This document shows, in pieces, positions 1 through 64,000 of a DNA stretch of 64,000 nt. Numbering within the stretch: position 1 is the first letter of the stretch; each line of letters starts with the position of its first letter. Source of the DNA: Solirubrobacterales bacterium (GTDB taxonomy: Bacteria; Actinomycetota; Thermoleophilia; Solirubrobacterales; Solirubrobacteraceae); the NCBI GenBank assembly GCA_003138355.1, contig PLFX01000026.1:1-64000 (forward strand). The letters run 5' to 3'. A program made the position numbers and the translations under genes. The notes under the pieces are model-generated. The model was not told the DNA's origin and did not search any database. It was given only the letters and a program-made list of their open reading frames with translations.

Positions 1-43
1 TAATCACGCCCGGCCCGAAGCCGCGAGCTTGAAAGGTGAACCG

Positions 44-646
44 CTAGCGCGTTGCCGCGGGCGGCGGGTTTCGTGCTTCCGCGCGTTGCTTGGCGGGTCG
101 GCTGTCGATCGCATCGAGGTAGCGAACGAGCTGGGGCGGCAGCTCCCCGATCTTGAGCCGTAGCGCGATGCCGAGGGCGGTGGCGACGAGGAGGTCGGCA
201 ACTGTGAAGGCACTTCCAAGAAGGAAGTCCTGACCCTTGAGCGCTGCGGCGACGGCGTCGATCGGTTCCTTCAGGGCATCCCTTGCAGTCTTCTCGGATT
301 CGGGAGAACCAGCGAGTCGGACCTGACCGAACTTTGCTTGCAGCTCGGTGTACGCGAACAGGGACCATTGGTATGCCAGCCCACGCGATGTGCCCGACGC
401 CGGCAAAAGCCCGGTCTGCGGGTACTTGTCGGCGATATAGAGGCAGATCGCGCCAGACTCAAAGATATTGACGCCGTCATCTTCGAGCACCGGCACGCGG
501 CCGAACGGGTGGCGTCGCATGTGATCGGCATCGGCGAGCCGCGACTGCCGGTCACCGAGAATCGTCAGCTCATACGGCTCCCCAACCTCTTCGAGCAACC
601 ACAGGACGCGCTGCGAGCTGCTGTTCGGCACATGGTAGAGACGCAC
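44..646 (-). CDS. Glutathione S-transferase family protein
   Basis: A 200-residue cytosolic GST. The N-terminal thioredoxin-like domain (about residues 1-80) starts MRLYHVPNSSSQRVLW and has the cis-Pro glutathione-binding segment GRVPVLED followed by an E-S-G-A turn (FESGAICLYIADKY). The C-terminal helical domain (about 90-190) carries the N-capping motif FTVADLLVATAL. Members conjugate glutathione or a related thiol to electrophiles, but few actinobacteria make glutathione, so the physiological thiol is uncertain. The gene is divergent from the SDR gene, with about 220 bp between them. The start is an ATG at the GST consensus N-terminus. The 3' end is close to the window edge, and nothing is visible downstream. 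Confidence 0.9.
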   Translation of the reverse strand: MRLYHVPNSSSQRVLWLLEEVGEPYELTILGDRQSRLADADHMRRHPFGRVPVLEDDGVNIFESGAICLYIADKYPQTGLLPASGTSRGLAYQWSLFAYTELQAKFGQVRLAGSPESEKTARDALKEPIDAVAAALKGQDFLLGSAFTVADLLVATALGIALRLKIGELPPQLVRYLDAIDSRPAKQRAEARNPPPAATR

Positions 647-870
647 ACACCGAGTCTAGCGGCAGCCCACAGCCTGAACCTGGCGCCGGTGGATCACGGG
701 CCGCGCCCCGGACATCGACTAGCTCATGGCCCCTGCGCTGACGGCTCCGCTCCCCAAAGCAGCGGCCCAGCCGCGTCAAGGTCTCGTCGTCCCAATACGC
801 GACGAGCGACGGCGCCGTGCGGGAGGCGCGACGCGGATCCGATGCGCGGTGGCTGTTGGATAATGCCGTG

Positions 871-1623
871 ATGGCGCTGGCCGGTACTCGTGTGCTCGTG
901 ACCGGCGCGACGAGCGGACTCGGTAGGGCCATGGCCGAAGCGCTGGTCGAGGCTGGAGCTCGCGTGGCTGTGACGAGCCGCGAGTGGTCCCGCGCCGAGG
1001 CGGCCGCTATGCGACTGGGAGCCGCGGCGGTCGGGATTGAGATGGATGTCCGCGACGCGGCATCCGTTCAGGTGCGGGTGGACGAGATCTACGAGCGACT
1101 TGGTGGCGTCGACGTGCTTGTTAACAACGCCGGCATCGGCATGCGCACTGTCAATCCGCGCTTTCTGACTGAGCCGCAACCCTTCTGGGCGGTGGCGCCG
1201 GCCGATTTCTGCGCCGTGCTCGAGACGAAGGTCACCGGGTGCTTCCTCGTCGCGCGGGCCGTTGTGCCGCGGATGCTTGCGGCGGGCCGCGGGCGCGTCG
1301 TCACGATCTCAATGAGCAAGCAGACAATGACCCGCCGCGGCTTTGTGCCCTACGGGCCGGCGGGCGCGGCAGTCGAGGCGCTCGCGCGTGTCATGGCCGC
1401 CGACCTCAAGGGAACCTCGGTGACCGCCAACGTCCTGCTGCCGGGAGGCGCCACCGCGACCGGGATGATCCCCGACGACGTGCCGCTCGAGACGCGGGCG
1501 ACACTCCTTGACCCGGCGATCATGGGTCCGCCGATCGTCTGGCTGGCCTCAGCGGAGGCGGAGGGCATCCACGACGAACGCATCGTCGCCAAGGACTTCG
1601 ACAAGTGGCTCGCACAGCGCTAA
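871..1623 (+). CDS. SDR-family oxidoreductase with a substituted active-site lysine
   Basis: A 250-residue short-chain dehydrogenase/reductase with a Rossmann fold. Visible motifs are the TGATSGLG nucleotide-binding loop (residues 11-18), D59-V dinucleotide contact, NNAG (85-88), Ser147/149 and Tyr161. The catalytic Lys expected four residues after Tyr is Gly165 (YGPAG), so hydride transfer may be impaired or the protein may have another role. The ATG at 871 places the nucleotide-binding loop at the usual distance from the N-terminus. The frame is open further upstream, but that stretch is basic and not SDR-like. It stands alone, divergent from the GST gene. Confidence 0.85.
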   Translation: MALAGTRVLVTGATSGLGRAMAEALVEAGARVAVTSREWSRAEAAAMRLGAAAVGIEMDVRDAASVQVRVDEIYERLGGVDVLVNNAGIGMRTVNPRFLTEPQPFWAVAPADFCAVLETKVTGCFLVARAVVPRMLAAGRGRVVTISMSKQTMTRRGFVPYGPAGAAVEALARVMAADLKGTSVTANVLLPGGATATGMIPDDVPLETRATLLDPAIMGPPIVWLASAEAEGIHDERIVAKDFDKWLAQR

Positions 1624-1975
1624 AGCGTCCGCGGCCACGCGCCATAACCGATACGCACGCATCCTCAAGCGCTGTCCCTCCCACGAAATGCGATCACGCT
1701 AACCCTGCGCATCAGGCGGCTCCATCGCGCGAAAGGCGGTCGCGCGTGGCCTTGGTCCTTGCCGCGGTCTCCGACCCGTTAGCGGGTGCGGAGCAACGTA
1801 TCGCTCCCGACAGCGCTCGTCAGCGACGGACCCGTCGGTTTGACGCGCCCTCTCGTACGATGCGTGCGCCCGAGGTCGTGACGGCACTCGCGGTTCATGC
1901 TTTAGCGAGCAGGACGGCATGACCGGTACGTGTTAGGATGGCCGTAGTCGGCGGCGACTGCACCGGCACTAGGCT
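1624..1975. other. 352-bp stretch without a gene
   Basis: No reading frame here has convincing protein character. The only structure seen is a hairpin at 1769-1793: CTCCG and ACCCG pair with CGGGT and CGGAG around a TTAG loop, with one unpaired G. It could be a terminator or a processing structure. A TTGACG/TACGAT pair further on has a spacer too short for a sigma-70 promoter. Confidence 0.5.
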
Positions 1976-2439
1976 ATGGCGGTGGCGTACACGAACGCCG
2001 AGGGCCGCCAGCAGGTGCTCGACGACCTGGCAAGCGCTCTCGACCAGGTTGATCTCGCGCTCGACGGCGTCTCCGGCGCCTACGAGCTGCTCGACGATGC
2101 CGCCGCGCGGCGCGTCGAGGACCAGCTCTTCCGACCGTCGCAGAGCGCCTCGGCGCAACTGCGGCGCACGCGCTCGGAGTTCGCTGCCCGCCACGACCTG
2201 TCGGGCGATGCCGGCGAGCGCCAGCCTCCGCACGCAGCGCCAGGCAACGCCGGATCGATGATCCAGGACGCGGCAGCCGCGGCGACGCGTGCGGATCTGA
2301 TCCTCGGCGGCCTGCAGGACTCGATGCTGCCGATCGAGGTTGGGGATCGCGAGTTGCGGAGGGCATCGAGCGCGTCCGCACCCTGCTCGGCGAATTCGGC
2401 CCGCGGAGCCGCGACATCACGCGCACGATCGGCCGCTGA
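1976..2439 (+). pseudogene. Conserved hypothetical protein, frameshifted near its 3' end
   Basis: The ATG at 1976 opens a frame with good helical protein character (begins MAVAYTNAEGRQQVLDDL), running to GLQDSMLPIEVGDREL at about 2356. After that the frame degenerates. The natural C-terminus (EGIERVRTLLGEFG ... TRTIGR, stop at 2437) reads from about 2359 in a frame displaced by one base. The switch lies in TTGCGGAGGGC, where one missing G (CGG GAG) would restore a single protein of about 155 residues. I recall similar small helical proteins in actinobacteria but know no function. Either the gene is recently inactivated or the base is a sequence error. Confidence 0.6.
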
Positions 2440-2488
2440 GCCGCCTACCGGCGTCACGGTCGGGCCGGGCCGCGTGCCCCGATATCAA

Positions 2489-2552
2489 GCCATCGGCACC
2501 CGGCCAAAGCAACGAGGCCGACCGGCCGGGGTGCCGGCCATCGGCACCCGGC
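2489..2552 (+). repeat. Two 16-bp direct repeats, each part of a hairpin
   Basis: GCCATCGGCACCCGGC occurs exactly at 2489-2504 and again at 2537-2552. The second copy pairs with the preceding GGGTGCCG (8 bp, loop GCCAT). The first pairs imperfectly with GTGCCCCGAT just upstream. The pair lies between the frameshifted gene and the small GTG-start ORF. It could be a terminator or an operator pair. There is no T-run. Confidence 0.55.
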
Positions 2553-2571
2553 TGCGTAAGTACCATGGGGC

Positions 2572-2727
2572 GTGCGTGCTGACCTGCGGGACGCCCTGCG
2601 CGCCGTCGCCCCGACCGCACCCCTCGTTGTCCCCTTGCGCGACGAGCGACTGGCGTGCTTCGGTGCTCTTCGCGATACGGTCCGTCGTGCGTGTTTGAGT
2701 GGCGTGCGTCCCGACGCGGGTCCATGA
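2572..2727 (+). CDS. Possible 51-residue protein coupled to the metalloprotease
   Basis: A GTG-start frame of 51 residues (begins MRADLRDALRAVAP, ends SGVRPDAGP) terminates in TGA at 2725-2727, overlapping the ATG of the following gene by four bases (ATGA), the layout used for translational coupling. Composition is compatible with a small protein. No family is recognised and no strong ribosome-binding site is seen. It may be chance. Confidence 0.35.
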   Translation: MRADLRDALRAVAPTAPLVVPLRDERLACFGALRDTVRRACLSGVRPDAGP

Positions 2728-3077
2728 GCCAGCACCGTCACTACAGCGAGAAGGAATTCGAGGAGCTCGTCAGCTCAGCGCTCGACGATCTGCCGCCCGA
2801 GTTCCAAAACGCGCTCGAGAACGTTGCGATCGTCGTCTCTGACCGCGGCGCCGAAAGCCACGCCTATGGAATGTACGTCGGCTACAAGCTCGGTGGCATG
2901 CCTTTCCTCGGAGGCGGCGGCCTACCAGACGAGATCATGATCTTCCGCGACACGCTCGTCCGCGACTTCGGCGACGATCCCGAGCGTCTGCGACAGCAAG
3001 TCATCACCACGGTCCGGCACGAGGTCGGTCACCACTTCGGGTTCGACGAGGCAGGCGTCCGCAGACTCGGGCTGTGA
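2724..3077 (+). CDS. Zincin-like metallopeptidase (PF06262 type)
   Basis: A 117-residue protein of the small bacterial zincin family. The N-terminal half (YSEKEFEELVSSALDDLPPEF) is the typical amphipathic start. The core has VGYKLGGMPF. The C-terminus carries the metalloprotease signature HEVGHHFGFDE, with two zinc-ligand histidines, the catalytic Glu and a downstream acidic residue. No signal peptide, so cytoplasmic. Substrates of this family are not established. ATG 2724 is chosen over the upstream frame extension because family members start just before this helix. Confidence 0.88.
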   Translation: MSQHRHYSEKEFEELVSSALDDLPPEFQNALENVAIVVSDRGAESHAYGMYVGYKLGGMPFLGGGGLPDEIMIFRDTLVRDFGDDPERLRQQVITTVRHEVGHHFGFDEAGVRRLGL

Positions 3078-3282
3078 CGACGCCGCCCGATCGCGACGCG
3101 CTCCCTTTTTCTCGGAGCAGCCGCCTGCAGCGGCAGCCCGCACGCAGCTCGTTTGCGCGAAAGGGGAGCGTCTGCCGGATTCTCTGGCCGTTTGGCCGAC
3201 GCGAGGCGCGCTTCTGCAATACCGGCATGAGTGGTAAACGGCGTCCGCGGGCCTCTCACGATCCCATACGCTTCGCCTCGCC

Positions 3283-4197
3283 GTGGGCAGTCCTGGAGCA
3301 GCTCAGAAGTCTTCGACGCTCGGAGTCGCGATCGTCACCGACAGCACTTCGTATCTCCCTGCATCGCTGGTTGACCGCTGGGGGATTGGGCAGGTCGACC
3401 TCTACGTCGGATGGGGGCGGGCGATGCGTCCTGAGCGTGAGCATGAGGATCTCGACGCGTTCTACGCCCGCCTGCACGAGTCGCCGCAGCTGCCAAGCAC
3501 TTCACAGCCCTCGCCTGGGGACTTCCTGGCGCGCTTTCTGCCACTCGTTGGCGCCGGGCGCGACGTCGTTTCGATCCACCTGGCCAGCGGCCTGTCGGGA
3601 ACCTGCGAGAGCGCGCGCGCGGCAGCTCGACTCGCGGCGGAGCAGGGCCATGGCGGGCGCGTGGAGGTGGTGGACAGCCAGACCGGTGCCGGTGGCCTCG
3701 GCTTGCTCGTGATTGCCGCAGCGCGCGCGGCGGTGGCAGGCGCGAGTCTAGACGCGGTGGTCCAGGCCGTGAATGACGCCCGCAGGACGCTCGACATTTG
3801 GTTTTGCCTCGATACGCTCGAGTACCTGCGCCGAGGCGGCAGAATCGGTGCCGCCAAGGCGATCCTCGGAACTGCGTTGACGGTCAAGCCGATCCTGACG
3901 TTCGCCAGCGAGATCACGCCCGTAGGGCGCGTCCGAACGCGCCGGCGGGCCTTCGAGCGGATGGTTGAATACCTGCGCGAGCTCAAGGATCGCGGCGCGA
4001 GCGACTGGATCGTTCAGCACGCCCAGGAGCCCGAGGACGCCGCCCGCCTGGTGGCCGAGGGTGTGTCGATCTTCGGCTCGGAGCCCCTGTTCAGCACCCA
4101 GGTGGGTCCCGTGCTCGGCGCCCATCTCGGGAGTGGACTGCTGGTCGGCGGCATGAACTGCCCGATACCTGACGCGGGCACGTGCGGACCCACGTGA
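3283..4197 (+). CDS. DegV family fatty-acid-binding protein
   Basis: A DegV/EDD-fold protein of about 304 residues. Landmarks are VAIVTDSTSYLP near the N-terminus, SQPSPGDFLARF, the lipid head-group region VVSIHLASGLSGTCESAR, VVDSQTGAGGLG, DTLEYLRRGGRIG and KPILTFASEITPVGRVRTR. DegV proteins bind fatty acids and feed them to fatty acid kinase (FakB in Firmicutes). No FakA-like kinase is in the window. The GTG at 3283 is the most upstream credible start, but the family core begins about 12 residues later. The C-terminus ends in the usual GTHLGSGLLVGG-like strand. Confidence 0.88.
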   Translation: MGSPGAAQKSSTLGVAIVTDSTSYLPASLVDRWGIGQVDLYVGWGRAMRPEREHEDLDAFYARLHESPQLPSTSQPSPGDFLARFLPLVGAGRDVVSIHLASGLSGTCESARAAARLAAEQGHGGRVEVVDSQTGAGGLGLLVIAAARAAVAGASLDAVVQAVNDARRTLDIWFCLDTLEYLRRGGRIGAAKAILGTALTVKPILTFASEITPVGRVRTRRRAFERMVEYLRELKDRGASDWIVQHAQEPEDAARLVAEGVSIFGSEPLFSTQVGPVLGAHLGSGLLVGGMNCPIPDAGTCGPT

Positions 4198-4722
4198 CCC
4201 AGGTAGCGGCCACCGCCAGCGCGGTCGCTCAGGCGTAGGCGGTCCCGCTCTCGCTGCGCGTCCCCAGCGGGCATGCTGACCGATTAGGGAAACCTCGGGC
4301 ATGGAAGCCGGATGGAAGCCTCGGCCGCCACGATCCGACCCGCAACAGGCCCAATCTGAGGCGCACGGCCCGATTTCGGGCGAGATACCCGCAAACGACC
4401 CTCAGCCGCCTGCAGCTGCTCGCTCCTGATAAGGAAGAGGTCCCTGGTTCGAGTCCAGGATCGCCCACTGGAAAGCCCCGGGGCCGACGGCGTTTCGTTG
4501 CGGCCGGTGCTCGAGGAAGGATCAGGTTCGGGCGTCGTGCCAGGTCCTCTCCAGCGCGTAGCGGTCGCTGCGCGCACGCCGCGGTGCAGGCGGGGACCGA
4601 CGTCCGTTCGCCGGTCGCGCCGCCGCTGGCGGGTGATCGCGCGCTGCGGGCCGAACAGCCGGTGACGGGCCTCGACCCTGCTCTGGCCGTTTCATAGGTC
4701 ATACGTCATACTCGCGTCGCGG
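4198..4722. other. 525-bp intergenic region with a tRNA scar
   Basis: No protein-coding frame is convincing. The one recognisable element is the 3' fragment of a tRNA-Ile gene at 4425-4467 (separate entry). Antisense frames here contain GLEPGTSSLSG and WTRTRDLFLIR, familiar false peptides made by translating the reverse strand of a tRNA gene. Confidence 0.6.
4425..4467 (+). repeat. 3' fragment of tRNA-Ile(GAT): probable att-site scar
   Basis: The segment matches positions 31-73 of a tRNA: anticodon loop CTGATAA with anticodon GAT, 3' anticodon strand GGAAG, variable loop AGGTC, a perfect T arm (CCTGG, TTCGAGT, CCAGG), 3' acceptor ATCGCCC and discriminator A. The 5' half is absent: no D arm, no GGGCGAT acceptor strand, and CGCTC does not pair with GGAAG. 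A 3' half running from the anticodon loop is the typical core left by a tRNA-targeting integrase. With this orientation the intact gene and any element would lie to the left, outside the window. Confidence 0.72.
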
Positions 4723-5658
4723 GTGCACTCCGATGACGCTTCATCCCCGCTCGTGAGCGCCTCCCTCGACGAGGTCGAGCGTGTGTGCATCTCCGGCCTG
4801 ATCAACGACCCGGTTGAGCGGATCTGGTTCAAGGACCGCGAGGGTCGGTTCCTCCTGGTCAGCGAGGGCCTGCTCCGACGCATTGGGGAAGGCCTGACGC
4901 TCAGCGATGTGGTCGGCAAGACCGACTTCAACGTCTACGGCGAAGGGGTCCTGACCGACGACTCCAATTCCCGCGCGGGCAAGGTGGACGAAGATCGCAT
5001 CATCGCCACCGGCGAGGCCCTGCGGGCGAAGCTCGAGCCGGATAGCTTCCAAGGGCGCGAGAACTTCTGGGCGTCGACGACCAAGATGCCGCTGCGCAAC
5101 GCCGCCGGCGAGATCATCGGCACCTGGGGCTACAGCGCCGACGCCAGTGGGCAGGCCTACGCTCTGCAGGCGCTCGAGGCAAGCCGCGAGGGGACCGCGC
5201 GCGGACTCGAGGTGCTCGTCGAGGTGATCAACGGCTTCGACCGGCTGAGCGAGCAGACCAAGGGCGTCTCGGAGCTCCTGCAACGCGTCACCGAAAGTGA
5301 GCTGCACGAGGTCAGCAACGTCTCGACCGTGATCGAGGATGTCGCGTCACGCACCAAGCTGCTGGCGCTCAACGCGGCAATCGAGGCCGCGCGCGCCGGC
5401 GAGCACGGTCGAGGGTTTGCAGTCGTCGCCGACGAAGTCGGCAGGCTGGCGTCCGAGACGGCTGACCAGACAGCGCGGATCGCCGCGACGATCGCCAAGA
5501 TCGACGCTGAGATGCGCACGGTCGTCGAAGCCGCCGAGCGCGCGTTCGAAGGCGCCGCCGACGGCGCGAAACATGCGGCGGACGGACGTGAGGCGCTAGA
5601 GAAGCTGCTGAAGCTGCTCGCAGTGGCCTTCGAGCAATCACGCGTCGCAACCGACTAG
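4723..5658 (+). CDS. Soluble PAS-containing methyl-accepting chemotaxis-like protein
   Basis: 311 residues, no membrane segment. Residues about 15-150 form a PAS-like domain ([45 protein letters not shown]). The C-terminal half is a coiled-coil signalling domain with the receptor hairpin signature [20 protein letters not shown] followed by [11 protein letters not shown]. This is the tip that binds CheA/CheW. The signalling helices are short compared with full receptors, and no che genes are in the window, so partners are unknown. The start is a GTG just before the PAS domain. The gene is the first on the right side of the tRNA scar. Confidence 0.85.
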
Positions 5659-5741
5659 GCGCTCGCGGCCCAGCGATCGGCAAACACGCTTGAGATACGC
5701 CCTGCGGACCGTCGTCTGCGGCGCCGCCGGCGCCTCGTCGC

Positions 5742-6959
5742 CTAGCCCTGGCGCGGCACCATCTGGACGAAATCCCCGTAGCGCTCGGGCTCTTCGAGGC
5801 GGCACGACCACACGAGGCGCCCGTCGAGCACCGTGATGTCCGGGCAGCCGTCGCACATGTTCTGGTGGCCGTCGGCGTAGACGTCGGCGGGCTGGATGAT
5901 CATGACCGACTGGAAGCGCAGCGGCTCGCGCAGGCGGGCGGGCCGGCGCGCCGCGTCGGCGAAGTAGCGGCGCGCGATCGCGCGCAGGCGCCGGTCGAGC
6001 GGGGCGAGCAAGAGCATCGAGCGCCCGTGCGCCAGCATCTCGGGCCGCGTGTAGGCGAGGTAGCGGCCGGTCGTCAGGTGGTGATAGACCTGCGAGAGCT
6101 CCATCGTGCGCGGCCCGACATAGCCGTACGTGCGCTCACTCGTGCCGAGGACGCCGGTCAGCAGCCACTTGAACGTGTCCGGGCGTTCGGTGCCGTTGAG
6201 GTAGGCGGCCGGAGCGAAGTCCGGGAAGCGCTTGCGGATCTCCGCGACGATGTCGGTCGACTGGAGCTCGTGAGGGGTCTGGTCGGCGGTGGCGTACGGC
6301 ATCGACGAGAAGTCGACGGGCTTGCCGCGGACGAAGTAGTCGAAGCCGCCGCCGAGGATGCCGGATCGGAAGGCGATGAAGACGATCGTGTTCACGATCG
6401 CGATATTCCGCTGCGCCCATGCGACGAGCTCGGGCACATAGGGGAGCGTGTCCTCGTACACCGTGGCGTTGAAAGAGCACCCGAGACCGCCCGCCGCCGC
6501 GACCATCTCGGCGAAGCGCTGGCGCAGCTCGCAGAGCTCGATCTCGTTCGCTGTCTTCCAGCCGGGCCGCCCCTGCTTTGAGTCGACGTGGAAGGTGAAG
6601 CCCACCACGCCAGCGCGCTTGAGCTCGCCGAGAAGATCCTCGGTCAAGGCGAGGCCGTTGGTGTTGACGACCGGCTTCAGGCCCTCGCGCGCGACGAGCT
6701 CGACGATCTGCACGATCTCGGGGTGCACCAGCGGGTCGCCACCCGCGATCGACACGCTGTCCACGGTGCGCAGACGCTTGAAGACCTCGAGGTCTGCGCG
6801 AACCTCATCGAGGGTCTTGTGCCCACGCGGATCGTTCTCGCGGTAGCAGCCGAGGCACGCGAGGTTGCACTTCTTCGTCGGCTCGAGCCAGGCGATCGCG
6901 TTGTCGGGCAGCGACCACGGCAGGCGGTAAAGCTCGCGGTGGTCGATCGTGGCGCTCAT
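5742..6959 (-). CDS. Radical SAM protein
   Basis: 405 residues. The [4Fe-4S] cluster motif CNLACLGC (CxxxCxxC) lies near residue 30, followed by the SAM-binding region SIAGGDPLVHPEI and NTNGLALTED. A C-terminal Cys-rich tail (NMCDGCPDITVLDGRLVWSC) could bind an auxiliary cluster. The family uses 5'-deoxyadenosyl radicals for diverse chemistry, and I cannot assign the substrate. The start is ATG 6959 (MSATIDHRELYRLPW). A second ATG lies three codons upstream at 6968, and the frame stays open above it without protein character. Downstream (about 5720-5734) is a small GGCGCC hairpin. The LuxR-like regulator is transcribed in the same direction upstream. Confidence 0.85.
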   Translation of the reverse strand: MSATIDHRELYRLPWSLPDNAIAWLEPTKKCNLACLGCYRENDPRGHKTLDEVRADLEVFKRLRTVDSVSIAGGDPLVHPEIVQIVELVAREGLKPVVNTNGLALTEDLLGELKRAGVVGFTFHVDSKQGRPGWKTANEIELCELRQRFAEMVAAAGGLGCSFNATVYEDTLPYVPELVAWAQRNIAIVNTIVFIAFRSGILGGGFDYFVRGKPVDFSSMPYATADQTPHELQSTDIVAEIRKRFPDFAPAAYLNGTERPDTFKWLLTGVLGTSERTYGYVGPRTMELSQVYHHLTTGRYLAYTRPEMLAHGRSMLLLAPLDRRLRAIARRYFADAARRPARLREPLRFQSVMIIQPADVYADGHQNMCDGCPDITVLDGRLVWSCRLEEPERYGDFVQMVPRQG

Positions 6960-7105
6960 GGCGGACATCCACGGGCACCAATTGCCGCACGTGCCCGTTC
7001 GGGGCAGGCTACGGCGCGCGCGTTTGCCGGCAGTCCGTGTTGGACCGCGCACCGGCTGCGTAGATTCTCCTGAGGGGCGCCCGCGCCGGGCGCAGCGATC
7101 GCCGT

Positions 7106-7840
7106 CTAGACGAGGATGCCGCTGCGCATCTGGCCCGCGACCTCGACGGCCGCGCTGCGCGAGTGAACGCCGAGCTTGCGCAGGATGCGCTTGACGTGGC
7201 TGTTCACGGTCTCGGTCGAGAGGAACAGGTCGTCGGCCATCTCGCGCGTACCCATCCCTGAGCAGATCATGTCGAGGATCTCCCACTCGCGGTCTGTGAG
7301 CGGGCTCTTGACCGGGCGCATCCCGCTGCCGTCCTCCGGCGTGCGGCGCAGACGGTCGAGGAGAAGGCGCGTCATCTCGCGCGAGATCACCGAGTCACCG
7401 GCGGCGACGAGTGTCAGCGAGCGTGCGATCGCCGCGAGGCCCGAGTCCTTGTCGAGGAAGCCGCTCGCTCCGGCGCGCACGGCGCACATCTCGATCTCGA
7501 GCTCGTGCGTCGCGGAGACCAGAACGACGCGCACCTCGGCCGCGCCGGCAGTGATCCGCTCGATCGCCCTGACGGCGTCCATTCCGGGCACCGCATTGGC
7601 GATCACGACAAGCGCCGGCTTGTAGTGGAGGGCGAGCTCCACACCTTCGTTCGAGCTCTCTGCCTGCGCGATCACTGTGAAGCGACCATCGGCGCGGAGC
7701 GCGTCCGAGAGGGCGTGGCGTGACATTGCGTCAGGGTCGACGAGGATGAGCCGGACACGATCGTGGCCGGCAGCCGTCTTGACGCAAGCGGCGTGCCCCG
7801 CGACGGTCTCTGTGGTGGGTGCGTCCTCGAGTTCGATCAT
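7106..7840 (-). CDS. LuxR/NarL-type response regulator lacking the phospho-acceptor Asp
   Basis: 244 residues: an N-terminal extension, a receiver domain (about 28-145) and a C-terminal LuxR helix-turn-helix (LTDREWEILDMICSGMGTRE ... STETVNSHVKRILRKLGV). The acidic pocket (VDPDAM) and the conserved Lys (FLDKD, K131) are present, but the phospho-acceptor position before VPGMD is Ala81 (VVIANAVPGMD). It is therefore an atypical, probably phosphorylation-independent regulator. No partner kinase is adjacent. The gene is divergent from the flippase-like gene, across a 246-bp region that contains a locally AT-rich patch (about 7930-7955). Confidence 0.88.
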   Translation of the reverse strand: MIELEDAPTTETVAGHAACVKTAAGHDRVRLILVDPDAMSRHALSDALRADGRFTVIAQAESSNEGVELALHYKPALVVIANAVPGMDAVRAIERITAGAAEVRVVLVSATHELEIEMCAVRAGASGFLDKDSGLAAIARSLTLVAAGDSVISREMTRLLLDRLRRTPEDGSGMRPVKSPLTDREWEILDMICSGMGTREMADDLFLSTETVNSHVKRILRKLGVHSRSAAVEVAGQMRSGILV

Positions 7841-8086
7841 CGTGCCGGCAAGTGTCGATGCCCATCGGGGCGCCGGTCAACCACCCTGGACACCTGTACG
7901 AACCTCCCCAGTTACGCGGTCCGCTGGCACAAAATCCCACCAAATACTGGGTTTCGGTGTCCTAAACGCCCCCGCAGCGTGCAGTCGAGCTCCTGCCGCG
8001 CACCGCTCGCGAGGCGTCAAACTGGACGTTCGTTCGATGCCCGCCCCGAGCCGGCACCGGTGAGCGGTCCGGTAGGCTCGCCTGCA

Positions 8087-9199
8087 GTGAGCACGCGGGC
8101 ACAGGAAGAGCCGCTACTCGCGGCACCATCCTCGCGCCCAGGGCGCCGTCGCCCGAACCTGCGGCTGGTTGCGACGCTCGCGACGTTCGCGCTCGCGGCC
8201 GGTTTCACGTATCTCGCGGTGCGTGGCGTCAACTGGCACAAGGCGTGGGTCGCTGTCGAGCACTGCCACATCTGGTGGCTCGTCCCGGCGATGGGCGCGT
8301 TCGCGGCACAGACGTTGATGCGCGCGATGCGCTGGCGCTCGCTGTTCGCACGCGACCGGCGCCCGCCGCGCCTGCGGGTCATCGAAGCGATGCTGGTCGG
8401 CTACCTCTTCAACAACGTGATGCCGGCCCGCGCCGGCGAGGTCGCCCGCGTCGCGTCGCTGACGCGGCGCTCGAACACCCCGCCGGCCGAGATCGTCGGC
8501 ACGGTGGTCGTCGAGCGCGCCTACGACGTATTCGCGGTGCTGCTGATCTTCTTCTGCGCGCTGCCGTGGCTGCCGCACGTGTCCTGGTTTGGCGCGGCGG
8601 CGGTGCTCGCCGCTGTCGCGGCTGCCGGCCTCGCCGCGGTCGTCGGCGTTCTCGCGATCTACGGCGAGCGACCCCTGCTGTGGCTCGCCCGCCCGCTCGC
8701 GCGCCTGCCGCGCCTTGATCCGGAGCGGATCAACGAGCAGATCCGGCTGCTTGCCGCCGGCCTGTCGGGTCTGCGCGAGCTGCGCGTCGCGCTCGAGGCG
8801 CTCGTCTGGAGCCTCGCGGCCTGGATGACGGCCGCGCTGTGGTCGTGGTTCGTGCTGCGCGCCTTCCATGACCTTCCGTTCAGCGCCGGCGTGCTCGTTA
8901 CCGTCGCCGTCGGGCTGTCGATGATCATCCCGTCGCCGCCAGCTGCGATCGGCGTCTTCGAAGCGGCGGGGGTGCTGGCGCTCAAGGCATACGGCTTCTC
9001 TGAGACGGGTGCCCTGCCGTCCGCGATCGTCCTCCACATCTCGAACTTCATCCCGCTCGTTGTAGCCGGCGCGATCGCGCTGCACTTCACGACGCGGCGG
9101 GGCGGCAGGACACCGCTACGGGCGACCTATACTTCGTCTGACCCCCCGGCTAGGGAGCCTGCCCGTGCAAGAGATGGTCATCTACGGCGTCAGCTTTGA
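8087..9199 (+). CDS. Lysylphosphatidylglycerol synthase/flippase-like membrane protein (UPF0104)
   Basis: About 370 residues with 7-8 hydrophobic helices. The family landmarks are RAMRWRSLF after the second helix, VGYLFNNVMPARAGEVARV, VVVERAYDVFAVLL and the late PSPPAAIGVFEA segment. The family resembles the membrane part of MprF and is often annotated as a flippase-like domain. Its substrate here is unknown. GTG 8087 is chosen because it begins just before the basic/hydrophobic first helix. Other in-frame starts exist upstream. The 3' end overlaps the next gene by 35 bases. Confidence 0.82.
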   Translation: MSTRAQEEPLLAAPSSRPGRRRPNLRLVATLATFALAAGFTYLAVRGVNWHKAWVAVEHCHIWWLVPAMGAFAAQTLMRAMRWRSLFARDRRPPRLRVIEAMLVGYLFNNVMPARAGEVARVASLTRRSNTPPAEIVGTVVVERAYDVFAVLLIFFCALPWLPHVSWFGAAAVLAAVAAAGLAAVVGVLAIYGERPLLWLARPLARLPRLDPERINEQIRLLAAGLSGLRELRVALEALVWSLAAWMTAALWSWFVLRAFHDLPFSAGVLVTVAVGLSMIIPSPPAAIGVFEAAGVLALKAYGFSETGALPSAIVLHISNFIPLVVAGAIALHFTTRRGGRTPLRATYTSSDPPAREPARARDGHLRRQL

Positions 9200-9656
9200 C
9201 ATGGTCGGCAAGCAGCCGATCGTCTTGCTGAAGACGGCTGAGGGCAACAAGTTTCTGCCGATCTGGATCGGCCATCCCGAGGCGGCGTCGATCTTGATGA
9301 AGCTCCAGGGGGCGCAGACCCCGCGTCCGATGACCCACGACCTGCTCTGCGACGTGCTCGGGGAGCTCGAGGTGCGCTGCACGCAGGTGGCGGTGACCGA
9401 GCTGCGCGAGAACACATTCTTTGCCTCGATCACGCTCGTCGTCGGCGGGCGCGAGCTCGAGATCGACTCCCGCCCGAGCGACGCGATCGCCCTGGCGGTG
9501 CGCGCCGGCGCGCCGATCTTCGCGGCCGACGAGGTGATCGCCGAGTCGGCGATCGAGTTCGAGCACGAGGTCGAGGACACAGACGACGTGGTCGAGAAGT
9601 TCAAGGAGTTCCTCGACCAGGTCACGCCTGAGGACTTCGCCGCGGGCGACTCCTGA
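9165..9656 (+). CDS. Bifunctional nuclease (BFN/DUF151) domain protein
   Basis: 163 residues. Matches the BFN domain along its length: LPIWIGHPEAASI, the PRPMTHDLL block, ENTFFASITL and DSRPSDAIALAVRAGAPIF, then an acidic C-terminal tail (HEVEDTDDVVEKFKEFL). BFN proteins have been described with nuclease activity in plants. The bacterial role is poorly defined. The GTG start lies inside the end of the preceding gene, so the two are probably co-transcribed. It converges with ddl. The 60-bp gap holds a short CCCCGTTCGGGG hairpin. Confidence 0.9.
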   Translation: MQEMVIYGVSFDMVGKQPIVLLKTAEGNKFLPIWIGHPEAASILMKLQGAQTPRPMTHDLLCDVLGELEVRCTQVAVTELRENTFFASITLVVGGRELEIDSRPSDAIALAVRAGAPIFAADEVIAESAIEFEHEVEDTDDVVEKFKEFLDQVTPEDFAAGDS

Positions 9657-9716
9657 GCTGCTGATGATCTCGGGGGGCCGCACCCCGTTCGGGGCACAGG
9701 CATGCACGGGTCGGAA

Positions 9717-10673
9717 CTACACCGTTGAGCGCGCGCGTGTCAGAGCGAGTTCGACCGTGCGTCCCACAAGCTCGTCAAAGTCGATCCCGGCTGCGTCGGC
9801 GGCCTGTGGCAGCGTGCTCGTCCCCGTGAGGCCCGGGATCGTGTTGAGCTCGAGGATCTGCGGGCCGTCGGCCGCGAGGATCATGTCGACGCGCGCGAAG
9901 CCGTAGCAGCCGAGCAGCTCGTAGGCAGCGAGTGCGACCTCCTGGACGCGCGCTGCGAGCGCCGCGTCGAGATCGGCCGGGCAGGCGAAGCGCGTGCGGC
10001 CGATGTCGTAACGCGCCGTGAAGTCGTAGAAGTCGCGGTCGCGCGCGATCGCTTCGACGATTGGCAGCGCCTGCGCGCCGCCTGCTCGCCCCGACAGCAC
10101 GCCCGCCGCGAGCTCGCGCCCCGCGACGAAACGCTCGATCATCACCTTCGGGTCATAGGAGAACGCGGCGAGGATCGCGGCCGGGACCTCCTGCGCCGAG
10201 CGCGCGAACTTGATCCCGATCGCCGAGCCCTGCCCGACCGGCTTGACGACGAGCGGGAAGTCGAGGCGTTGCTCGATCGCGTCGAGCGCCTGGCCGGCGC
10301 CGAGGTCCCGGAACGCGGTGTCGGTGAAGGCGACCCAGTCGGGCGTCGGCAGCCCGGCGTCGCGCAGCGCGTGCTTCGCGAGCACCTTGTCCGCGCAGCG
10401 CGCGCTCGCCGATACGCCCGACCCGGTGTAGGGAATCCCGAGAACCTCGAGCAGCTCTTGGACGGTCCCGTCCTCCCCGCCGGGGCCATGCATCGCGATG
10501 AACGCGACGTCCGGCGCGCAGTCGTGCAGCGCCGTAAAAAGATCGCCGCCGACGTCGATTCCCACGACCTCGTGCCCGAGGCGTTCGAGCGCGTCCTCGA
10601 CGCGCGCACCGGAAGCGAGCGACACCTGCCGCTCGAGCGACCGCCCCCCCTTCAGAACCGCGACCCGACTCAC
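9717..10673 (-). CDS. ddl: D-alanine--D-alanine ligase
   Basis: 318 residues, ATP-grasp fold. Joins two D-Ala in the cytoplasm for peptidoglycan precursor synthesis. Visible: N-terminal VLKGGRSLERQVSL, MHGPGGEDGTVQ, PYTGSGVSASA, the ATP-binding FPLVVKPVGQGSAIGI, and the metal-binding end ILELNTIPGLT. Length is normal. The GTG start overlaps the TGA of the aminotransferase gene (GTGA), so the two are translationally coupled. Confidence 0.95.
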   Translation of the reverse strand: MSRVAVLKGGRSLERQVSLASGARVEDALERLGHEVVGIDVGGDLFTALHDCAPDVAFIAMHGPGGEDGTVQELLEVLGIPYTGSGVSASARCADKVLAKHALRDAGLPTPDWVAFTDTAFRDLGAGQALDAIEQRLDFPLVVKPVGQGSAIGIKFARSAQEVPAAILAAFSYDPKVMIERFVAGRELAAGVLSGRAGGAQALPIVEAIARDRDFYDFTARYDIGRTRFACPADLDAALAARVQEVALAAYELLGCYGFARVDMILAADGPQILELNTIPGLTGTSTLPQAADAAGIDFDELVGRTVELALTRARSTV

Positions 10674-12082
10674 GCCGGTCGCGACCGCCGCGCCCCCTCG
10701 CCCGAGCGCCGCGGCAGTTCGAGAACGGGCGCGAGCTCCTCGGTCAGCTCATTGGCGGCGTCGTCAGCCGGCGCGGCGCCGTGGCGGCCGGTCAATGAGC
10801 CGTAAAGCGCGAGCTGCTCGTCGACGATCTTCGCGATGCGGCGGATCCCTTCGCGGATCTGCTCCTCGGGCACGCTCGAAAAGTTCAGTCGCATCGCATT
10901 GTGCCCGCGCCCGTCGTCGTAGGCCCCCTCTCCGGGGACGAAGGCGACGTGCTCGCGCAGCGCGCGCGCGAGCAGGTCGGTCGTGTCGATGTAGTCGGGC
11001 AGCGTGAGCCAGACGAACAGGCCGCCGTGGGGATGCGTCCAGCGCGCCTGCGCCGGCATGAACTCGGCGAGCGCGTCGAGCATCGCGTCGCGTCGCACGT
11101 GGTAGGTCTCGCGCGCGGCGTTGACGTACTCGCGCCAGTCGCCGTTCGCGAAGTAGGCGGCGACGAAGTGCTGCGTGAGCGAGGAGGAGCAGAGGTCGGA
11201 GGAGACCTTGCCGAGGTTGAGCTTCGCGAGGACGGGCCGTGGCGCCACGACCCAGCCGATCCGGATGCCGGCGGAGAGGATCTTCGACATCGTGCCGACG
11301 TAGATCACGAACTCGCCGCCGTCGCGCGAGCCGCGCGGAACCTCGAGCGAGCGCAGCGTCGGCAGCGCGTCGCCCTCGTAGCGCAGCAGACCGTACGGGT
11401 TGTCCTCGAGCACGAGCAGCTCGCGCTCACGCGCGACCTCGACGAGGCGCCGGCGGCGCGCCAGCGACATCGAGACGCCGGCCGGGTTCTGGAAGGTCGG
11501 GATGGTGTAAATGAACTTGGGTCGGCGCCCTTCGGCGGCGAGCTGATCGAGCGTGCGCTCGAGGAGGTCGATCTGCATCCCGTCGGCGTCCATCTCGATC
11601 TGCACGACCTGCGCCTCGTAGGCGCAGAACGTCGGGACCGCGCCGGGATAGGTGGGACCCTCGGCGATCACGACGTCGCCGGGGTCGAGCAGCGTCTTGC
11701 AGACGAGGTCGATCGCCTGCTGGCCGCCGGTCGTGACGATCAGCTCGTCGGCGGCGACGCGCGTGTCCTCCTCGGCCATTATCTGGACGATGCACTCCTT
11801 GACCGGTTGGAGCCCGTCGGTCGGGCCGTATTGCAGCGCCGCCGCGGTCGCGCCGTCGGCGATGCGCTCCATCGCCGCGGTGAACAGGCGCGGCTCGAAG
11901 AGCGAGGTGTCGGGTAGCCCTCCGGCGAGCGAGATGATGTCGAGCCGGTCGGTCACGGCCATCAGATCGCGCATCACCGAAGAGCGCATCCGTCCGGTCC
12001 GTGTGGCAAACAGCGCGCTGTAGCGCTCCAGCTCGTGCGCGGCGGGCCGGGGCGGGCGGCGGCGCTCGTCGCCGAAGCTCAT
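10670..12082 (-). CDS. PLP-dependent aminotransferase, class I (MocR/LysN-like)
   Basis: About 470 residues, fold-type I. Visible: ISLAGGLPDTSLF, YGPTDGLQPVKECI, VTTGGQQAIDLV (cofactor phosphate contacts), IPTFQNPAGVSMS, DNPYGLLRYEG, and the Lys-region SKILSAGIRIGW. The closest families are 2-aminoadipate/alpha-aminotransferases of the LysN/AlaA type, and the substrate cannot be fixed from sequence. ATG 12082 (MSFGDERRRPPRP) has AGCGGAAG just upstream. The frame stays open above it without conserved content. It is coupled to ddl. A role in cell-wall amino acid supply is possible but unproven. Confidence 0.86.
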   Translation of the reverse strand: MSFGDERRRPPRPAAHELERYSALFATRTGRMRSSVMRDLMAVTDRLDIISLAGGLPDTSLFEPRLFTAAMERIADGATAAALQYGPTDGLQPVKECIVQIMAEEDTRVAADELIVTTGGQQAIDLVCKTLLDPGDVVIAEGPTYPGAVPTFCAYEAQVVQIEMDADGMQIDLLERTLDQLAAEGRRPKFIYTIPTFQNPAGVSMSLARRRRLVEVARERELLVLEDNPYGLLRYEGDALPTLRSLEVPRGSRDGGEFVIYVGTMSKILSAGIRIGWVVAPRPVLAKLNLGKVSSDLCSSSLTQHFVAAYFANGDWREYVNAARETYHVRRDAMLDALAEFMPAQARWTHPHGGLFVWLTLPDYIDTTDLLARALREHVAFVPGEGAYDDGRGHNAMRLNFSSVPEEQIREGIRRIAKIVDEQLALYGSLTGRHGAAPADDAANELTEELAPVLELPRRSGEGARRSRPA

Positions 12083-12236
12083 CTTCCGCTCTCTTCGACG
12101 CGTCGCTGCGATGCTGAAGTCATCGAGGTCAACCGCAAGATGAACCCACGGTAGCGCACGATGACCACGGCGGAGCTTCGCGAAACCTCGTGCCCAGGGT
12201 GCTGAGGGCCGCCTCCTGAGCCCTCGTCCGCGCAAG

Positions 12237-13673
12237 GTGGTCCTCGTCGTGATCGACGGCGCGGCGCCGGCGATGGTGGAACGCGCCGTCCACGCGGGGC
12301 GGACCCCGGCGCTCGCGGCGCTGATCGAGCGGGGTCGCTTCATCCGTGACGCCGTCTCCGTGTTCCCCTCGGTGACGCCGGTCTGCGCGGCGTCGATCGC
12401 GACCGGACTCGGACCCGATCGCCACCACATCCCGGCGATGAACTGGTACCACCGTGGCGAGCGCCGCTACATCGAGTACGGCTCGAGCTTCCGCGCCTCG
12501 CTGCGCTTCGGCCTCGCGCGCCAGCTGACGGACACGATCTACAACATGAACGCAGCGCATCTGGCGGCCGATGCGCTGACCGTCTTCGAGATGCTCGACG
12601 ACGCGGACCTGCGCACGGCGGGCACGACCTATCTGATGTATCGCGGACGACACCGCCACGTCCCCGCCCGCGACTCGCTGCTCACGCGGATCGCGGCGCT
12701 CTCGGTCGTGCGCCACCCGGTGCTGGGCCCCCGCGAGCTCTTCTACGCCGACGTCTTCGCAAGCCGCGCGACCGGCTGCTCGGGAACGCTCGGCATGCCC
12801 GGGGTGCGCGACCGCCACTCGGGCTGCGTCGGCTCCTACCTCGTCGAGCACGACCTGTTCGACTTTCTGCTGCTCTCGCTGCCCGACAACGACAACTGGT
12901 CGCACCGCTACGGACCTGAGAACCAGCTCGACTCGCTGGCCGAAGCCGACCGCCAGATCTGGCGGCTGTTCGAAGCGGGTGGCGGCGTCGATCGCTTCCT
13001 CGCCGAGCACGCCGTGATCGTCATCGCCGACCACGCGCACACGCTCGTCGAGAGCACGATCTCGCTCGTCTCCCACTTCACCGGGCGCTTCGACATCCGC
13101 CTGCCGACCGATCTGCGCGAGCCCGGCAGCGCCCAGGTCGCGCTGTGCCCGAACTCGCGCGCGGCGATGATCTACGTGCTCGAGCCGCGCCTGCTGCGCG
13201 CGGTCGTCGATCGCGCGCGTCGCCTCGAGGGCGTCGAGCACGTCATCTGGCGGGACGGCGAGGAGGTGGTCGTCGCCGGGGACGCGGGTGGCGAGCTGCG
13301 CCTCGCGCCGGGCGACGGGGTCCGCGACCTGCGCGGGCGCTCGTGGCGCGTGCACGGCGCGCTCGCGGTGCTCGAGGGCCGGATCGAGGACGGCATGTTT
13401 CGCAGCGAACGCTTTCCCGACGCGCTCGGGCGCATCTGGGATGCCGCGAGCTGTCCCGCGGCCGGCGAGGTGCTGCTTTCGGCGGCCGACGGCGTCGAGT
13501 TCACCGATTGGGGCGGCGCAAGCCACATCGGGGGCGGCAGCCACGGCTCACTCGGCGCCGGCGACTCGCTCGTACCGCTGATCTGTTGCGGGCTGGACGG
13601 CGAGCTCGAGCGCGAGCAGTGGTCGATCAAGGATGTCGTGCCGCTCGTCCGGCGGCACTTCGGTCTCGGCTAG
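12237..13673 (+). CDS. Alkaline phosphatase-superfamily phosphodiesterase/nucleotide pyrophosphatase
   Basis: About 478 residues. VVLVVIDGAAPAM supplies the first metal-binding Asp. The nucleophile region is FPSVTPVCAASIATG (Thr or Ser in the usual place), followed by NWYHRG. A second metal site appears as SLPDNDNWSHRYGP and IVIADHAHT. The fold matches type I phosphodiesterases. There is no signal peptide, so it looks cytoplasmic. The natural substrate is unknown. The start is GTG 12237 or slightly upstream (SPRPRK also reads in frame). Divergent from the aminotransferase gene across 154 bp. Confidence 0.8.
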   Translation: MVLVVIDGAAPAMVERAVHAGRTPALAALIERGRFIRDAVSVFPSVTPVCAASIATGLGPDRHHIPAMNWYHRGERRYIEYGSSFRASLRFGLARQLTDTIYNMNAAHLAADALTVFEMLDDADLRTAGTTYLMYRGRHRHVPARDSLLTRIAALSVVRHPVLGPRELFYADVFASRATGCSGTLGMPGVRDRHSGCVGSYLVEHDLFDFLLLSLPDNDNWSHRYGPENQLDSLAEADRQIWRLFEAGGGVDRFLAEHAVIVIADHAHTLVESTISLVSHFTGRFDIRLPTDLREPGSAQVALCPNSRAAMIYVLEPRLLRAVVDRARRLEGVEHVIWRDGEEVVVAGDAGGELRLAPGDGVRDLRGRSWRVHGALAVLEGRIEDGMFRSERFPDALGRIWDAASCPAAGEVLLSAADGVEFTDWGGASHIGGGSHGSLGAGDSLVPLICCGLDGELEREQWSIKDVVPLVRRHFGLG

Positions 13674-13682
13674 CCCGCCGCG

Positions 13683-14468
13683 CTATTCGGCGGCCACGAG
13701 GATTTGCTCGATCGAGTCCGCGCGCAGCCGCTGCGAGCAGCTGACCAGGACGCCCATCAGCCACGGGTCCTCGTCGGCGGGGATCAGCCGCGTCGGTAGC
13801 TGCGTCACGAGCGCCGCGACTGCGAGCCTGCGGTCGAAGCCGAGCACGCCGCCGCGCGCGCCGGTCATACCTGCGTCGGTGACGTACGCCGTCCCGCCCG
13901 GGAGCACGCGCGCGTCGGCCGTTGGGACGTGCGTGTGGCTACCGACGACCGCCGTGACGCGGCCGTCCAGATGCCAGCCCATCGCGACCTTCTCGCTCGT
14001 CGCCTCCGCGTGCATGTCGACGAGGATGTGATCGACGCTACTGCCGAGCTCGGCGAGAAGCCCGTCGACCTCGGCGAACGCGGAGCGGCCGGCCTGGACA
14101 TAGAGGTTCCCTGAGAGGTTGATCACCGCCAGGCGCTGACCGTCGCGCTCGATCACCGTATGACCGCGACCGGGCTGGCTTCGCAGGTAGTTGGCGGGCC
14201 GCACGATCCGCGGCTGCTCATCGAGATACGCGTAGATCTCCGTGCGCCGGTAGGCATGGTTGCCGAGGGTGATCGCGTCAACGCCGGCGGCGAGCAGCTC
14301 GTCGGCGAGCTTCGGCGTGATGCCAAAGCCGCCGGCCACGTTCTCGGCGTTGACGACGACGAACGTCGGCGCGTAGCGCTCCCGCAGGCCGGGGAGCAGC
14401 GCCAGGAGCGCCCGGCGCCCGGCGGAGCCAACGAGATCGCCGCAGAAGAGGATCCGCACATCCGCCAT
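13683..14468 (-). CDS. YmdB/TIGR00282-type metallophosphoesterase
   Basis: 261 residues. Metal-binding motifs in order: FCGDLVGSAGR, VNAENVAGGFGI, ITLGNHAYRR, VDMHAEATSEK and VVGSHTHVPTAD. In Bacillus, YmdB is a cyclic-nucleotide phosphodiesterase affecting biofilm fate. The gene converges with the phosphodiesterase above, with only 9 bp between stops. ATG 14468 gives the family N-terminus MADVRILFCGD. Confidence 0.9.
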   Translation of the reverse strand: MADVRILFCGDLVGSAGRRALLALLPGLRERYAPTFVVVNAENVAGGFGITPKLADELLAAGVDAITLGNHAYRRTEIYAYLDEQPRIVRPANYLRSQPGRGHTVIERDGQRLAVINLSGNLYVQAGRSAFAEVDGLLAELGSSVDHILVDMHAEATSEKVAMGWHLDGRVTAVVGSHTHVPTADARVLPGGTAYVTDAGMTGARGGVLGFDRRLAVAALVTQLPTRLIPADEDPWLMGVLVSCSQRLRADSIEQILVAAE

Positions 14469-14529
14469 CCCCGCGAGACTAGTGTGTAGCGCCCGGGCGG
14501 TCCATCGTCTCGGCGGGGAAGGCAGACCG

Positions 14530-15735
14530 GTGCGGATAACAACTGGAGAACCCCGGGACGTGGCAGGGGCGGGCGAGCCGCCGGCGCAAGCGGGGAACGG
14601 CGAGGCGCCCGCGGAGCCGGCGCCCGCGGCCGCTCCCGCGCCGCTCGTAATCCCCCAGGGCGTACAGCTGGTCCTGCTCCTGGTCGCGCTGCTCGCCCTG
14701 TGGGTCGCGGCGCGTGCAGCGCGCGAGGTCGTGCTCGTCTTCACCGTCGCGTCACTGATCGCGCTGCTGCTGAACCCCCACGTCGAACGCCTGCGCCGCT
14801 ACCGCGTCCCGCGGGGTCTCGCGATCCCGCTCACCTATCTCCTACTGCTGGTCCTCGTGGTCGCTGTCGGCTGGCTCCTCGCGCAGCCGATCACAAACCA
14901 GGTCAACTCCTTCGTGCATCACCTGCCACAGATCACCGCGCAGGCGAACAAGGGGCTCGGGAACCTGCAGCAGTTCCTCAACCACGCGGGCGTCCACGTC
15001 AACTTGCGCAAGCAGGGGCACACCGCGCTGAACACGCTCGAGCACAACGTGGTCAAGGGGTCGAGCTCACTGCTTTCGTTCACCACGAGCATCCTCGCCA
15101 GCGTCGCGAACGCGGCGATCTCGCTCGTCCTGATCTTCGTCGTGTCGGTCTACTTCCTGATCTATGCACGCCAGATCGGCACGCTCGTCCGGCGCTTGCT
15201 ACCGCCGGGCGACGGCACGCCGCAGGACGACTTCCCGACGCGTGCCCAGGTCGCGGTCTCGAGCTACGTGCGCGGCCAGCTGATCTTCAGCATCGCGATG
15301 GGCACCGGTGCGGGCGTCGCCCTCTGGATCTACGGCGCGTTGGGGATCTTCCCGGACGGGCGCACCTACGCCTTCGCGTTCGGCACGTTCTTCGGCGTGA
15401 TGGAGCTTGTTCCGTACGTCGGCCCGATCCTCGGGGCGATCCCCGCGGTCTTGCTCGCCCTGTTCGAGAGCCCGCTCAGCGCGATCTGGGTGGTGATCCT
15501 GTTCGTCGCCATCCAGCAGCTCGAGGGGCACGTCGTCGCGCCGCAGATCTTCAGCCACGCGCTGCGCATCAACCCGCTGCTCGTGATCCTCTCGCTGCTC
15601 TTCGGCGACGCGATCTACGGCATCGTCGGCGCACTCGTCGCGCTACCGGTTGCGGCCGTGCTGCGCGAGACGATCCTCTACTTGCGTCGTCACGTCGTCT
15701 TTGAGTCCTGGCACGTCCCCCGAGGAAGCGGATGA
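14530..15735 (+). CDS. AI-2E family transporter
   Basis: About 401 residues. A Pro/Ala-rich N-terminus (about 45 residues) precedes roughly eight hydrophobic helices. The family-typical region is the long periplasmic/cytosolic segment after helix 3 (TNQVNSFVHHLPQI) and the C-terminal PYVGPILGAIPAVLLAL. Members export varied small molecules or act as antiporters. AI-2 export is proven for only a few. GTG 14530 is chosen for the GGGGAAGG site at 14515-14522. Its stop overlaps the ABC ATPase start (ATGA). Confidence 0.88.
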   Translation: MRITTGEPRDVAGAGEPPAQAGNGEAPAEPAPAAAPAPLVIPQGVQLVLLLVALLALWVAARAAREVVLVFTVASLIALLLNPHVERLRRYRVPRGLAIPLTYLLLLVLVVAVGWLLAQPITNQVNSFVHHLPQITAQANKGLGNLQQFLNHAGVHVNLRKQGHTALNTLEHNVVKGSSSLLSFTTSILASVANAAISLVLIFVVSVYFLIYARQIGTLVRRLLPPGDGTPQDDFPTRAQVAVSSYVRGQLIFSIAMGTGAGVALWIYGALGIFPDGRTYAFAFGTFFGVMELVPYVGPILGAIPAVLLALFESPLSAIWVVILFVAIQQLEGHVVAPQIFSHALRINPLLVILSLLFGDAIYGIVGALVALPVAAVLRETILYLRRHVVFESWHVPRGSG

Positions 15736-16427
15736 CGCGGCTCCAGGCACGCGGGCTCTCGAAGCGATTTGGCTCGCGCGTCGCGGTGCGCGACGTCAGC
15801 TTCGAGCTCGACCCGGGCGCGGTGCTCGCGATCATCGGGCCGAACGGCGCGGGCAAGACGACGCTCCTGTCGATGCTCGCAGGCGGTCTGGCGCCAAGCG
15901 CGGGCGAGCTGCGCGTCCCGGCCGAGGGCGGCGTCGGCTGGGTGCCGCAGCAGACCGCCGTCTACTCAAAGCTCTCGGTCGCGGAGAACCTGCGCCTGTT
16001 CGCGCGGCTCGAGCGCGTCGCGGACGTCGAGGCGGCCGTCGCCGGAATGCTCGACCAGGCTGGCTTGCGCGAGCGCGCAGACGAGCCCGTCGGCCGGCTC
16101 TCGGGCGGCAACCGCCAGCGCGTCAACATCGCGATCGGCCTGATCGCGGATCCCTCCGTGTTGCTGCTCGACGAGCCGAGCTCGGCGCTCGACCCGCGCC
16201 AGCGCGCGCGCCTTTGGGAGTTCATCCTGACGCGCGTCGCCGGTGGGACGAGCGTCGCCTTTGCGACCCACGACATCGCCGAGGCCGAGCGCTACGCGGG
16301 TCAGCTCCTCGTCCTCGCGGACGGCGAGATGCTCTTCGCCGGGCCGCCGCAGGGGCTTCGCGGCGCCGAGCACGGCAGCGACCTCGAGCGTGCGTTCGTG
16401 GCGTTCCTCGCCGAGCGGGGGCACTAG
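15732..16427 (+). CDS. ABC transporter ATP-binding protein
   Basis: 231 residues. Walker A GPNGAGKTTL (about residue 38), signature LSGGNRQRVNIAIG, Walker B VLLLDEPSSALD and switch His in FATHDIAEAE. Couples ATP hydrolysis to the ABC-2 permease encoded next. The stop TAG shares its G with the permease GTG. Substrate unknown. A drug or lipid exporter is the usual role of this arrangement. Confidence 0.93.
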   Translation: MTRLQARGLSKRFGSRVAVRDVSFELDPGAVLAIIGPNGAGKTTLLSMLAGGLAPSAGELRVPAEGGVGWVPQQTAVYSKLSVAENLRLFARLERVADVEAAVAGMLDQAGLRERADEPVGRLSGGNRQRVNIAIGLIADPSVLLLDEPSSALDPRQRARLWEFILTRVAGGTSVAFATHDIAEAERYAGQLLVLADGEMLFAGPPQGLRGAEHGSDLERAFVAFLAERGH

Positions 16428-17770
16428 TGGGCCTCGCGCTGCGGGCACTGCTCGCCAAGGACCTGCGGATCCTCGGTCGCTCGCCGGCGCTCGCCGCCCT
16501 GCTGATCATCTACCCGATCGCGATCGCGCTGCTGATCGGGCTTGCCCTGTCGAGCTCGCCGGCGCTGCCGCGGGTCGCTTTCCTCAACGAGATCCCGCCG
16601 GATCAGGCGACGGTCCAGCTTGGCCGCGAGTCGATCAATACGACGACCTATGAGCGCAGGCTCTTTCAGGCGATCCAGCCGGTGCCGGTCGCAACGCGAG
16701 CCCAGGCGATCGCGGACGTGCGCAGCGGCGCGACGATCGCCGCGCTGATCATCCCCGCCGAGCTGCCGCAGGAGCTCGCGAGCGCGTCGCAGACGGCGTA
16801 CGTCGATGTGATCTACAACAACAACGCGGTCAACCAGTCGCTCGTCGAGCAGGCGATCGAGTCGAAGCTGGCCCAGGCGAACGCAGCGCTCGCGGCACAG
16901 CTCTCCCGCGTCGCCGACAGCTACATCGACCTGCTGTTGAAGGGCGGCAACCTCAACTTCCTCGGCTCGACGTACAAGATCCTCGGGCTTGTTCGCGCGC
17001 ACAGCCTGCTCCAGGCGATCACCGCCGAGCTGCCACCCTCCTCGCCGGTCCGGCCGCGGGTCGAGCAAGTCGAGAGCTTCGCGGAGGTGGCCGTCCAGCA
17101 CCTCGGAGGCTCGAAGGCGGTGATCGGCGCGGTTGCCGAACCGATCGGCGTCAAGCAGGAGGTTCTCTCGGGCCACCGCACGCCGCTCAACGACTACGCC
17201 GTCGCCGTGGCGGTGTCGGTAAGCCTGATGTTCGTCTGCATCCTGCTCGCCTCGGGCATGCTCGCGCTCGAGCGCGAGGAGGGGACGCTCGCCCGGTTGC
17301 GACGCGGCCTGGTTCCCGCCGGGCTGTTACTCGGCGCGAAGGCGCTTCTCGCCGCGATCGTCGGCTTCGCGGTCTCGTTCGCAATGCTCGCGGGCATCGG
17401 CATCTTCGTCCCGCTCGACTGGGCTCGCGTGGGCCTGTGGATCGCGTCCATCGCGGTCGGGAGCGTCGCCTTCGCGACACTCGGCGTTGCGATGGGCGCA
17501 ATCGTCCGCGACCTCCGCGCAGCCTCCTTGCTCGCGCTCTTCGTGTCGCTCCCGCTCGTCTTTCTCGCTCTCGTGCCGAGCGCGGCCGTCTCGAGCGCAC
17601 TATTCGATGCGATCCGCATCATCTCCGCGATCTTCCCCTTCAAGCCGGCGCTCGAGGCGCTCGACGCTGCGATCAACCAGTCGCAGCCGAGTCTGCTCGA
17701 GGCGCTCGGCCACCTCGCCGCCCTGATCGCCGGCTTCGGCGTGGTCGCGCGGCTCGCGCTGCGCGGCTAG
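16427..17770 (+). CDS. ABC-2 type transporter permease
   Basis: 447 residues. One N-terminal helix ([20 protein letters not shown]) is followed by an extracytoplasmic domain of about 200 residues, then five or six helices from about residue 255 ([20 protein letters not shown] onward). This is the YhgE/Pip-like or ABC-2 layout. The ectodomain is coiled-coil rich ([20 protein letters not shown]). The start is the GTG overlapping the ATPase stop. An open frame upstream is an artefact over the ATPase gene. hemB follows 41 bp later, so the exporter could share transcripts with the heme block. Confidence 0.88.
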
Positions 17771-17811
17771 GGCCGGCGGCCGGCGCCCGCGCGGGAGCTA
17801 CCATCCGCTGG

Positions 17812-18780
17812 ATGGCATTCCCCGATACGCGCCTGCGGCGGCTGCGGCGCACCGCCGCGCTGCGCGGTCTGGTGCGCGAGACCGACCTCTCGCCGGCGCA
17901 CCTCATCTCGCCGATGTTCATCGCGTCGAGCGGAGCGGCGATCGCGCTGATGCCCGGCGTCTCGCGCCTGGCGATCGAGGACGCGGTGCGCGAGGCGGGT
18001 GAGCTGGTCGCCCTCGGCATCCCGGCAACGATCCTCTTCGGCATCCCCGACGAGAAGGACGCCGACGGGTCGGGCGCTTGGGACGATGACGGGATCGTCC
18101 AGCTCGCGACGCGCGCGATCAAGGCGGCGCACCCGGAGCTGCTCGTCGTGACCGACCTCTGCCTGTGCGAGTACACGAGCCACGGCCACTGCGGTGTTCT
18201 CACCACGGACGGGCGCGTCGACAATGACGCGTCGCTCGAGCTTCTCGCCCGCACCGCTGTCAGCCAGGCGCGCGCCGGCGCCGATGTCATCGCACCGAGC
18301 GACATGATGGACGGTCGCGTCGGCGCGATTCGCGCGGAGCTCGACGCCGACGGCTTCGCCGAGACCCCGATCATGGCCTACTCGGCGAAGTTCGCTTCGG
18401 CGTTCTACGGGCCGTTTCGCGAGGCGGCCGGTTCGGCGCCCGCGTTCGGCGACCGGCGCGGCTACCAGATGGACCCGGCCAACGCGCGAGAGGCGCTGCG
18501 CGAGGTCGAGCTCGACATCGCCGAGGGCGCCGACATCGTGCTCGTTAAGCCGGCGCTGCCCTACCTCGACGTGATCAGGGCGGTCCGCGAGCTGACAAGG
18601 CTGCCGCTCGCCGCCTATAACGTCGGCGGCGAGTATGCGATGGTCAAGTTCGCCGCGGCCGCGGGCGCGCTCGACGAGCGCCAGACCGTGCTCGAGACGC
18701 TCACCGCGATCCGCCGTGCGGGTGCCGACATGATCATCACCTACCACGCCAAGGACGCAGCCGGCTGGATCGCGCAATGA
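17812..18780 (+). CDS. hemB: Porphobilinogen synthase (delta-aminolevulinic acid dehydratase)
   Basis: 322 residues. Condenses two 5-aminolevulinates to porphobilinogen, the second shared step of tetrapyrrole synthesis. Visible: zinc-site cysteines in [11 protein letters not shown] (C117, C119, C127), active-site Lys193 ([14 protein letters not shown]) and Schiff-base Lys246 ([11 protein letters not shown]). It is therefore the zinc-dependent type. ATG 17812 fits the family N-terminus ([16 protein letters not shown]). Its TGA overlaps the start of the ahb gene (ATGA), so the two are translationally coupled. Confidence 0.97.
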
Positions 18781-19844
18781 CCGCCACGCCAAAGCTCCGC
18801 AGCCGCAAAGACGGCGCGGCCATACCGCTAGACGACCTCGACCGCAAGCTGCTCAACCTCCTGCAGGGCAGCTTCCCCCTGAATGCGCGTCCCTATGGCA
18901 CGGTCGCGCGGCTCGCCGGGATCACTGAAGAACAAGCGATAGCTCGCACCGACGAGCTGCTGAGGGCGCGCATCATCCGCCAGGTCACGCCGATCTATGA
19001 CACGCGCGCGCTCGGCTACGCGTCGATGCTCGTCGCCGCGAAGGTCGACTCCGAGCACCCGTGGCGAGCGGCGCAGATCGTCAACGAGCACCCCGGTGTT
19101 TCGCACAACTACCTGCGCAACCACGAGTTCAACATGTGGTTCACGATCGCCGTCGAGCGCGACTCGCGCCTGGGCCTCGCGGGCACGCTGGAGGTGCTCC
19201 AGGAGCTGACGGGCGCGGTCTCGATCCGCGAGCTGCCCACACTCAAGCTGTTCAAGATCCGCATGGACCTCGAGATGGAGGGCGACACGAAGGCGCTCGC
19301 GAGCGCGGGGGCGGAGGCCGAGGCGGCGCCGCTCAGCGAAGTGCCCTACGAGGAGCTGGACATCGCCGTGATCCGCGCGACCCAGGGGGACATGCCGATC
19401 GTGCCTGAGCCCTACGCGCCCGCCGCGCAGCGGCTCGGCATGCCCGTCGATGCGCTGCTCGACCACCTGGCGGGCATGCGCGAGCGCGGCCTCCTGCGCC
19501 GCGTCGCCGCGATCCTTTTCCACCGTCGCGCGGGCTTCTCCGCGAACGGCATGGGCGTCTGGAAGGTGCCGGCGGAGCGGATCGCGGAGATCGGGCCGCG
19601 GATGGCCTCCTTCCGCGGGATCTCCCATTGCTACCAGCGCCCGACCTACGAGGACTGGCCGTACTCCGTGTTCACGATGGCGCACGGTCGCTCGAAGGCG
19701 GAGTGCGACGCGATCCTCGACTCGATCGAGGCGGACACGGGGATCGGCGAGCGCGCGACGCTCTACTCCTCGACCGAGTTCAAGAAGGTCCGCCTGCTCT
19801 ACTTCACCGATGAGTACCGCGCCTGGGAGGACAGGCACGCCTGA
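18777..19844 (+). CDS. ahbAB: Fused siroheme decarboxylase AhbA-AhbB (Lrp/AsnC-like)
   Basis: 355 residues made of two Lrp/AsnC-like halves. The first (about 15-165) has an HTH ([15 protein letters not shown]) and the ligand block [20 protein letters not shown]. The second (about 185-345) has a degenerate HTH and the AhbB-type block [20 protein letters not shown]. In the alternative heme pathway, AhbA and AhbB, usually separate, jointly decarboxylate siroheme to 12,18-didecarboxysiroheme. Homologous NirD-L/G-H act in heme d1 synthesis. Context (coupled to hemB, next to hemL) supports a tetrapyrrole enzyme over a transcription regulator. ahbC and ahbD are not in the window. Confidence 0.83.
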
Positions 19845-19960
19845 GCGTGCCCGCCCCGGTCCGGACTGACATCGACCAACGCTTGAAAGCGCTCCGCGCT
19901 CGGCCACACGCCCAGGACCTCCACGGAGCGCGCCCGACCGAGGCGGCTATCGTCCCCGCC

Positions 19961-21226
19961 GTGAACGATGGGGAATCCAGCGCGCTCTACGAGCGCGCCC
20001 GCGCCGTCCTCCCCGGCGGCGTCAACTCGCCCGTACGCGCGATGCGCGCGATCGGCCGCGACCCAATCTTCACCGACCGTGCCTCCGGCGCGCAGATCAT
20101 CGACGTCGACGGCAACGCCTACATCGACTACGTCTGCTCCTGGGGTCCGCTGATCGCCGGCCACGCCCACCCACAGGTGCTCGAAGCGATCGCCGCCGCG
20201 GCCGCGAAGGGCACGAGCTTCGGTGCTCCGACCGAAGCGGAGGTCGCACTCGCCGAGGAGGTCGCCCGCCGCATCCCGGGCGCGCAGATGCTGCGCATGA
20301 CCTCGTCGGGCACCGAGGCCGCGATGACCGCGATCCGTCTCGCCCGCGCGCACACCGGTCGCGAGAAGATCATCAAGTTCGCCGGTCACTACCACGGCCA
20401 CTCGGACGCGCTCCTAGCCGAGGCGGGCTCGGGTCTGCTCACACAGGGGATCCCGTCAAGCCCAGGCGTGCCGCGGGCGGTCACGGGCGACACTCTGGTC
20501 CTGCCGTGGAACGACGCGGCCGCGCTCGAGACGGCGATCGCCGGCGACGAGGTCGCCGCCATCATCGCCGAGCCGATCGCGGCGAACATGGGCCTCGTCC
20601 CGCCGGCCCCCGGCTTTCTCGAGCTGCTGCGCGAGCGCGCCACCGCGACTGGCGCGCTGCTGATCGCCGACGAGGTGATCACCGGCTTTCGCGTCTCCCG
20701 CGAGGGTGCCGCGGCGGCGGTCGAGCCCGACCTCTATGTCCTCGGCAAGATCCTCGGCGGCGGCCTGCCCGCGGCCGCGCTCGGCGGGCCGCGTGCGGTC
20801 CTCGAGCAGCTGGCGCCTGCCGGCGAGGTCTACCAGGCCGGCACGCTGTCGGGTAACCCGCTCGCCGTCGCCGCGGGGCTCGCGACGCTCGCCTTGCTCG
20901 ACGCCGCCGCCTACGCGCGCCTCGACGCAACGACGCAGCGCCTCGCGACTGGACTGCAGGAAGCCGCGCGGGGCCTGCCCGTCTGCGTGGTCGCGGTGAC
21001 GGGACTGGTCACCGTGTTCTTCACTCCCGATCCGCCGGCGAATCTCGACGAAGTCCGCGGCGCCGATCTCGACGCCCACGCCGCCTTCTGCCGCGAGCTG
21101 CTCGCGCGCGGCGTCTACCCACCCCCGTCGCAGTTCGAGGCCTGGTTTCCCTCGCTCGCCCACACCGACGAGCTGATCGACCGTACGCTCGAAGCCGCCG
21201 CCGGCGCCTTCGCGACGCTGCGATGA
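19961..21226 (+). CDS. hemL: Glutamate-1-semialdehyde 2,1-aminomutase
   Basis: 421 residues. Converts glutamate-1-semialdehyde to 5-aminolevulinate. Visible: LPGGVNSPVRAM, SWGPLIAGHAHP, SSGTEAAMTAIRLARAHTGR, KFAGHYHGHSD, DEVITGFRVSREGA and PLP-Lys263 in LGKILGGGLPAAALGG. GTG 19961 starts at the family N-terminus (NDGESSALYERAR). The frame is open 38 codons further up but that part is unrelated. The stop overlaps the next start (ATGA). Confidence 0.96.
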   Translation: MNDGESSALYERARAVLPGGVNSPVRAMRAIGRDPIFTDRASGAQIIDVDGNAYIDYVCSWGPLIAGHAHPQVLEAIAAAAAKGTSFGAPTEAEVALAEEVARRIPGAQMLRMTSSGTEAAMTAIRLARAHTGREKIIKFAGHYHGHSDALLAEAGSGLLTQGIPSSPGVPRAVTGDTLVLPWNDAAALETAIAGDEVAAIIAEPIAANMGLVPPAPGFLELLRERATATGALLIADEVITGFRVSREGAAAAVEPDLYVLGKILGGGLPAAALGGPRAVLEQLAPAGEVYQAGTLSGNPLAVAAGLATLALLDAAAYARLDATTQRLATGLQEAARGLPVCVVAVTGLVTVFFTPDPPANLDEVRGADLDAHAAFCRELLARGVYPPPSQFEAWFPSLAHTDELIDRTLEAAAGAFATLR

Positions 21227-21738
21227 GCTCGCTCGAGTCGCTGCGTGAGCTCCTGCTCGCCGAGGGCGAGCCGCTCGCCGGTGCGATGCGAAGCGCACCG
21301 ACCGCCGCTCCAGTCATCGGCCCGCTCGCAGCGGCCGGCCCGCGCGCGGCGCGTGACCGCGCCACCTACGAGCTTCTGCTCGAAGCGATCTACGAGGGTT
21401 ACCTGCTGCACTACGACCACTCGCGCCTGATCGAGACGAGCGACCCCAACCTGGCCCTGCTCGCGGGCGATCGCCTCTACGCGCTCGGCCTCGAGCGCCT
21501 CGTTGCGCTCGGCGACCTCGAGGCGGTGGGAGAGCTCGCCGAGGTGATCTCGCTGTGCGCGCTCTTGCACGCGCGTCGCCAGCCGGAGCTCTGTCGCGAG
21601 CTCTGGCTTGCCGCGGCGCGAGCGGTCGGCTACGGCGCGAGCCCGGCCCACGAGCGGGCCAAGCGGCTCCTCCGCGAGGGCTCGAGCGAGGCGCGCGCCG
21701 CGCTCGCGAGCGTAGTCGATCCGCCTGCCGTTGCTTGA
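21223..21738 (+). CDS. Hypothetical helical protein between hemL and qcrA
   Basis: 171 residues, predominantly helical, soluble, Ala/Leu/Glu-rich. No recognised family. A segment (YELLLEAIYEGYLLHYDHSR ... GDRLYALGLERLVALGD) reads like an all-alpha bundle. It has no signal peptide or Cys motif. It is translationally coupled to hemL (ATGA) and ends about 37 bp before the qcrA start, so it may assist heme supply or reductase assembly. That is inference from position only. Confidence 0.72.
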   Translation: MSSLESLRELLLAEGEPLAGAMRSAPTAAPVIGPLAAAGPRAARDRATYELLLEAIYEGYLLHYDHSRLIETSDPNLALLAGDRLYALGLERLVALGDLEAVGELAEVISLCALLHARRQPELCRELWLAAARAVGYGASPAHERAKRLLREGSSEARAALASVVDPPAVA

Positions 21739-21775
21739 CGATATTGTTCGGCGAGCCCGTCAGGGAGGACCCGTC

Positions 21776-22453
21776 TTGGCACCAGCGCGCAGACCGAAGA
21801 AGTCGCAATACACGCTCGACCGCGGGATGCCGGGGGCGTTCGAGGGCGAGACGGTTTCGCGTCGGCGCTTCATGACCGGCACGGTGCACGGCGCCGGGAT
21901 GCTGATGACAGCCGGCATGGTCATCCCCGCGGTCGGCTTCGCGCTCGGTCCCGTCTTCAAGAACGTGACGCTCGGCTGGCAGACGGTCGGGACGCCCGAC
22001 ATGTTCCCCGAGGACAACTACCTGCCGGTCGTGATCACGATCGCGCCGGGGATCGGCGAGGCCGGCAAGAGCACCGTCTACGTCCGCAAGCGCAACCCGA
22101 AGGTCGACACGCAGCCGGCCAGCGCTTCCAACCAGTGGGTGGCGATCACGTCGCGCTGCTCGCACCTGGGCTGCTCGGTGCTCTGGGTGCAGGCGGCCGA
22201 GCACTTCATCTGCCCGTGCCACGGCTCGGTCTTCGACGTCGAGGGCGTGCGCACGGCCGGCCCGGCGCCGCGCCCGCTCGACCGCTTCTACACGCGCCTG
22301 CACGATGGCTTCGTCCAGGTTGGTCCGCGCTACAGCGTCAACACCGAGCTGCGCGCGTTCTCGCCGCGCGACCCGGGCGAGCCGCTTGACGGCATCGGCC
22401 AGTACGCCTATCCGTCGCGCCCGACGGTGAGAAAGCTTCCGGGTCATGTCTGA
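21776..22453 (+). CDS. qcrA: Menaquinol:cytochrome c reductase Rieske iron-sulfur subunit
   Basis: 225 residues. A twin-arginine signal (SRRRFMTG at about residue 30) precedes a hydrophobic anchor. The Rieske [2Fe-2S] site is CSHLGC ... CPCHGS, two Cys/His pairs with the extra disulfide cysteines. The subunit takes an electron from menaquinol and passes it to the c-type heme. TTG 21776 is chosen because GGGAGGA lies 7 bases upstream (21763-21769). An upstream TTG at 21731 lacks this. Export would use Tat, and tatC is 4 kb downstream. The stop overlaps the qcrB start by 8 bases. Confidence 0.93.
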   Translation: MAPARRPKKSQYTLDRGMPGAFEGETVSRRRFMTGTVHGAGMLMTAGMVIPAVGFALGPVFKNVTLGWQTVGTPDMFPEDNYLPVVITIAPGIGEAGKSTVYVRKRNPKVDTQPASASNQWVAITSRCSHLGCSVLWVQAAEHFICPCHGSVFDVEGVRTAGPAPRPLDRFYTRLHDGFVQVGPRYSVNTELRAFSPRDPGEPLDGIGQYAYPSRPTVRKLPGHV

Positions 22454-23291
22454 GGCGCCGCCGAGACCGCGCCGCCGCCGCGGGCCGCGGTTGCCCAAGC
22501 CGCCCGTCCCGCCCGCTTTCCTGCCCCGCCCGCTGCCGCCGGGGACGCAGCGCGGCGCGCCGCGCACGGCTCTGGATCACGCAGCGGAGTCCGGCAAGGT
22601 CGTCGTCGACTGGATTGACGAGCGCACGCAGCTGTCGGGCGTGACGCGCTGGGTCATGTTCCGCAAGGTGCCGAGGGGCACCAACTGGTTCTACACGCTC
22701 GGCTCGGCGACGATGTTCGCCTTCCTCGCGCAGGCTGTAACGGGCGTCTTCCTGGCGATGTACTACCGGCCGGACGCCTCGGGCGGTGCCTACGAGTCGG
22801 TGCGCTACATCTCGACGAGCGTCTTCCTCGGCAACTTCGTCCGCGGTATGCACAAGTGGGGCGCGACCGTGATGGTCGTGCTGGTCTTCCTGCACATGGC
22901 GCGCACGTTCGTCTGGGGCGCCTACAAGTACCCGCGCGAGCTCAACTGGGTGATCGGCGTCACGCTGCTGATCCTGACGATGATCATGGGCTTCACCGGC
23001 TACCTGCTGCCCTTCGATGAGCGCTCCTACTGGGCGACGATTGTCGGCGTGAACATCAACGGCACGGGCCCGGTCATCGGCCCCTACCTGTCGGACTTCC
23101 TGCGCGGCGGCCCAGAGTTCAACGCGACGACGCTGTCGCGCTTTTACGCGATCCACATGCTGATCCTCCCGGGCGCGATCGCCGGGCTGATCCTCGCCCA
23201 CCTCTACCTGGTGACGAAGCTCGGGACTACCGCGCCGCCGTGGGTGAAGGCGACTCCGGAGGAGCCGGCGCTCGGCGAGGAGACGGCGTGA
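22446..23291 (+). CDS. qcrB: Menaquinol:cytochrome c reductase cytochrome b6-like subunit
   Basis: 281 residues with a Pro/Arg-rich N-terminal tail (about 45 residues) and four transmembrane helices. Heme b ligands are two His pairs: H-x13-H (MHKWGATVMVVLVFLH) and H-x14-H (IHMLILPGAIAGLILAH). The 13/14 spacing is that of b6/Bacillus-type subunits, while canonical bc1 has 13/13. This is only the N-terminal half of a full cytochrome b. The C-terminal part is encoded by the next gene. The stop overlaps the next start (GTGA). Confidence 0.94.
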   Translation: MSEAPPRPRRRRGPRLPKPPVPPAFLPRPLPPGTQRGAPRTALDHAAESGKVVVDWIDERTQLSGVTRWVMFRKVPRGTNWFYTLGSATMFAFLAQAVTGVFLAMYYRPDASGGAYESVRYISTSVFLGNFVRGMHKWGATVMVVLVFLHMARTFVWGAYKYPRELNWVIGVTLLILTMIMGFTGYLLPFDERSYWATIVGVNINGTGPVIGPYLSDFLRGGPEFNATTLSRFYAIHMLILPGAIAGLILAHLYLVTKLGTTAPPWVKATPEEPALGEETA

Positions 23292-24022
23292 ACCAGCGCG
23301 AGAAGGAGGCCTACCTCCGCGAGTACTCGATCCTGAAGGCCCAGGGCAAGCCGTTCTTCCCTTACGCGGTCGCGAAGGACTCGCTGATGGGCCTGCTGGT
23401 AGTCGTCGTCATCATCGTCCTCTCGCTGCTGTTCGGCGCTCAGCTGGGCCCGAAGGCCTCAGGCGCGACGACAACCTACGTTCCCCGGCCGGACTGGTAC
23501 TTCTTCTTCCTCTTCCAGCTGCTGCGCGTGATCCATCCGCCGGGCTTCCTTGGCGTGGCAACGATCGGCATCCCGACGCTCGGGATGATCCTGCTCTTCC
23601 TGCTGCCGTTCTACGACCGCAGTGCCGAGCGGCGAATCGAGCGCCGTCCGATCGCCGTTGCGACGCTCGTCTTCGTCGTTGTCGCGATGGCGCTGCTGAC
23701 GCTGCGAGGCGCCGCCGCCGGCTCGCCGACGGCGCTGACGATCTCTGCGCCTGCTGCCGTGAAAGCCGCCGGCAAGGGCGCCGTGTCCGAGTTCTACGCC
23801 GGGCGTGCGGCGTCCTCAGATGTGGGCTGCGGCGCCTGCCACACGATCGGCACCGCCGGCAACCCAGGGCCGGGGCCGGCGCTGACGCACGTCGGCTCGC
23901 GCATCCCGCTCGCCGGGATCGAGCGCACGCTCGTCAACCCCACGGCGCCGATGCCGTCGTTCAAGGGGCTGCCGCCGAAGGAGCTGACGGCGATCGCCAC
24001 CTTCATCTCCGACCTCAAGTAG
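23288..24022 (+). CDS. qcrC: Cytochrome b subunit IV fused to a cytochrome c domain
   Basis: 244 residues. An N-terminal subunit-IV-like part (about 1-140) has the quinol-site neighbourhood PRPDWYFFFLFQLLRVI and three helices, and a linker leads to one c-type heme domain: heme motif CGACH with axial Met likely in APMPSFKGL. This is the QcrC layout of Bacillus, where the fused heme c accepts electrons from the Rieske protein. Most actinobacteria instead have a one-piece cytochrome b and a diheme QcrC. A hairpin (GTAGGGC/GCCCTAC, 24019-24045) follows the stop. Confidence 0.93.
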   Translation: MNQREKEAYLREYSILKAQGKPFFPYAVAKDSLMGLLVVVVIIVLSLLFGAQLGPKASGATTTYVPRPDWYFFFLFQLLRVIHPPGFLGVATIGIPTLGMILLFLLPFYDRSAERRIERRPIAVATLVFVVVAMALLTLRGAAAGSPTALTISAPAAVKAAGKGAVSEFYAGRAASSDVGCGACHTIGTAGNPGPGPALTHVGSRIPLAGIERTLVNPTAPMPSFKGLPPKELTAIATFISDLK

Positions 24023-24156
24023 GGCTGCGGTGACCTCGGCCCTACCCTTGGTGGGTCGCGACGGTTGTTGAGGCCGAGGCCATCCTCGCCGGCTTGCCCG
24101 TGGGTAGTGTTTCCCGCGTCCTGCGCCGATCCTTATGGCCGCCACGTGATCGCCCG

Positions 24157-24858
24157 ATGAGCCCAGACTCTGCCGGCACGCTCGAGTCGGGCCAGGTCCG
24201 AGCGATGTTCGATCGAATCGCCGGCGTCTATGACCTGATGAACAGCGTGATGACGGCGGGCCTGCATCACCGCTGGCGCGCGCGAGCGGTCGAGCTTGCG
24301 GCGATCGGACCCGGCGACCGGGTGCTCGACGTCGCCACCGGGACCGGCGATCTCGCCGCGGCGGCCCTCGCCGCCGTGCGACCCGGGGGAGAGGTGATCG
24401 GCGTCGACTTCTCGGAGCAGATGCTCGCCCGCGCGCGGGCGAAGGTGCCCGGTGCCCGCTTCGAGACCGCCGACGCGCTAGTGCTTCCTTTCGTGGACGG
24501 CGAGTTCGATGCAACCACGGTTGGCTTTGGTGCGCGCAACTTCTCGGACCTCGAGCGCGGACTCGCGGAGATGATCAGGGTCACCAAGCCGGGCGGCCGC
24601 GTCGTCGTCCTCGAGATCACCCAGCCGACGCGCGAGCCGCTCGCGAGCTTCTACCGCACGTGGTTTGATCGCCTCGTCCCCGCGCTCGGCACGCTCGCCG
24701 GCGACCGCGCGGCCTACAGCTACCTGCCGAGCTCGGTTCGTCGTTTTCCCGAGCCGGCGCAGCTCGCTCGCGTGATGGACGGGCTCGGCCTCGGCGCGAT
24801 CCGCTACGTGCTGACCGCGGGGGGCATCATCGCGATCCACGTCGGGGTGGTCCGGTGA
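24157..24858 (+). CDS. menG: Demethylmenaquinone methyltransferase
   Basis: 233 residues, class I SAM methyltransferase. Visible: MFDRIAGVYDLMNSVMTAGL, SAM-binding VLDVATGTGDLA, FSEQMLARAR, VGFGARNFSDLERGL and the UbiE/MenG signature LEITQPTREPLASFYRTWF. Last step of menaquinone synthesis, consistent with the menaquinol reductase next to it. ATG 24157 matches the family start. The stop overlaps the prenyl synthase GTG (GTGA). Confidence 0.95.
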   Translation: MSPDSAGTLESGQVRAMFDRIAGVYDLMNSVMTAGLHHRWRARAVELAAIGPGDRVLDVATGTGDLAAAALAAVRPGGEVIGVDFSEQMLARARAKVPGARFETADALVLPFVDGEFDATTVGFGARNFSDLERGLAEMIRVTKPGGRVVVLEITQPTREPLASFYRTWFDRLVPALGTLAGDRAAYSYLPSSVRRFPEPAQLARVMDGLGLGAIRYVLTAGGIIAIHVGVVR

Positions 24859-25808
24859 CCGAGACATTGGCCGAGCCGTTCGATGCGATCCTCGAGCTCG
24901 CCGGCCAGCCGCTGCGCGAGGCGATGGCCACGGTGGAGACGCGCCTACGCGAGATCGCCGGCGTCGAGGCGCATGCGCTGCACACGATCGCGGCCGGCGG
25001 CAAGCGCCTACGGCCGCTGCTCGTGTTCGTCGCGGGCCTCGGCTCGAGCGCGCGCACGGAGCTCTGTCGCGCCGCCGCCGCGGTCGAGCTCGTGCACTCC
25101 GCGACGCTCGTCCACGACGATGTGCTCGACGACGCGCCGCTGCGGCGGGGCCACAAGACGGTCTTCGCCGCCGCCGGCCGCGAGGCGGCGACAGCGACCG
25201 GTGACCTGCTGCTGTCGAGCGCCTTCAGCGAGCTGGCTCGCAATGGCGCCGTCGACCAGCTCGTTGCACTCTCGGCGGCGTCCTCGGCGCTCGCCCGGGG
25301 TGAGCTCATGCAGCGCGCCGATGCCTGGCGCGCCGATGTGACGCTCGAGCGCTATCTGGAGCGCTGCGAGCTCAAGACCGCGCGCCTTTTCGCTGCCGCG
25401 TGCGAGCTCGGCGCGCTCTGCGCCCGCCGCCCGCCGCTCGGGCCGTTCGGCCGCGCCGTGGGCCTTGCGTTCCAGATCCTCGACGACGTGCTTGACATCA
25501 CCGGCCCCGCCGAGCGAACCGGCAAGCGCCGCGGCGCCGACCTGCTCGACGGCACCGTCACGCTCCCGCTGATCCTCGCGCGCGAGCGCTCCGCCGAGCT
25601 CGCAGCGCTCGACCTGCGCTCGGTCAGCGGCCCCGACGACGCCGACCGCGTCTGCGGGCTGATCGAGAACACCGGCGCTGCCGAGGAGGCACGCCGGCGC
25701 GCGCTCGATCTGGTGGCGACGAGTAAGCGCGAGCTGCCGCTGATGTCGCGCGAGGAACGTCGCGCACTGGAGCTCGTCGCCGACAGTCTCGTCGAGCGCT
25801 ACGCATAG
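24855..25808 (+). CDS. Polyprenyl diphosphate synthase (menaquinone side chain)
   Basis: 317 residues, all-helical isoprenyl synthase. First Asp-rich motif in LVHDDVLDDAPLRRG, second in FQILDDVLDI, plus GGKRLRPLL and the KTA region LKTARLFAA. Chain length cannot be read safely. Coupling to menG points to the heptaprenyl-to-nonaprenyl side chain of menaquinone. It is the last gene of the hem-qcr-men run. Its final codons form one arm of the perfect inverted repeat at 25801-25843. Confidence 0.93.
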   Translation: MTETLAEPFDAILELAGQPLREAMATVETRLREIAGVEAHALHTIAAGGKRLRPLLVFVAGLGSSARTELCRAAAAVELVHSATLVHDDVLDDAPLRRGHKTVFAAAGREAATATGDLLLSSAFSELARNGAVDQLVALSAASSALARGELMQRADAWRADVTLERYLERCELKTARLFAAACELGALCARRPPLGPFGRAVGLAFQILDDVLDITGPAERTGKRRGADLLDGTVTLPLILARERSAELAALDLRSVSGPDDADRVCGLIENTGAAEEARRRALDLVATSKRELPLMSREERRALELVADSLVERYA

Positions 25809-25843
25809 AGGGCCGGCGCCTTTGGCGCCGGCCCTCTATGCGT
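25801..25843. terminator. Perfect 20-bp inverted repeat across the stop codon
   Basis: Arms 25801-25820 (ACGCATAGAGGGCCGGCGCC) and 25824-25843 are exact reverse complements around a TTT loop. The left arm contains the end of the prenyl synthase gene including TAG. There is no T-run. It is very stable and symmetric and lies between convergent genes, so it probably works as a bidirectional terminator. Confidence 0.75.
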
Positions 25844-25939
25844 AGGCATCACGCGCCCGTGCTGTTGCAGAACGCTCCGTGTGTACCCGGTGCTGGGGGT
25901 TGGCGTCACGGGAAGCCCAGCCGGGCGGTCGCTCCATAT

Positions 25940-25977
25940 TTCTGATTTCGCTCGGGCGAAGCCCGACGAAATCAGAA
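25940..25977. terminator. Near-perfect inverted repeat at the 3' end of the zinc-ribbon gene
   Basis: TTCTGATTTCG (25940-25950), one bulged C, TCGGGC, loop GAA, GCCCGA, then CGAAATCAGAA (25967-25977). The right arm includes the TCA stop complement of the minus-strand gene. Together with the 25801 repeat it separates convergent transcripts. Confidence 0.7.
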
Positions 25978-26373
25978 GTCGAAGGGGACGATCAGGTCCG
26001 TTTCGAGGGCGCGCGCGAACGTGTCGATGTCGGCTTCCATGGACGCGCGCGAGACGCGGGCGAGCGTCGCCTGAAGCTTGCGCATCCCGCGGTCGAGCTC
26101 GCGGTCAAAGCGATCGACCGCCTCCTGGCTGAAGACGCCTGTGCCGACCCATTCGCAGTTCGGGCAGCGAAGCGTGACGCGCCAGTGGGCGCGACCGACC
26201 AGGTCCCAGTCGAGCGGCTGCACAAACGGACAGTCGCAGCCACCGCAGCGCCACAGCGCGGGATCGCCGGTGCTCGGGTCCTCGGGCCAGGCCTGCGTGT
26301 GGTCCGGCTTCGGCGGGCCTGCGAGCAGCTCGCCGGCCGCACGGTCCGGGTCGAAGTGGGTTTCGCTTGCCAT
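25972..26373 (-). CDS. Small zinc-ribbon-like hypothetical protein
   Basis: 133 residues. Two Cys-pair knuckles (CGGCDCPF and CPNCEWVG) about 30 residues apart suggest a structural zinc site. The rest is helical (FSQEAVDRFDRELDRGMRKLQ). No known function. No signal peptide. Divergent from tatC across about 170 bp. Confidence 0.72.
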   Translation of the reverse strand: MASETHFDPDRAAGELLAGPPKPDHTQAWPEDPSTGDPALWRCGGCDCPFVQPLDWDLVGRAHWRVTLRCPNCEWVGTGVFSQEAVDRFDRELDRGMRKLQATLARVSRASMEADIDTFARALETDLIVPFDF

Positions 26374-26489
26374 GTCCGCGATATCGACACGCTGGGGTCG
26401 CGGCTTGAGGCGTCGAACGCCGATCTCACTTGCGGGAAACTACGCGCGCAGCCGGGTGCGCGGGCGCCGACGCGCGTCGCTGGTGGGTT

Positions 26490-26518
26490 TTGACAAACCA
26501 CCGCACCGACTCCACAGT
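26490..26518 (+). promoter_or_regulatory. Candidate promoter of tatC
   Basis: A consensus -35 TTGACA (26490-26495) is followed by a 17-base spacer and a weak -10 CACAGT (26513-26518), 27 bases before the tatC ATG. The -35 sits in an imperfect dyad, GGTGGGTTT...AAACCACC. Confidence 0.4.
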
Positions 26519-26545
26519 GTCGCTCACGCTTTAACCTGGGGGTGC

Positions 26546-27589
26546 ATGCCCAGGAAGTTGACGCCGGTCCACCACGATGATCACCTGAGCATCGTCGAGC
26601 ACCTCGACGAGCTGCGCAGCCGCATCATCGTTTCCCTGATCGCAGTCGCCGTCGCGTTCGGCGTCGCCTTCTGGCAGAACAAGCGGCTCCTCGCGTGGCT
26701 CGCGGCGCCGGTCAAGAAGGTCCTCACGAATCAGGCGAAGAAGGGGCTCGGGCCGGCGGGCCAGTCGAGCCAGGTTACGCAGGCGCTGCGCGGCATCGAC
26801 AAGGCCGTCAAGCAGTACGCGGCGAGCATCTGCACCAGCGGGGCGGGCGCCAAGACATGCCAGAGCGTGACGTCGTTCAGTTCCCACGTTCACCACGCCG
26901 TCGCTGCGGTGCGCCCGGTCCCGGCCGACACCCTCTACACGTTCACCGTTGGCGAGCCGTTCACGGTCAGCGTCACCGTCGCGATGTACTTCTCGCTGCT
27001 GATCGCGATGCCCGTGATCCTCTTCCAGGTATACGCGTACGTGCTGCCGGCGTTTAGCCCGCGTGAGCGCGCGGTCGCGCTGCCGATCCTGCTCGCGGTG
27101 CCGGGCCTGCTGGTTGGCGGCGCGGCCTTCGGCTACTACATCGTGCTGCCGGCGGCCACCCACTTCCTGCTCGGTTTCAACGCATCGCAATTCAACGTGA
27201 TCGTGCAGGCCAACAGCTACTACCCGTTCGCGGCGCTGATCATGGTCGCGATGGGCTTGATCTTCCAGATCCCGATCCTGCTGATCGCGCTGACCCGAGC
27301 GGAGATCATCACAACACGCCACCTGCGCAAGAACCGCCGGATCGCCATCGCGGTCGCCGCGGTGATCGCGGCACTGCTGCCGGGCGACGCGATCACGATG
27401 ATCCTCGAGACGCTGCCGATCATCGTCCTCTACGAGATCAGCATCCACATCTCTGCGATACTCGACCTCCGCGACCGCCGGCGCGCGCGGGCGGGCACAA
27501 CGGCCGTCGTCGCGCACGCCGTCGCCACGCCCTCATCGGGTACACCTGCACCACCACCGAGACCTCTAGGCGACGACGATGCTGTTTGA
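26546..27589 (+). CDS. tatC: Twin-arginine translocase subunit TatC
   Basis: 347 residues, longer than the usual 240-300. Six helices with the N-terminal signal-peptide-binding motif HLDELRSRI, then PAFSPRERAVALPI and NRRIAIAVAAVIAALLPGDA. A 75-80-residue insertion lies in the first periplasmic loop (from about APVKKVLTNQAKKG to DTLYTFTVGEPF) and contains a Cys pair (ICTSGAGAKTC). The C-terminal tail is Thr/Pro-rich. No tatA is in the window. A likely client is the Rieske protein upstream. The 3' end overlaps the next gene by 11 bases. Confidence 0.93.
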   Translation: MPRKLTPVHHDDHLSIVEHLDELRSRIIVSLIAVAVAFGVAFWQNKRLLAWLAAPVKKVLTNQAKKGLGPAGQSSQVTQALRGIDKAVKQYAASICTSGAGAKTCQSVTSFSSHVHHAVAAVRPVPADTLYTFTVGEPFTVSVTVAMYFSLLIAMPVILFQVYAYVLPAFSPRERAVALPILLAVPGLLVGGAAFGYYIVLPAATHFLLGFNASQFNVIVQANSYYPFAALIMVAMGLIFQIPILLIALTRAEIITTRHLRKNRRIAIAVAAVIAALLPGDAITMILETLPIIVLYEISIHISAILDLRDRRRARAGTTAVVAHAVATPSSGTPAPPPRPLGDDDAV

Positions 27590-28316
27590 CCTTCGTAGCC
27601 GCAGGAGGCGTCGCGTGATCCAGGTCGTCTACGGCTTCCTCGCGTTGCTGATCGGCGGCGGCCTCGTGCTCTTTGGCGTCGGCGGCGGCAGCGGCGCAAC
27701 GGGCGTGCTCAGCGGCCTCGAGCAGAACGGCACGGGATCGGCGAGCGGGATCAAGCTCGACTACACGGCGATGTTGAAAGCGCAGCGCATCGCCAAGCGG
27801 GAACCGAGCAACGCCGCGGCCTGGGACCAGTATGCGCTCCAGGGGTTCAAGCTGGCCGAGACGAACTACGTCAGCACGACGACCTCGGCGGGCTTCACAA
27901 AGGCCGGCGCAAAGGAGCTCCAGATCGTCAAGCGCGCGTGGAACCACTACCTCACGCTGACGCCGGCAAACCCGGACCCCGTACTCGCGGGCGACGTCTC
28001 GTTCGCATTCGGCCTGCAGCCTGGCATCCAGGATTGGAAGACCGCCGAAGGGGCGGCCGAGATCGTGGCAGCGGCCAATCCCAAGAGCTTCGCCGACTAC
28101 GAGACGCTCGCCCTCGACGCCTACCTCGCCAAGGACAAGACGGCCGGGCACCTCGCCGAGGCACACGCGATCGCCGTCGCACCCAAGAGCGATCGCAGCT
28201 CGATCACCTCGTACCTCGCCCAGGTCGGCGGGCCGACCGGCTCCAGCGGTGCGACGGGCAGCTCAGCAGCGAGCGGCTCAACGGCGACGACCGGGAATAC
28301 CGGCGCGAGCGGCTGA
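27579..28316 (+). CDS. Single-pass membrane protein with TPR-like region
   Basis: 245 residues. A basic N-terminus (RSRRRRRVIQ) precedes one transmembrane helix (about 14-36), then an extracytoplasmic helical region resembling tetratricopeptide repeats (EPSNAAAWDQYALQGFKLAE ... NPKSFADYETLALDAYLAKD), and a Ser/Thr/Gly-rich low-complexity tail from about 213. Overlaps tatC by 11 bases, so it is co-translated with it. A role in envelope assembly or secretion is possible. Nothing specific is recognised. Confidence 0.75.
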   Translation: MLFDLRSRRRRRVIQVVYGFLALLIGGGLVLFGVGGGSGATGVLSGLEQNGTGSASGIKLDYTAMLKAQRIAKREPSNAAAWDQYALQGFKLAETNYVSTTTSAGFTKAGAKELQIVKRAWNHYLTLTPANPDPVLAGDVSFAFGLQPGIQDWKTAEGAAEIVAAANPKSFADYETLALDAYLAKDKTAGHLAEAHAIAVAPKSDRSSITSYLAQVGGPTGSSGATGSSAASGSTATTGNTGASG

Positions 28317-28358
28317 CGGCGGTTAGAATCGTTCGCCCGGCGCCAGTCGGTCACGCCC

Positions 28359-28431
<73 letters not shown>

Positions 28432-28727
28432 TGTGAAAGAGCCGCTCGAGCCGTCAATCCCACCGCGCGGCCCGGTCACAGCGGCCGGCACAACGGCCTC
28501 ACCCGGACGTGCCGCGTTTACGCCCCGCCGACGCTATCGCTACCGAGCTCTCGCCCTTCGCTCGCCGCCTCATATCTAGACGGTGACACGAGCGGGAGAA
28601 ACCCGTTCGCTGCACCCCCACGGGACCGCAAACCGATGGTCGTTCCAGCGGATGGAGCTACCCTCCCTGCGGCCCGCTAAGCGCTGCCTTAAGCTGCTAG
28701 GCGAAAGCAATCGTCTGGAGGACACGA

Positions 28728-29777
28728 ATGGAGCACCGGCAGCTGGGACGATCGGGTCTGCGTGTATCTGTACTGACGCTCGGCACGATGGGCTTCGGCG
28801 GTGCCGGGAAGTTCAAAGACGTTGGGCAGATCGATCTCGCCGGCGTGCGCCGGCAGATCGACATGGCACTCGACGCCGGCGTGAACCTGATCGACACGGC
28901 CGACGTCTACTCAGCGGGAGCCTCGGAGGAGCTGATCGGGCAGGCCCTCGAGGGTCGGCGCGACACGGTCCTGGTCGGGACGAAGGCGCGGTTCGCGAGC
29001 GGTCCTGGGCCCAACGACGAGGGGCTGTCGCGCCACAACCTGATCCGTGCTTGCGAGGCGAGCCTGCGGCGGCTTCGTACGGACTACATCGACCTCTATC
29101 AGGTGCACGAGTGGGACGGCCAGACGCCGCTCGAGGAGACGCTTGCCGCCCTCGATCACCTGCTCACAGCGGGCAAGGTCCGCTACGTCGGCTGCTCGAA
29201 CTTCGCCGGCTGGCAGGTGATGAAGGCGCTCGGTATTGCCGACCGCACCGCGCTTCCACGCTTTGTCAGCCAACAGGTGTTCCTCTCGCTGGAGGAACGA
29301 TCGGCCGAGTACGAGATCGTGCCCTCAGCTATCGATCAGGGGCTCGGCCTGCTGATCTGGAGCCCGCTCGCCGGCGGCCTGCTGTCGGGCAAGTACCGCC
29401 GCGCCGAGCCGCCGCCGCCCGGCTCGCGCCGCGCCGGCGAGTGGACGGAGCCACCGGTCCACGACGAGGAGCGCCTCTACGACACCGTCGATGCGCTACT
29501 CGAGATCGGGGATGCGCACGGCGTCTCGGCCGCGCAGGTCGCGATCGCTTGGCTGCTCGCGCGTCCCGGCGTCACGAGCGCGATCGTTGCCGGGCGAACG
29601 CCCGAGCAGCTAGCCGACAACCTTGCCGCAGCGTCGCTCGAGCTGAGCGCCGCCGAGCATGCCCGGCTGGAGGCGGTGAGCCGTCCACCGCTGCTCTATC
29701 CGTTCTGGCATCAGCGCGATTCAGCCGCGGAGCGGCTCAGCGAGGCGGATCTGTCGTTGATCCGCGATCACATGTAG
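28728..29777 (+). CDS. Aldo/keto reductase
   Basis: 349 residues, TIM-barrel NADPH-dependent oxidoreductase. Visible: LRVSVLTLGTMGFGG, the catalytic Asp/Tyr segment NLIDTADVYSAGASEELIG, Lys in VLVGTKARF, His in YQVHEWDGQTPLEE, and the cofactor loop WSPLAGGLLSGKYRR with AIVAGRTPEQLADNL. Substrate unknown. ATG 28728 is preceded by GGAGGA at 28717-28722. It ends tail-to-tail with the minus-strand locus, overlapping the small coiled-coil gene by 10 bases. Confidence 0.93.
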   Translation: MEHRQLGRSGLRVSVLTLGTMGFGGAGKFKDVGQIDLAGVRRQIDMALDAGVNLIDTADVYSAGASEELIGQALEGRRDTVLVGTKARFASGPGPNDEGLSRHNLIRACEASLRRLRTDYIDLYQVHEWDGQTPLEETLAALDHLLTAGKVRYVGCSNFAGWQVMKALGIADRTALPRFVSQQVFLSLEERSAEYEIVPSAIDQGLGLLIWSPLAGGLLSGKYRRAEPPPPGSRRAGEWTEPPVHDEERLYDTVDALLEIGDAHGVSAAQVAIAWLLARPGVTSAIVAGRTPEQLADNLAAASLELSAAEHARLEAVSRPPLLYPFWHQRDSAAERLSEADLSLIRDHM

Positions 29778-29968
29778 ACAGCGTCGAGCTTGCTGCGGAT
29801 GCGTGCGAGCTCGCGCGAAAGCTCGTTGAGCCTGCGCTCGAGGGCCGGCATGCCGGGACCGGAGCGCGATCTGGTGTGGGAGCGCTGACGCAATAGCGCG
29901 ATGAGGAGCTCGAGGCGCAGCGCGCGACGTTCGAGACGGTAGCGCTCGAGCTCGTCGCCGATCGTCAT
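29768..29968 (-). CDS. 66-residue coiled-coil protein after the ABC permease
   Basis: A short charged helical protein (starts MTIGDELERYRLERRALRLE, ends RIRSKLDAVYM). The ATG shares its A with the permease stop (TGATG), indicating translational coupling, so it belongs to the exporter operon. It has no membrane segment. Probably a small accessory of the exporter, function unknown. Confidence 0.62.
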   Translation of the reverse strand: MTIGDELERYRLERRALRLELLIALLRQRSHTRSRSGPGMPALERRLNELSRELARIRSKLDAVYM

Positions 29969-31218
29969 CACACGGTCCTCAGCGCATCGGTCGGCGAGAG
30001 GCGTGCGGCGCGCAGCGCAGGGAGCAGTCCCGCGATCGCGCCGATTGCGATCGCAGCGCCGAGTCCGCCAGCCCACGCGGAGGCCGGAATCACGACCGGC
30101 TCGTGCTTGGCGCTGGCGTAGATCGCGGTCGCGATGACGCCGAGTCCGATGCCAACGGCCCCGCCGACGAGCGAGAGCAGGACGGCTTCGGAGAGGAATT
30201 GCGCGCGGATGTGGCCCCGCGTTGCGCCGAGCGCGCGGCGCAAGCCGATCTCCGAGCGGCGTTCGAGCACCGAGATGACCATGATGTTCGCGACGCCGAC
30301 CGCGCCGACGAGCAGCGAGACGGCGCCGAGGCCGAGGAAGAGGCCGTTGAGCGCGCTTTGTGCGTCGGCGCGAGCCTGGAGCGCGGCGGACGGGTTGCTG
30401 ACGTCGACATTGCTCGGCGTCTCGGGGTCGGCGGTCGCGGCGAGCACGTTGTGGACGGCGTTCACGGCGTTGTTCTGGGCGCGCAGGTAGATCGTCGTCG
30501 GGTGCCCGTCGAAGCCCAGGTAGCGCTCGGCGGCTGTGAACCCGACGAGCACGGAGCTGTCGATCTCGGGCGCCAAGGTCGCCGCCGAGAGGATCCCGGC
30601 GACGTAGAACCACGTGCCGCCGAGCCAGATCCGCTCGCCTGGGTAGATGCGATCGATGCCGAGGAGCTGGGCGGCCTGCCAGCCGAGCACCGCGACGGGC
30701 TCGGTCTCGGTTGCCGCGTTGAGGTAGCTGCCGGCGATTACGTGCGAGCCGACAACCCCCGGCAGCCCGGTCGATGCAGCATCGACGCTCAGCCCGTTCG
30801 TGTTGATGGCGGGGATCAGCCGGCTGCGATAGACGCTTGCAGAGGTCGAGCCGGTGCTCGCGACCGACTCGACGGGGCCGATGCGCCGGATCATCGCCGG
30901 GGCCGCCTCGGGCAGCTCGGCGGTCTGGCCGAACAGCGTCTGGCCGTTCGTAACCTCGAGCAGGTTGGTGCCGAGGCGGCTGATCTCGGTGAGGAGGTTC
31001 GCGCTCGAGGACGCTGAGAGGCCAAGCACGGCAACGATCGCGGCGACGCCAATCGCAATCCCGAGCGCCGACAGCGCGGCGCGCACGCGCCGCGTGCGCA
31101 GTCCGATGCTCGCGATCCTCAGCATGTCGGCCGAACGCAGATGCCCCACAGCGGGACCGCCGTTTGGATGCGCGGTCAATGCGGCGACCGCTGCCGGGTG
31201 GTCGTCGCTCGCGCTCAT
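29968..31218 (-). CDS. MacB-type ABC transporter permease (FtsX family)
   Basis: 416 residues. Topology is that of MacB: a first helix (about 45-70, ALSALGIAIGVAAIVAVLGL), a large periplasmic domain of about 210 residues, then three C-terminal helices (SLLVGAVGVANIMVISVLER, LSLVGGAVGIGLGVIATAIY, GLGAAIAIGAIAGLLPALRA) with the family motif ERRSEIGLRRALGATRGHI. MacB complexes use the ATPase as a mechanotransmission motor on periplasmic substrates. It overlaps the ATPase stop by four bases. Confidence 0.92.
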   Translation of the reverse strand: MSASDDHPAAVAALTAHPNGGPAVGHLRSADMLRIASIGLRTRRVRAALSALGIAIGVAAIVAVLGLSASSSANLLTEISRLGTNLLEVTNGQTLFGQTAELPEAAPAMIRRIGPVESVASTGSTSASVYRSRLIPAINTNGLSVDAASTGLPGVVGSHVIAGSYLNAATETEPVAVLGWQAAQLLGIDRIYPGERIWLGGTWFYVAGILSAATLAPEIDSSVLVGFTAAERYLGFDGHPTTIYLRAQNNAVNAVHNVLAATADPETPSNVDVSNPSAALQARADAQSALNGLFLGLGAVSLLVGAVGVANIMVISVLERRSEIGLRRALGATRGHIRAQFLSEAVLLSLVGGAVGIGLGVIATAIYASAKHEPVVIPASAWAGGLGAAIAIGAIAGLLPALRAARLSPTDALRTV

Positions 31219-31949
31219 CGAACGAGTGGCTCCCGCGCTGCGCGCATCATCTGACCGCTGGGGGCGACGCCGCTGTCGGCAACGATCCGCCCATCGCGAA
31301 GCTCGACCTGGCGCGGCATGCGATCAGCGATCTCGTGGTCGTGTGTGATGACGAGGATCGTCGCCCCCGCCCGGTTCAGCTCATCGAGCAGATCGAGGAT
31401 CGTCTTGCCCGTTGCGCTATCGAGGTTGCCGGTCGGCTCATCGGCGAGGATGATCGCCGGGTGCCCAACGAGCGCGCGCGCGATCGCGACGCGCTGGCGC
31501 TCGCCGCCCGAGAGCTGTGGCGGGCGAAAGCGCGCGCGCTGCGCGAGCCCGACCGAGTCGAGTGCTTCGGCGGCGGCCGCGTGGCGCACCGCCGCCGGCG
31601 CGCCCGTGTAGAGCAGCCCGTCGCCGACGTTTTCCAGCGCGCTCGCGTGCTCGGCGAGGAAGAACTGTTGGAAGATGAAGCCGATCTCGGTTGCGCGCAG
31701 CCCTGCGAGCTCGCGGTCGTTCAGCTGGCTCACGTCGAAGCCGCTGATGCGCACCGTCCCCTCGCTCGGCCGGTCGAGCGTCCCCATCACGTGCAGCAGG
31801 GTCGACTTCCCCGAGCCCGACGGCCCGACGATCGCGACGAGCTCACCGCGCGCGACCTCGAAGCTGACTTCGTCGAGCGCGATGACTGGCGGCTGTGCCG
31901 GGTAGCGCTTGGTGACGGCGTCGAGCTCGAGGACCGGCCCAGCCGTCAT
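31215..31949 (-). CDS. MacB-type ABC transporter ATP-binding protein
   Basis: 244 residues, LolD/MacB class. Walker A GPSGSGKSTLLH, Q-loop FIFQQFFLAEH, signature LSGGERQRVAIARAL, Walker B AIILADEPTGNLDS, switch VITHDHEIAD. Pairs with the FtsX-type permease. The start overlaps the adaptor stop and its stop overlaps the permease start, so the operon is translationally chained. Confidence 0.94.
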   Translation of the reverse strand: MTAGPVLELDAVTKRYPAQPPVIALDEVSFEVARGELVAIVGPSGSGKSTLLHVMGTLDRPSEGTVRISGFDVSQLNDRELAGLRATEIGFIFQQFFLAEHASALENVGDGLLYTGAPAAVRHAAAAEALDSVGLAQRARFRPPQLSGGERQRVAIARALVGHPAIILADEPTGNLDSATGKTILDLLDELNRAGATILVITHDHEIADRMPRQVELRDGRIVADSGVAPSGQMMRAAREPLVR

Positions 31950-34339
31950 GACGAGGCGACCACGATCTTCTCGCCGACCTGCACGCCCTGCCCCATTATC
32001 TGGACCATTCCGTTTGCGTCGTCGAACAGCCCGACGCTCACCGCCTGGAGCTGGTGCGTGCCGTTGGGGAGCACTTCCTCGATCGCGTAGCCGCCGTTTG
32101 CGAGGGCGAGCAGCGATGCCACGGGCACTACAAGCGCGTTGCTGGCGGTCCCCTCGGTGATCGCGACCGTCACCGGCGCGTCATCGAGCGTGCCGGTCGC
32201 CGCCGGATCATTCGGGGTGATGTAGACGTTGATCGTCGGCGTGCTGCTGCCGCCACCCTGGCCCTGGTCCGAGCTCGAGCTGGCGACCTTCCCGACGTAG
32301 GAGATCCGGCCCGGTGTCGTGTTGTTGTTCGGCAGCGTGATCGTGACGGCGTCGCCGACCGCGACCTCAGACTGAATCGCGGCGTCGAGCTGCACCACCA
32401 CCTGGCGCGTCAGCGCCGTACCCGATAGCACCGGCGATCCCGGCTGCACAGCCTCGCCCTTCTGCGCGGTGATCGTCGTGACGCGCAGGGCGCCGGGCGC
32501 GAACACGACATCGCCGAGCGCGACGACGCCGGTCTGCGCCACCCGGTTCGCCCGCTGCCAGGCGCGAACCGCGGCAGCCGTCTGCGCGCTGAACTGGTCG
32601 CTCGCCGTGCCCGTCTCATACCCGAGCGCGATCAGGTTCGCGTTCAGTGCCGTGACGTCGGTGCCAGGGCTGACGCCTTCCTCGAGCGCGCGATAAGGGA
32701 TCACGTTTCCGTAGAACAGCGGGACGGGCTTCCCGTCAAGCTCGTAGACCGGCTGCCCGCGGGGGATCACGGTCCCGCCGCTCGGCAGCCAGGTGTAGCG
32801 CACGCCGGAGTTCGTCGCCTGCGCCTGCGCCTGGCTGTAGACCTGTTGAGCCTGCGAGAGCGCCTGCTCGTCACTCGTGAGCTGCGCGGAATCCTGGCTC
32901 GTCGATGAGCCGGCCGTCAGTTTGTCGACCGCCAGCGAGTCCTTGGCCTGTGCCAGCGCCTGCTCGTCCTCGCGTACGACCTGTGCTTGCGCGACGCAGG
33001 AGGACTGCACGGTCTGGAATGTCGCTGACTGCCCCGTCGAGGTGCCGAGGCTGTTGCTCGCGACGAGCGCAAAGAGGTAGGTCGTGTTCGGCTTCAGGCC
33101 GCTGACGGTCGCCTGGACCGAGATCGAGCCGGAATCGGCGTTGGCCGTCTGCACCGGCGTCTTTGAGCCGAGCGAGCTGCTCGTCCCGTATTCGAAGTAG
33201 TAGCTCGTGCTCAGGCTGCCCGGCACGACGGTGCCGCTGAACGTCGCGCCGGTCGACTGCGGCGTCGCGCTACCGGTCGTCGCCTGCGGGCCGGCAGTTG
33301 TCGTGAACGACGCTTCCTGGCCGTAGCCCGTGCCCTGCGAGTTGACTGCGACGAGGCGGAAATCGTAGGTGGTACCCGGCGCCAGGCCGGACAAGCTCGC
33401 CGTGATCGCGACCGGGTTCATCCCGGAGCCAGCGTCCTGCGTCGCCGTCTGCGAGCCGAACGCGCTGCTCGTGCCGTACTGGAAGTAGTAGGTGGTGTCG
33501 GCGCCGTCGGGGGTCACGGAGCCGGTCAGCGTCGTGCCGCTGCTCGAGGTCCCGTCGACCGAGCCGGTCTGCGCGCTCGGAGCGCTCACCGAACCGCTCG
33601 GTCCGGTGCCGGCGTCAGCGACGTGGGCGTCTGGCGCATGATGCGTGCTAGGCGAGCCGCTGTTGCCGTTGCCGGTGCTCCCCGACGGGGAGCTGCCGCT
33701 ACTCGGGTTGTTGGCATTGCCGTTCGAGTTGCTGTTGTTGGCGTTGCTGCTGCCGTTGTTGGGGCTTGATCCGCCGCTCAGCGCGGTCGTCGTCGTCGAG
33801 GATGACGCCGGTGGGCAACCGAGCCGCTGGTCGGCGGTCAGCTGCGCCTTGGCGGCGGCGAGCCCCGACTCATCGCTCGCGACGGTCGCTGCGGCGGCGC
33901 TGACCGTGGCGGCGTTCTGCGGGCCGGCGAGCTTGCGCGCGGCGGCGAGCGTGTGCTCGTCTTGCGCGACCTTCGCCTCGTCCTGCTGCACTGTTGCGGA
34001 GTCCTGCGTGAGCTCGGAGCCCGCGGTGCCAGTCGGTATCGAGACCGTGTAGGAGCCCGAGTAGCCGAGGGTCCCGCTCTGGTCGGTCTGTGAGGTGATC
34101 GTCTCGCGCGCGATGGTCTGGTAGGAGACCGGAGCGCCGTTGTCGAGATGCTGCGCTGGGGCGCCGCCACCACCAAGAGTGACGACCAGGACTACCGCGA
34201 CGGCGATCACCGCCGCGCCGAGTGCGCCGAGTGCACTGCGCCGGCGCCACCACCGCGGTGGGCGGCCATCGCCGCCCACCGCGGGGGTTCCGGCGCGCAT
34301 GCTCACGGGTGCACCCGGCCCGCCGCCGGTGGCGCTCAC
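31946..34339 (-). CDS. Efflux adaptor with two fibronectin-like inserts and a peptidoglycan-binding-like domain
   Basis: 797 residues, about twice the usual adaptor length. Order: basic N-terminus and one membrane helix (about 35-60), coiled coil (TQDSATVQQDEAKVAQDEH), an Asn/Ser/Gly low-complexity linker, two Fn3-like domains of about 85 residues (TTYYFQYGTSSAFGS and TSYYFEYGTSSSLGS mark equivalent strands), a second coiled coil (DEQALSQAQQVYSQAQAQAT), a PG-binding-like helical unit (GTDVTALNANLIALGYETG) and a beta-barrel C-terminus (VVVQLDAAIQSEVAVGDAVT). It links the ABC exporter to the wall. GTG 34339 overlaps the stop of the lipoprotein remnant. ATG 34300 is the alternative start. Confidence 0.85.
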   Translation of the reverse strand: MSATGGGPGAPVSMRAGTPAVGGDGRPPRWWRRRSALGALGAAVIAVAVVLVVTLGGGGAPAQHLDNGAPVSYQTIARETITSQTDQSGTLGYSGSYTVSIPTGTAGSELTQDSATVQQDEAKVAQDEHTLAAARKLAGPQNAATVSAAAATVASDESGLAAAKAQLTADQRLGCPPASSSTTTTALSGGSSPNNGSSNANNSNSNGNANNPSSGSSPSGSTGNGNSGSPSTHHAPDAHVADAGTGPSGSVSAPSAQTGSVDGTSSSGTTLTGSVTPDGADTTYYFQYGTSSAFGSQTATQDAGSGMNPVAITASLSGLAPGTTYDFRLVAVNSQGTGYGQEASFTTTAGPQATTGSATPQSTGATFSGTVVPGSLSTSYYFEYGTSSSLGSKTPVQTANADSGSISVQATVSGLKPNTTYLFALVASNSLGTSTGQSATFQTVQSSCVAQAQVVREDEQALAQAKDSLAVDKLTAGSSTSQDSAQLTSDEQALSQAQQVYSQAQAQATNSGVRYTWLPSGGTVIPRGQPVYELDGKPVPLFYGNVIPYRALEEGVSPGTDVTALNANLIALGYETGTASDQFSAQTAAAVRAWQRANRVAQTGVVALGDVVFAPGALRVTTITAQKGEAVQPGSPVLSGTALTRQVVVQLDAAIQSEVAVGDAVTITLPNNNTTPGRISYVGKVASSSSDQGQGGGSSTPTINVYITPNDPAATGTLDDAPVTVAITEGTASNALVVPVASLLALANGGYAIEEVLPNGTHQLQAVSVGLFDDANGMVQIMGQGVQVGEKIVVASS

Positions 34340-34431
34340 TTGCCGCCTCCGACGGGTCTCAGGGTCACGGGCGCGTCCGGGAGGGAGCCGCACGTTTGCT
34401 GCGCGCTCTGGAACACCCCCTGCGAGCTCAC
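34336..34431 (-). CDS. 31-residue remnant of a third CMR/FPDP lipoprotein
   Basis: A GTG-start frame overlapping the stop of the neighbouring lipoprotein gene (GTGA) and ending in TGA that overlaps the adaptor GTG. Its peptide contains FQSAQQTCGSLPDAP and ends GGGK, matching the last part of the adjacent lipoprotein (FQHAQQACSKLPGAP, GGGGK). It holds only the second half of the module and has no signal peptide. It looks like the 3' end of a tandem duplicate, kept as a coupling link for adaptor translation. Confidence 0.6.
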   Translation of the reverse strand: MSSQGVFQSAQQTCGSLPDAPVTLRPVGGGK

Positions 34432-35102
34432 TTACCGCCCCCTCCGAGCCCGGGCGGCGCGCCCGGGAGCTTGCTGCACGCCTGCTGCGCGTGCTGGAAG
34501 ATCGGCGAGTTGGGATCGAGCCCGCTGTCCGGTCCGCCCCTAATCGAAAGACTGACGCCGCCGCCACTGCCCCTCGTCGGATCGGGGTAGCCCGGGACGC
34601 CATGGCCGCGCATGCACTGCGAGTACTTGAGCAGGTGTGCGTAGTCCTGCTGCTGCTGGGCTGGGGAGAAGCTCGGGTGTGGGAGGTCCTTGCCGCACTT
34701 GCTCTGTGCCGCCTGGAACTGCGTGGAGTTGGCGTCGATGCCCTGGGCAGATCCGAACGAGAACGCGCCTTGCGAGTTCGGGTCGGGGAAGTTGGGCTCG
34801 CCGTTGGCGCGCATGCACTTCGCGTAGCGGAGCTCCTGCGCGGCGCTGGCACCGACCGGCTTCATTACCGCCTGGGACTCGTTGTGGCCGTTGCTGGGGG
34901 AGGATGAGCCACCGACGGACGAAGGCGCGCCGCCGCCCGAGCCGTCGTTGTTGGCGTTCGAGCTGTGGTGCGACTTGCCGAGGTTGGCGACACCCGGCGA
35001 GCTGCCGCCACCGCAGGCCGCGACCGCTAGCGCGAGAATGCACACGCTCAGTGCGGCCAAACCGGGAAGGGCCCCGCGACGACGCTGACGTGGTTCAGTC
35101 AT
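34428..35102 (-). CDS. Lipoprotein with two CMR/FPDP modules (copy B)
   Basis: 224 residues. Signal peptide with lipobox LAVAAC at about 25, then a Ser/Asn/Gly linker starting GVANLGKSHHSS. Two modules follow: YAKCMRANGEPNFPDP ... FQAAQSKC and YSQCMRGHGVPGYPDP ... FQHAQQAC. Each has two cysteines about 40 residues apart, likely a disulfide, and a DPxSP-like element (ANSTQF, DPNSPIF). Proteins with this motif are common in actinobacteria but have no function known to me. ATG 35102 is chosen because it opens the signal peptide. It is followed by the remnant and adaptor genes without gaps. Confidence 0.85.
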   Translation of the reverse strand: MTEPRQRRRGALPGLAALSVCILALAVAACGGGSSPGVANLGKSHHSSNANNDGSGGGAPSSVGGSSSPSNGHNESQAVMKPVGASAAQELRYAKCMRANGEPNFPDPNSQGAFSFGSAQGIDANSTQFQAAQSKCGKDLPHPSFSPAQQQQDYAHLLKYSQCMRGHGVPGYPDPTRGSGGGVSLSIRGGPDSGLDPNSPIFQHAQQACSKLPGAPPGLGGGGK

Positions 35103-35174
35103 CTGGCCGCTCCTCTGCTGGGTTGAGCTCGGGCGGCTCGTGGCGCAAACGCTCGGCAACCAACGTTCCCCCTG

Positions 35175-35864
35175 TCATTGCTTGGTTGTCGCCAATCCCG
35201 GACTCGGGCGACCCTTCGGCCCGAGCCCAAGGCTTGTACATGCCTGCATCGCGCGCTGGAAGCTCGGCGAGCTCGGGTCGAGCCCGCTCCCCGGACCGCC
35301 GATCCGGACCGCGGCTTGCCCGCCCGAGCCGAACTGCGGGTCTGGGTAGTTCGTCACGCCGTGGCTGCGCATGCACTGCGAGAAGCGGAGCGCCGCCGCC
35401 TTCGCGGCCGCCTGCTGTGCGGGCGTGAAGTGGGGAGTGGGTAGATCCTTCCGGCATTTCCGCATCGCCGCCTGGAACTGCGGCGAGCGCGGATCGATGC
35501 CATTGCCGGAACCGAATTGGAGGGAACCGCCGGCCCCCGGGTCGGGGAAATTGGCGACGCCGTTCACGCGCATGCATCTCGAAAACTTGAGCGCTGCCTT
35601 GCGGCCGCCCGCTCCAATCGCCACCTCGACCGCGCCGCCGGCGCCGCCCGCGCTGGCCGCCGAGCCGCTGCCGGCAGAGCCGACCGAAGAGGAGCCCGAG
35701 CTCGACGCGCCGGCGGTCCCCGAGGCGTGGTGCGACTTGCCGAGCGTGGCGACGCTGGGCGAGCTGCCGCCGCCGCAGCCGGCTAGCGCGGCCGCGATCG
35801 CCAGCGCGGCAAGCGCCGCGAGCGCGGTGGGTCGACGACGCGAGAGGGCGATCGGGTTCGTCAC
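35175..35864 (-). CDS. Lipoprotein with two CMR/FPDP modules (copy A)
   Basis: 229 residues. Signal peptide MTNPIALSRRRPTALAALAA with lipobox LAGC, then VATLGKSHHAS as in copy B and a Ser/Gly/Ala linker. The modules are FSRCMRVNGVANFPDP ... DPRSPQFQAAMRKC and FSQCMRSHGVTNYPDP ... DPSSPSFQRAMQAC. It is a paralogue of copy B arising by duplication. It is the first gene of the minus-strand exporter operon, divergent from the response regulator, and the extracytoplasmic location matches the kinase sensor domain. GTG start at 35864. Confidence 0.86.
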   Translation of the reverse strand: MTNPIALSRRRPTALAALAALAIAAALAGCGGGSSPSVATLGKSHHASGTAGASSSGSSSVGSAGSGSAASAGGAGGAVEVAIGAGGRKAALKFSRCMRVNGVANFPDPGAGGSLQFGSGNGIDPRSPQFQAAMRKCRKDLPTPHFTPAQQAAAKAAALRFSQCMRSHGVTNYPDPQFGSGGQAAVRIGGPGSGLDPSSPSFQRAMQACTSLGLGPKGRPSPGLATTKQ

Positions 35865-35926
35865 GTTCTCTTAAGCGGTGTCCGTATGACCGGCGTTCCT
35901 GACGCACCGATGAATAGCTCCCGTCC

Positions 35927-35967
35927 GGTTACACCCTGGGTACGGCCCTCGTTACCTGGCTGTAACC
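35927..35967. promoter_or_regulatory. Dyad GGTTACA-N27-TGTAACC in the divergent promoter region
   Basis: GGTTACA (35927-35933) and TGTAACC (35961-35967) are exact inverted repeats, with a further GTTACC at 35951-35956 between them. They sit between the exporter operon and the two-component genes, where a response-regulator dimer site would be expected. No defined -10/-35 pair is clear. Confidence 0.45.
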
Positions 35968-36034
35968 ACCGTCCGCGCATGCTGGAGAAACGCACTGACG
36001 CCCGGCGAACGGTCAGACTGTGTGTGGCGCCGCG

Positions 36035-36694
36035 ATGCGCGTACTGATCGTCGAAGACCACAAGGAGCTTGCGCAAACGATCGCGCTGGGCCTGCGCCGT
36101 GAGGGCATGGCGGTCGACGTCGCGCTTGACGGCGAGACCGGTTTGCGCCGCGCGCTCCAGGACACCTACGACGTCGTCGTGCTAGATCGCGACCTGCCGC
36201 TCGTGCACGGTGACGACGTCTGTCGCGCGCTGGTCGCCGCGGCGGTGCGGGCGCGCGTGCTGATGCTGACCGCCGCGGACAACGTCGAGAGTCGCGTCGA
36301 CGGGCTGAGTCTCGGCGCCGACGATTACCTGTCCAAGCCGTTCGCCTTCGCCGAGCTTGTCGCGCGCGTTCGCGCCCTTGTCCGCCGCGGCCAACCGGCG
36401 CGGGCGCCGATCCTGGCGAGTGGCGACATCCGCCTCGACACGACGCAGCGCGTCGCGACGCGCGGCGGTCGTCGACTCGAGCTCAGCCCGAAGGAGCTGG
36501 CGGTGCTCGAGCTGCTGCTCGCGGCCGATGGCGCGCCGCTTTCGGCCGAGGAGCTGCTGGAGCGCGCCTGGGACGAGTACGCCGATGCATTCAGCGGCGT
36601 CGTAAAGGTCACGATCAGCCGGCTGCGCCGCAAGCTCGGCGAGCCCGCGGCGATCGAGACGGTGCCGCGTGCCGGTTACAGGCTGCGGTCGTGA
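36035..36694 (+). CDS. OmpR-family response regulator
   Basis: 219 residues. Receiver domain with acidic pair VEDH, phospho-acceptor Asp in VVVLDRDLPLVHGDD, Thr in LMLTAAD and Lys in YLSKPFAF. The C-terminal winged helix ends RRKLGEPAAIETVPRAGYRLR. ATG 36035 gives the standard MRVLIVEDH start. Partner of the next gene (GTGA overlap). The likely target is the divergent exporter operon, via the GGTTACA dyad. Confidence 0.95.
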   Translation: MRVLIVEDHKELAQTIALGLRREGMAVDVALDGETGLRRALQDTYDVVVLDRDLPLVHGDDVCRALVAAAVRARVLMLTAADNVESRVDGLSLGADDYLSKPFAFAELVARVRALVRRGQPARAPILASGDIRLDTTQRVATRGGRRLELSPKELAVLELLLAADGAPLSAEELLERAWDEYADAFSGVVKVTISRLRRKLGEPAAIETVPRAGYRLRS

Positions 36695-38220
36695 CGCACC
36701 GACGGCTGAGCGAACGCCTGACGCGCCGCTGGCGACCGTTGCCGCTGCGGACGATCCGACTGCGCTTGACGCTCGTCTACGGCGGTTTGTTTCTCGTCTG
36801 CGGGGCGGCGTTGCTGGGCATCACCTACGGCCTCGTGTCGAGCCAGTACACGACGAGCTTCTTCATCAAGAGCGGCGCCGACCAGGTTGCGACGCAGGTC
36901 GGGGAGGTCGGCGGCGCCCTCTCCCGCAGCTTCACCGCCAGCGGCGCGAACCCCTACAGCGCGGCGCCCGCCGTCAAGCTGGCGATCGGCGGTTCGAGCC
37001 CCGTGGCGGCGCTGGCGTTCTCGAAGTGCATGCGAGCCAACGGCGAGCCCAACTTTCCCGACCCTATCGCCAAAGGCAGCATCTGGCTGCTGCACATCGC
37101 CGCGGTCGATCCCGGCTCGCCGCGGTTCGTCGCGAGCACGCAGACGTGTGGGAAGGGCCAGGCGCTTCACGTCACCCGCTCGGTCTCGGTCACGGTGCAC
37201 GCGCTTGGCACCGGCGGCGGCAACATCACCGTCGTGCCGTCGGGTGCGCTGCGGGCCGGCCTCGACCTCAACGCTCCGTCGAGACACTACCTCGAGACGG
37301 CCGCAGTCGGCCAGGTGAACGCGGCGCGCGGGCGGCTGCTGCTCGAGCTCGGCATCGCACTGGCGATCACCGCGCTGATCGCAATCGGCCTCGGCTGGGT
37401 GGTTGCCGGGCGCGCTCTGCGGCCGCTGCGTGAGATCACGGCGGCGGCACAGGAGATCTCCGCGACGAGCCTGCACCGGCGGCTCGGCCTCAGCGGTCCG
37501 GACGATGAGCTGCGCCGGCTTGGCAACACGTTCGACCGCCTGCTCGAACGGCTCGACCGGGCGTTCAGTGCACAGCGCCAGTTCGCCGCGAACGTATCGC
37601 ACGAGCTGCGCACGCCGCTCACCTACGAACGTACGCTGATCGAGGTCGCGCTAGCCGACCCGAACGCCGACGCGCACCAGCTGCGAGCGGTATGCGAGCA
37701 GTTGCTGCGCTCCGGCGAGCAGCAGCAGCGGCTGATCGACGCGCTGCTCGATCTCTCCCGCGGACAGCGCGGCATCGAGGCGCGCGAGCCGATCGATCTG
37801 GCGGAGCTCGTCGGGCGCGTGATGACCGGTATCCACGCAAAGGGGCTGAGGGTCGAAGCCTCACTGCAGCCGGCAAGCGCAACAGGCGAGCCCCGGCTCG
37901 TCGAGCCTCTGGTCGCCAACCTCATCGCGAACGCCGTCGTCCACAACGTGAACGACGGTTGGATCGAGGTCTCCACCGAGACCCGTGAAGGTCGCGCGAC
38001 GCTCAGCGTGAAGAACAGCGGGCCGCTCGTCGACGTGGCGGACGTCGACCGCCTCTTCGAGCCCTTCGAGCGCATCGCGGGCGCCCGTACCACCGGCGGC
38101 GAAGGTGTCGGCCTCGGCCTCTCCATCGTCAAGGCGATCGCCGAGGCCCACGACGCAACCATCACCGCGCACCCAATCCCCGAAGGCGGCCTCGCAATCA
38201 CCGTCACCTGGGCGCCATAG
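36691..38220 (+). CDS. Sensor histidine kinase with a CMR/FPDP extracellular module
   Basis: 509 residues. Helix 1 (about 27-50), an extracytoplasmic sensor (about 51-208), helix 2 (about 210-235), HAMP (RALRPLREITAAAQEIS), H-box SHELRTPL with His304, N-box NLIANAVVHN and G-box GVGLGLSIVKAIAEAH. The sensor contains FSKCMRANGEPNFPDP, then DPGSPRFVASTQTC (C113 and C153), the same two-Cys module as the two lipoproteins across the divergent promoter. This suggests that kinase and lipoproteins share a ligand or interact. GTG start coupled to the regulator. Confidence 0.92.
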   Translation: MTHRRLSERLTRRWRPLPLRTIRLRLTLVYGGLFLVCGAALLGITYGLVSSQYTTSFFIKSGADQVATQVGEVGGALSRSFTASGANPYSAAPAVKLAIGGSSPVAALAFSKCMRANGEPNFPDPIAKGSIWLLHIAAVDPGSPRFVASTQTCGKGQALHVTRSVSVTVHALGTGGGNITVVPSGALRAGLDLNAPSRHYLETAAVGQVNAARGRLLLELGIALAITALIAIGLGWVVAGRALRPLREITAAAQEISATSLHRRLGLSGPDDELRRLGNTFDRLLERLDRAFSAQRQFAANVSHELRTPLTYERTLIEVALADPNADAHQLRAVCEQLLRSGEQQQRLIDALLDLSRGQRGIEAREPIDLAELVGRVMTGIHAKGLRVEASLQPASATGEPRLVEPLVANLIANAVVHNVNDGWIEVSTETREGRATLSVKNSGPLVDVADVDRLFEPFERIAGARTTGGEGVGLGLSIVKAIAEAHDATITAHPIPEGGLAITVTWAP

Positions 38221-38469
38221 CCGCCACTACCAGCGAAGCTCACCCGGGCCGGCACCGGCGGGAGACGCCCCCATCCCGGCCCAGACGGAGCGCACGCGAA
38301 GCCCGGCGAGGAGCCCATCCCACCACGGGCACGCCACATCACCCGAGCGCAAGGATGGGCCCGCAGGCGTCAGAGTTCTGCCAATAGCGCAACCCCTCGC
38401 AAGGTCCGGCGTTCTTGCTGGCGAACGCGTTCCCCAGTGGTCCGCAAGTCAAGGTCGAGGAGGTTCAAC
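38221..38469. other. 249-bp spacer upstream of the secreted-protein gene
   Basis: No credible gene. Contains a ribosome-binding site GAGGAGG (38457-38463) for the gene at 38470. No clear promoter elements. Confidence 0.5.
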
Positions 38470-39150
38470 ATGCGCAAACTCCGCTCGCGCTCGAAAGCCG
38501 TCAGGTTGACGGCTGCAACGGTCTTATGTCTGGGCGCCGCCGGTGCCGCCTACGCCGCGACGGGAACCAGCCAATTCGTCGGGCCCGCCGGCAACATCAC
38601 GAGCTGTCTGCCGCCGCGTGGCGGACAGGTTCATATCTGGCTGCCCGGGCACCACTGCTCCGGCGGCTGGGCGCAGCTCAATTGGGGCGCCGTCGGCGCC
38701 ACAGGCCCGGCCGGTGCGACCGGTGCGACAGGTCCGGTCAATCCGTCGGCCAACACCGTCAACGGTCAGACCATCTCGAAGTTCATGCTCAAGGTGCCGA
38801 CGCCCGGCTCCGGTACGACGACCTCGACGCTCTACAGCGCGAACGGGCTCACGATCCTCGCCGAGTGCGACAGCTCGGGCAACGCGAGCCTCGTGGCGAA
38901 CGGTCCGTCGAGCAACGACTCCGAGCTGACGGTCAGCGGCGAGTCCAACGGCGGCACCTTCGGCTCGCAGACGAACAATCTCGGCGCCTCGAGCAACGCG
39001 ACGCTCGGACCCGCGGCATCCGGGCACTCGTCGTTCGCCTACGCGAGCAGCTCGGGCACCGTCCTGACGGGCAGCATCGGCTACCAGAAGGCCAGCTCGT
39101 TCGCGACCTACGCCGGTTGCGCGTTCTTCGGCGACCTCATCTCCGGCTGA
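38470..39150 (+). CDS. Secreted protein with a short collagen-like segment
   Basis: 226 residues. A signal peptide (RLTAATVLCLGAAGAAYA) probably cleaved near AYA-A, a region with two Cys, a short Gly-X-Y run (GATGPAGATGATGP, about residues 78-91) and a Ser/Asn/Gly-rich beta-type C-terminus with a final Cys pair (AECDSS, YAGCAFF). Such proteins occur in families of surface proteins in actinobacteria. No function is known. ATG 38470 has a strong ribosome-binding site. A hairpin terminator follows the stop. Confidence 0.78.
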   Translation: MRKLRSRSKAVRLTAATVLCLGAAGAAYAATGTSQFVGPAGNITSCLPPRGGQVHIWLPGHHCSGGWAQLNWGAVGATGPAGATGATGPVNPSANTVNGQTISKFMLKVPTPGSGTTTSTLYSANGLTILAECDSSGNASLVANGPSSNDSELTVSGESNGGTFGSQTNNLGASSNATLGPAASGHSSFAYASSSGTVLTGSIGYQKASSFATYAGCAFFGDLISG

Positions 39151-39157
39151 CTGCGGT

Positions 39158-39201
39158 GGCCGCCGTACCTGCGCGCCGCCACCCGCGCAGGTGCGACGGC
39201 C
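39158..39201 (+). terminator. Hairpin terminator after the secreted-protein gene
   Basis: GGCCG (39158-39162) and ACCTGCGCG (39167-39175) pair with CGCGCAGGT (39184-39192) and CGGCC (39197-39201). The loop is CCGCCACC and a 4-nt internal mismatch separates the two stems. It begins 8 bases after the stop. No T-run. Confidence 0.55.
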
Positions 39202-39365
39202 ATCCTCGTCAGGCGGGAACAACGGCCGCAAGCGCCAGCCGCCCGGCCGCTCACCCCCCGAGAGCCACCACCCAACCGTCCCACCACACGACAACGCGAA
39301 GCCAGACGAGGAAGCCGGCGCCAAGCGGATCCGCGACTCGAGCGCCTGCTACGCCGGCTCCGCAG

Positions 39366-40442
39366 TCAACATATCCGCGGCAACGGGTCTCCCGCGAGCG
39401 TGTCGACCACGCGCGAGCCGCCGAAGGTCGTGTCGAGGATCACCATCCCGGGCCGCTCTTCGCGGATCTCGCCGATCAGGGTGGCTTCGCGGCCGAGCGG
39501 GTGCGCGCGCATCGTTGCGAGCGCGACCTCGGCTACCTCGGGCCCGACGATCGCGATCAGCTTGCCTTCGTTGGCGACATACAGCGGATCGATGCCAAGG
39601 ATTTCGCAGGCACCGGCGACTGTCGCGGCCACCGGGATCGCGCTCTCGTCGATGACGATGCCCGTGCGCGAAGCGCGCGCAAGCTCGTTGAGCGCGGTGG
39701 CGACGCCGCCGCGGGTCGGGTCGCGCATGCAGTGGACAGCCGCACCGCAGGCGGCGAGGAGGGCGGCCACGAGCCCGTGCAGCGGCGCCGTGTCGCTCTC
39801 GATCGCACCTTCGAGCTCGAGCTCTCCGCGCGCGACGAGGACGGCCATCCCGTGGTCGCCGATCGTGCCCGAAAGGAGAACGCGGTCGCCCGAGCGGATC
39901 TCCTGCGCGCCCAGCTTGCTACTAGCAGCGACCAGCCCGATGCCGCTGGTCGAGATGTAGAGCCCGTCCGCTTTGCCCCGCTCGACGACCTTGGTGTCGC
40001 CGGTCGCGATCGGCACCCCGGCCTCGCGCGCCGTCTCGCCGAGCGAGGCGACGTAGCGCGCGAGCTCCGCCACCGCGAGGCCCTCCTCGAGGATCAGGCC
40101 GGCGGAGAGCGCGAGCGGCTGCGCCCCGGACACGGCGAGGTCGTTGATCGTCCCGTGGACCGCGAGCCTTGCGATGTCGCCGCCGGGGAAACTCAGCGGC
40201 TTGACGACGTAGCTGTCGGTGCTGAACGCGAGCTGCGTCCCGTCCTCGAGCTCGAGGATCGCAGCGTCGGCGAGCGGTTCGAGCAGCGAGTTTCGCAGCG
40301 CCGGCAGCAACAGGGCCTCGACGAGCGCCTGCGAGGAACGCCCGCCGGCTCCGTGCGCAAGCGTGATCCGCTCGTCGAGCAGGCGGCGTGAGGCGCGCTG
40401 GCGGCGGGCCTCGATCCGCTCGAGGACCTCGCGCTCGTCCAT
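39366..40442 (-). CDS. hypE: Hydrogenase maturation protein HypE
   Basis: 358 residues. Dehydrates the carbamoyl group on its C-terminal Cys to a thiocyanate that becomes the CN ligand of the NiFe site. The protein ends in the diagnostic PRIC. AIRS/PurM-fold landmarks: LAHGAGGRSSQALV, FSTDSYVVKPLSFPGGDI, VHGTINDLAVSGA, MRDPTRGGVATALNE. ATG 40442 shares bases with the hypD stop (TAATG). The frame remains open upstream over hypD without relevance. Confidence 0.96.
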   Translation of the reverse strand: MDEREVLERIEARRQRASRRLLDERITLAHGAGGRSSQALVEALLLPALRNSLLEPLADAAILELEDGTQLAFSTDSYVVKPLSFPGGDIARLAVHGTINDLAVSGAQPLALSAGLILEEGLAVAELARYVASLGETAREAGVPIATGDTKVVERGKADGLYISTSGIGLVAASSKLGAQEIRSGDRVLLSGTIGDHGMAVLVARGELELEGAIESDTAPLHGLVAALLAACGAAVHCMRDPTRGGVATALNELARASRTGIVIDESAIPVAATVAGACEILGIDPLYVANEGKLIAIVGPEVAEVALATMRAHPLGREATLIGEIREERPGMVILDTTFGGSRVVDTLAGDPLPRIC

Positions 40443-41563
40443 TACGCCGGCGTGCGCTCGCTGCGGCGCTCGAGCCGCCCGTAGTTGTAATAGGCGGCGC
40501 AGGCGCCCTCGCTCGAGACCATGCACGTCCCGATCGGCCGCTCCGGCGTGCACGCAGTCCCGAAGACCTTGCACTCCCAGGGACGCAGCGCGCCGCGCAG
40601 CACCTCGCCGCATTGGCATGCGGGCGGGTCGGCGACGCGGGTGCCGGGCAGCTCGAAGCGCCGTTCGGCGTCGAATTGCCCCCAGCGCTCCCGCACGCCC
40701 AGCGCGCTGCGCTCGATGAACCCGAGCCCGCGCCACTCGAACGTGTCGCGCACCTCCATCGTCTCCTCGATCACGGCGAGCGCGCGCTCGTTGCCCTCGC
40801 GCCGCACGACGCGCACGTACTGGTTCTCGACTTCGCAGCGCCCTTCGGTGAGCTGGCGCAACAGCATGTAGATGCTCTGGAGCACATCGAGCGGCTCGAA
40901 GCCGGCGACGACGACGGGCTTGCGGTACTCGGATGCGATGAACTCGTACGGCTGCGTCCCGATCACGGTCGAGACGTGTCCGGGGCCGATGAACCCGTCG
41001 AGCTGGAGGTCGGGCGCATCGAGGATCGCGCGCAGCGGCGGCGGCACGAGCACGTGGTTGCAGAAGATGGAGAAGTTATTGGCGCCTTCGGCGCCGGCGC
41101 GAAGCAGCGTCAGTGCCGTAGACGGCGCGGTCGTCTCGAAGCCGATCGCAAAGAACACGACCTGGCGATCCGGGTTCTCTCGCGCGAGCCGCAGCGCGTC
41201 GAGTGGCGAGTACACCATCCGCACGTCGGCGCCGCGTGCCTTCGCGTCGAGCAGCGAGCCGTTTGTCGCTGGCACGCGCAGCATGTCGGCGAACGTCGTG
41301 AAGATCACCCCGTCCTGCTCGGCGATCGCGATCGCGTCGTCCTGGCGGCCCATCGGGATCACGCAGACGGGACAGCCCGGGCCGTGCACGAGCTGCACCT
41401 CGGCCGGCAACAGATCCTCGATCCCGTGACGGTAGATCGCATGCGTGTGGCCGCCGCAGATCTCCATCAGCTTGTAGCTCGAGCCCGGCTCGACGAGCGC
41501 CGCGATCCGCTCAGCGAGGCCGGCCGCGATCTCGCCCGAGCGGTATTCGCTCAGGTGCTTCAC
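40442..41563 (-). CDS. hypD: Hydrogenase maturation protein HypD
   Basis: 373 residues. Redox-active Fe-S scaffold that with HypC assembles the Fe(CN)2CO unit. Visible: MEICGGHTHAIYRHG, HGPGCPVCVIP, the Fe-S cysteines in CQCGEVLRG ... ECKVFGTACTPERPIGTCMVSSEGAC. Full length. Coupled to hypE and to the hypC-like gene at 41560 (ATGA). Confidence 0.97.
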   Translation of the reverse strand: MKHLSEYRSGEIAAGLAERIAALVEPGSSYKLMEICGGHTHAIYRHGIEDLLPAEVQLVHGPGCPVCVIPMGRQDDAIAIAEQDGVIFTTFADMLRVPATNGSLLDAKARGADVRMVYSPLDALRLARENPDRQVVFFAIGFETTAPSTALTLLRAGAEGANNFSIFCNHVLVPPPLRAILDAPDLQLDGFIGPGHVSTVIGTQPYEFIASEYRKPVVVAGFEPLDVLQSIYMLLRQLTEGRCEVENQYVRVVRREGNERALAVIEETMEVRDTFEWRGLGFIERSALGVRERWGQFDAERRFELPGTRVADPPACQCGEVLRGALRPWECKVFGTACTPERPIGTCMVSSEGACAAYYNYGRLERRSERTPA

Positions 41564-41778
41564 TGGACGACCCGTTCGAGCGCGACGCCCGCGTGACAGA
41601 GGAGCTGCTCGCCGAGCTCGACGGGAGCGACGAGCTCGACCGCGACCTCCTCGCGCGCGCCGCCTGCCCCCCGCGATGGGGGGTCACACTCGACGACCGC
41701 GCTCTGCCCGCGCAGCTCGACGACGCGCGCGACGATCGCGACGTCACCGCACGTGATGCAGCTGCACGCGTCCATCAC
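41560..41778 (-). CDS. Second HypC-like hydrogenase chaperone
   Basis: 72 residues of the HypC/HybG/HupF family: CSCITCGDVAIVARVVELRG ... GEQLLCHAGVALERV. Canonical HypC has an essential Cys at position 2. Here the first cysteines are at 5, 7 and 10, so either the real start is later or the role is modified. It overlaps both hypD and hypC. A HypC paralogue may serve the large subunit while the other serves HypD. That split is inference. Confidence 0.8.
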   Translation of the reverse strand: MMDACSCITCGDVAIVARVVELRGQSAVVECDPPSRGAGGAREEVAVELVAPVELGEQLLCHAGVALERVVQ

Positions 41779-42044
41779 TCGATCCTGCTCGCGCGGAGCT
41801 CCCCGAGCTCCTGCTCGTAGGGGGCGCCGAGCGTCTCGAGCAGCTCACGGGTGGCGAGCGCCTCCGACTCGTCGATCCGCGAGAGGGCGAACCCGACGTG
41901 CAGCAGCACCCAATCGCCGACGTCCACATCGCCATCGAGGAGCGCCACGTTGACGACGCGCCGTACGCCCGAGACGTCGACCTTCGCGAGCTGCAGCTCC
42001 GCGTCGATCAGCTCGACGACCTGTGCTGGTATCCCAAGGCACAT
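41775..42044 (-). CDS. hypC: Hydrogenase maturation chaperone HypC
   Basis: 89 residues. Begins MCLGIPAQVVELID with the essential Cys2 and has DWVLLHVGFALSRIDE typical of the C-terminal helix. Carries the Fe(CN)2CO unit between HypD and the large subunit. Overlaps the second HypC-like gene by four bases and follows hypF directly. Confidence 0.95.
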   Translation of the reverse strand: MCLGIPAQVVELIDAELQLAKVDVSGVRRVVNVALLDGDVDVGDWVLLHVGFALSRIDESEALATRELLETLGAPYEQELGELRASRIE

Positions 42045-42046
42045 GC

Positions 42047-44218
42047 TTAGCGACCTCCTTGCGCTGCGGCGACGGCGGCTTGACCGTAGCTGATTCCACC
42101 GTCGTTCGGCGGTACGAGGCGGTGCGTGAGCACGCGAAAGCCGCGTGCCGTCAGCCCGCCGGCGATCGATTGCACCAACCGCAGGTTCTGGAAGCTCCCG
42201 CCGGAGAGCACGACGGTTCGAGGCGTGGCGGCCGCTTCACATGCGGTGATTGCGGCGGCGGCGAGCCCCTCGTGGAACGCGGCCGCGATCTCCTCCCGCG
42301 GGCGCCCGGCGGCGAGGTCGTCATGCACGGCGGCGACGAGGTCGCTGCCATAGATCAGCTCGTCCGTCACGCGGCACGCGTAGGGCTCGGCCGGGGTGCT
42401 CCCGGCGAGTTCCTCGAGAGCGATCGCCGCCTGCCCCTCATAGCTCACGTGTTCGAACCCGCAGACGAGCGCGGCGACCGCATCGAACAACCGCCCGGCG
42501 CCGGAGGTGGACGGCGCGCCGATGCGCAGGCCCTGGCGCACATCGGGCCAGCGCTCGAACGGCACCGGCCTGCGCGCGCGCTCGAGGTAGGCACCGGCGA
42601 TCCGCCACGGCTCGCGAATCGCCGCCTCGCCGCCGGGCAGGGCGACCGGCTCCAGATGGGCGAGCCGCTCGAACCCAGCGAGGTCGCAGCGCAGCAGCTC
42701 CCCGCCCCAAAGCGTGCCGTCGCTGCCGAGGCCCGTCCCGTCGAAGACGAGTGCGAGGGCCGGCGCGGTCACGCCGTGTTCGGCGAGGCAGGCAGCGGCG
42801 TGCGCGTGGTGGTGCTGCACGCGCACGAGCTCTGCGTCCTGTTCGAGCGCCCAGCGCGTTGAGGCGTAGTCGGGGTGCAGGTCGCAGGCGATGATCTCGG
42901 GTCGCAGCGCGAGCGCTTCGAGCGTGAGTGCAACGTCGGCCGCGAACGCCTCGCGCGCCGCGGGCGCGTCGAGGTCTCCGAGGTGCGCCGATAGCCACGC
43001 GCGCTGCCCGTGGGCCACGCAGAAGGTTGCCTTCAGCTCGGCGCCAGCGGCGAGCAGCGGGTGGCGGGCCGCCACCGGCAGCGCGAGCCAGTCCGGCGCG
43101 TGGCCGCGCGAGCGACGGATCGGAAAGGCGGCGCGCACGACGGAGTCCTCGCAGCGGCGGTGGATCGGGCGGTCGTGGTCGAGAAAGGCGTCGGCCAGCC
43201 ACCGCAGGCGCCGACGTGCCTCGTCGTCGTCGATGCAGATCGGCTCGTCGGTGAGGTTTCCGCTCGTCATCACGAGTGGCCGCCCCGCATCGGCCACCAG
43301 CAGGTGATGGAGCGGCGTGTAGGGCGTCATCACGCCGACCCAGCGGCTGTCCGGGGCGACGGACGCTGCGAGCGGAGAGCTTGCGCGCCGGCGCGCGATG
43401 ACGATCGGGCGCGCCGGCGACTCGAGCAGGGCGCGCTCGGCGGCGGTCAGTCGGACGAGCTGTGCGGGCGCGGTGGTCATGACCGCGAGCGGCTTCGCCT
43501 CACGCTGCTTGCGCTCGCGCAGCCGCGCCACGGCCGCCTCGTTGGTCGCATCGCACGCGAGGTGGTAGCCGCCGAGGCCCTTTACGGCGAGGATGCCGCC
43601 GTCGCGCAGGATCGCCAGCGCCGCGTCGAGCCCCAGGCGTAGTTGCGGCCCGCAATCCGGGCAGCAGATCGTCTCCGCATGGTGGCGACGGTCGCGCGGA
43701 TCCTCGTACTCGGCTCGACAGCGTTCGCATAGCGGGAACTGCGCCATCGTCGTGTGCGCACGGTCGTAGGGCAGGCTCTTGACGATCGTGAAGCGCGGTC
43801 CGCAGTGCGTGCAGGTGATGAACGGATGGCGGTAGCGGCGATTGGCGGGGTCGAACAGCTCGCGCACGCATTCCGCGCAGGTGGCGACGTCCGGCGGCAG
43901 CGGGGTCGCGCCGGGCGCTGCCGCGCCCGTGCTGCGCCGGATCTCGAAGCCCTGGGCCCCGGTGACGGGCAGCAGCTCGACCTCGACCGTCGCGACGCGC
44001 GCGAGCGGCGGCGCCTCCGCGGCGATCGCCAGGGCGAAGCGCTCGAGCGCCGCGGGCGGTCCCTCGACCTCGGTGACGACGACCCCGCCGTCGTTTCGCA
44101 CGTGGCCTGTGAGCTCGTGGCGGTGCGCCAGGGCGTGAACGAACGGCCGGAACCCAACCCCCTGAACCACCCCCGTCACTCGCACCCTACGGCGCTCCGG
44201 GAGCGGCGAGGCAGGCAT
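42047..44218 (-). CDS. hypF: Carbamoyltransferase HypF
   Basis: 723 residues. Makes the carbamoyl thioester on HypE from carbamoyl phosphate and ATP. Domain order: acylphosphatase (VTGVVQGVGFRPFVH), two zinc fingers (CAECVRELF ... CTHCGPRF; CERCRAEYEDP ... CCPDCGP), YrdC-like (LAVKGLGGYHLACDA) and a Kae1-like C-terminus (VQHHHAHAAACLAEHG, VLSGGSFQNLRLV). Length normal. The stop of hypA meets its start. Confidence 0.96.
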   Translation of the reverse strand: MPASPLPERRRVRVTGVVQGVGFRPFVHALAHRHELTGHVRNDGGVVVTEVEGPPAALERFALAIAAEAPPLARVATVEVELLPVTGAQGFEIRRSTGAAAPGATPLPPDVATCAECVRELFDPANRRYRHPFITCTHCGPRFTIVKSLPYDRAHTTMAQFPLCERCRAEYEDPRDRRHHAETICCPDCGPQLRLGLDAALAILRDGGILAVKGLGGYHLACDATNEAAVARLRERKQREAKPLAVMTTAPAQLVRLTAAERALLESPARPIVIARRRASSPLAASVAPDSRWVGVMTPYTPLHHLLVADAGRPLVMTSGNLTDEPICIDDDEARRRLRWLADAFLDHDRPIHRRCEDSVVRAAFPIRRSRGHAPDWLALPVAARHPLLAAGAELKATFCVAHGQRAWLSAHLGDLDAPAAREAFAADVALTLEALALRPEIIACDLHPDYASTRWALEQDAELVRVQHHHAHAAACLAEHGVTAPALALVFDGTGLGSDGTLWGGELLRCDLAGFERLAHLEPVALPGGEAAIREPWRIAGAYLERARRPVPFERWPDVRQGLRIGAPSTSGAGRLFDAVAALVCGFEHVSYEGQAAIALEELAGSTPAEPYACRVTDELIYGSDLVAAVHDDLAAGRPREEIAAAFHEGLAAAAITACEAAATPRTVVLSGGSFQNLRLVQSIAGGLTARGFRVLTHRLVPPNDGGISYGQAAVAAAQGGR

Positions 44219-44481
44219 TAGTCGGGGACCTCGATGGCGGTCAGCAGGATGTCCTGGGCGTGCGGGTCATCGATCTCGCCCTTCTCCTCGATCTCGACGC
44301 GCGCCCCCTCGGCGCGCGTTCCGCGCGACGCCTCCTCGAAATGCTCGCGTAGGTGCTCGGGCGAAATGTGCGCGAGCGCCCCGAGCTGCAGGTGGACGGC
44401 GCTGATCTGCGCCACCCCCTGCTCGTCGGCGATCCGCTCGAGCTTGTTCATGATGTCCTTGAGCAGCGTGGCTTCATGCAT
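44218..44481 (-). CDS. hypA: HypA-like protein lacking the zinc-ribbon
   Basis: 87 residues against about 113-118 for HypA. The nickel-binding N-terminus is intact ([15 protein letters not shown]) and the fold follows HypA (VHLQLGALAHISPEHLREHFEEA), but the entire CxxC ... CxxC zinc module is missing and the protein has no cysteines. It may still insert nickel, or a separate protein could provide the zinc part. HypB, its usual GTPase partner, is absent from the window. Confidence 0.78.
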   Translation of the reverse strand: MHEATLLKDIMNKLERIADEQGVAQISAVHLQLGALAHISPEHLREHFEEASRGTRAEGARVEIEEKGEIDDPHAQDILLTAIEVPD

Positions 44482-44992
44482 CGTCGGTCGGCCCTTCGGC
44501 CCCTCCGTCCTCTGTATGCAGCACCTCTTCGTGGACTTGCTCGACGAGGCTCTTCAGAGCGTCTGCGACGCGCGGGGAGAGCTCCTCGCCGGCGGTGAAC
44601 CTATCGCCCTCGATGCCGTAAACGATCAATCTGCCCGGCAGGCGCCCCAGGGCGCGGCCGAGCTCGATCGCCTGGCCGAGACCGACGGCGTGCGTCGAGG
44701 GGGCACCAGCCACCGATGCGGGAAGCGGCTCGACGGTGGCGTCCAGGCGCTGAATCGTCCCTGCGTCGGCACCTGAAGATACGGCGTCGATCACGATCGC
44801 GCACCCCGCGCCTTCCCAGATGTCGAGCAAGCCGATTGGTTCGCCCTCGAACTCGGCCGCTCGCAGGCCTTGGTTGCGCAACATGCGGACCGCCTCCAGC
44901 CCCGCAGCGTCGTCGCTGCGGTAGCGGTTGCCGACGCCGATGACGAGGACGCTAGGAGCGGTCGACGGTGAGCTCGAGGAAGTGGGTCGCAC
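44474..44992 (-). CDS. NiFe hydrogenase maturation protease
   Basis: About 172 residues of the HyaD/HycI family. Visible: [19 protein letters not shown] (nickel ligand Asp/Glu region), [37 protein letters not shown]. It cleaves the C-terminal peptide of the large subunit after nickel insertion. GTG 44992 is the only likely start near the conserved region. The family normally begins within a few residues of it. It overlaps the large-subunit 3' end by 41 bases and hypA by 8. Confidence 0.88.
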
Positions 44993-46253
44993 AGGAGATG
45001 CAGGGGTCGTGGTTGCGGATGGCCTGCTCGCAGCGCAGCCGTAGCTGCTCGTCGGGCAGGTCAATACCCTCGGTTACGACCGCGCGAAGGTCTTCCTCGA
45101 TCGCGAGCTGGTTCTGCGAGGTCGGCGGGACGATCTGGGCGTCGAGGATCGTGCCCTCGTCGTCGATCTCGTAGCGGTGGTAGAGCAGGCCGCGCGGCGC
45201 CTCGCTGGCGCCATGGCCGACGCCGCGGCGCGGCTGCACGTCCACGAAGGGAGCGTCCGGCTCCTCGTAGCGCTCGGCAAGCTCGACCGCCTCGTCGAGC
45301 ACCTCGACGAGCTCGACCGAGCGCACGATGATGCTCTTGAAAGGGTTGAAGGTGGGCGCGCGCAGGCCGGCCTCGCGCGCGGCCTCCTGCGCGACCGGCC
45401 GGAGCCGGTCGGCGGCGAGGTTGAAGCGCGCGAGCGGGCCGGTCAGGTAGCTCGCTCCATGAAGGCGCGCGTGGAGTGCGTTCGAGTGCTCGACGTGCTC
45501 TTCGACGACGTGCTCGCCGAAGTGAGCGACCGGGAAGCGCAGCCCGCCGCCGGTGACGATCTCGCCGCGCTCGATCGGGTATTCGCCGGGGTGGCTGAGC
45601 ACGAGCAGATCGGTCTCGCGCTCGACGTCGGGGAAGTCGAGCTTCGAGGTCCAGCGGACAGTGTCGAGCGCGATCTCCCGTACCGCCTGGAGCTCGTCGC
45701 GCAGGCCGCGGACCTCCGCCTGCGCGGGCGCCTTGTAGAAGCCGCCGACGCGGACGTTGATCGGATGGATCGCGCGACCGCCGACGATTTCGAGGATCTC
45801 GTTGCCGAGCTTCTTCATCCGCAAGCCCTGCTCGACGATCTCGCGGTGGTCGGCCGCCATCTCGACCGCGCCCGTGTAGCCGAGGAAGTCCGGGGCGTGC
45901 AGCATGTAGACATGCAGCGCGTGGCTCTCGATCCACTCAGCGCAGTAGAGCAGCCGGCGCAGGTCGCGAATCGGCCCCTCGTCGATCGTGATCCCGCACG
46001 CGTCCTCCATCGCACGGACCGCGCTGGTCTGGTAGGCGACCGGGCAGATGCCGCAAATCCGCGCGGTGATGTCGGGCGCCTCGGTGAAGGCACGCCCGCG
46101 CAGCAGGGCCTCGAAGAAGCGCGGCGGCTCATAGATCCGCAGCTTGACGTCGACGATCTCGGTGCCGTCGATCTTCACATACATCGCACCCTCGCCCTCG
46201 ACGCGCGCGAGGTAGTCGGTGCGGATCGTGCGCGTGCGCTGGGCTTCGCTCAC
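44952..46253 (-). CDS. hydA: Group 3b NiFe hydrogenase large (alpha) subunit
   Basis: 433 residues. N-terminal Ni-Fe ligands in [11 protein letters not shown] (C67, C70) and C-terminal ligands in DPCISCATH (C418, C421) before a 9-residue tail (FLELTVDRS) that the protease would remove. The motif [11 protein letters not shown] and the operon partners match the group 3b NAD(P)-linked enzymes. It catalyses H2/H+ exchange. GTG 46253 gives the family start ([12 protein letters not shown]) and overlaps the small-subunit stop (GTGA). Cytoplasmic: no Tat signal on either subunit. Confidence 0.96.
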
Positions 46254-47011
46254 AGTTCGCTCGCCTCCTTGAACGCCGGGGCCGCGGCGTTGAACGTGCG
46301 GTAAAGGCGAAACAGGTCGATCTGCTCGGCGCCGTTCACCGCGAGTTGCGCGTTGAGCGCAGCGGCGTTGGGCGACTCCATCGGTCCGTAGCAGCCGAAG
46401 CAACCGCGGTCATACGCCGGGCAGATCGCGCCGCAGCCGGCGTGGGTGACGGGGCCAAGGCAAGGCGTTCCGTGGGCGACCATCACGCACACGGTGCCGC
46501 GCTGCTTGCATTCGACGCAGACGCTGTGCTCTCGCACGCGCGGCCGGCGCCCGGCGAGCAGCGCACCGATCACCTCGAGCAGCTGCGCTTTGTTGATCGG
46601 GCATCCCCGCAGCTCGAAGTCGACCGGGACGTGGGCGCTGATCGGCGTCGAGTCGCGCAGCGTGCTGATGTACTCGGGCGAGGCGTAGACGACGCGCGTG
46701 TACTCCCCGACGTCGGCGAAGTTGCGCAGCGCCTGGATCCCGCCGGCGGTCGCGCAGGCGCCGATCGTGATCAGCGCGCCCGACTGCTCGCGCACCTCGT
46801 GGATGCGCTCGGCATCGTGCAGGTTCGTGATCGAGCCCTCGACGATCGAGACGTCGTAGGGCCCCTCGACCACCTCGCTCGTCGCCTCGAGGAAGTAGGC
46901 GATGTCGATCTGCCCGGCGAGCGCGAGCAGATCGTCCTCGCAGTCGAGCAGGCTGAGCTGGCAGCCGTCGCAGGACGAGAACTTCCAAACGGCAACCTTT
47001 GCCTTGGCCAT
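46250..47011 (-). CDS. hydD: Group 3b NiFe hydrogenase small (delta) subunit
   Basis: 253 residues. Proximal [4Fe-4S] ligands in [29 protein letters not shown] and [14 protein letters not shown]. Further cysteines ([41 protein letters not shown]) fit medial and distal clusters. No signal peptide, as expected for group 3. It relays electrons between the NiFe site and the FAD/2Fe-2S subunit. Overlaps the gamma-subunit stop (TGATG). Confidence 0.95.
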
Positions 47012-47880
47012 CAGACGTCCCTCAGTTGGAGCCAGTGGGCGAGCGTCTGCCAGTCGAAGACCGGGCCGTCACGGCAGAGCAGCCAGGGACCGAGTTGGCA
47101 GTGTCCGCAGTGACCGATGCCGCACTGCATGTTGCGCTCGGTCGACACGTACAGCTGCTCGCCGTCGATGCCGAAGTCCGCGAGCGCAAGCGCCGTCAGG
47201 CGCATCATGATCTCGGGACCGCAGGTCAGGCCGGCGAAGCTCGCCGTGAGCCGTGCGCGGCCAATCAGCCGCGTGACAACCCCAACGTGACCGAGCCACT
47301 CCGGCCCCGCGCTGTCGACCGTCGCGTGGACCTCGAAGCCTTCCTCGCGCCAGCGCTCGAGCTCGTCGACGTAGAGCATCTGGCTCGCCGTGCGCGCGCC
47401 ATAGAGCAGCACGAGTCTGCCGTAGCGCTCGCGGTTGGCGATCATCGCGAGGATTGCCGGGCGCAGCGGCGCGAGCCCGATCCCGCCCGCGGCGACGACA
47501 ACGTCGCGGCCTTCGAGCAGCTCGACCGGCCAGGAGTTGCCAAACGGCCCGCGAACGCCAAGCACCTGACCCGGCTGGGCCTTGCAGATCGCCTGCGTCG
47601 CAAGCCCAACGGAGCGAACGGTGTGTACGAGCACGTCGGGCTCGCCGGGGTCGCCGCTGATCGAAATCGGGACCTCGCCCGAGCCGCCGGCCTCGATCAT
47701 CGTGAACTGGCCTGGCGCGAAGTGCAGCCCGGCGTCGTCGGCAACCGAGGTCAGCTCGAGCGTCCACGTGTCGCTCGTGTCCTGGCGCTTCGAGCGCACT
47801 ACGAACGGCTCCGGGACCATCGGCCCGGGCTCGTCGTGGCGCTCGCGCTCAGGCGGTGACTTCAGACTTGCCATAGACAT
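47011..47880 (-). CDS. hydG: Group 3b hydrogenase NAD(P)-binding flavoprotein (gamma) subunit
   Basis: 289 residues, ferredoxin-NADP reductase type. Flavin/nucleotide motifs [47 protein letters not shown], and C-terminal 2Fe-2S site [17 protein letters not shown]. It exchanges electrons with NADP(H) or NAD(H). Start is ATG 47880 (or 47874). The first about 20 residues overlap the cyclic-nucleotide-binding gene. Confidence 0.93.
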
Positions 47881-48302
47881 CGAGTAGTTGGAAACGGGTC
47901 GCCTGGAGGCGACTGATTACGTTGGCGGCGAAGCGCGACATCAGCTGGTAGCCGAGCTCGTGGTCCTCCGCCACCTTGCCGCGCAGGCAGGCCGCGTCGA
48001 ACTCGATCAGCTCGCACGCCTCGAGCGCGCGGGCGTCGAGCTGCCAGCGGTAGGGAGCGAACAGCCAGGACCAGCCAACCACCTCGCCGTGCTCGAGCGT
48101 CTCAATTCTTAATGGGCCGCGGCCAGGTGCATGCACTTCGAGCGCGACTAAGCCGCGGCGGATGAGGAAGAAGTGATCAGCCGGATCGCCCTCCGCGAAC
48201 AGCATCTCGCCAGCTCCGATGTGACGGTTGCGCCCGCAGCCGCCGATCAGCTTCAGCTGCTCCTCCGACAACCCGGCGAACGTCGGGACGTGTGCGATTA
48301 GC

Positions 48303-48319
<17 letters not shown>
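47849..48319 (-). CDS. Cyclic-nucleotide-binding domain protein in the hydrogenase operon
   Basis: 156 residues. A single CRP-like cNMP domain: [39 protein letters not shown], ending in a helix ([20 protein letters not shown]) with no HTH. It overlaps both hydB and hydG, so it is made together with the hydrogenase. The Arg that binds the phosphate in CRP is not evident. A regulatory or assembly subunit responding to a nucleotide or redox ligand is plausible but unproven. Confidence 0.85.
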
Positions 48320-49448
<1,129 letters not shown>

Positions 49449-49505
49449 CTGTCTCGATTATTCTCGCCTGTCTTGGGGCGGAGTTGTGGTTTTCCCGTGA
49501 TACGG

Positions 49506-50423
49506 CTACGGAACCGGCCCTGCCAGCGTGGTGGGCGTGCGCCCGAGGCGTTCAGGATCGAAGGCAGCGATCAGGTCGCGAGCCCCGAGCCGTGCCCCGG
49601 GTGAAGCCAGCCCGGCGCTGGCGGCGAGGAAGCCGACGACTTGCGCGGGGCTCTCGCCGGCGGCGAGGCGCTCCTCGAGCGTGACCGCGCCGTGGCGCTT
49701 GGCGAGCCGGCGGCCATCCGGGCCGAGGATCAGCGGGACGTGTACGTAGCGCGGGACCGGAAGCCCGAGCAGCTGGGCAAGCAGCACCTGTCGGGGCGTC
49801 GATTCGAGGAGGTCATCGCCGCGGACGACCTCGCCGATGCGCCGATCGGCATCATCGACGACGACCGCGAGGTTGTATGCCGGAACGTCGTCGCCGCGCC
49901 AGAGGACGAAGTCGTCGACCGCCCGGGCCTGCGCGCCGTGCAGACGGTCCGTGAAGGACACCGTCGTCGCGCGCGCGTCAAGGCGCCACGCGCGCGGCGC
50001 AGACGCACGCCGGCGCGCCGCACGCTCGCTCTGCGAAAGCGCGCGACAGGTGCCGCGGTAGGCGCCACTACGATTGCCGACGTGCGGCGCGGACGCGGCG
50101 AGCCGCACCTCCGTCCGTGTACACCAGCAGGGGTACGCGCGGCCTGCGCGGCGCAACTCTTCGGAGGCCTCGCGGTGGCGCTCCCGGCGCGCGCTCTGGC
50201 GGACGATCTGCCCGTCCCAGTCGAGGCCGATCGCGCGCAGCTCGCGCAGTTGGGCGCGCTCGTGCTCGGGACGGGAGCGCTGTGGGTCGAGATCCTCGAT
50301 CCGCAGCAGGAAGCGCCCCCCGTGCGAGCGTGCGAAGAGCCAGGCGATCAGCGCCGTACGGAGGTTGCCGAGGTGCAGTGGTCCGCTCGGACTCGGTGCA
50401 TAACGGCCGTCGTGCTCGCCCAC
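49506..50423 (-). CDS. gluQ: Glutamyl-Q tRNA(Asp) synthetase
   Basis: 305 residues, a GluRS catalytic core without the anticodon-binding domain. HIGH-like RYAPSPSGPLHLGNLRTALI, LLRIEDLDPQRSRPEH, zinc-knuckle cysteines in YPCWCTRTEV ... YRGTCRAL, and KMSKS-like RLAKRHGAV. It attaches Glu to the queuosine base of tRNA-Asp. No GlnRS/GluRS C-terminus. GTG 50423 matches the family start. Divergent from the ECF sigma gene (48-bp gap). Confidence 0.88.
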   Translation of the reverse strand: MGEHDGRYAPSPSGPLHLGNLRTALIAWLFARSHGGRFLLRIEDLDPQRSRPEHERAQLRELRAIGLDWDGQIVRQSARRERHREASEELRRAGRAYPCWCTRTEVRLAASAPHVGNRSGAYRGTCRALSQSERAARRRASAPRAWRLDARATTVSFTDRLHGAQARAVDDFVLWRGDDVPAYNLAVVVDDADRRIGEVVRGDDLLESTPRQVLLAQLLGLPVPRYVHVPLILGPDGRRLAKRHGAVTLEERLAAGESPAQVVGFLAASAGLASPGARLGARDLIAAFDPERLGRTPTTLAGPVP

Positions 50424-50471
50424 CGCGCCAGGATGGCAGCTGCGGTGCGCCGCGGCCGCTACAGTCGCCTG

Positions 50472-50999
50472 GTGCTGGATCCGGACTCGCTCGCGGCTCA
50501 CACAGATCGGCTCTACCGTGCCGCCTGGGCGTTGTGTGGCTCGCCCCACGATGCCGAGGATCTCGTGCAGGAGACGTTCGCACGCGTGCTCGCGCGCCCA
50601 CGGATCTTGCGCGGCGAGAACGAGCTCGCCTACCTTATGCATGCGCTGCGCAACACGTTCCTCAGCGACCGTCGGAAGGCGGCGCGGCGGCCCTCGATCG
50701 TGGCCACGGCGATCGAGGATCTCCCGCTCGAGGCGAGCGACCCGCGCACAGCGCCTGAAGCGGCACTGGCCGCGAGCGAGGTGCTCGCCGCGGTTGCGCA
50801 ACTCGAGGAGAGCTTCCGCTTGGCGCTGATCGCCGTCGACATCGTCGGTCTCTCCTATGCCGAGGCCGCGCGCGCCCTCGGTACGCGAGAGGCAACAATC
50901 ACGACGCGGCTCTACCGAGCCCGGCAGCGGCTGGCGCGTCAGCTCGCACCGACCGACCGGGAAGGAACCACCCCCGCCGTGCGTCTTAGAGACGAATGA
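50472..50999 (+). CDS. ECF-family RNA polymerase sigma factor
   Basis: About 175 residues. Region 2 (LYRAAWALCGSPHDAEDLVQ, ETFARVLARPRIL) and region 4 (DIVGLSYAEAARALGTREAT, RLYRARQRLARQL) are clear. It directs transcription of stress or envelope genes. GTG 50472 (LDPDSLAAHTDRLY) is preferred. ATG 50433 would add 13 residues. Its stop overlaps the anti-sigma start (ATGA). No target promoters identified. Confidence 0.9.
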   Translation: MLDPDSLAAHTDRLYRAAWALCGSPHDAEDLVQETFARVLARPRILRGENELAYLMHALRNTFLSDRRKAARRPSIVATAIEDLPLEASDPRTAPEAALAASEVLAAVAQLEESFRLALIAVDIVGLSYAEAARALGTREATITTRLYRARQRLARQLAPTDREGTTPAVRLRDE

Positions 51000-51745
51000 T
51001 CTTGCGCGCTAACAAGAAGGCTGCGGAACAGGCCGCGATCACGCGGCTTGCGGACGGCAGCGCGACCGAGGCCGAGCGGGCGCGGCTCGAGGCCGCCGTG
51101 GCGCGCTCGCCGGAGCTCGCCGCGGAGCTTGCCGAGCAGCGCCGGGTGGTCGCGATGCTCGCCTCGCTCGACGTTGGCGCGCCGGCGAGCCTGCATCAGC
51201 GCCTCGTCGCGCCTGAGCCGCCCACGGCGCGCCGGCGCGCGCGGCCGACCAGCCGTATCGCGATCGTGACGGTCGTTCTGATCGCGCTCCTCGTATTCGC
51301 GATCGCCCGACCGGTCGGGCACGCGAACGTGCGCAGCGTCGTCGCGATCGCGCTCGCGACCGGTGACGGCGTTCCCCCGGGGGTGAGCTCGCACGACCAC
51401 GCGCTGCTCGGCGTCGCGATCGACCGGGTGGCGTTCCCCAACTGGTCCACTCGCGGCTGGCGGACCAGCGGCTCGCGGATCGACACGCTCGGCGGCCAGC
51501 ACGTCGAGACCGTCTATTACACCGCCGAAGGCTATGAGCGCGTTGGCTACGCGATCGTCGGTGGCGCCGCGCTGCGTATCACCGGCGCGCGGCGTGCGGC
51601 GACGCGTGGCGGCGTCAGCTACTGGACGATCCCCGACGGCAGGGCGAGCGTCGTCACCTGGCGTCGCGACGGCCACACCTGTGTGCTCGCTTCGCGCCAC
51701 GCGCCGGTCAGCGCCTTGATCGCGCTGGCTTCGGTGAGCGCCTAG
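50996..51745 (+). CDS. Probable anti-sigma factor
   Basis: 249 residues. N-terminal helical cytoplasmic domain (about 1-75) with anti-sigma-like layout (ITRLADGSATEAERARLEAA) but without the HxxxCxxC zinc motif, one membrane helix (about 85-105, IAIVTVVLIALLVFAIA) and an extracytoplasmic domain with YTAEGYERVGYAIVGGAALR. It is translationally coupled to the sigma gene, as expected for its regulator. The identity as anti-sigma is inferred from position and topology. Confidence 0.78.
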   Translation: MILRANKKAAEQAAITRLADGSATEAERARLEAAVARSPELAAELAEQRRVVAMLASLDVGAPASLHQRLVAPEPPTARRRARPTSRIAIVTVVLIALLVFAIARPVGHANVRSVVAIALATGDGVPPGVSSHDHALLGVAIDRVAFPNWSTRGWRTSGSRIDTLGGQHVETVYYTAEGYERVGYAIVGGAALRITGARRAATRGGVSYWTIPDGRASVVTWRRDGHTCVLASRHAPVSALIALASVSA

Positions 51746-51874
51746 GCCAGGGCTGACGGGCCCGATCCCGCGCGGAGTCGTCATCCTCGCGGGCTCGAGA
51801 TGCGCTCGCTCTCGCGCGGCGCTCTGGCTTCGACGTTGCTCCCGGTGCGCGCGACGCGGTACAACACGCGCGCG

Positions 51875-52714
51875 ATGAGCAGCCGAGAAGGCCGTCCCAG
51901 CACGGCTCAGCAGGCCGGTCCCGCGACGGCTACGCCGGCGCCGCTGGCGTGCATCGATGGCGTGCTCACCCCCCTTGCCGAGGCACGGATCCCCGTCAGC
52001 GACGAGGGTCTCGTGCGCGGCGATGGAGTGTTCGAGGTCATTCGACTCTACGACGGGGTGCCGTTCGCGCTCGAGCGCCACCTCGCGCGACTGGCGAACT
52101 CGGCCGCGGGACTGCGGCTCCCCCTCGACATTGAGGCGGTGCGCGCGGACATCGAGAGGATCCTCGCCGAGCCCAACCCGGGCGGCGCACTGCTGCGACT
52201 GATCGTGACGCGCGGCGGCCGGCGGATCGCCATGCTCGAGGCGCTGCCCGTGCTTGGCGAAAGCGTCGCACTCGCGAGCGTCACCTACTCACCGACACGC
52301 GTGCTCGACGGGGTCAAGTCGCTCTCCTATGCGGCGAACATGCTCGCCTCGCGGCTCGCTCGCGAGCGCGGCTTCGACGAGGCGTTGCTCGTGAGCCCGC
52401 ACCGACGCGTTCTCGAATGCCCGACGGCGTCGTTCTTTGCGGTCGAGGCGGGCGCGATCGTCACCCCGCCCCTGTCGGAGCGCATTCTCGATTCGATCAC
52501 TCGTGCACTGGTGCTCGAGCTCGCCGATGTCGATGAGCAGCCGATCACGGTCGACGAGCTCGAGTCGATCGACGAGGCTTTCATCGCTTCGTCGGTCGCG
52601 GAGGTCATGCCGGTGCGAAGGATCGACGAGCGCGAGCTCCCGGCACCGGGTCCGCTCACGCTCGGCCTTGCCACGGCGCTGCGCGCGCGGATCGCAGCGG
52701 TCACGGCGGGCTGA
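51875..52714 (+). CDS. Class IV PLP aminotransferase (branched-chain/4-amino-4-deoxychorismate lyase type)
   Basis: 279 residues. Class IV fold: CIDGVLTPLAEARIPVSDEG, LVRGDGVFEVIR, PLP-Lys in GVKSLSYAANMLASRLA, ECPTASFFAVEAG, and the late SSVAEVMPVRRID. Candidates are branched-chain aminotransferase, D-amino acid aminotransferase or aminodeoxychorismate lyase, and the sequence does not decide. ATG 51875 (MSSREGR). The frame opens 25 codons above without conserved content. Its TGA overlaps the wecB ATG (TGATG). Confidence 0.85.
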   Translation: MSSREGRPSTAQQAGPATATPAPLACIDGVLTPLAEARIPVSDEGLVRGDGVFEVIRLYDGVPFALERHLARLANSAAGLRLPLDIEAVRADIERILAEPNPGGALLRLIVTRGGRRIAMLEALPVLGESVALASVTYSPTRVLDGVKSLSYAANMLASRLARERGFDEALLVSPHRRVLECPTASFFAVEAGAIVTPPLSERILDSITRALVLELADVDEQPITVDELESIDEAFIASSVAEVMPVRRIDERELPAPGPLTLGLATALRARIAAVTAG

Positions 52715-53775
52715 TGCGCGTCGCGACCGTGCTCGGCAACCGGCCGCAGTTCGTCAAGGCCTCGGCCGTCTCGCGCCAGCTGCGCACTCGCCACGAGGAG
52801 ATCCTGATTCATACAGGACAGCACCACGACGCCGATCTGTCCACGGTCTTCTTCGAAGAGCTCGAGCTCCCGCCGCCCGAGCACGAGCTCCGCGTCGCCG
52901 GTGCGAGCAACTCCTCGCAGCTCGCGCGAATGCTGCGAAAGCTCGCGCCGCTCTTGGCGAAGCTCCACCCCGACGCGGTTCTCGTCTATGGCGATACGAA
53001 CTCGACGCTCGCCGGCGCACTTGGCGCCGCCGATCTCGGTATCCCCCTGGTGCACGTCGAGGCCGGAATGCGCTCTTTCGACCGCGCCATGCCGGAGGAG
53101 CGAAACCGCGTGCTCACCGATCAGCTTGCAAGCCTCCTGCTCTGCTCGAGCGAGCGCGCTGCCGCACAGCTGCACAAGGAGCAGGCTCCGGGCGAGGTGG
53201 TCGTGGTTGGCGACGTGATGGTGGATGTGGCGCTCGCGACGCGCGAGCGCGTGGCGGCGTTGGGTGAGAGCGTGCTCCGCCAGTTCGGCCTGCGATCGGG
53301 CGAGTACCTGCTCGCGACGGCGCACCGCGCCGGCAACGTCGACGACCGCGAACATCTCAGTGCGTTCGTCGATCTGCTCGAGAACCTCGACCGCCCCGTC
53401 CTGCTGCCGCTGCACCCGCGGACGCGCACGCGTCTGCGCCAGCACGGATTGCTCGCACGCGCCAAGCGCGCCGCGCTCCTTGCGGCGCCATTGGGATACC
53501 TCGAGTTTGCGACGCTCCTCCACCATGCGCGGGCGGTGCTGACGGATTCGGGAGGCGTCCAAAAGGAGGCCTACCTCGCGCGCGTTCCCTGCGTCACGCT
53601 ACGCGGTGAGACTGAGTGGACGGAGACCGTCGCCACCGGCTGGAACACGCTCGTCGGTCTCGACGGCGCCGCAGCGCGCGCCGCGCTGGCCAAGCCGGCG
53701 CCATCGGCGCACCCGCACCTTTACGGTGACGGCCGCGCGGCCGAGCGCGTCGTCGCGGCGATCGCGCAGCACTGA
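52714..53775 (+). CDS. wecB: UDP-N-acetylglucosamine 2-epimerase (non-hydrolysing)
   Basis: 353 residues, GT-B-like fold. Visible: TVLGNRPQFVKASAVSR, HTGQHHDADLS, VYGDTNSTLAGALGAADLGI, HVEAGMRSFDRAMPEERNR, TAHRAGNVDDREHL, and the C-terminal DSGGVQKEAYLARVPCVTLR, REEEE-like TEWTETVATGWN. Interconverts UDP-GlcNAc and UDP-ManNAc for surface polysaccharide. It is coupled to the class IV aminotransferase. No glycosyltransferases nearby. Confidence 0.95.
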   Translation: MRVATVLGNRPQFVKASAVSRQLRTRHEEILIHTGQHHDADLSTVFFEELELPPPEHELRVAGASNSSQLARMLRKLAPLLAKLHPDAVLVYGDTNSTLAGALGAADLGIPLVHVEAGMRSFDRAMPEERNRVLTDQLASLLLCSSERAAAQLHKEQAPGEVVVVGDVMVDVALATRERVAALGESVLRQFGLRSGEYLLATAHRAGNVDDREHLSAFVDLLENLDRPVLLPLHPRTRTRLRQHGLLARAKRAALLAAPLGYLEFATLLHHARAVLTDSGGVQKEAYLARVPCVTLRGETEWTETVATGWNTLVGLDGAAARAALAKPAPSAHPHLYGDGRAAERVVAAIAQH

Positions 53776-53824
53776 GCTGCGGCGTTGCCTAGGCGCGCCG
53801 GGGAACGGCGCCTGCGCTCAGCTC
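53774..53824. terminator. Possible hairpin between convergent genes
   Basis: GAGCTG (53774-53779) pairs with CAGCTC (53819-53824), and AGGCG/CCG (53791-53800) pairs with CGG/CGCCT around GGGAA with bulges. It lies between wecB and the acetyltransferase. Weak. Confidence 0.35.
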
Positions 53825-53892
53825 GCTTCCGGCCGGTGTGCTGTCGTCGACGACGCCGACCGCCAACGTCGAGCGCCGGCGCCGCCGGCACC

Positions 53893-56505
<2,613 letters not shown>

Positions 56506-56585
56506 GTCTTCGAGGATAGGGCGCGGGGCGGCGGGGTCGTCGGGCGAAGACGCCAGTTTGCGTCAACGAGTCGTATCGTCAAGGC

Positions 56586-57149
56586 GTGTCAGAGCTGCGC
56601 TATCCGGACCGGCCGCTCGCCGATGAGGTCGTGCTGCTGCGACCGTGGGCGGAGCTCGAGGTCCCGGCGGCACTGCTCGCGCGCGGCGAATCCGTGGATC
56701 AATTCGAATGGCCGGACGAGGCGAGCATCACGGCGCGGGCGGCGCGCCGTTTCTTCCTCGAGCAGGAGGAAGCGCGCCGGCGCGGGGAGGAGCTCCACTT
56801 CGCCTTCGTCGAGCCGGCAAGTCCGGCGAGGGTGATCGGCGGCGGCTCGCTTTACGCGATCGAACGCGGCCACGGACGTGCGTCCGTCGGCTACTGGGTC
56901 CTGCCCGAGGCGCGCGGGCACGGAATCGCCACTCACGCCGTGCGCCTGCTCGCGCGCCACGCGTTCGCGAAGCTCGAGATCGCGCGCCTCGAGTTGACCT
57001 GCGGGCCCGACAACGAGGCCTCCCAGCGCGTCGCCGAGCACTGCGGCTTCACGCGCGAAGGAGTGCTGCGCGGCCACGTCCCCTACCGCGGCGGCCGGCG
57101 CGACACAGTGATGTTCAGCCTGCTCGCGGGCGAGCTGCTCACGCCGTGA
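56586..57149 (+). CDS. GNAT-family N-acetyltransferase (RimJ/RimL type)
   Basis: 187 residues. RimJ-like layout: VLLRPWAELEVPAALLARGE, FAFVEPASPARVIGGGSLY, SVGYWVLPEARGHGIATHAV, ELTCGPDNEASQRVAEHCGFTREG. Substrate unknown. GTG start. It stands alone on the plus strand between dnaB and the DnaC-like gene. Confidence 0.88.
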   Translation: MSELRYPDRPLADEVVLLRPWAELEVPAALLARGESVDQFEWPDEASITARAARRFFLEQEEARRRGEELHFAFVEPASPARVIGGGSLYAIERGHGRASVGYWVLPEARGHGIATHAVRLLARHAFAKLEIARLELTCGPDNEASQRVAEHCGFTREGVLRGHVPYRGGRRDTVMFSLLAGELLTP

Positions 57150-57203
57150 GGCGCGCGGGCGGGCGTTACGCGCCGCCAACAACCACCAGAGCGCTGCTCG
57201 GCT

Positions 57204-57240
57204 TCACGCGATTGACCCGCTCCGCGGGTCAATCGCGTGA
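57204..57240. terminator. Perfect 17-bp inverted repeat at the dnaB stop
   Basis: TCACGCGATTGACCCGC (57204-57220) and its exact reverse complement (57224-57240) flank a TCC loop. The right arm covers the last dnaB codons and the TCA stop complement. It ends both the acetyltransferase and dnaB transcripts. No T-run. Confidence 0.75.
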
Positions 57241-58617
57241 GTAAGACATGAAGCGCGGGTACTCGGGCAGGAACGTCAGCGTCACGGTGCCGAGCGCGCC
57301 GTTGCGGTGCTTTGAGATCAAGAGGTCCGCCTCGCCGGGGCGCTCGGAGTCCTGGTTGTAGTAGTCGTCGCGGTAGATGAAGATCACGACGTCGGCGTCC
57401 TGTTCGACGGCGCCCGACTCGCGTAGATCCGATAGCAGCGGCCGTTTGTCGGTGCGCGCCTCGACGCCGCGATTGAGCTGGGAGAGGGCGATCACCGGGA
57501 CGCGCAGCTCGCCCGCGAGGAGCTTGAGGCCGCGCGACATCTGGCCGATCACCTCGGCGCGATTCTCGCTGCGCGTCTCGGCGCGGAGCAGCTGGAGGTA
57601 GTCGACGATCACGAGCCCAAGGCCATCGGGGTGCTGCGCGTGCAGACGGCGCGTCTTCGCGCGGATCTCGAGCAGGCCGATGTCCGAGGAGTCATCGACC
57701 CACAACGGCGCGGAGGCCAGGCGCGAGCTCGCCTTGACGATCTTCGGCCAGCGCTCCTCGCTGACGCGGCCCTTGCGCAGCTCGTCTCCCTTCACGCCCG
57801 CCTGCGAGGCGATGAAGCGCTGTGCGAGCTCGGGCTCGGACATCTCGAGGCTGAAGAGCGCGACCGGCTTGCCGAAGTTGATTGCCGCGTTCTCGGCGAT
57901 GCAGGTGACGAGCGAGGACTTGCCCATCGAGGGGCGCGCGGCGATGACGATCAGGTTGCCGGGCTGGAAGCCCCCCGTGATCCCGTCGAGGTCCGCGAAG
58001 CCGGAGGGCGTGCCGGTCAGCGAGGTCCCGGCGCGCGAAAGGTCGTGGAGCTTGTCGAGCTCCTGGTGGAGCACTGAGGAGATCGAGCGGAAGTCCTGCT
58101 GGCTCTCGTCGTGGGCGACCTCGAGCACGAGCCGCTCGGCCCGCTCGCAGACCTCGCGTGCGGGCGCGCGCCTGTCGAGCACGCTCGACTGGATCTCGTA
58201 GGTGGCACCGAGCAGGCGCCGCAGCAGCGCCGTCTCCTTGACGATCTGGGCGTAGTGGCGGAGGTTCGCGACGTTCGGCACCGCCCCCGAAAGCGCCTCG
58301 ACCGCCTCGGCCCCGCCGGCGCGCTCGAGCGTCCCGGCGGAGCGCAGCGCGTCGATTACCGTCAACACGTCGATCGGCTCGGACCGCTCGTACAGCCCGA
58401 GCATCGCCCCGTAGATCAGCTCATTGCGCAGGTTGTAGAAGTCCTCGCCGCGCAGTCCCTCCTCGATCACGAGCGAGTACATCGTGCGTTCCGACAAGAG
58501 GATCGCGCCGAGCACCGACTCCTCGGCCTCGATGTTGTGCGGGGGGGCGAGCGCCTGCGCGACCTTGAGCTGCGGCTTCTCGACTGCGCGGGCGGGCGTG
58601 CTCACAACTGACGTCAC
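57229..58617 (-). CDS. dnaB: Replicative DNA helicase
   Basis: 462 residues. N-terminal domain (NIEAEESVLGAILLS) and RecA-like C-terminal domain: Walker A ARPSMGKSS, VALFSLEMSEPELAQR, Walker B LVIVDYLQLL, SQLNRGVEARTDKRPLLSDL, DVVIFIYRDDYYN. No intein is visible in the Walker A or B regions. GTG 58617 has GGGGA nearby, and GTG 58605 is an alternative. Last gene of the rpsF-ssb-rpsR-rplI-dnaB run, 261 bp after rplI. Confidence 0.96.
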   Translation of the reverse strand: MTSVVSTPARAVEKPQLKVAQALAPPHNIEAEESVLGAILLSERTMYSLVIEEGLRGEDFYNLRNELIYGAMLGLYERSEPIDVLTVIDALRSAGTLERAGGAEAVEALSGAVPNVANLRHYAQIVKETALLRRLLGATYEIQSSVLDRRAPAREVCERAERLVLEVAHDESQQDFRSISSVLHQELDKLHDLSRAGTSLTGTPSGFADLDGITGGFQPGNLIVIAARPSMGKSSLVTCIAENAAINFGKPVALFSLEMSEPELAQRFIASQAGVKGDELRKGRVSEERWPKIVKASSRLASAPLWVDDSSDIGLLEIRAKTRRLHAQHPDGLGLVIVDYLQLLRAETRSENRAEVIGQMSRGLKLLAGELRVPVIALSQLNRGVEARTDKRPLLSDLRESGAVEQDADVVIFIYRDDYYNQDSERPGEADLLISKHRNGALGTVTLTFLPEYPRFMSYSRD

Positions 58618-58878
58618 GGTACGGTCCCCGCCTCGCCGCGCGCAGCGCGAATACCGCACGCGCCGCCCAAATAATCTCGACAGGTAGCCTTCACGAACAC
58701 TTGTTCGAGACTAGGCCCTCGCGCGGACGCGACTCCCTCAGCGTGGGTGATCTGAGCGGCGCTCGACAACGCCCTCGAGGCGGCCGAGGTGCTCATCCCA
58801 TTGCAGCGTCAGGCAACCGGGTGCGCGCGCGAAAAAGAGGGCTTGTGCGGCGCGACGGCCGCCGACGGGCCGGGGTCC
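58618..58878. other. 261-bp gap between rplI and dnaB
   Basis: No credible gene. On the minus strand a GC-rich stretch with possible GGCG/CGCC pairing is followed by TCTTTTTC (complement of 58831-58837), a weak candidate terminator for rplI. Confidence 0.4.
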
Positions 58879-59328
58879 CTACGCTGCGCTGACGATCGTC
58901 TTGATCGTGGCGTGCACGTCGGGAACGATCTCGACGACGACCATGTAGGTCCCGACGTTGCGGATCGGCTCCTCGAGCTGGACGCCGCGGCGGTCGAGCT
59001 TGAAGCCGCGGGCCTCGGCGATCGCGTCGACGATGTCCTGGGGTGTGACCGACCCGAACAGGCGCCCGTCGTCACCGGCCTGCTGCGCGATGGTCAACAC
59101 CGTGCGCGAAAGCAGGGCGGCCGTCTCCTGGGCCTGTTCGGCGGCCTGCTCGGCAGCGCGCTTGGCCGCCGCCGCCCGCTGGCTTGCGGCGGCGATCGCG
59201 CCGGCGGTCGCGGGCTGGGCGAGCTTGCGTGGCTCGAGGTAGTTGCGGAGGTAGCCCTTCGAGACCTCTACCACCGCGCCGCGCTCGCCGAGGTTATCGA
59301 CGTCCGTGAGCAGGATCGCCTGCGGCAT
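58879..59328 (-). CDS. rplI: 50S ribosomal protein L9
   Basis: 149 residues. N-terminal rRNA-binding domain QAILLTDVDNLGERGAVVEV and SKGYLRNYLEPRKLA, the long connecting helix (EQAAEQAQETAALLSRTVLT) and the C-terminal domain FGSVTPQDIVDAI. Normal length. Four bases after rpsR. Confidence 0.97.
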   Translation of the reverse strand: MPQAILLTDVDNLGERGAVVEVSKGYLRNYLEPRKLAQPATAGAIAAASQRAAAAKRAAEQAAEQAQETAALLSRTVLTIAQQAGDDGRLFGSVTPQDIVDAIAEARGFKLDRRGVQLEEPIRNVGTYMVVVEIVPDVHATIKTIVSAA

Positions 59329-59332
59329 CGGC

Positions 59333-59653
59333 CTAGCGTTCGCGCTCGCGGCGGCCGCTCGGGCCCTCGCTTGCGCCCTCGTTCACGTACGGCAGCAGCG
59401 CAAGCTCTCGCGCGCGCTTGACGGCGCGCGCGATCTGGTTCTGATGGCGGCGGCAGGCGCCGGTGATCCGGCGCGAGCGGATCTTGCCCTTCTCGGAGAT
59501 GAACTTGCGCAGCATCGCGACGTCCTTGTAGTCGACCTGCTCGACCTTGTCACGGCAATGCTGGCAGGGTTTGCGCCGCCCACCCGTGACGCCGCCACGC
59601 TTGTCACGGCGCCGGGCCGGCTTCTCCTTGGCTGCTCCTCGCTGCTTTGCCAT
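59333..59653 (-). CDS. rpsR: 30S ribosomal protein S18, cysteine-containing form
   Basis: 106 residues. [59 protein letters not shown]. Retains CxxC plus a third Cys, the zinc-binding C+ form. Long Arg/Glu-rich tail. Genomes with C+ S18 often also hold a C- paralogue under zinc control, which is not in this window. Confidence 0.96.
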
Positions 59654-59671
59654 CGCGTCTTGTTGCTGCTC

Positions 59672-60145
59672 CTAGAAGGGGATGTCGTCGTCGCCCACGC
59701 CAACAGCGCTCGCCGCCGGCTGGAAGTCGCGATCGTCGATCGGCACGTCGCTGACCGGCGATCCGCCGGCCGCCGTCGCCGTGAAGCCCCCGTTCTGGGA
59801 GTCGTCGCGGCTGCCGAGAAACTGGACGGAGTCCGCGATGATATCGACTGCCTGACGCTTTTGCCCGTCCTGGGTCTCCCACTCGCGCCACTCGAGCCGG
59901 CCCTGGACCGCGACCGGGCGACCCTTGGAGAGGAAGCGTGCGGCGTTCTCGCCCTGCGCTCCCCAAACCTTGACGTCGAAGTAGTTCGGCTTGTCCTCCC
60001 ACTCGCCGGTCGAACCGTTCTTGCGGCGGGTGTTCACCGCGACACGGAGATCACAGACCGATGCGCCGCTCGGCAGCGCGCGCAGCTCCGGATCGCGGGT
60101 GAGGTTGCCTGTGATGGCGACTACGTTGATGTTGCTGGCGGCCAT
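59672..60145 (-). CDS. ssb: Single-stranded DNA-binding protein
   Basis: 157 residues. OB-fold with ITGNLTRDPELR, FDVKVWGAQGENAARFLSKG, AVQGRLEWREWETQDG, an acidic-tipped C-terminus ending DDDIPF that recruits replication partners. ATG 60145 is preceded by AAGGAG (complement of 60153-60158). Confidence 0.97.
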   Translation of the reverse strand: MAASNINVVAITGNLTRDPELRALPSGASVCDLRVAVNTRRKNGSTGEWEDKPNYFDVKVWGAQGENAARFLSKGRPVAVQGRLEWREWETQDGQKRQAVDIIADSVQFLGSRDDSQNGGFTATAAGGSPVSDVPIDDRDFQPAASAVGVGDDDIPF

Positions 60146-60242
60146 TCGCTCGCTCCTTGAAGTCGTTCGCCTGTCTTGACTCAACTGTAGAGAGCCGATC
60201 GGTGGTGGCAGAGCGATCGAGGTCGCTCTTTCCGCGGATCGC

Positions 60243-60659
60243 TCAGGATGCGGCGGCGATCGGCTCGCTCTCCGTGGGCGATGCGGACGGAGCGTTGTGC
60301 GAGCCTCGCGGCCCGTGCTCCGGCGGTGCCGGCGTCCCTGGGGCAAGCTTGATGACGCGGTGGCGGATCACTCCGTCGGCGATCCGCAGGTTGCGTTCGA
60401 GTGCTTCCACGACCGCTCCCGGCGCATGGAACTGCAGCAGGTGGTACTGGGCCTGCTCCTTGTGGTCGATCGGGTAGGCGAGTGCGCGCTCGCCCCAGGA
60501 CTGATCGTGAACGAGCTCCCCGCCCGCCTCGATCTGCGCGCGCACATCGGCGAGCACCTTGGCGCGCTCGTCGTCGGTCGCGGAGAGGTCGAGCAGCAGC
60601 ACGAGGTCATATGTGGTCTGCGCGTCGGGCAAGGGAACGGGCATCGTAGCAACGCGCAT
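60243..60659 (-). CDS. rpsF: 30S ribosomal protein S6
   Basis: 138 residues. TYDLVLLLDLSATDDERAKV, SWGERALAYPIDHKEQAQYH, RNLRIADGVIRHRVIKL, followed by an acidic/Pro tail. ATG 60659 or 60644 (MPVPLPDAQTTYD). Heads the ribosomal/replication cluster, 14 bp after otsA. Confidence 0.95.
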   Translation of the reverse strand: MRVATMPVPLPDAQTTYDLVLLLDLSATDDERAKVLADVRAQIEAGGELVHDQSWGERALAYPIDHKEQAQYHLLQFHAPGAVVEALERNLRIADGVIRHRVIKLAPGTPAPPEHGPRGSHNAPSASPTESEPIAAAS

Positions 60660-60673
60660 AAGCGGCTAGCGCG

Positions 60674-62143
60674 CTACGTCGCGTTCGCCGCGGCCTTCGC
60701 GTCGATGTCCGCGAGCTGCTCGTCGATCCAGTCGCCCGGGTCGCGCGCCGTGACGATCGCCTTCAGCCCCGCGAGCCGGCGCGCGCGCTCGGCGCGGTCC
60801 ATCGTCAAAGCGGCGTGGATCGAGTCGGCGAGCTCCTGGATGTCGAACGGATTGACCGAGAGCGCGAACTCGCCGAGCTCGTCATGAGCGCCGGTGTTCT
60901 CCGAGAGGATCGAGACCCCGGCGTTCTCGTTCAAGAGCGGACCTTCTTTCGCCACGAGATTCATGCCGTCGAACATCGCGTTGACGAGCAGCACGTCGTA
61001 GTGCTTGTAGGAGGCGAGCGCCTCGTCCAGGTCGTCGCGGAGTTTGAGCTGGATTGGCATCCAGTCGGGCGTGCCGTGACGGTGGTTGACGACCGCCACG
61101 AGCGCCTCGATCCGCTCCAGGTACTCGGCGTACTCGGGGACGTCCGTCCGCGACGGCATCAGCTGCGCGACGAACGTGACCCGCTCGGCGAACTCAGGAT
61201 GCTGCTCGAGGAACATGTCGTACGCGGTGAACCCGCGCAGCACGTTCTTGGAGAGGTCGGCGCGGTCGACCCGCAGGATCATGAAGTCGCGGCGGCGCCT
61301 GCGCAGCTCCGCTTCGAACAGGGCGACGCGTGGGCTCTCGGCGCTGGCGAGCGTTGCGGCGTGGTCGATCGGCAGCGGATAGGCGCGCACCCACACCTCA
61401 CGTCCATTCCAGGTGACGACGCTGCGGTCCCAGTCGACGTCCGCGTCGACGAGCTCCTCGCAACAGAGCATGAAGTTGACCCGGTAGGCGTTCGTGTGGA
61501 ACCCGATGATGTCGTTGGCCAGCAGCCCGGCGTAGAGCTCCTGGCGGATCCGCGTCGGCAGCACGCGCCAGGCGTCCGGCTGCGTCCACGGAATGTGGAT
61601 GAAGTGGTGCAGGAAAACGTCCGGGCGTGCGCGGCGCAACAGCTCGGGCAGCGTGTAGAGGTGGTAGTCGTGGACCATCACGATCGGCTGGCTGACGTCT
61701 GCCACCTCCTCGACGACGGCTCGCGCGAGGTCCTCGTTGACGACGTTGTAGCCGAACTCGAAAGCCTCGATCTCGTTGCGCCGGATGTCCGGCGCGTTCG
61801 AGAGATCCCAGAGGTAGTGCTGGATGAACCACAGCATCGGGTTCGCGAAGATGTTGTAGAAGCGGTCGTAGGCCTCCGGGTCGGACTCGACTAGCCGCAC
61901 CAGGTAGCTGCCGCCCGTGGACGAGCGGACCTCGAGCGGCCGGTTGTCGTTGCGTTCCGCGGCCGCGGCGTCGTGCTCGGTCATCGCCGACGCAACCCAG
62001 ATCACCTCGCGGTGCGAGGCGAGCCCGGTCAGGGCTGTCACGAGCCCGCCGCTTCCGCGAGTCGCCGAGCCGTCGGCCTCGAAAGTCACGGGACCGCGGT
62101 TCGAGACGAGCACCAGTCGCCGCCGTTCGCTCACAAGGGCCAC
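60674..62143 (-). CDS. otsA: Trehalose-6-phosphate synthase
   Basis: About 489 residues, GT20. LVLVSNRGPVTFEADGSATR, GGLVTALTGLAS, WPAFNYYR region replaced by ANPMLWFIQHYLWDL, VHDYHLYTLPELL, HIPWTQPDAWRVLP, IGFHTNAYRVNFM, and C-terminal NAMFDGMNLVAKEGPLLN, SENTGAHDELG. UDP-glucose + glucose-6-phosphate to trehalose-6-phosphate. No otsB in the window. GTG 62143, with GTG 62134 as an alternative. Length normal for GT20. Some sequence differs from OtsA in the substrate region, so a glucosylglycerol-phosphate synthase cannot be excluded. Confidence 0.88.
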   Translation of the reverse strand: MALVSERRRLVLVSNRGPVTFEADGSATRGSGGLVTALTGLASHREVIWVASAMTEHDAAAAERNDNRPLEVRSSTGGSYLVRLVESDPEAYDRFYNIFANPMLWFIQHYLWDLSNAPDIRRNEIEAFEFGYNVVNEDLARAVVEEVADVSQPIVMVHDYHLYTLPELLRRARPDVFLHHFIHIPWTQPDAWRVLPTRIRQELYAGLLANDIIGFHTNAYRVNFMLCCEELVDADVDWDRSVVTWNGREVWVRAYPLPIDHAATLASAESPRVALFEAELRRRRRDFMILRVDRADLSKNVLRGFTAYDMFLEQHPEFAERVTFVAQLMPSRTDVPEYAEYLERIEALVAVVNHRHGTPDWMPIQLKLRDDLDEALASYKHYDVLLVNAMFDGMNLVAKEGPLLNENAGVSILSENTGAHDELGEFALSVNPFDIQELADSIHAALTMDRAERARRLAGLKAIVTARDPGDWIDEQLADIDAKAAANAT

Positions 62144-62240
62144 AGCGTACGACTGGAGGGCGCGAGAGCGATCACGGCCGTCTTATACCCTGATCCGGCG
62201 CCGACCGCTCACGCTGGCCGGTGAGCCGCCCTGGGCCGGA

Positions 62241-63842
62241 TCACTCAACGCCTGGTGTTGGCGCGCCGACCAAGGTCAGCGTGAATACCGTGCCCTGGTC
62301 GCTCGAGCTCACCTCGAGCGAGCCGCTCAGGCGCTCTGCGAGCTCGCGCGCGATCGCCAGCCCGAGGCCGGCGCCGTGCGTGCCCTCCGCGGTGTAGAAC
62401 GGCTCGAAGATCCGCCCGACGACGTCGCTTGGGATTCCGGGGCCGCCGTCGGCGACACTGAGCTTCACGGTACCGGCGCCATTGGCCACACCGATGGTCA
62501 GCGGCGTGCCGGGCGGCGTGTGCGTGATCGCGTTGTCGATCAGGATCCGCAGCAGCTGCGCGACTCGCTCGGGATCGACGTTCGCGCGCAGCGGCAGCTC
62601 GGGCAGCTCGAGGTCGAGCTTCGAGTCGTGCAGCGCGAGCGCCGGCATGAACTCGCCGGCGACGACGCGCGAGAGGACGCCGACGTCGGTCGGCGTCGGG
62701 TCGAGCTGGACGGATCCGGACTCGAGCCGCGACAGATCCAGTAGGCCCGTCGCAAGCCGTCCGAGCCGGTCCACCTGCTCGCGCACCTGCCCGACGAACG
62801 CGCGCCGCGTCTCCTCGTCGAGCTCCTCGTCTTGGATCAGCTCGAGGAACCCGCCGAGCGAGAAGATCGGCGTTCGCAGCTCGTGCGATGCCGTTGCGAT
62901 GAAGCGCCGTCGCGCCTCCTCGAGCTGGCGCAACTGGCGCTGCATGTGGTCGAGGGCGCCGGCGAGCTGCCCGAGCTCGTCGTTCGAGTCGACCTCGAAC
63001 TGCGCCGTGAGGTCCCCTTGTGCCACCTGCTGGGCCGCCCGCTCGAGGCGCAGCACGCGCACCGTCAGCGCCCGCGCGACGAGCACCCCGAGCAGCAGGA
63101 CCACCACGAGTGCGATCCCCGCCGCGACGAGGATCCGGGAACGGATCAGCGTGACGTCCGCGCGAACGTCCGTGAAGTTGACGCTGTAGACGAGCACCGA
63201 GGTCGTGTTCTGCTTGAGCGGGACGGCGACGACCCCGAGGTTCGAGCTCGCGGCGCGGGAGGTCTGCTTGCCGAAGGTGAACGCGCTTTGCGCCGCGTCC
63301 TGGACGGCGGCCGAAGGCTGCGTCCCGGGGGGAAACGAGACGAACTGCTGCCCGGGCCCCGTGCCGCCGTTCGACGTGCGCTGGAAGGTGTACAGCGTGT
63401 CGGCGTAGGCGCCCGTGAACGCGTTCAGCTGCGCGACAGCGGCCGTTTCCTTTGCCCCCCACTCCTTCTTCGTCTGGTCGTAAGCCCGCACGCTCGGCGC
63501 GTACTGCCGCACGGCCTCTTGGTAGCGCCGCTCGGCCCGCTCCCATTGCCGTCCATGGCCGGGCTCGAACTCGGGCGCCACCGGCATCTTCGGCTGCGTC
63601 AGGCGGGCCAGCGCGTTCGCGTCCGCCAGGAGCTCGTGCGCAACTCCCGTCACGAAACCCCGGCGCGCGAGCGTCCCGAGATCCTTCAGCTGTTGCGTTT
63701 GCAGCCGCGACTGGAGCGAGGGCACCGCGTAGACGTAGACGACCGCGACCGCGATCAGCGTGATCAAGAAGAAAAAGACGGCGAGCCGGGTCCGGATCGA
63801 GCCGAGCACCGCCCCGATCCGCCGGCGCCGGCGAGGCCGCAT
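62241..63842 (-). CDS. HAMP-containing sensor histidine kinase
   Basis: 533 residues. Two membrane helices (about 17-40 and 225-250) flank an extracytoplasmic sensor of about 185 residues with no known fold. HAMP RVLRLERAAQQVAQGDLTAQ, H-box SHELRTPIFSLGGFL, N-box RILIDNAITHTPPGTPL, G-boxes DGGPGIP and GAGLGLAIARELAERL. ATG 63842 (MRPRRRRRIGAVL) starts a few bases after the regulator stop. The frame is open above it. Confidence 0.92.
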   Translation of the reverse strand: MRPRRRRRIGAVLGSIRTRLAVFFFLITLIAVAVVYVYAVPSLQSRLQTQQLKDLGTLARRGFVTGVAHELLADANALARLTQPKMPVAPEFEPGHGRQWERAERRYQEAVRQYAPSVRAYDQTKKEWGAKETAAVAQLNAFTGAYADTLYTFQRTSNGGTGPGQQFVSFPPGTQPSAAVQDAAQSAFTFGKQTSRAASSNLGVVAVPLKQNTTSVLVYSVNFTDVRADVTLIRSRILVAAGIALVVVLLLGVLVARALTVRVLRLERAAQQVAQGDLTAQFEVDSNDELGQLAGALDHMQRQLRQLEEARRRFIATASHELRTPIFSLGGFLELIQDEELDEETRRAFVGQVREQVDRLGRLATGLLDLSRLESGSVQLDPTPTDVGVLSRVVAGEFMPALALHDSKLDLELPELPLRANVDPERVAQLLRILIDNAITHTPPGTPLTIGVANGAGTVKLSVADGGPGIPSDVVGRIFEPFYTAEGTHGAGLGLAIARELAERLSGSLEVSSSDQGTVFTLTLVGAPTPGVE

Positions 63843-63843
63843 C

Positions 63844-64000
63844 TCAGTCGTCCCGGAAGCGGTAGCCGACGCCGCGCACCGTGTACAGGTACTCCGGCTC
63901 CTTCGCGTCGCGCTCAATCTTCTCGCGCAGATGTCGAATGTGGACGTCGATCGTCCGCGGGTCGCGGTAGGCGTAGTCGCCCCAGATCTGCTCCAGCAGC
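63844..64000 (-). CDS. OmpR-family response regulator, C-terminal part only
   Basis: The window contains 52 residues: LLEQIWGDYAYRDPRTIDVH, IRHLREKIERDAKEPEYLYT and VRGVGYRF, the winged-helix DNA-binding domain of an OmpR/PhoB regulator. The rest lies beyond the right edge. Stop at 63844-63846, just ahead of the kinase start, so the two form one operon. Confidence 0.88.
   Translation of the reverse strand, partial: LLEQIWGDYAYRDPRTIDVHIRHLREKIERDAKEPEYLYTVRGVGYRFRDD

Follow-up and report, generated by a model that had tools for sequence, protein, structure and literature searches.

A two-cysteine lipoprotein module in the extracytoplasmic loop of a sensor histidine kinase encoded beside a MacB-type pump operon

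In contig PLFX01000026.1 of a Solirubrobacterales bacterium, of which we analysed a stretch of 64,000 nucleotides (the window), a sensor histidine kinase and a lipoprotein encoded nearby on the opposite strand share a short segment of nearly identical DNA. Why should proteins of such different types have this segment in common, and was it exchanged between them recently? The features of the locus that bear on these questions are listed here.

29968 to 31218, minus strand: MacB-type permease with MacB_PCD (PF12704, 5e-19) and FtsX (PF02687, 2e-23) domains
31215 to 31949, minus strand: LolD/MacB-type ABC ATPase (PF00005, 2e-32)
31946 to 34302, minus strand (start estimated): HlyD/MacA-like adaptor with Fn3-like and PG_binding_1 domains
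34338 to 34430, minus strand: leftover of a module C terminus, VFQSAQQTCGSLPDAPVTLRPVGGGK and a stop, matching at 31/40 bases with a parallel peptide
34428 to 35102, minus strand: lipoprotein B, lipobox AVAAC, modules at 34689-34853 and 34470-34655
34780 to 34822, minus strand: counterpart of the kinase core in lipoprotein B (41/43 bases)
35175 to 35864, minus strand: lipoprotein A, lipobox LAGC, modules at 35448-35612 and 35235-35414
36020 to 36694, plus strand: OmpR-type response regulator, the partner of the kinase (Response_reg, Trans_reg_C); the real start is probably 36035
36691 to 38220, plus strand: sensor histidine kinase with TM1, a loop holding the module, TM2, HAMP, HisKA and HATPase (Pfam HAMP, HisKA, HATPase_c)
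36991 to 37155, plus strand: single CMR...FPDP...C module in the extracytoplasmic loop, with Cys113 and Cys153 (E=7e-30 with a profile that includes the kinase)
37022 to 37064, plus strand: core of the kinase module, identical to module 1 of lipoprotein B at 41/43 bases

Directly downstream of the kinase, positions 38437-39150 (plus strand) probably encode a secreted protein that includes a short collagen-like stretch, GATGPAGATGATGPV. Beyond it, 39366-44218 (minus strand) holds frames that resemble, by sequence appearance, the hydrogenase maturation genes HypE, HypD, HypC, and HypF.

The first-pass annotation had reported that 38 bases of the kinase gene (37027-37064, plus strand), beginning at the Cys113 codon, match the reverse complement of 34780-34817 in the lipoprotein B gene at 36 positions and that the surroundings diverge. 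Our recount confirms the 36/38 match, position 37027 begins the codon for Cys113 of ORF 36691-38220, and the flanking parts of the module agree at just 64/123 bases (52%) and 11/41 residues. This is the top match of the window, with module 1 of lipoprotein A the runner-up at 30/38, and as DNA it lies far above random sequence; five bases added upstream extend it to 41/43. Both mismatches (CGA/CGC and TTT/TTC) are synonymous third-position differences, so the 14 residues of KCMRANGEPNFPDP are identical in the kinase and lipoprotein B.

From the identity at third positions, the annotation had gone on to propose a recent transfer or gene conversion of the module, and here the evidence points elsewhere. 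We simulated the same peptide being encoded twice independently, with codon usage taken from 48 frames in the window that are likely to be coding. Given an identical peptide, the expected match is 33.7/38, and 36 or more matching bases occur with P=0.12; for the identical-peptide stretch, which agrees at 39/41 bases, P=0.11. Among 308 identical-peptide module pairs drawn from different loci in many organisms, 32% reach at least 36/38; one pair that spans two genera, Amycolatopsis and Paractinoplanes, agrees at 38/38 bases. Because codon usage and cross-locus pairs give equally good matches, identity at third positions does not argue for recent transfer, and on the basis of the simulation and the cross-genome pairs we reject recent gene conversion as deduced from it. 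Codon identity at shared, conserved residues is 0.67 for same-locus pairs versus 0.64 for different-locus pairs, and the two cores are no more alike at synonymous sites than are codons of equal conservation elsewhere. A conserved peptide together with codon bias yields near-identical core DNA, and the high identity seen here is best put down to purifying selection, in a genome rich in GC, on a peptide that is the same in both proteins, without recent conversion. In GC-rich genomes generally, near-identical DNA is weak evidence of conversion.

A narrower form of conversion would have about 43 bases copied recently between lipoprotein B and the kinase, after an older gain of the module, and would homogenize the core only. 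The sharp fall of the 41/43 identity at either end would suit such an event, but these edges are also the edges of the conserved motif. The kinase and module 1 of lipoprotein B share a Glu in the core, at a position occupied by Val in 169/238 modules and by Glu in 11/238, and outside the core the kinase is closer to other modules than to this one. Local duplication of module DNA is a further point in its favor: the degenerate leftover at 34338-34430, which sits directly after lipoprotein B and before the HlyD gene, is apparently a partial tandem duplication by its sequence and shows that duplication of module fragments occurs at this locus. Set against these points, the simulated probability of about 0.11 to 0.12, the equally good match in 32% of identical-peptide pairs from other loci, and the near absence of a same-locus excess in codon identity (0.67 versus 0.64) make the recent copying of a short tract improbable, and it is not needed to explain the identity. 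The shared rare Glu is slightly unusual and fits descent from a lipoprotein B-like module.

The part of the earlier proposal that stands is that the kinase and the lipoproteins have a homologous module in common. This module spans about 50 residues with the pattern [FY][SA]xCMRx[NH]GVPxFPDP...DPxSPxF..A...C, of which CMR, G, and FPDP are nearly fixed among the 238 modules that we collected. The first cysteine is present in 238/238 and the second, and so both, in 236/238, a conservation that suggests a disulfide between them. In the AF2 model of lipoprotein B, each module forms two helices with the cysteines inside the helices (mean pLDDT 84 for both modules), and the kinase model contains the same helix pair (block pLDDT up to 94, with the rest of the loop poor); the module is probably a disulfide-closed helical hairpin, as far as these models go. 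Lipoproteins A and B have no Pfam match at E<=1, the module region has none in NCBIfam above cut-off, and no PDB sequence matches the module at E<=5; it is ruled out as a sequence family of these three resources, none of which has a matching entry. Fold searches with the AF2 lipoprotein model gave a best Foldseek E=6 and a best VIA Z=3.4, with no convincing structural relative among the matches, and we found no description of the motif or of the cassette described below in the open-access literature searched. Five copies lie in the window (a pair in each of lipoproteins A and B, and one in the kinase), and the whole genome has 13 matches, including other lipoproteins and a second cassette. One further lipoprotein frame with the module is interrupted by an internal TAG stop (G000:C36:22964-23224) and is possibly a decaying gene.

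The protein encoded at 36691-38220 has HAMP, HisKA, and HATPase_c domains after TM2 and is a HAMP-containing HisKA sensor histidine kinase. Its module has both cysteines and the full CMRxxG-FPDP core, and a profile built from lipoproteins only, with the kinase excluded, finds it at E=7e-16. That the motif arose independently in the kinase is hardly credible in view of this score and of a match that spans 50 positions and takes in both cysteines, the DP.SP.F stretch, and the spacing, even though outside the core the kinase shares few residues with the window's lipoprotein modules (11/41 for B and 16/41 for A). The module occurs once in the kinase, which lacks a lipobox, and as a tandem pair in the lipoproteins; the kinase is a carrier of the module and not a member of the lipoprotein family. 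Its extracytoplasmic loop is also long, at approximately 160 amino acids versus a median of approximately 58 in the other cassette kinases.

How widespread is the module among kinases? The lipoprotein-only profile finds it in 4 of 103 kinase sequences, namely those of the window (7e-16) and of loci L203 (2e-9), L098 (3e-5), and L208 (7e-5), and in the kinase tree these are 4 of about 91 distinct kinases, all of them adjoining two-module lipoproteins. The L098, L203, and L208 kinases are related to each other and come from outside the genomes of the window's order; the modules of L208 and L098 are degenerate (E about 3e-5 to 7e-5), and their membership of the module family is weaker. Well-supported branches of the tree force at least two changes of state, which we read as separate gains. 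The kinases nearest by catalytic domain, those of L082 and L131 (clade support 96), have the loop start QYTSxFF in common with the window kinase and lack the module, and sister cassettes in the genus and family of the window encode kinases with short, module-free sensors. At the level of genus, family, and order, with 231 other genomes of the order searched, we detected no orthologous kinase that bears the module; no further one appeared for the window's class in the class and phylum samples, where few candidates per genome were scored and sensitivity was limited, and none was found in a sample of the class of the L098 genome (8 candidates per genome). The widest searches scored 8 candidates per genome, and the rarity of the kinase module is approximate to that extent. 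The kinase of the window has gained the module, and this rare and repeated move into kinases is genuine; the databases and papers that we searched contain no description of it.

Because the lipoprotein-only profile matches the kinase, the nearest kinases lack the module, and the module tree weakly places the kinase copy with a lipoprotein module, transfer from lipoprotein to kinase is likely, and the insertion of a lipoprotein module into the extracytoplasmic loop of the kinase is well supported. In that tree, the kinase module has a long branch (0.81 changes per site) and joins module 1 of lipoprotein B and the relatives of that module from the genus with weak support (SH-aLRT 84), a grouping due mostly to the core. 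When the core is set aside, module 1 of lipoprotein A ranks eighth and module 1 of lipoprotein B 19th among 237 neighbors of the kinase module, several foreign modules also outscore the latter, and the kinase is identical to lipoprotein A at 16/41 residues and to lipoprotein B at 11/41. Since the tree grouping depends on the core and other modules are nearer outside it, the donor can be named only as a lipoprotein module of the two-cysteine kind, probably a local one.

The lipoproteins themselves belong to a conserved actinobacterial cassette that comprises a two-component system, one or more lipoproteins, a peptidoglycan-binding HlyD adaptor, and a MacB-type ABC pump. In the window, a MacB_PCD/FtsX permease is encoded in the same operon as a separate ABC ATPase and a HlyD-type adaptor (HlyD_3 0.0009, just under its cut-off; PG_binding_1 6e-11), and the pump is MacAB-like as judged by its genes. 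Exactly two tandem module copies occur in 129 of 137 module ORFs, and within 7 kb of the 137 there is a kinase in 107 cases, a response regulator in 108, HlyD in 94, the ATPase in 89, and FtsX in 83, at loci that were partly picked through kinase or module searches and some of which were fetched twice. A scan of named genomes found the module in many actinobacteria, and a two-module lipoprotein is present in 17/197 (about 9%) of the genomes sampled across the actinobacterial phylum. A few of the records with the module bear the name Acidobacteriota or Dormibacterota, which may be due to binning errors or to transfer; among them, L082 (Acidobacteriota MAG REEB338) has a cassette close to that of the window, with 75% identity in FtsX and 58-60% in the catalytic part of the kinase, and would be a case of misbinning or transfer.

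Several variants of the cassette came to light along the way. The genome of the window has a second complete cassette (L044, G000:C25:22000-32280) with a kinase, regulator, two-module lipoprotein, HlyD, ATPase, and FtsX, and the kinase there is without the module. Locus L204 (G624:C45) contains four consecutive two-module lipoprotein genes and a fifth that stands apart, together with two two-component systems beside one HlyD gene. Plasmid records yielded four weak relatives of the lipoproteins, and in only one of these does the match lie under an annotated gene, a 'hypothetical protein'.

What might the module do in the kinase? The reading that we favor, and consider rather probable, is that a lipoprotein module was put into the kinase loop, that kinase and lipoprotein recognize one and the same envelope signal, or one another, and that they control the MacB-type pump. 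The module belongs to the cassette lipoproteins; in the lineage of the window, a copy, most likely from the divergently transcribed lipoprotein genes next door, was inserted into the extracytoplasmic loop and then diverged except in its constrained core. The lipoprotein may capture an envelope signal or a pump substrate, such as a membrane-active peptide or a cell-wall compound, and in most cassettes it would inform a kinase with a short sensor. In the window, the kinase itself would bear the recognition module, bind the ligand of the lipoprotein or pair with it module to module, and switch on the operon of lipoproteins and pump. The domain architecture and the precedents discussed below suggest a sensing role; the module may bind a ligand or partner, and the kinase may regulate the adjacent operon. 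On the simplest reading, the module, when on the lipoprotein, would recognize the signal or substrate, and the kinase took it up here and in at least one other lineage.

A doubtful alternative is that the kinase module binds the lipoprotein modules directly, making the lipoprotein an accessory protein of the kinase with no common ligand; the lipoprotein's own two modules may likewise pack on each other. Tandem pairs in 129/137 ORFs would be in keeping with such pairing, as would the known contact of a lipoprotein with a kinase in QseG/QseE (PMC6075780) and the accessory protein CpxP of CpxA (PMC4160245). The low inter-module confidence of the AF2 lipoprotein model (pTM 0.57) argues against it. 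We can suggest only tentatively that these undescribed disulfide-closed surface modules serve actinobacteria as the common recognition unit in a circuit for envelope defence: on the lipoproteins they would capture substrate for a MacB-type pump and, after repeated independent insertion into kinase loops, report that substrate directly to the two-component system in control of the pump. If true, the locus would be a natural experiment on how sensor kinases gain input domains, in that one type of cassette provides the gene that donated the module, the kinase that received it, and sister kinases that lack it. It would also make testable the role of the two-module lipoproteins, which have no family model.

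Among known systems, the Gram-positive MacAB-like pumps Spr0693-0695 (PMC5768738), MadEFG (PMC10614854), and YknWXYZ (PMC4887032) are described as removing antimicrobial peptides, and MadEFG of Enterococcus as being under the two-component system MadRS (PMC10614854). The cassette of the window has in common with them a HlyD/MacA-like adaptor, an ABC ATPase, and a MacB-type permease; its adaptor differs from theirs in having peptidoglycan-binding and Fn3-like domains, and the portions of these reports consulted mention neither module lipoproteins nor a module in a kinase (PMC5768738, PMC10614854, PMC4887032). QseG is a lipoprotein encoded beside a two-component system that binds the kinase QseE and acts on its extracytoplasmic part (PMC6075780). 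Unlike the proteins of the window, QseG and QseE are not described, in the portion of that report consulted, as having one homologous module in common. A comparison can also be drawn with sensor kinases whose sensors are made from a domain type otherwise used by transport proteins. Venus-flytrap sensor domains are of a type otherwise used by transport binding proteins. Such domains are carried by the BvgS-type sensor kinases (PMC5829827), to which the window kinase is in this respect alike. The Venus-flytrap domain of BvgS, however, is a large known fold, whereas the module of the window kinase has about 50 residues and no family model.
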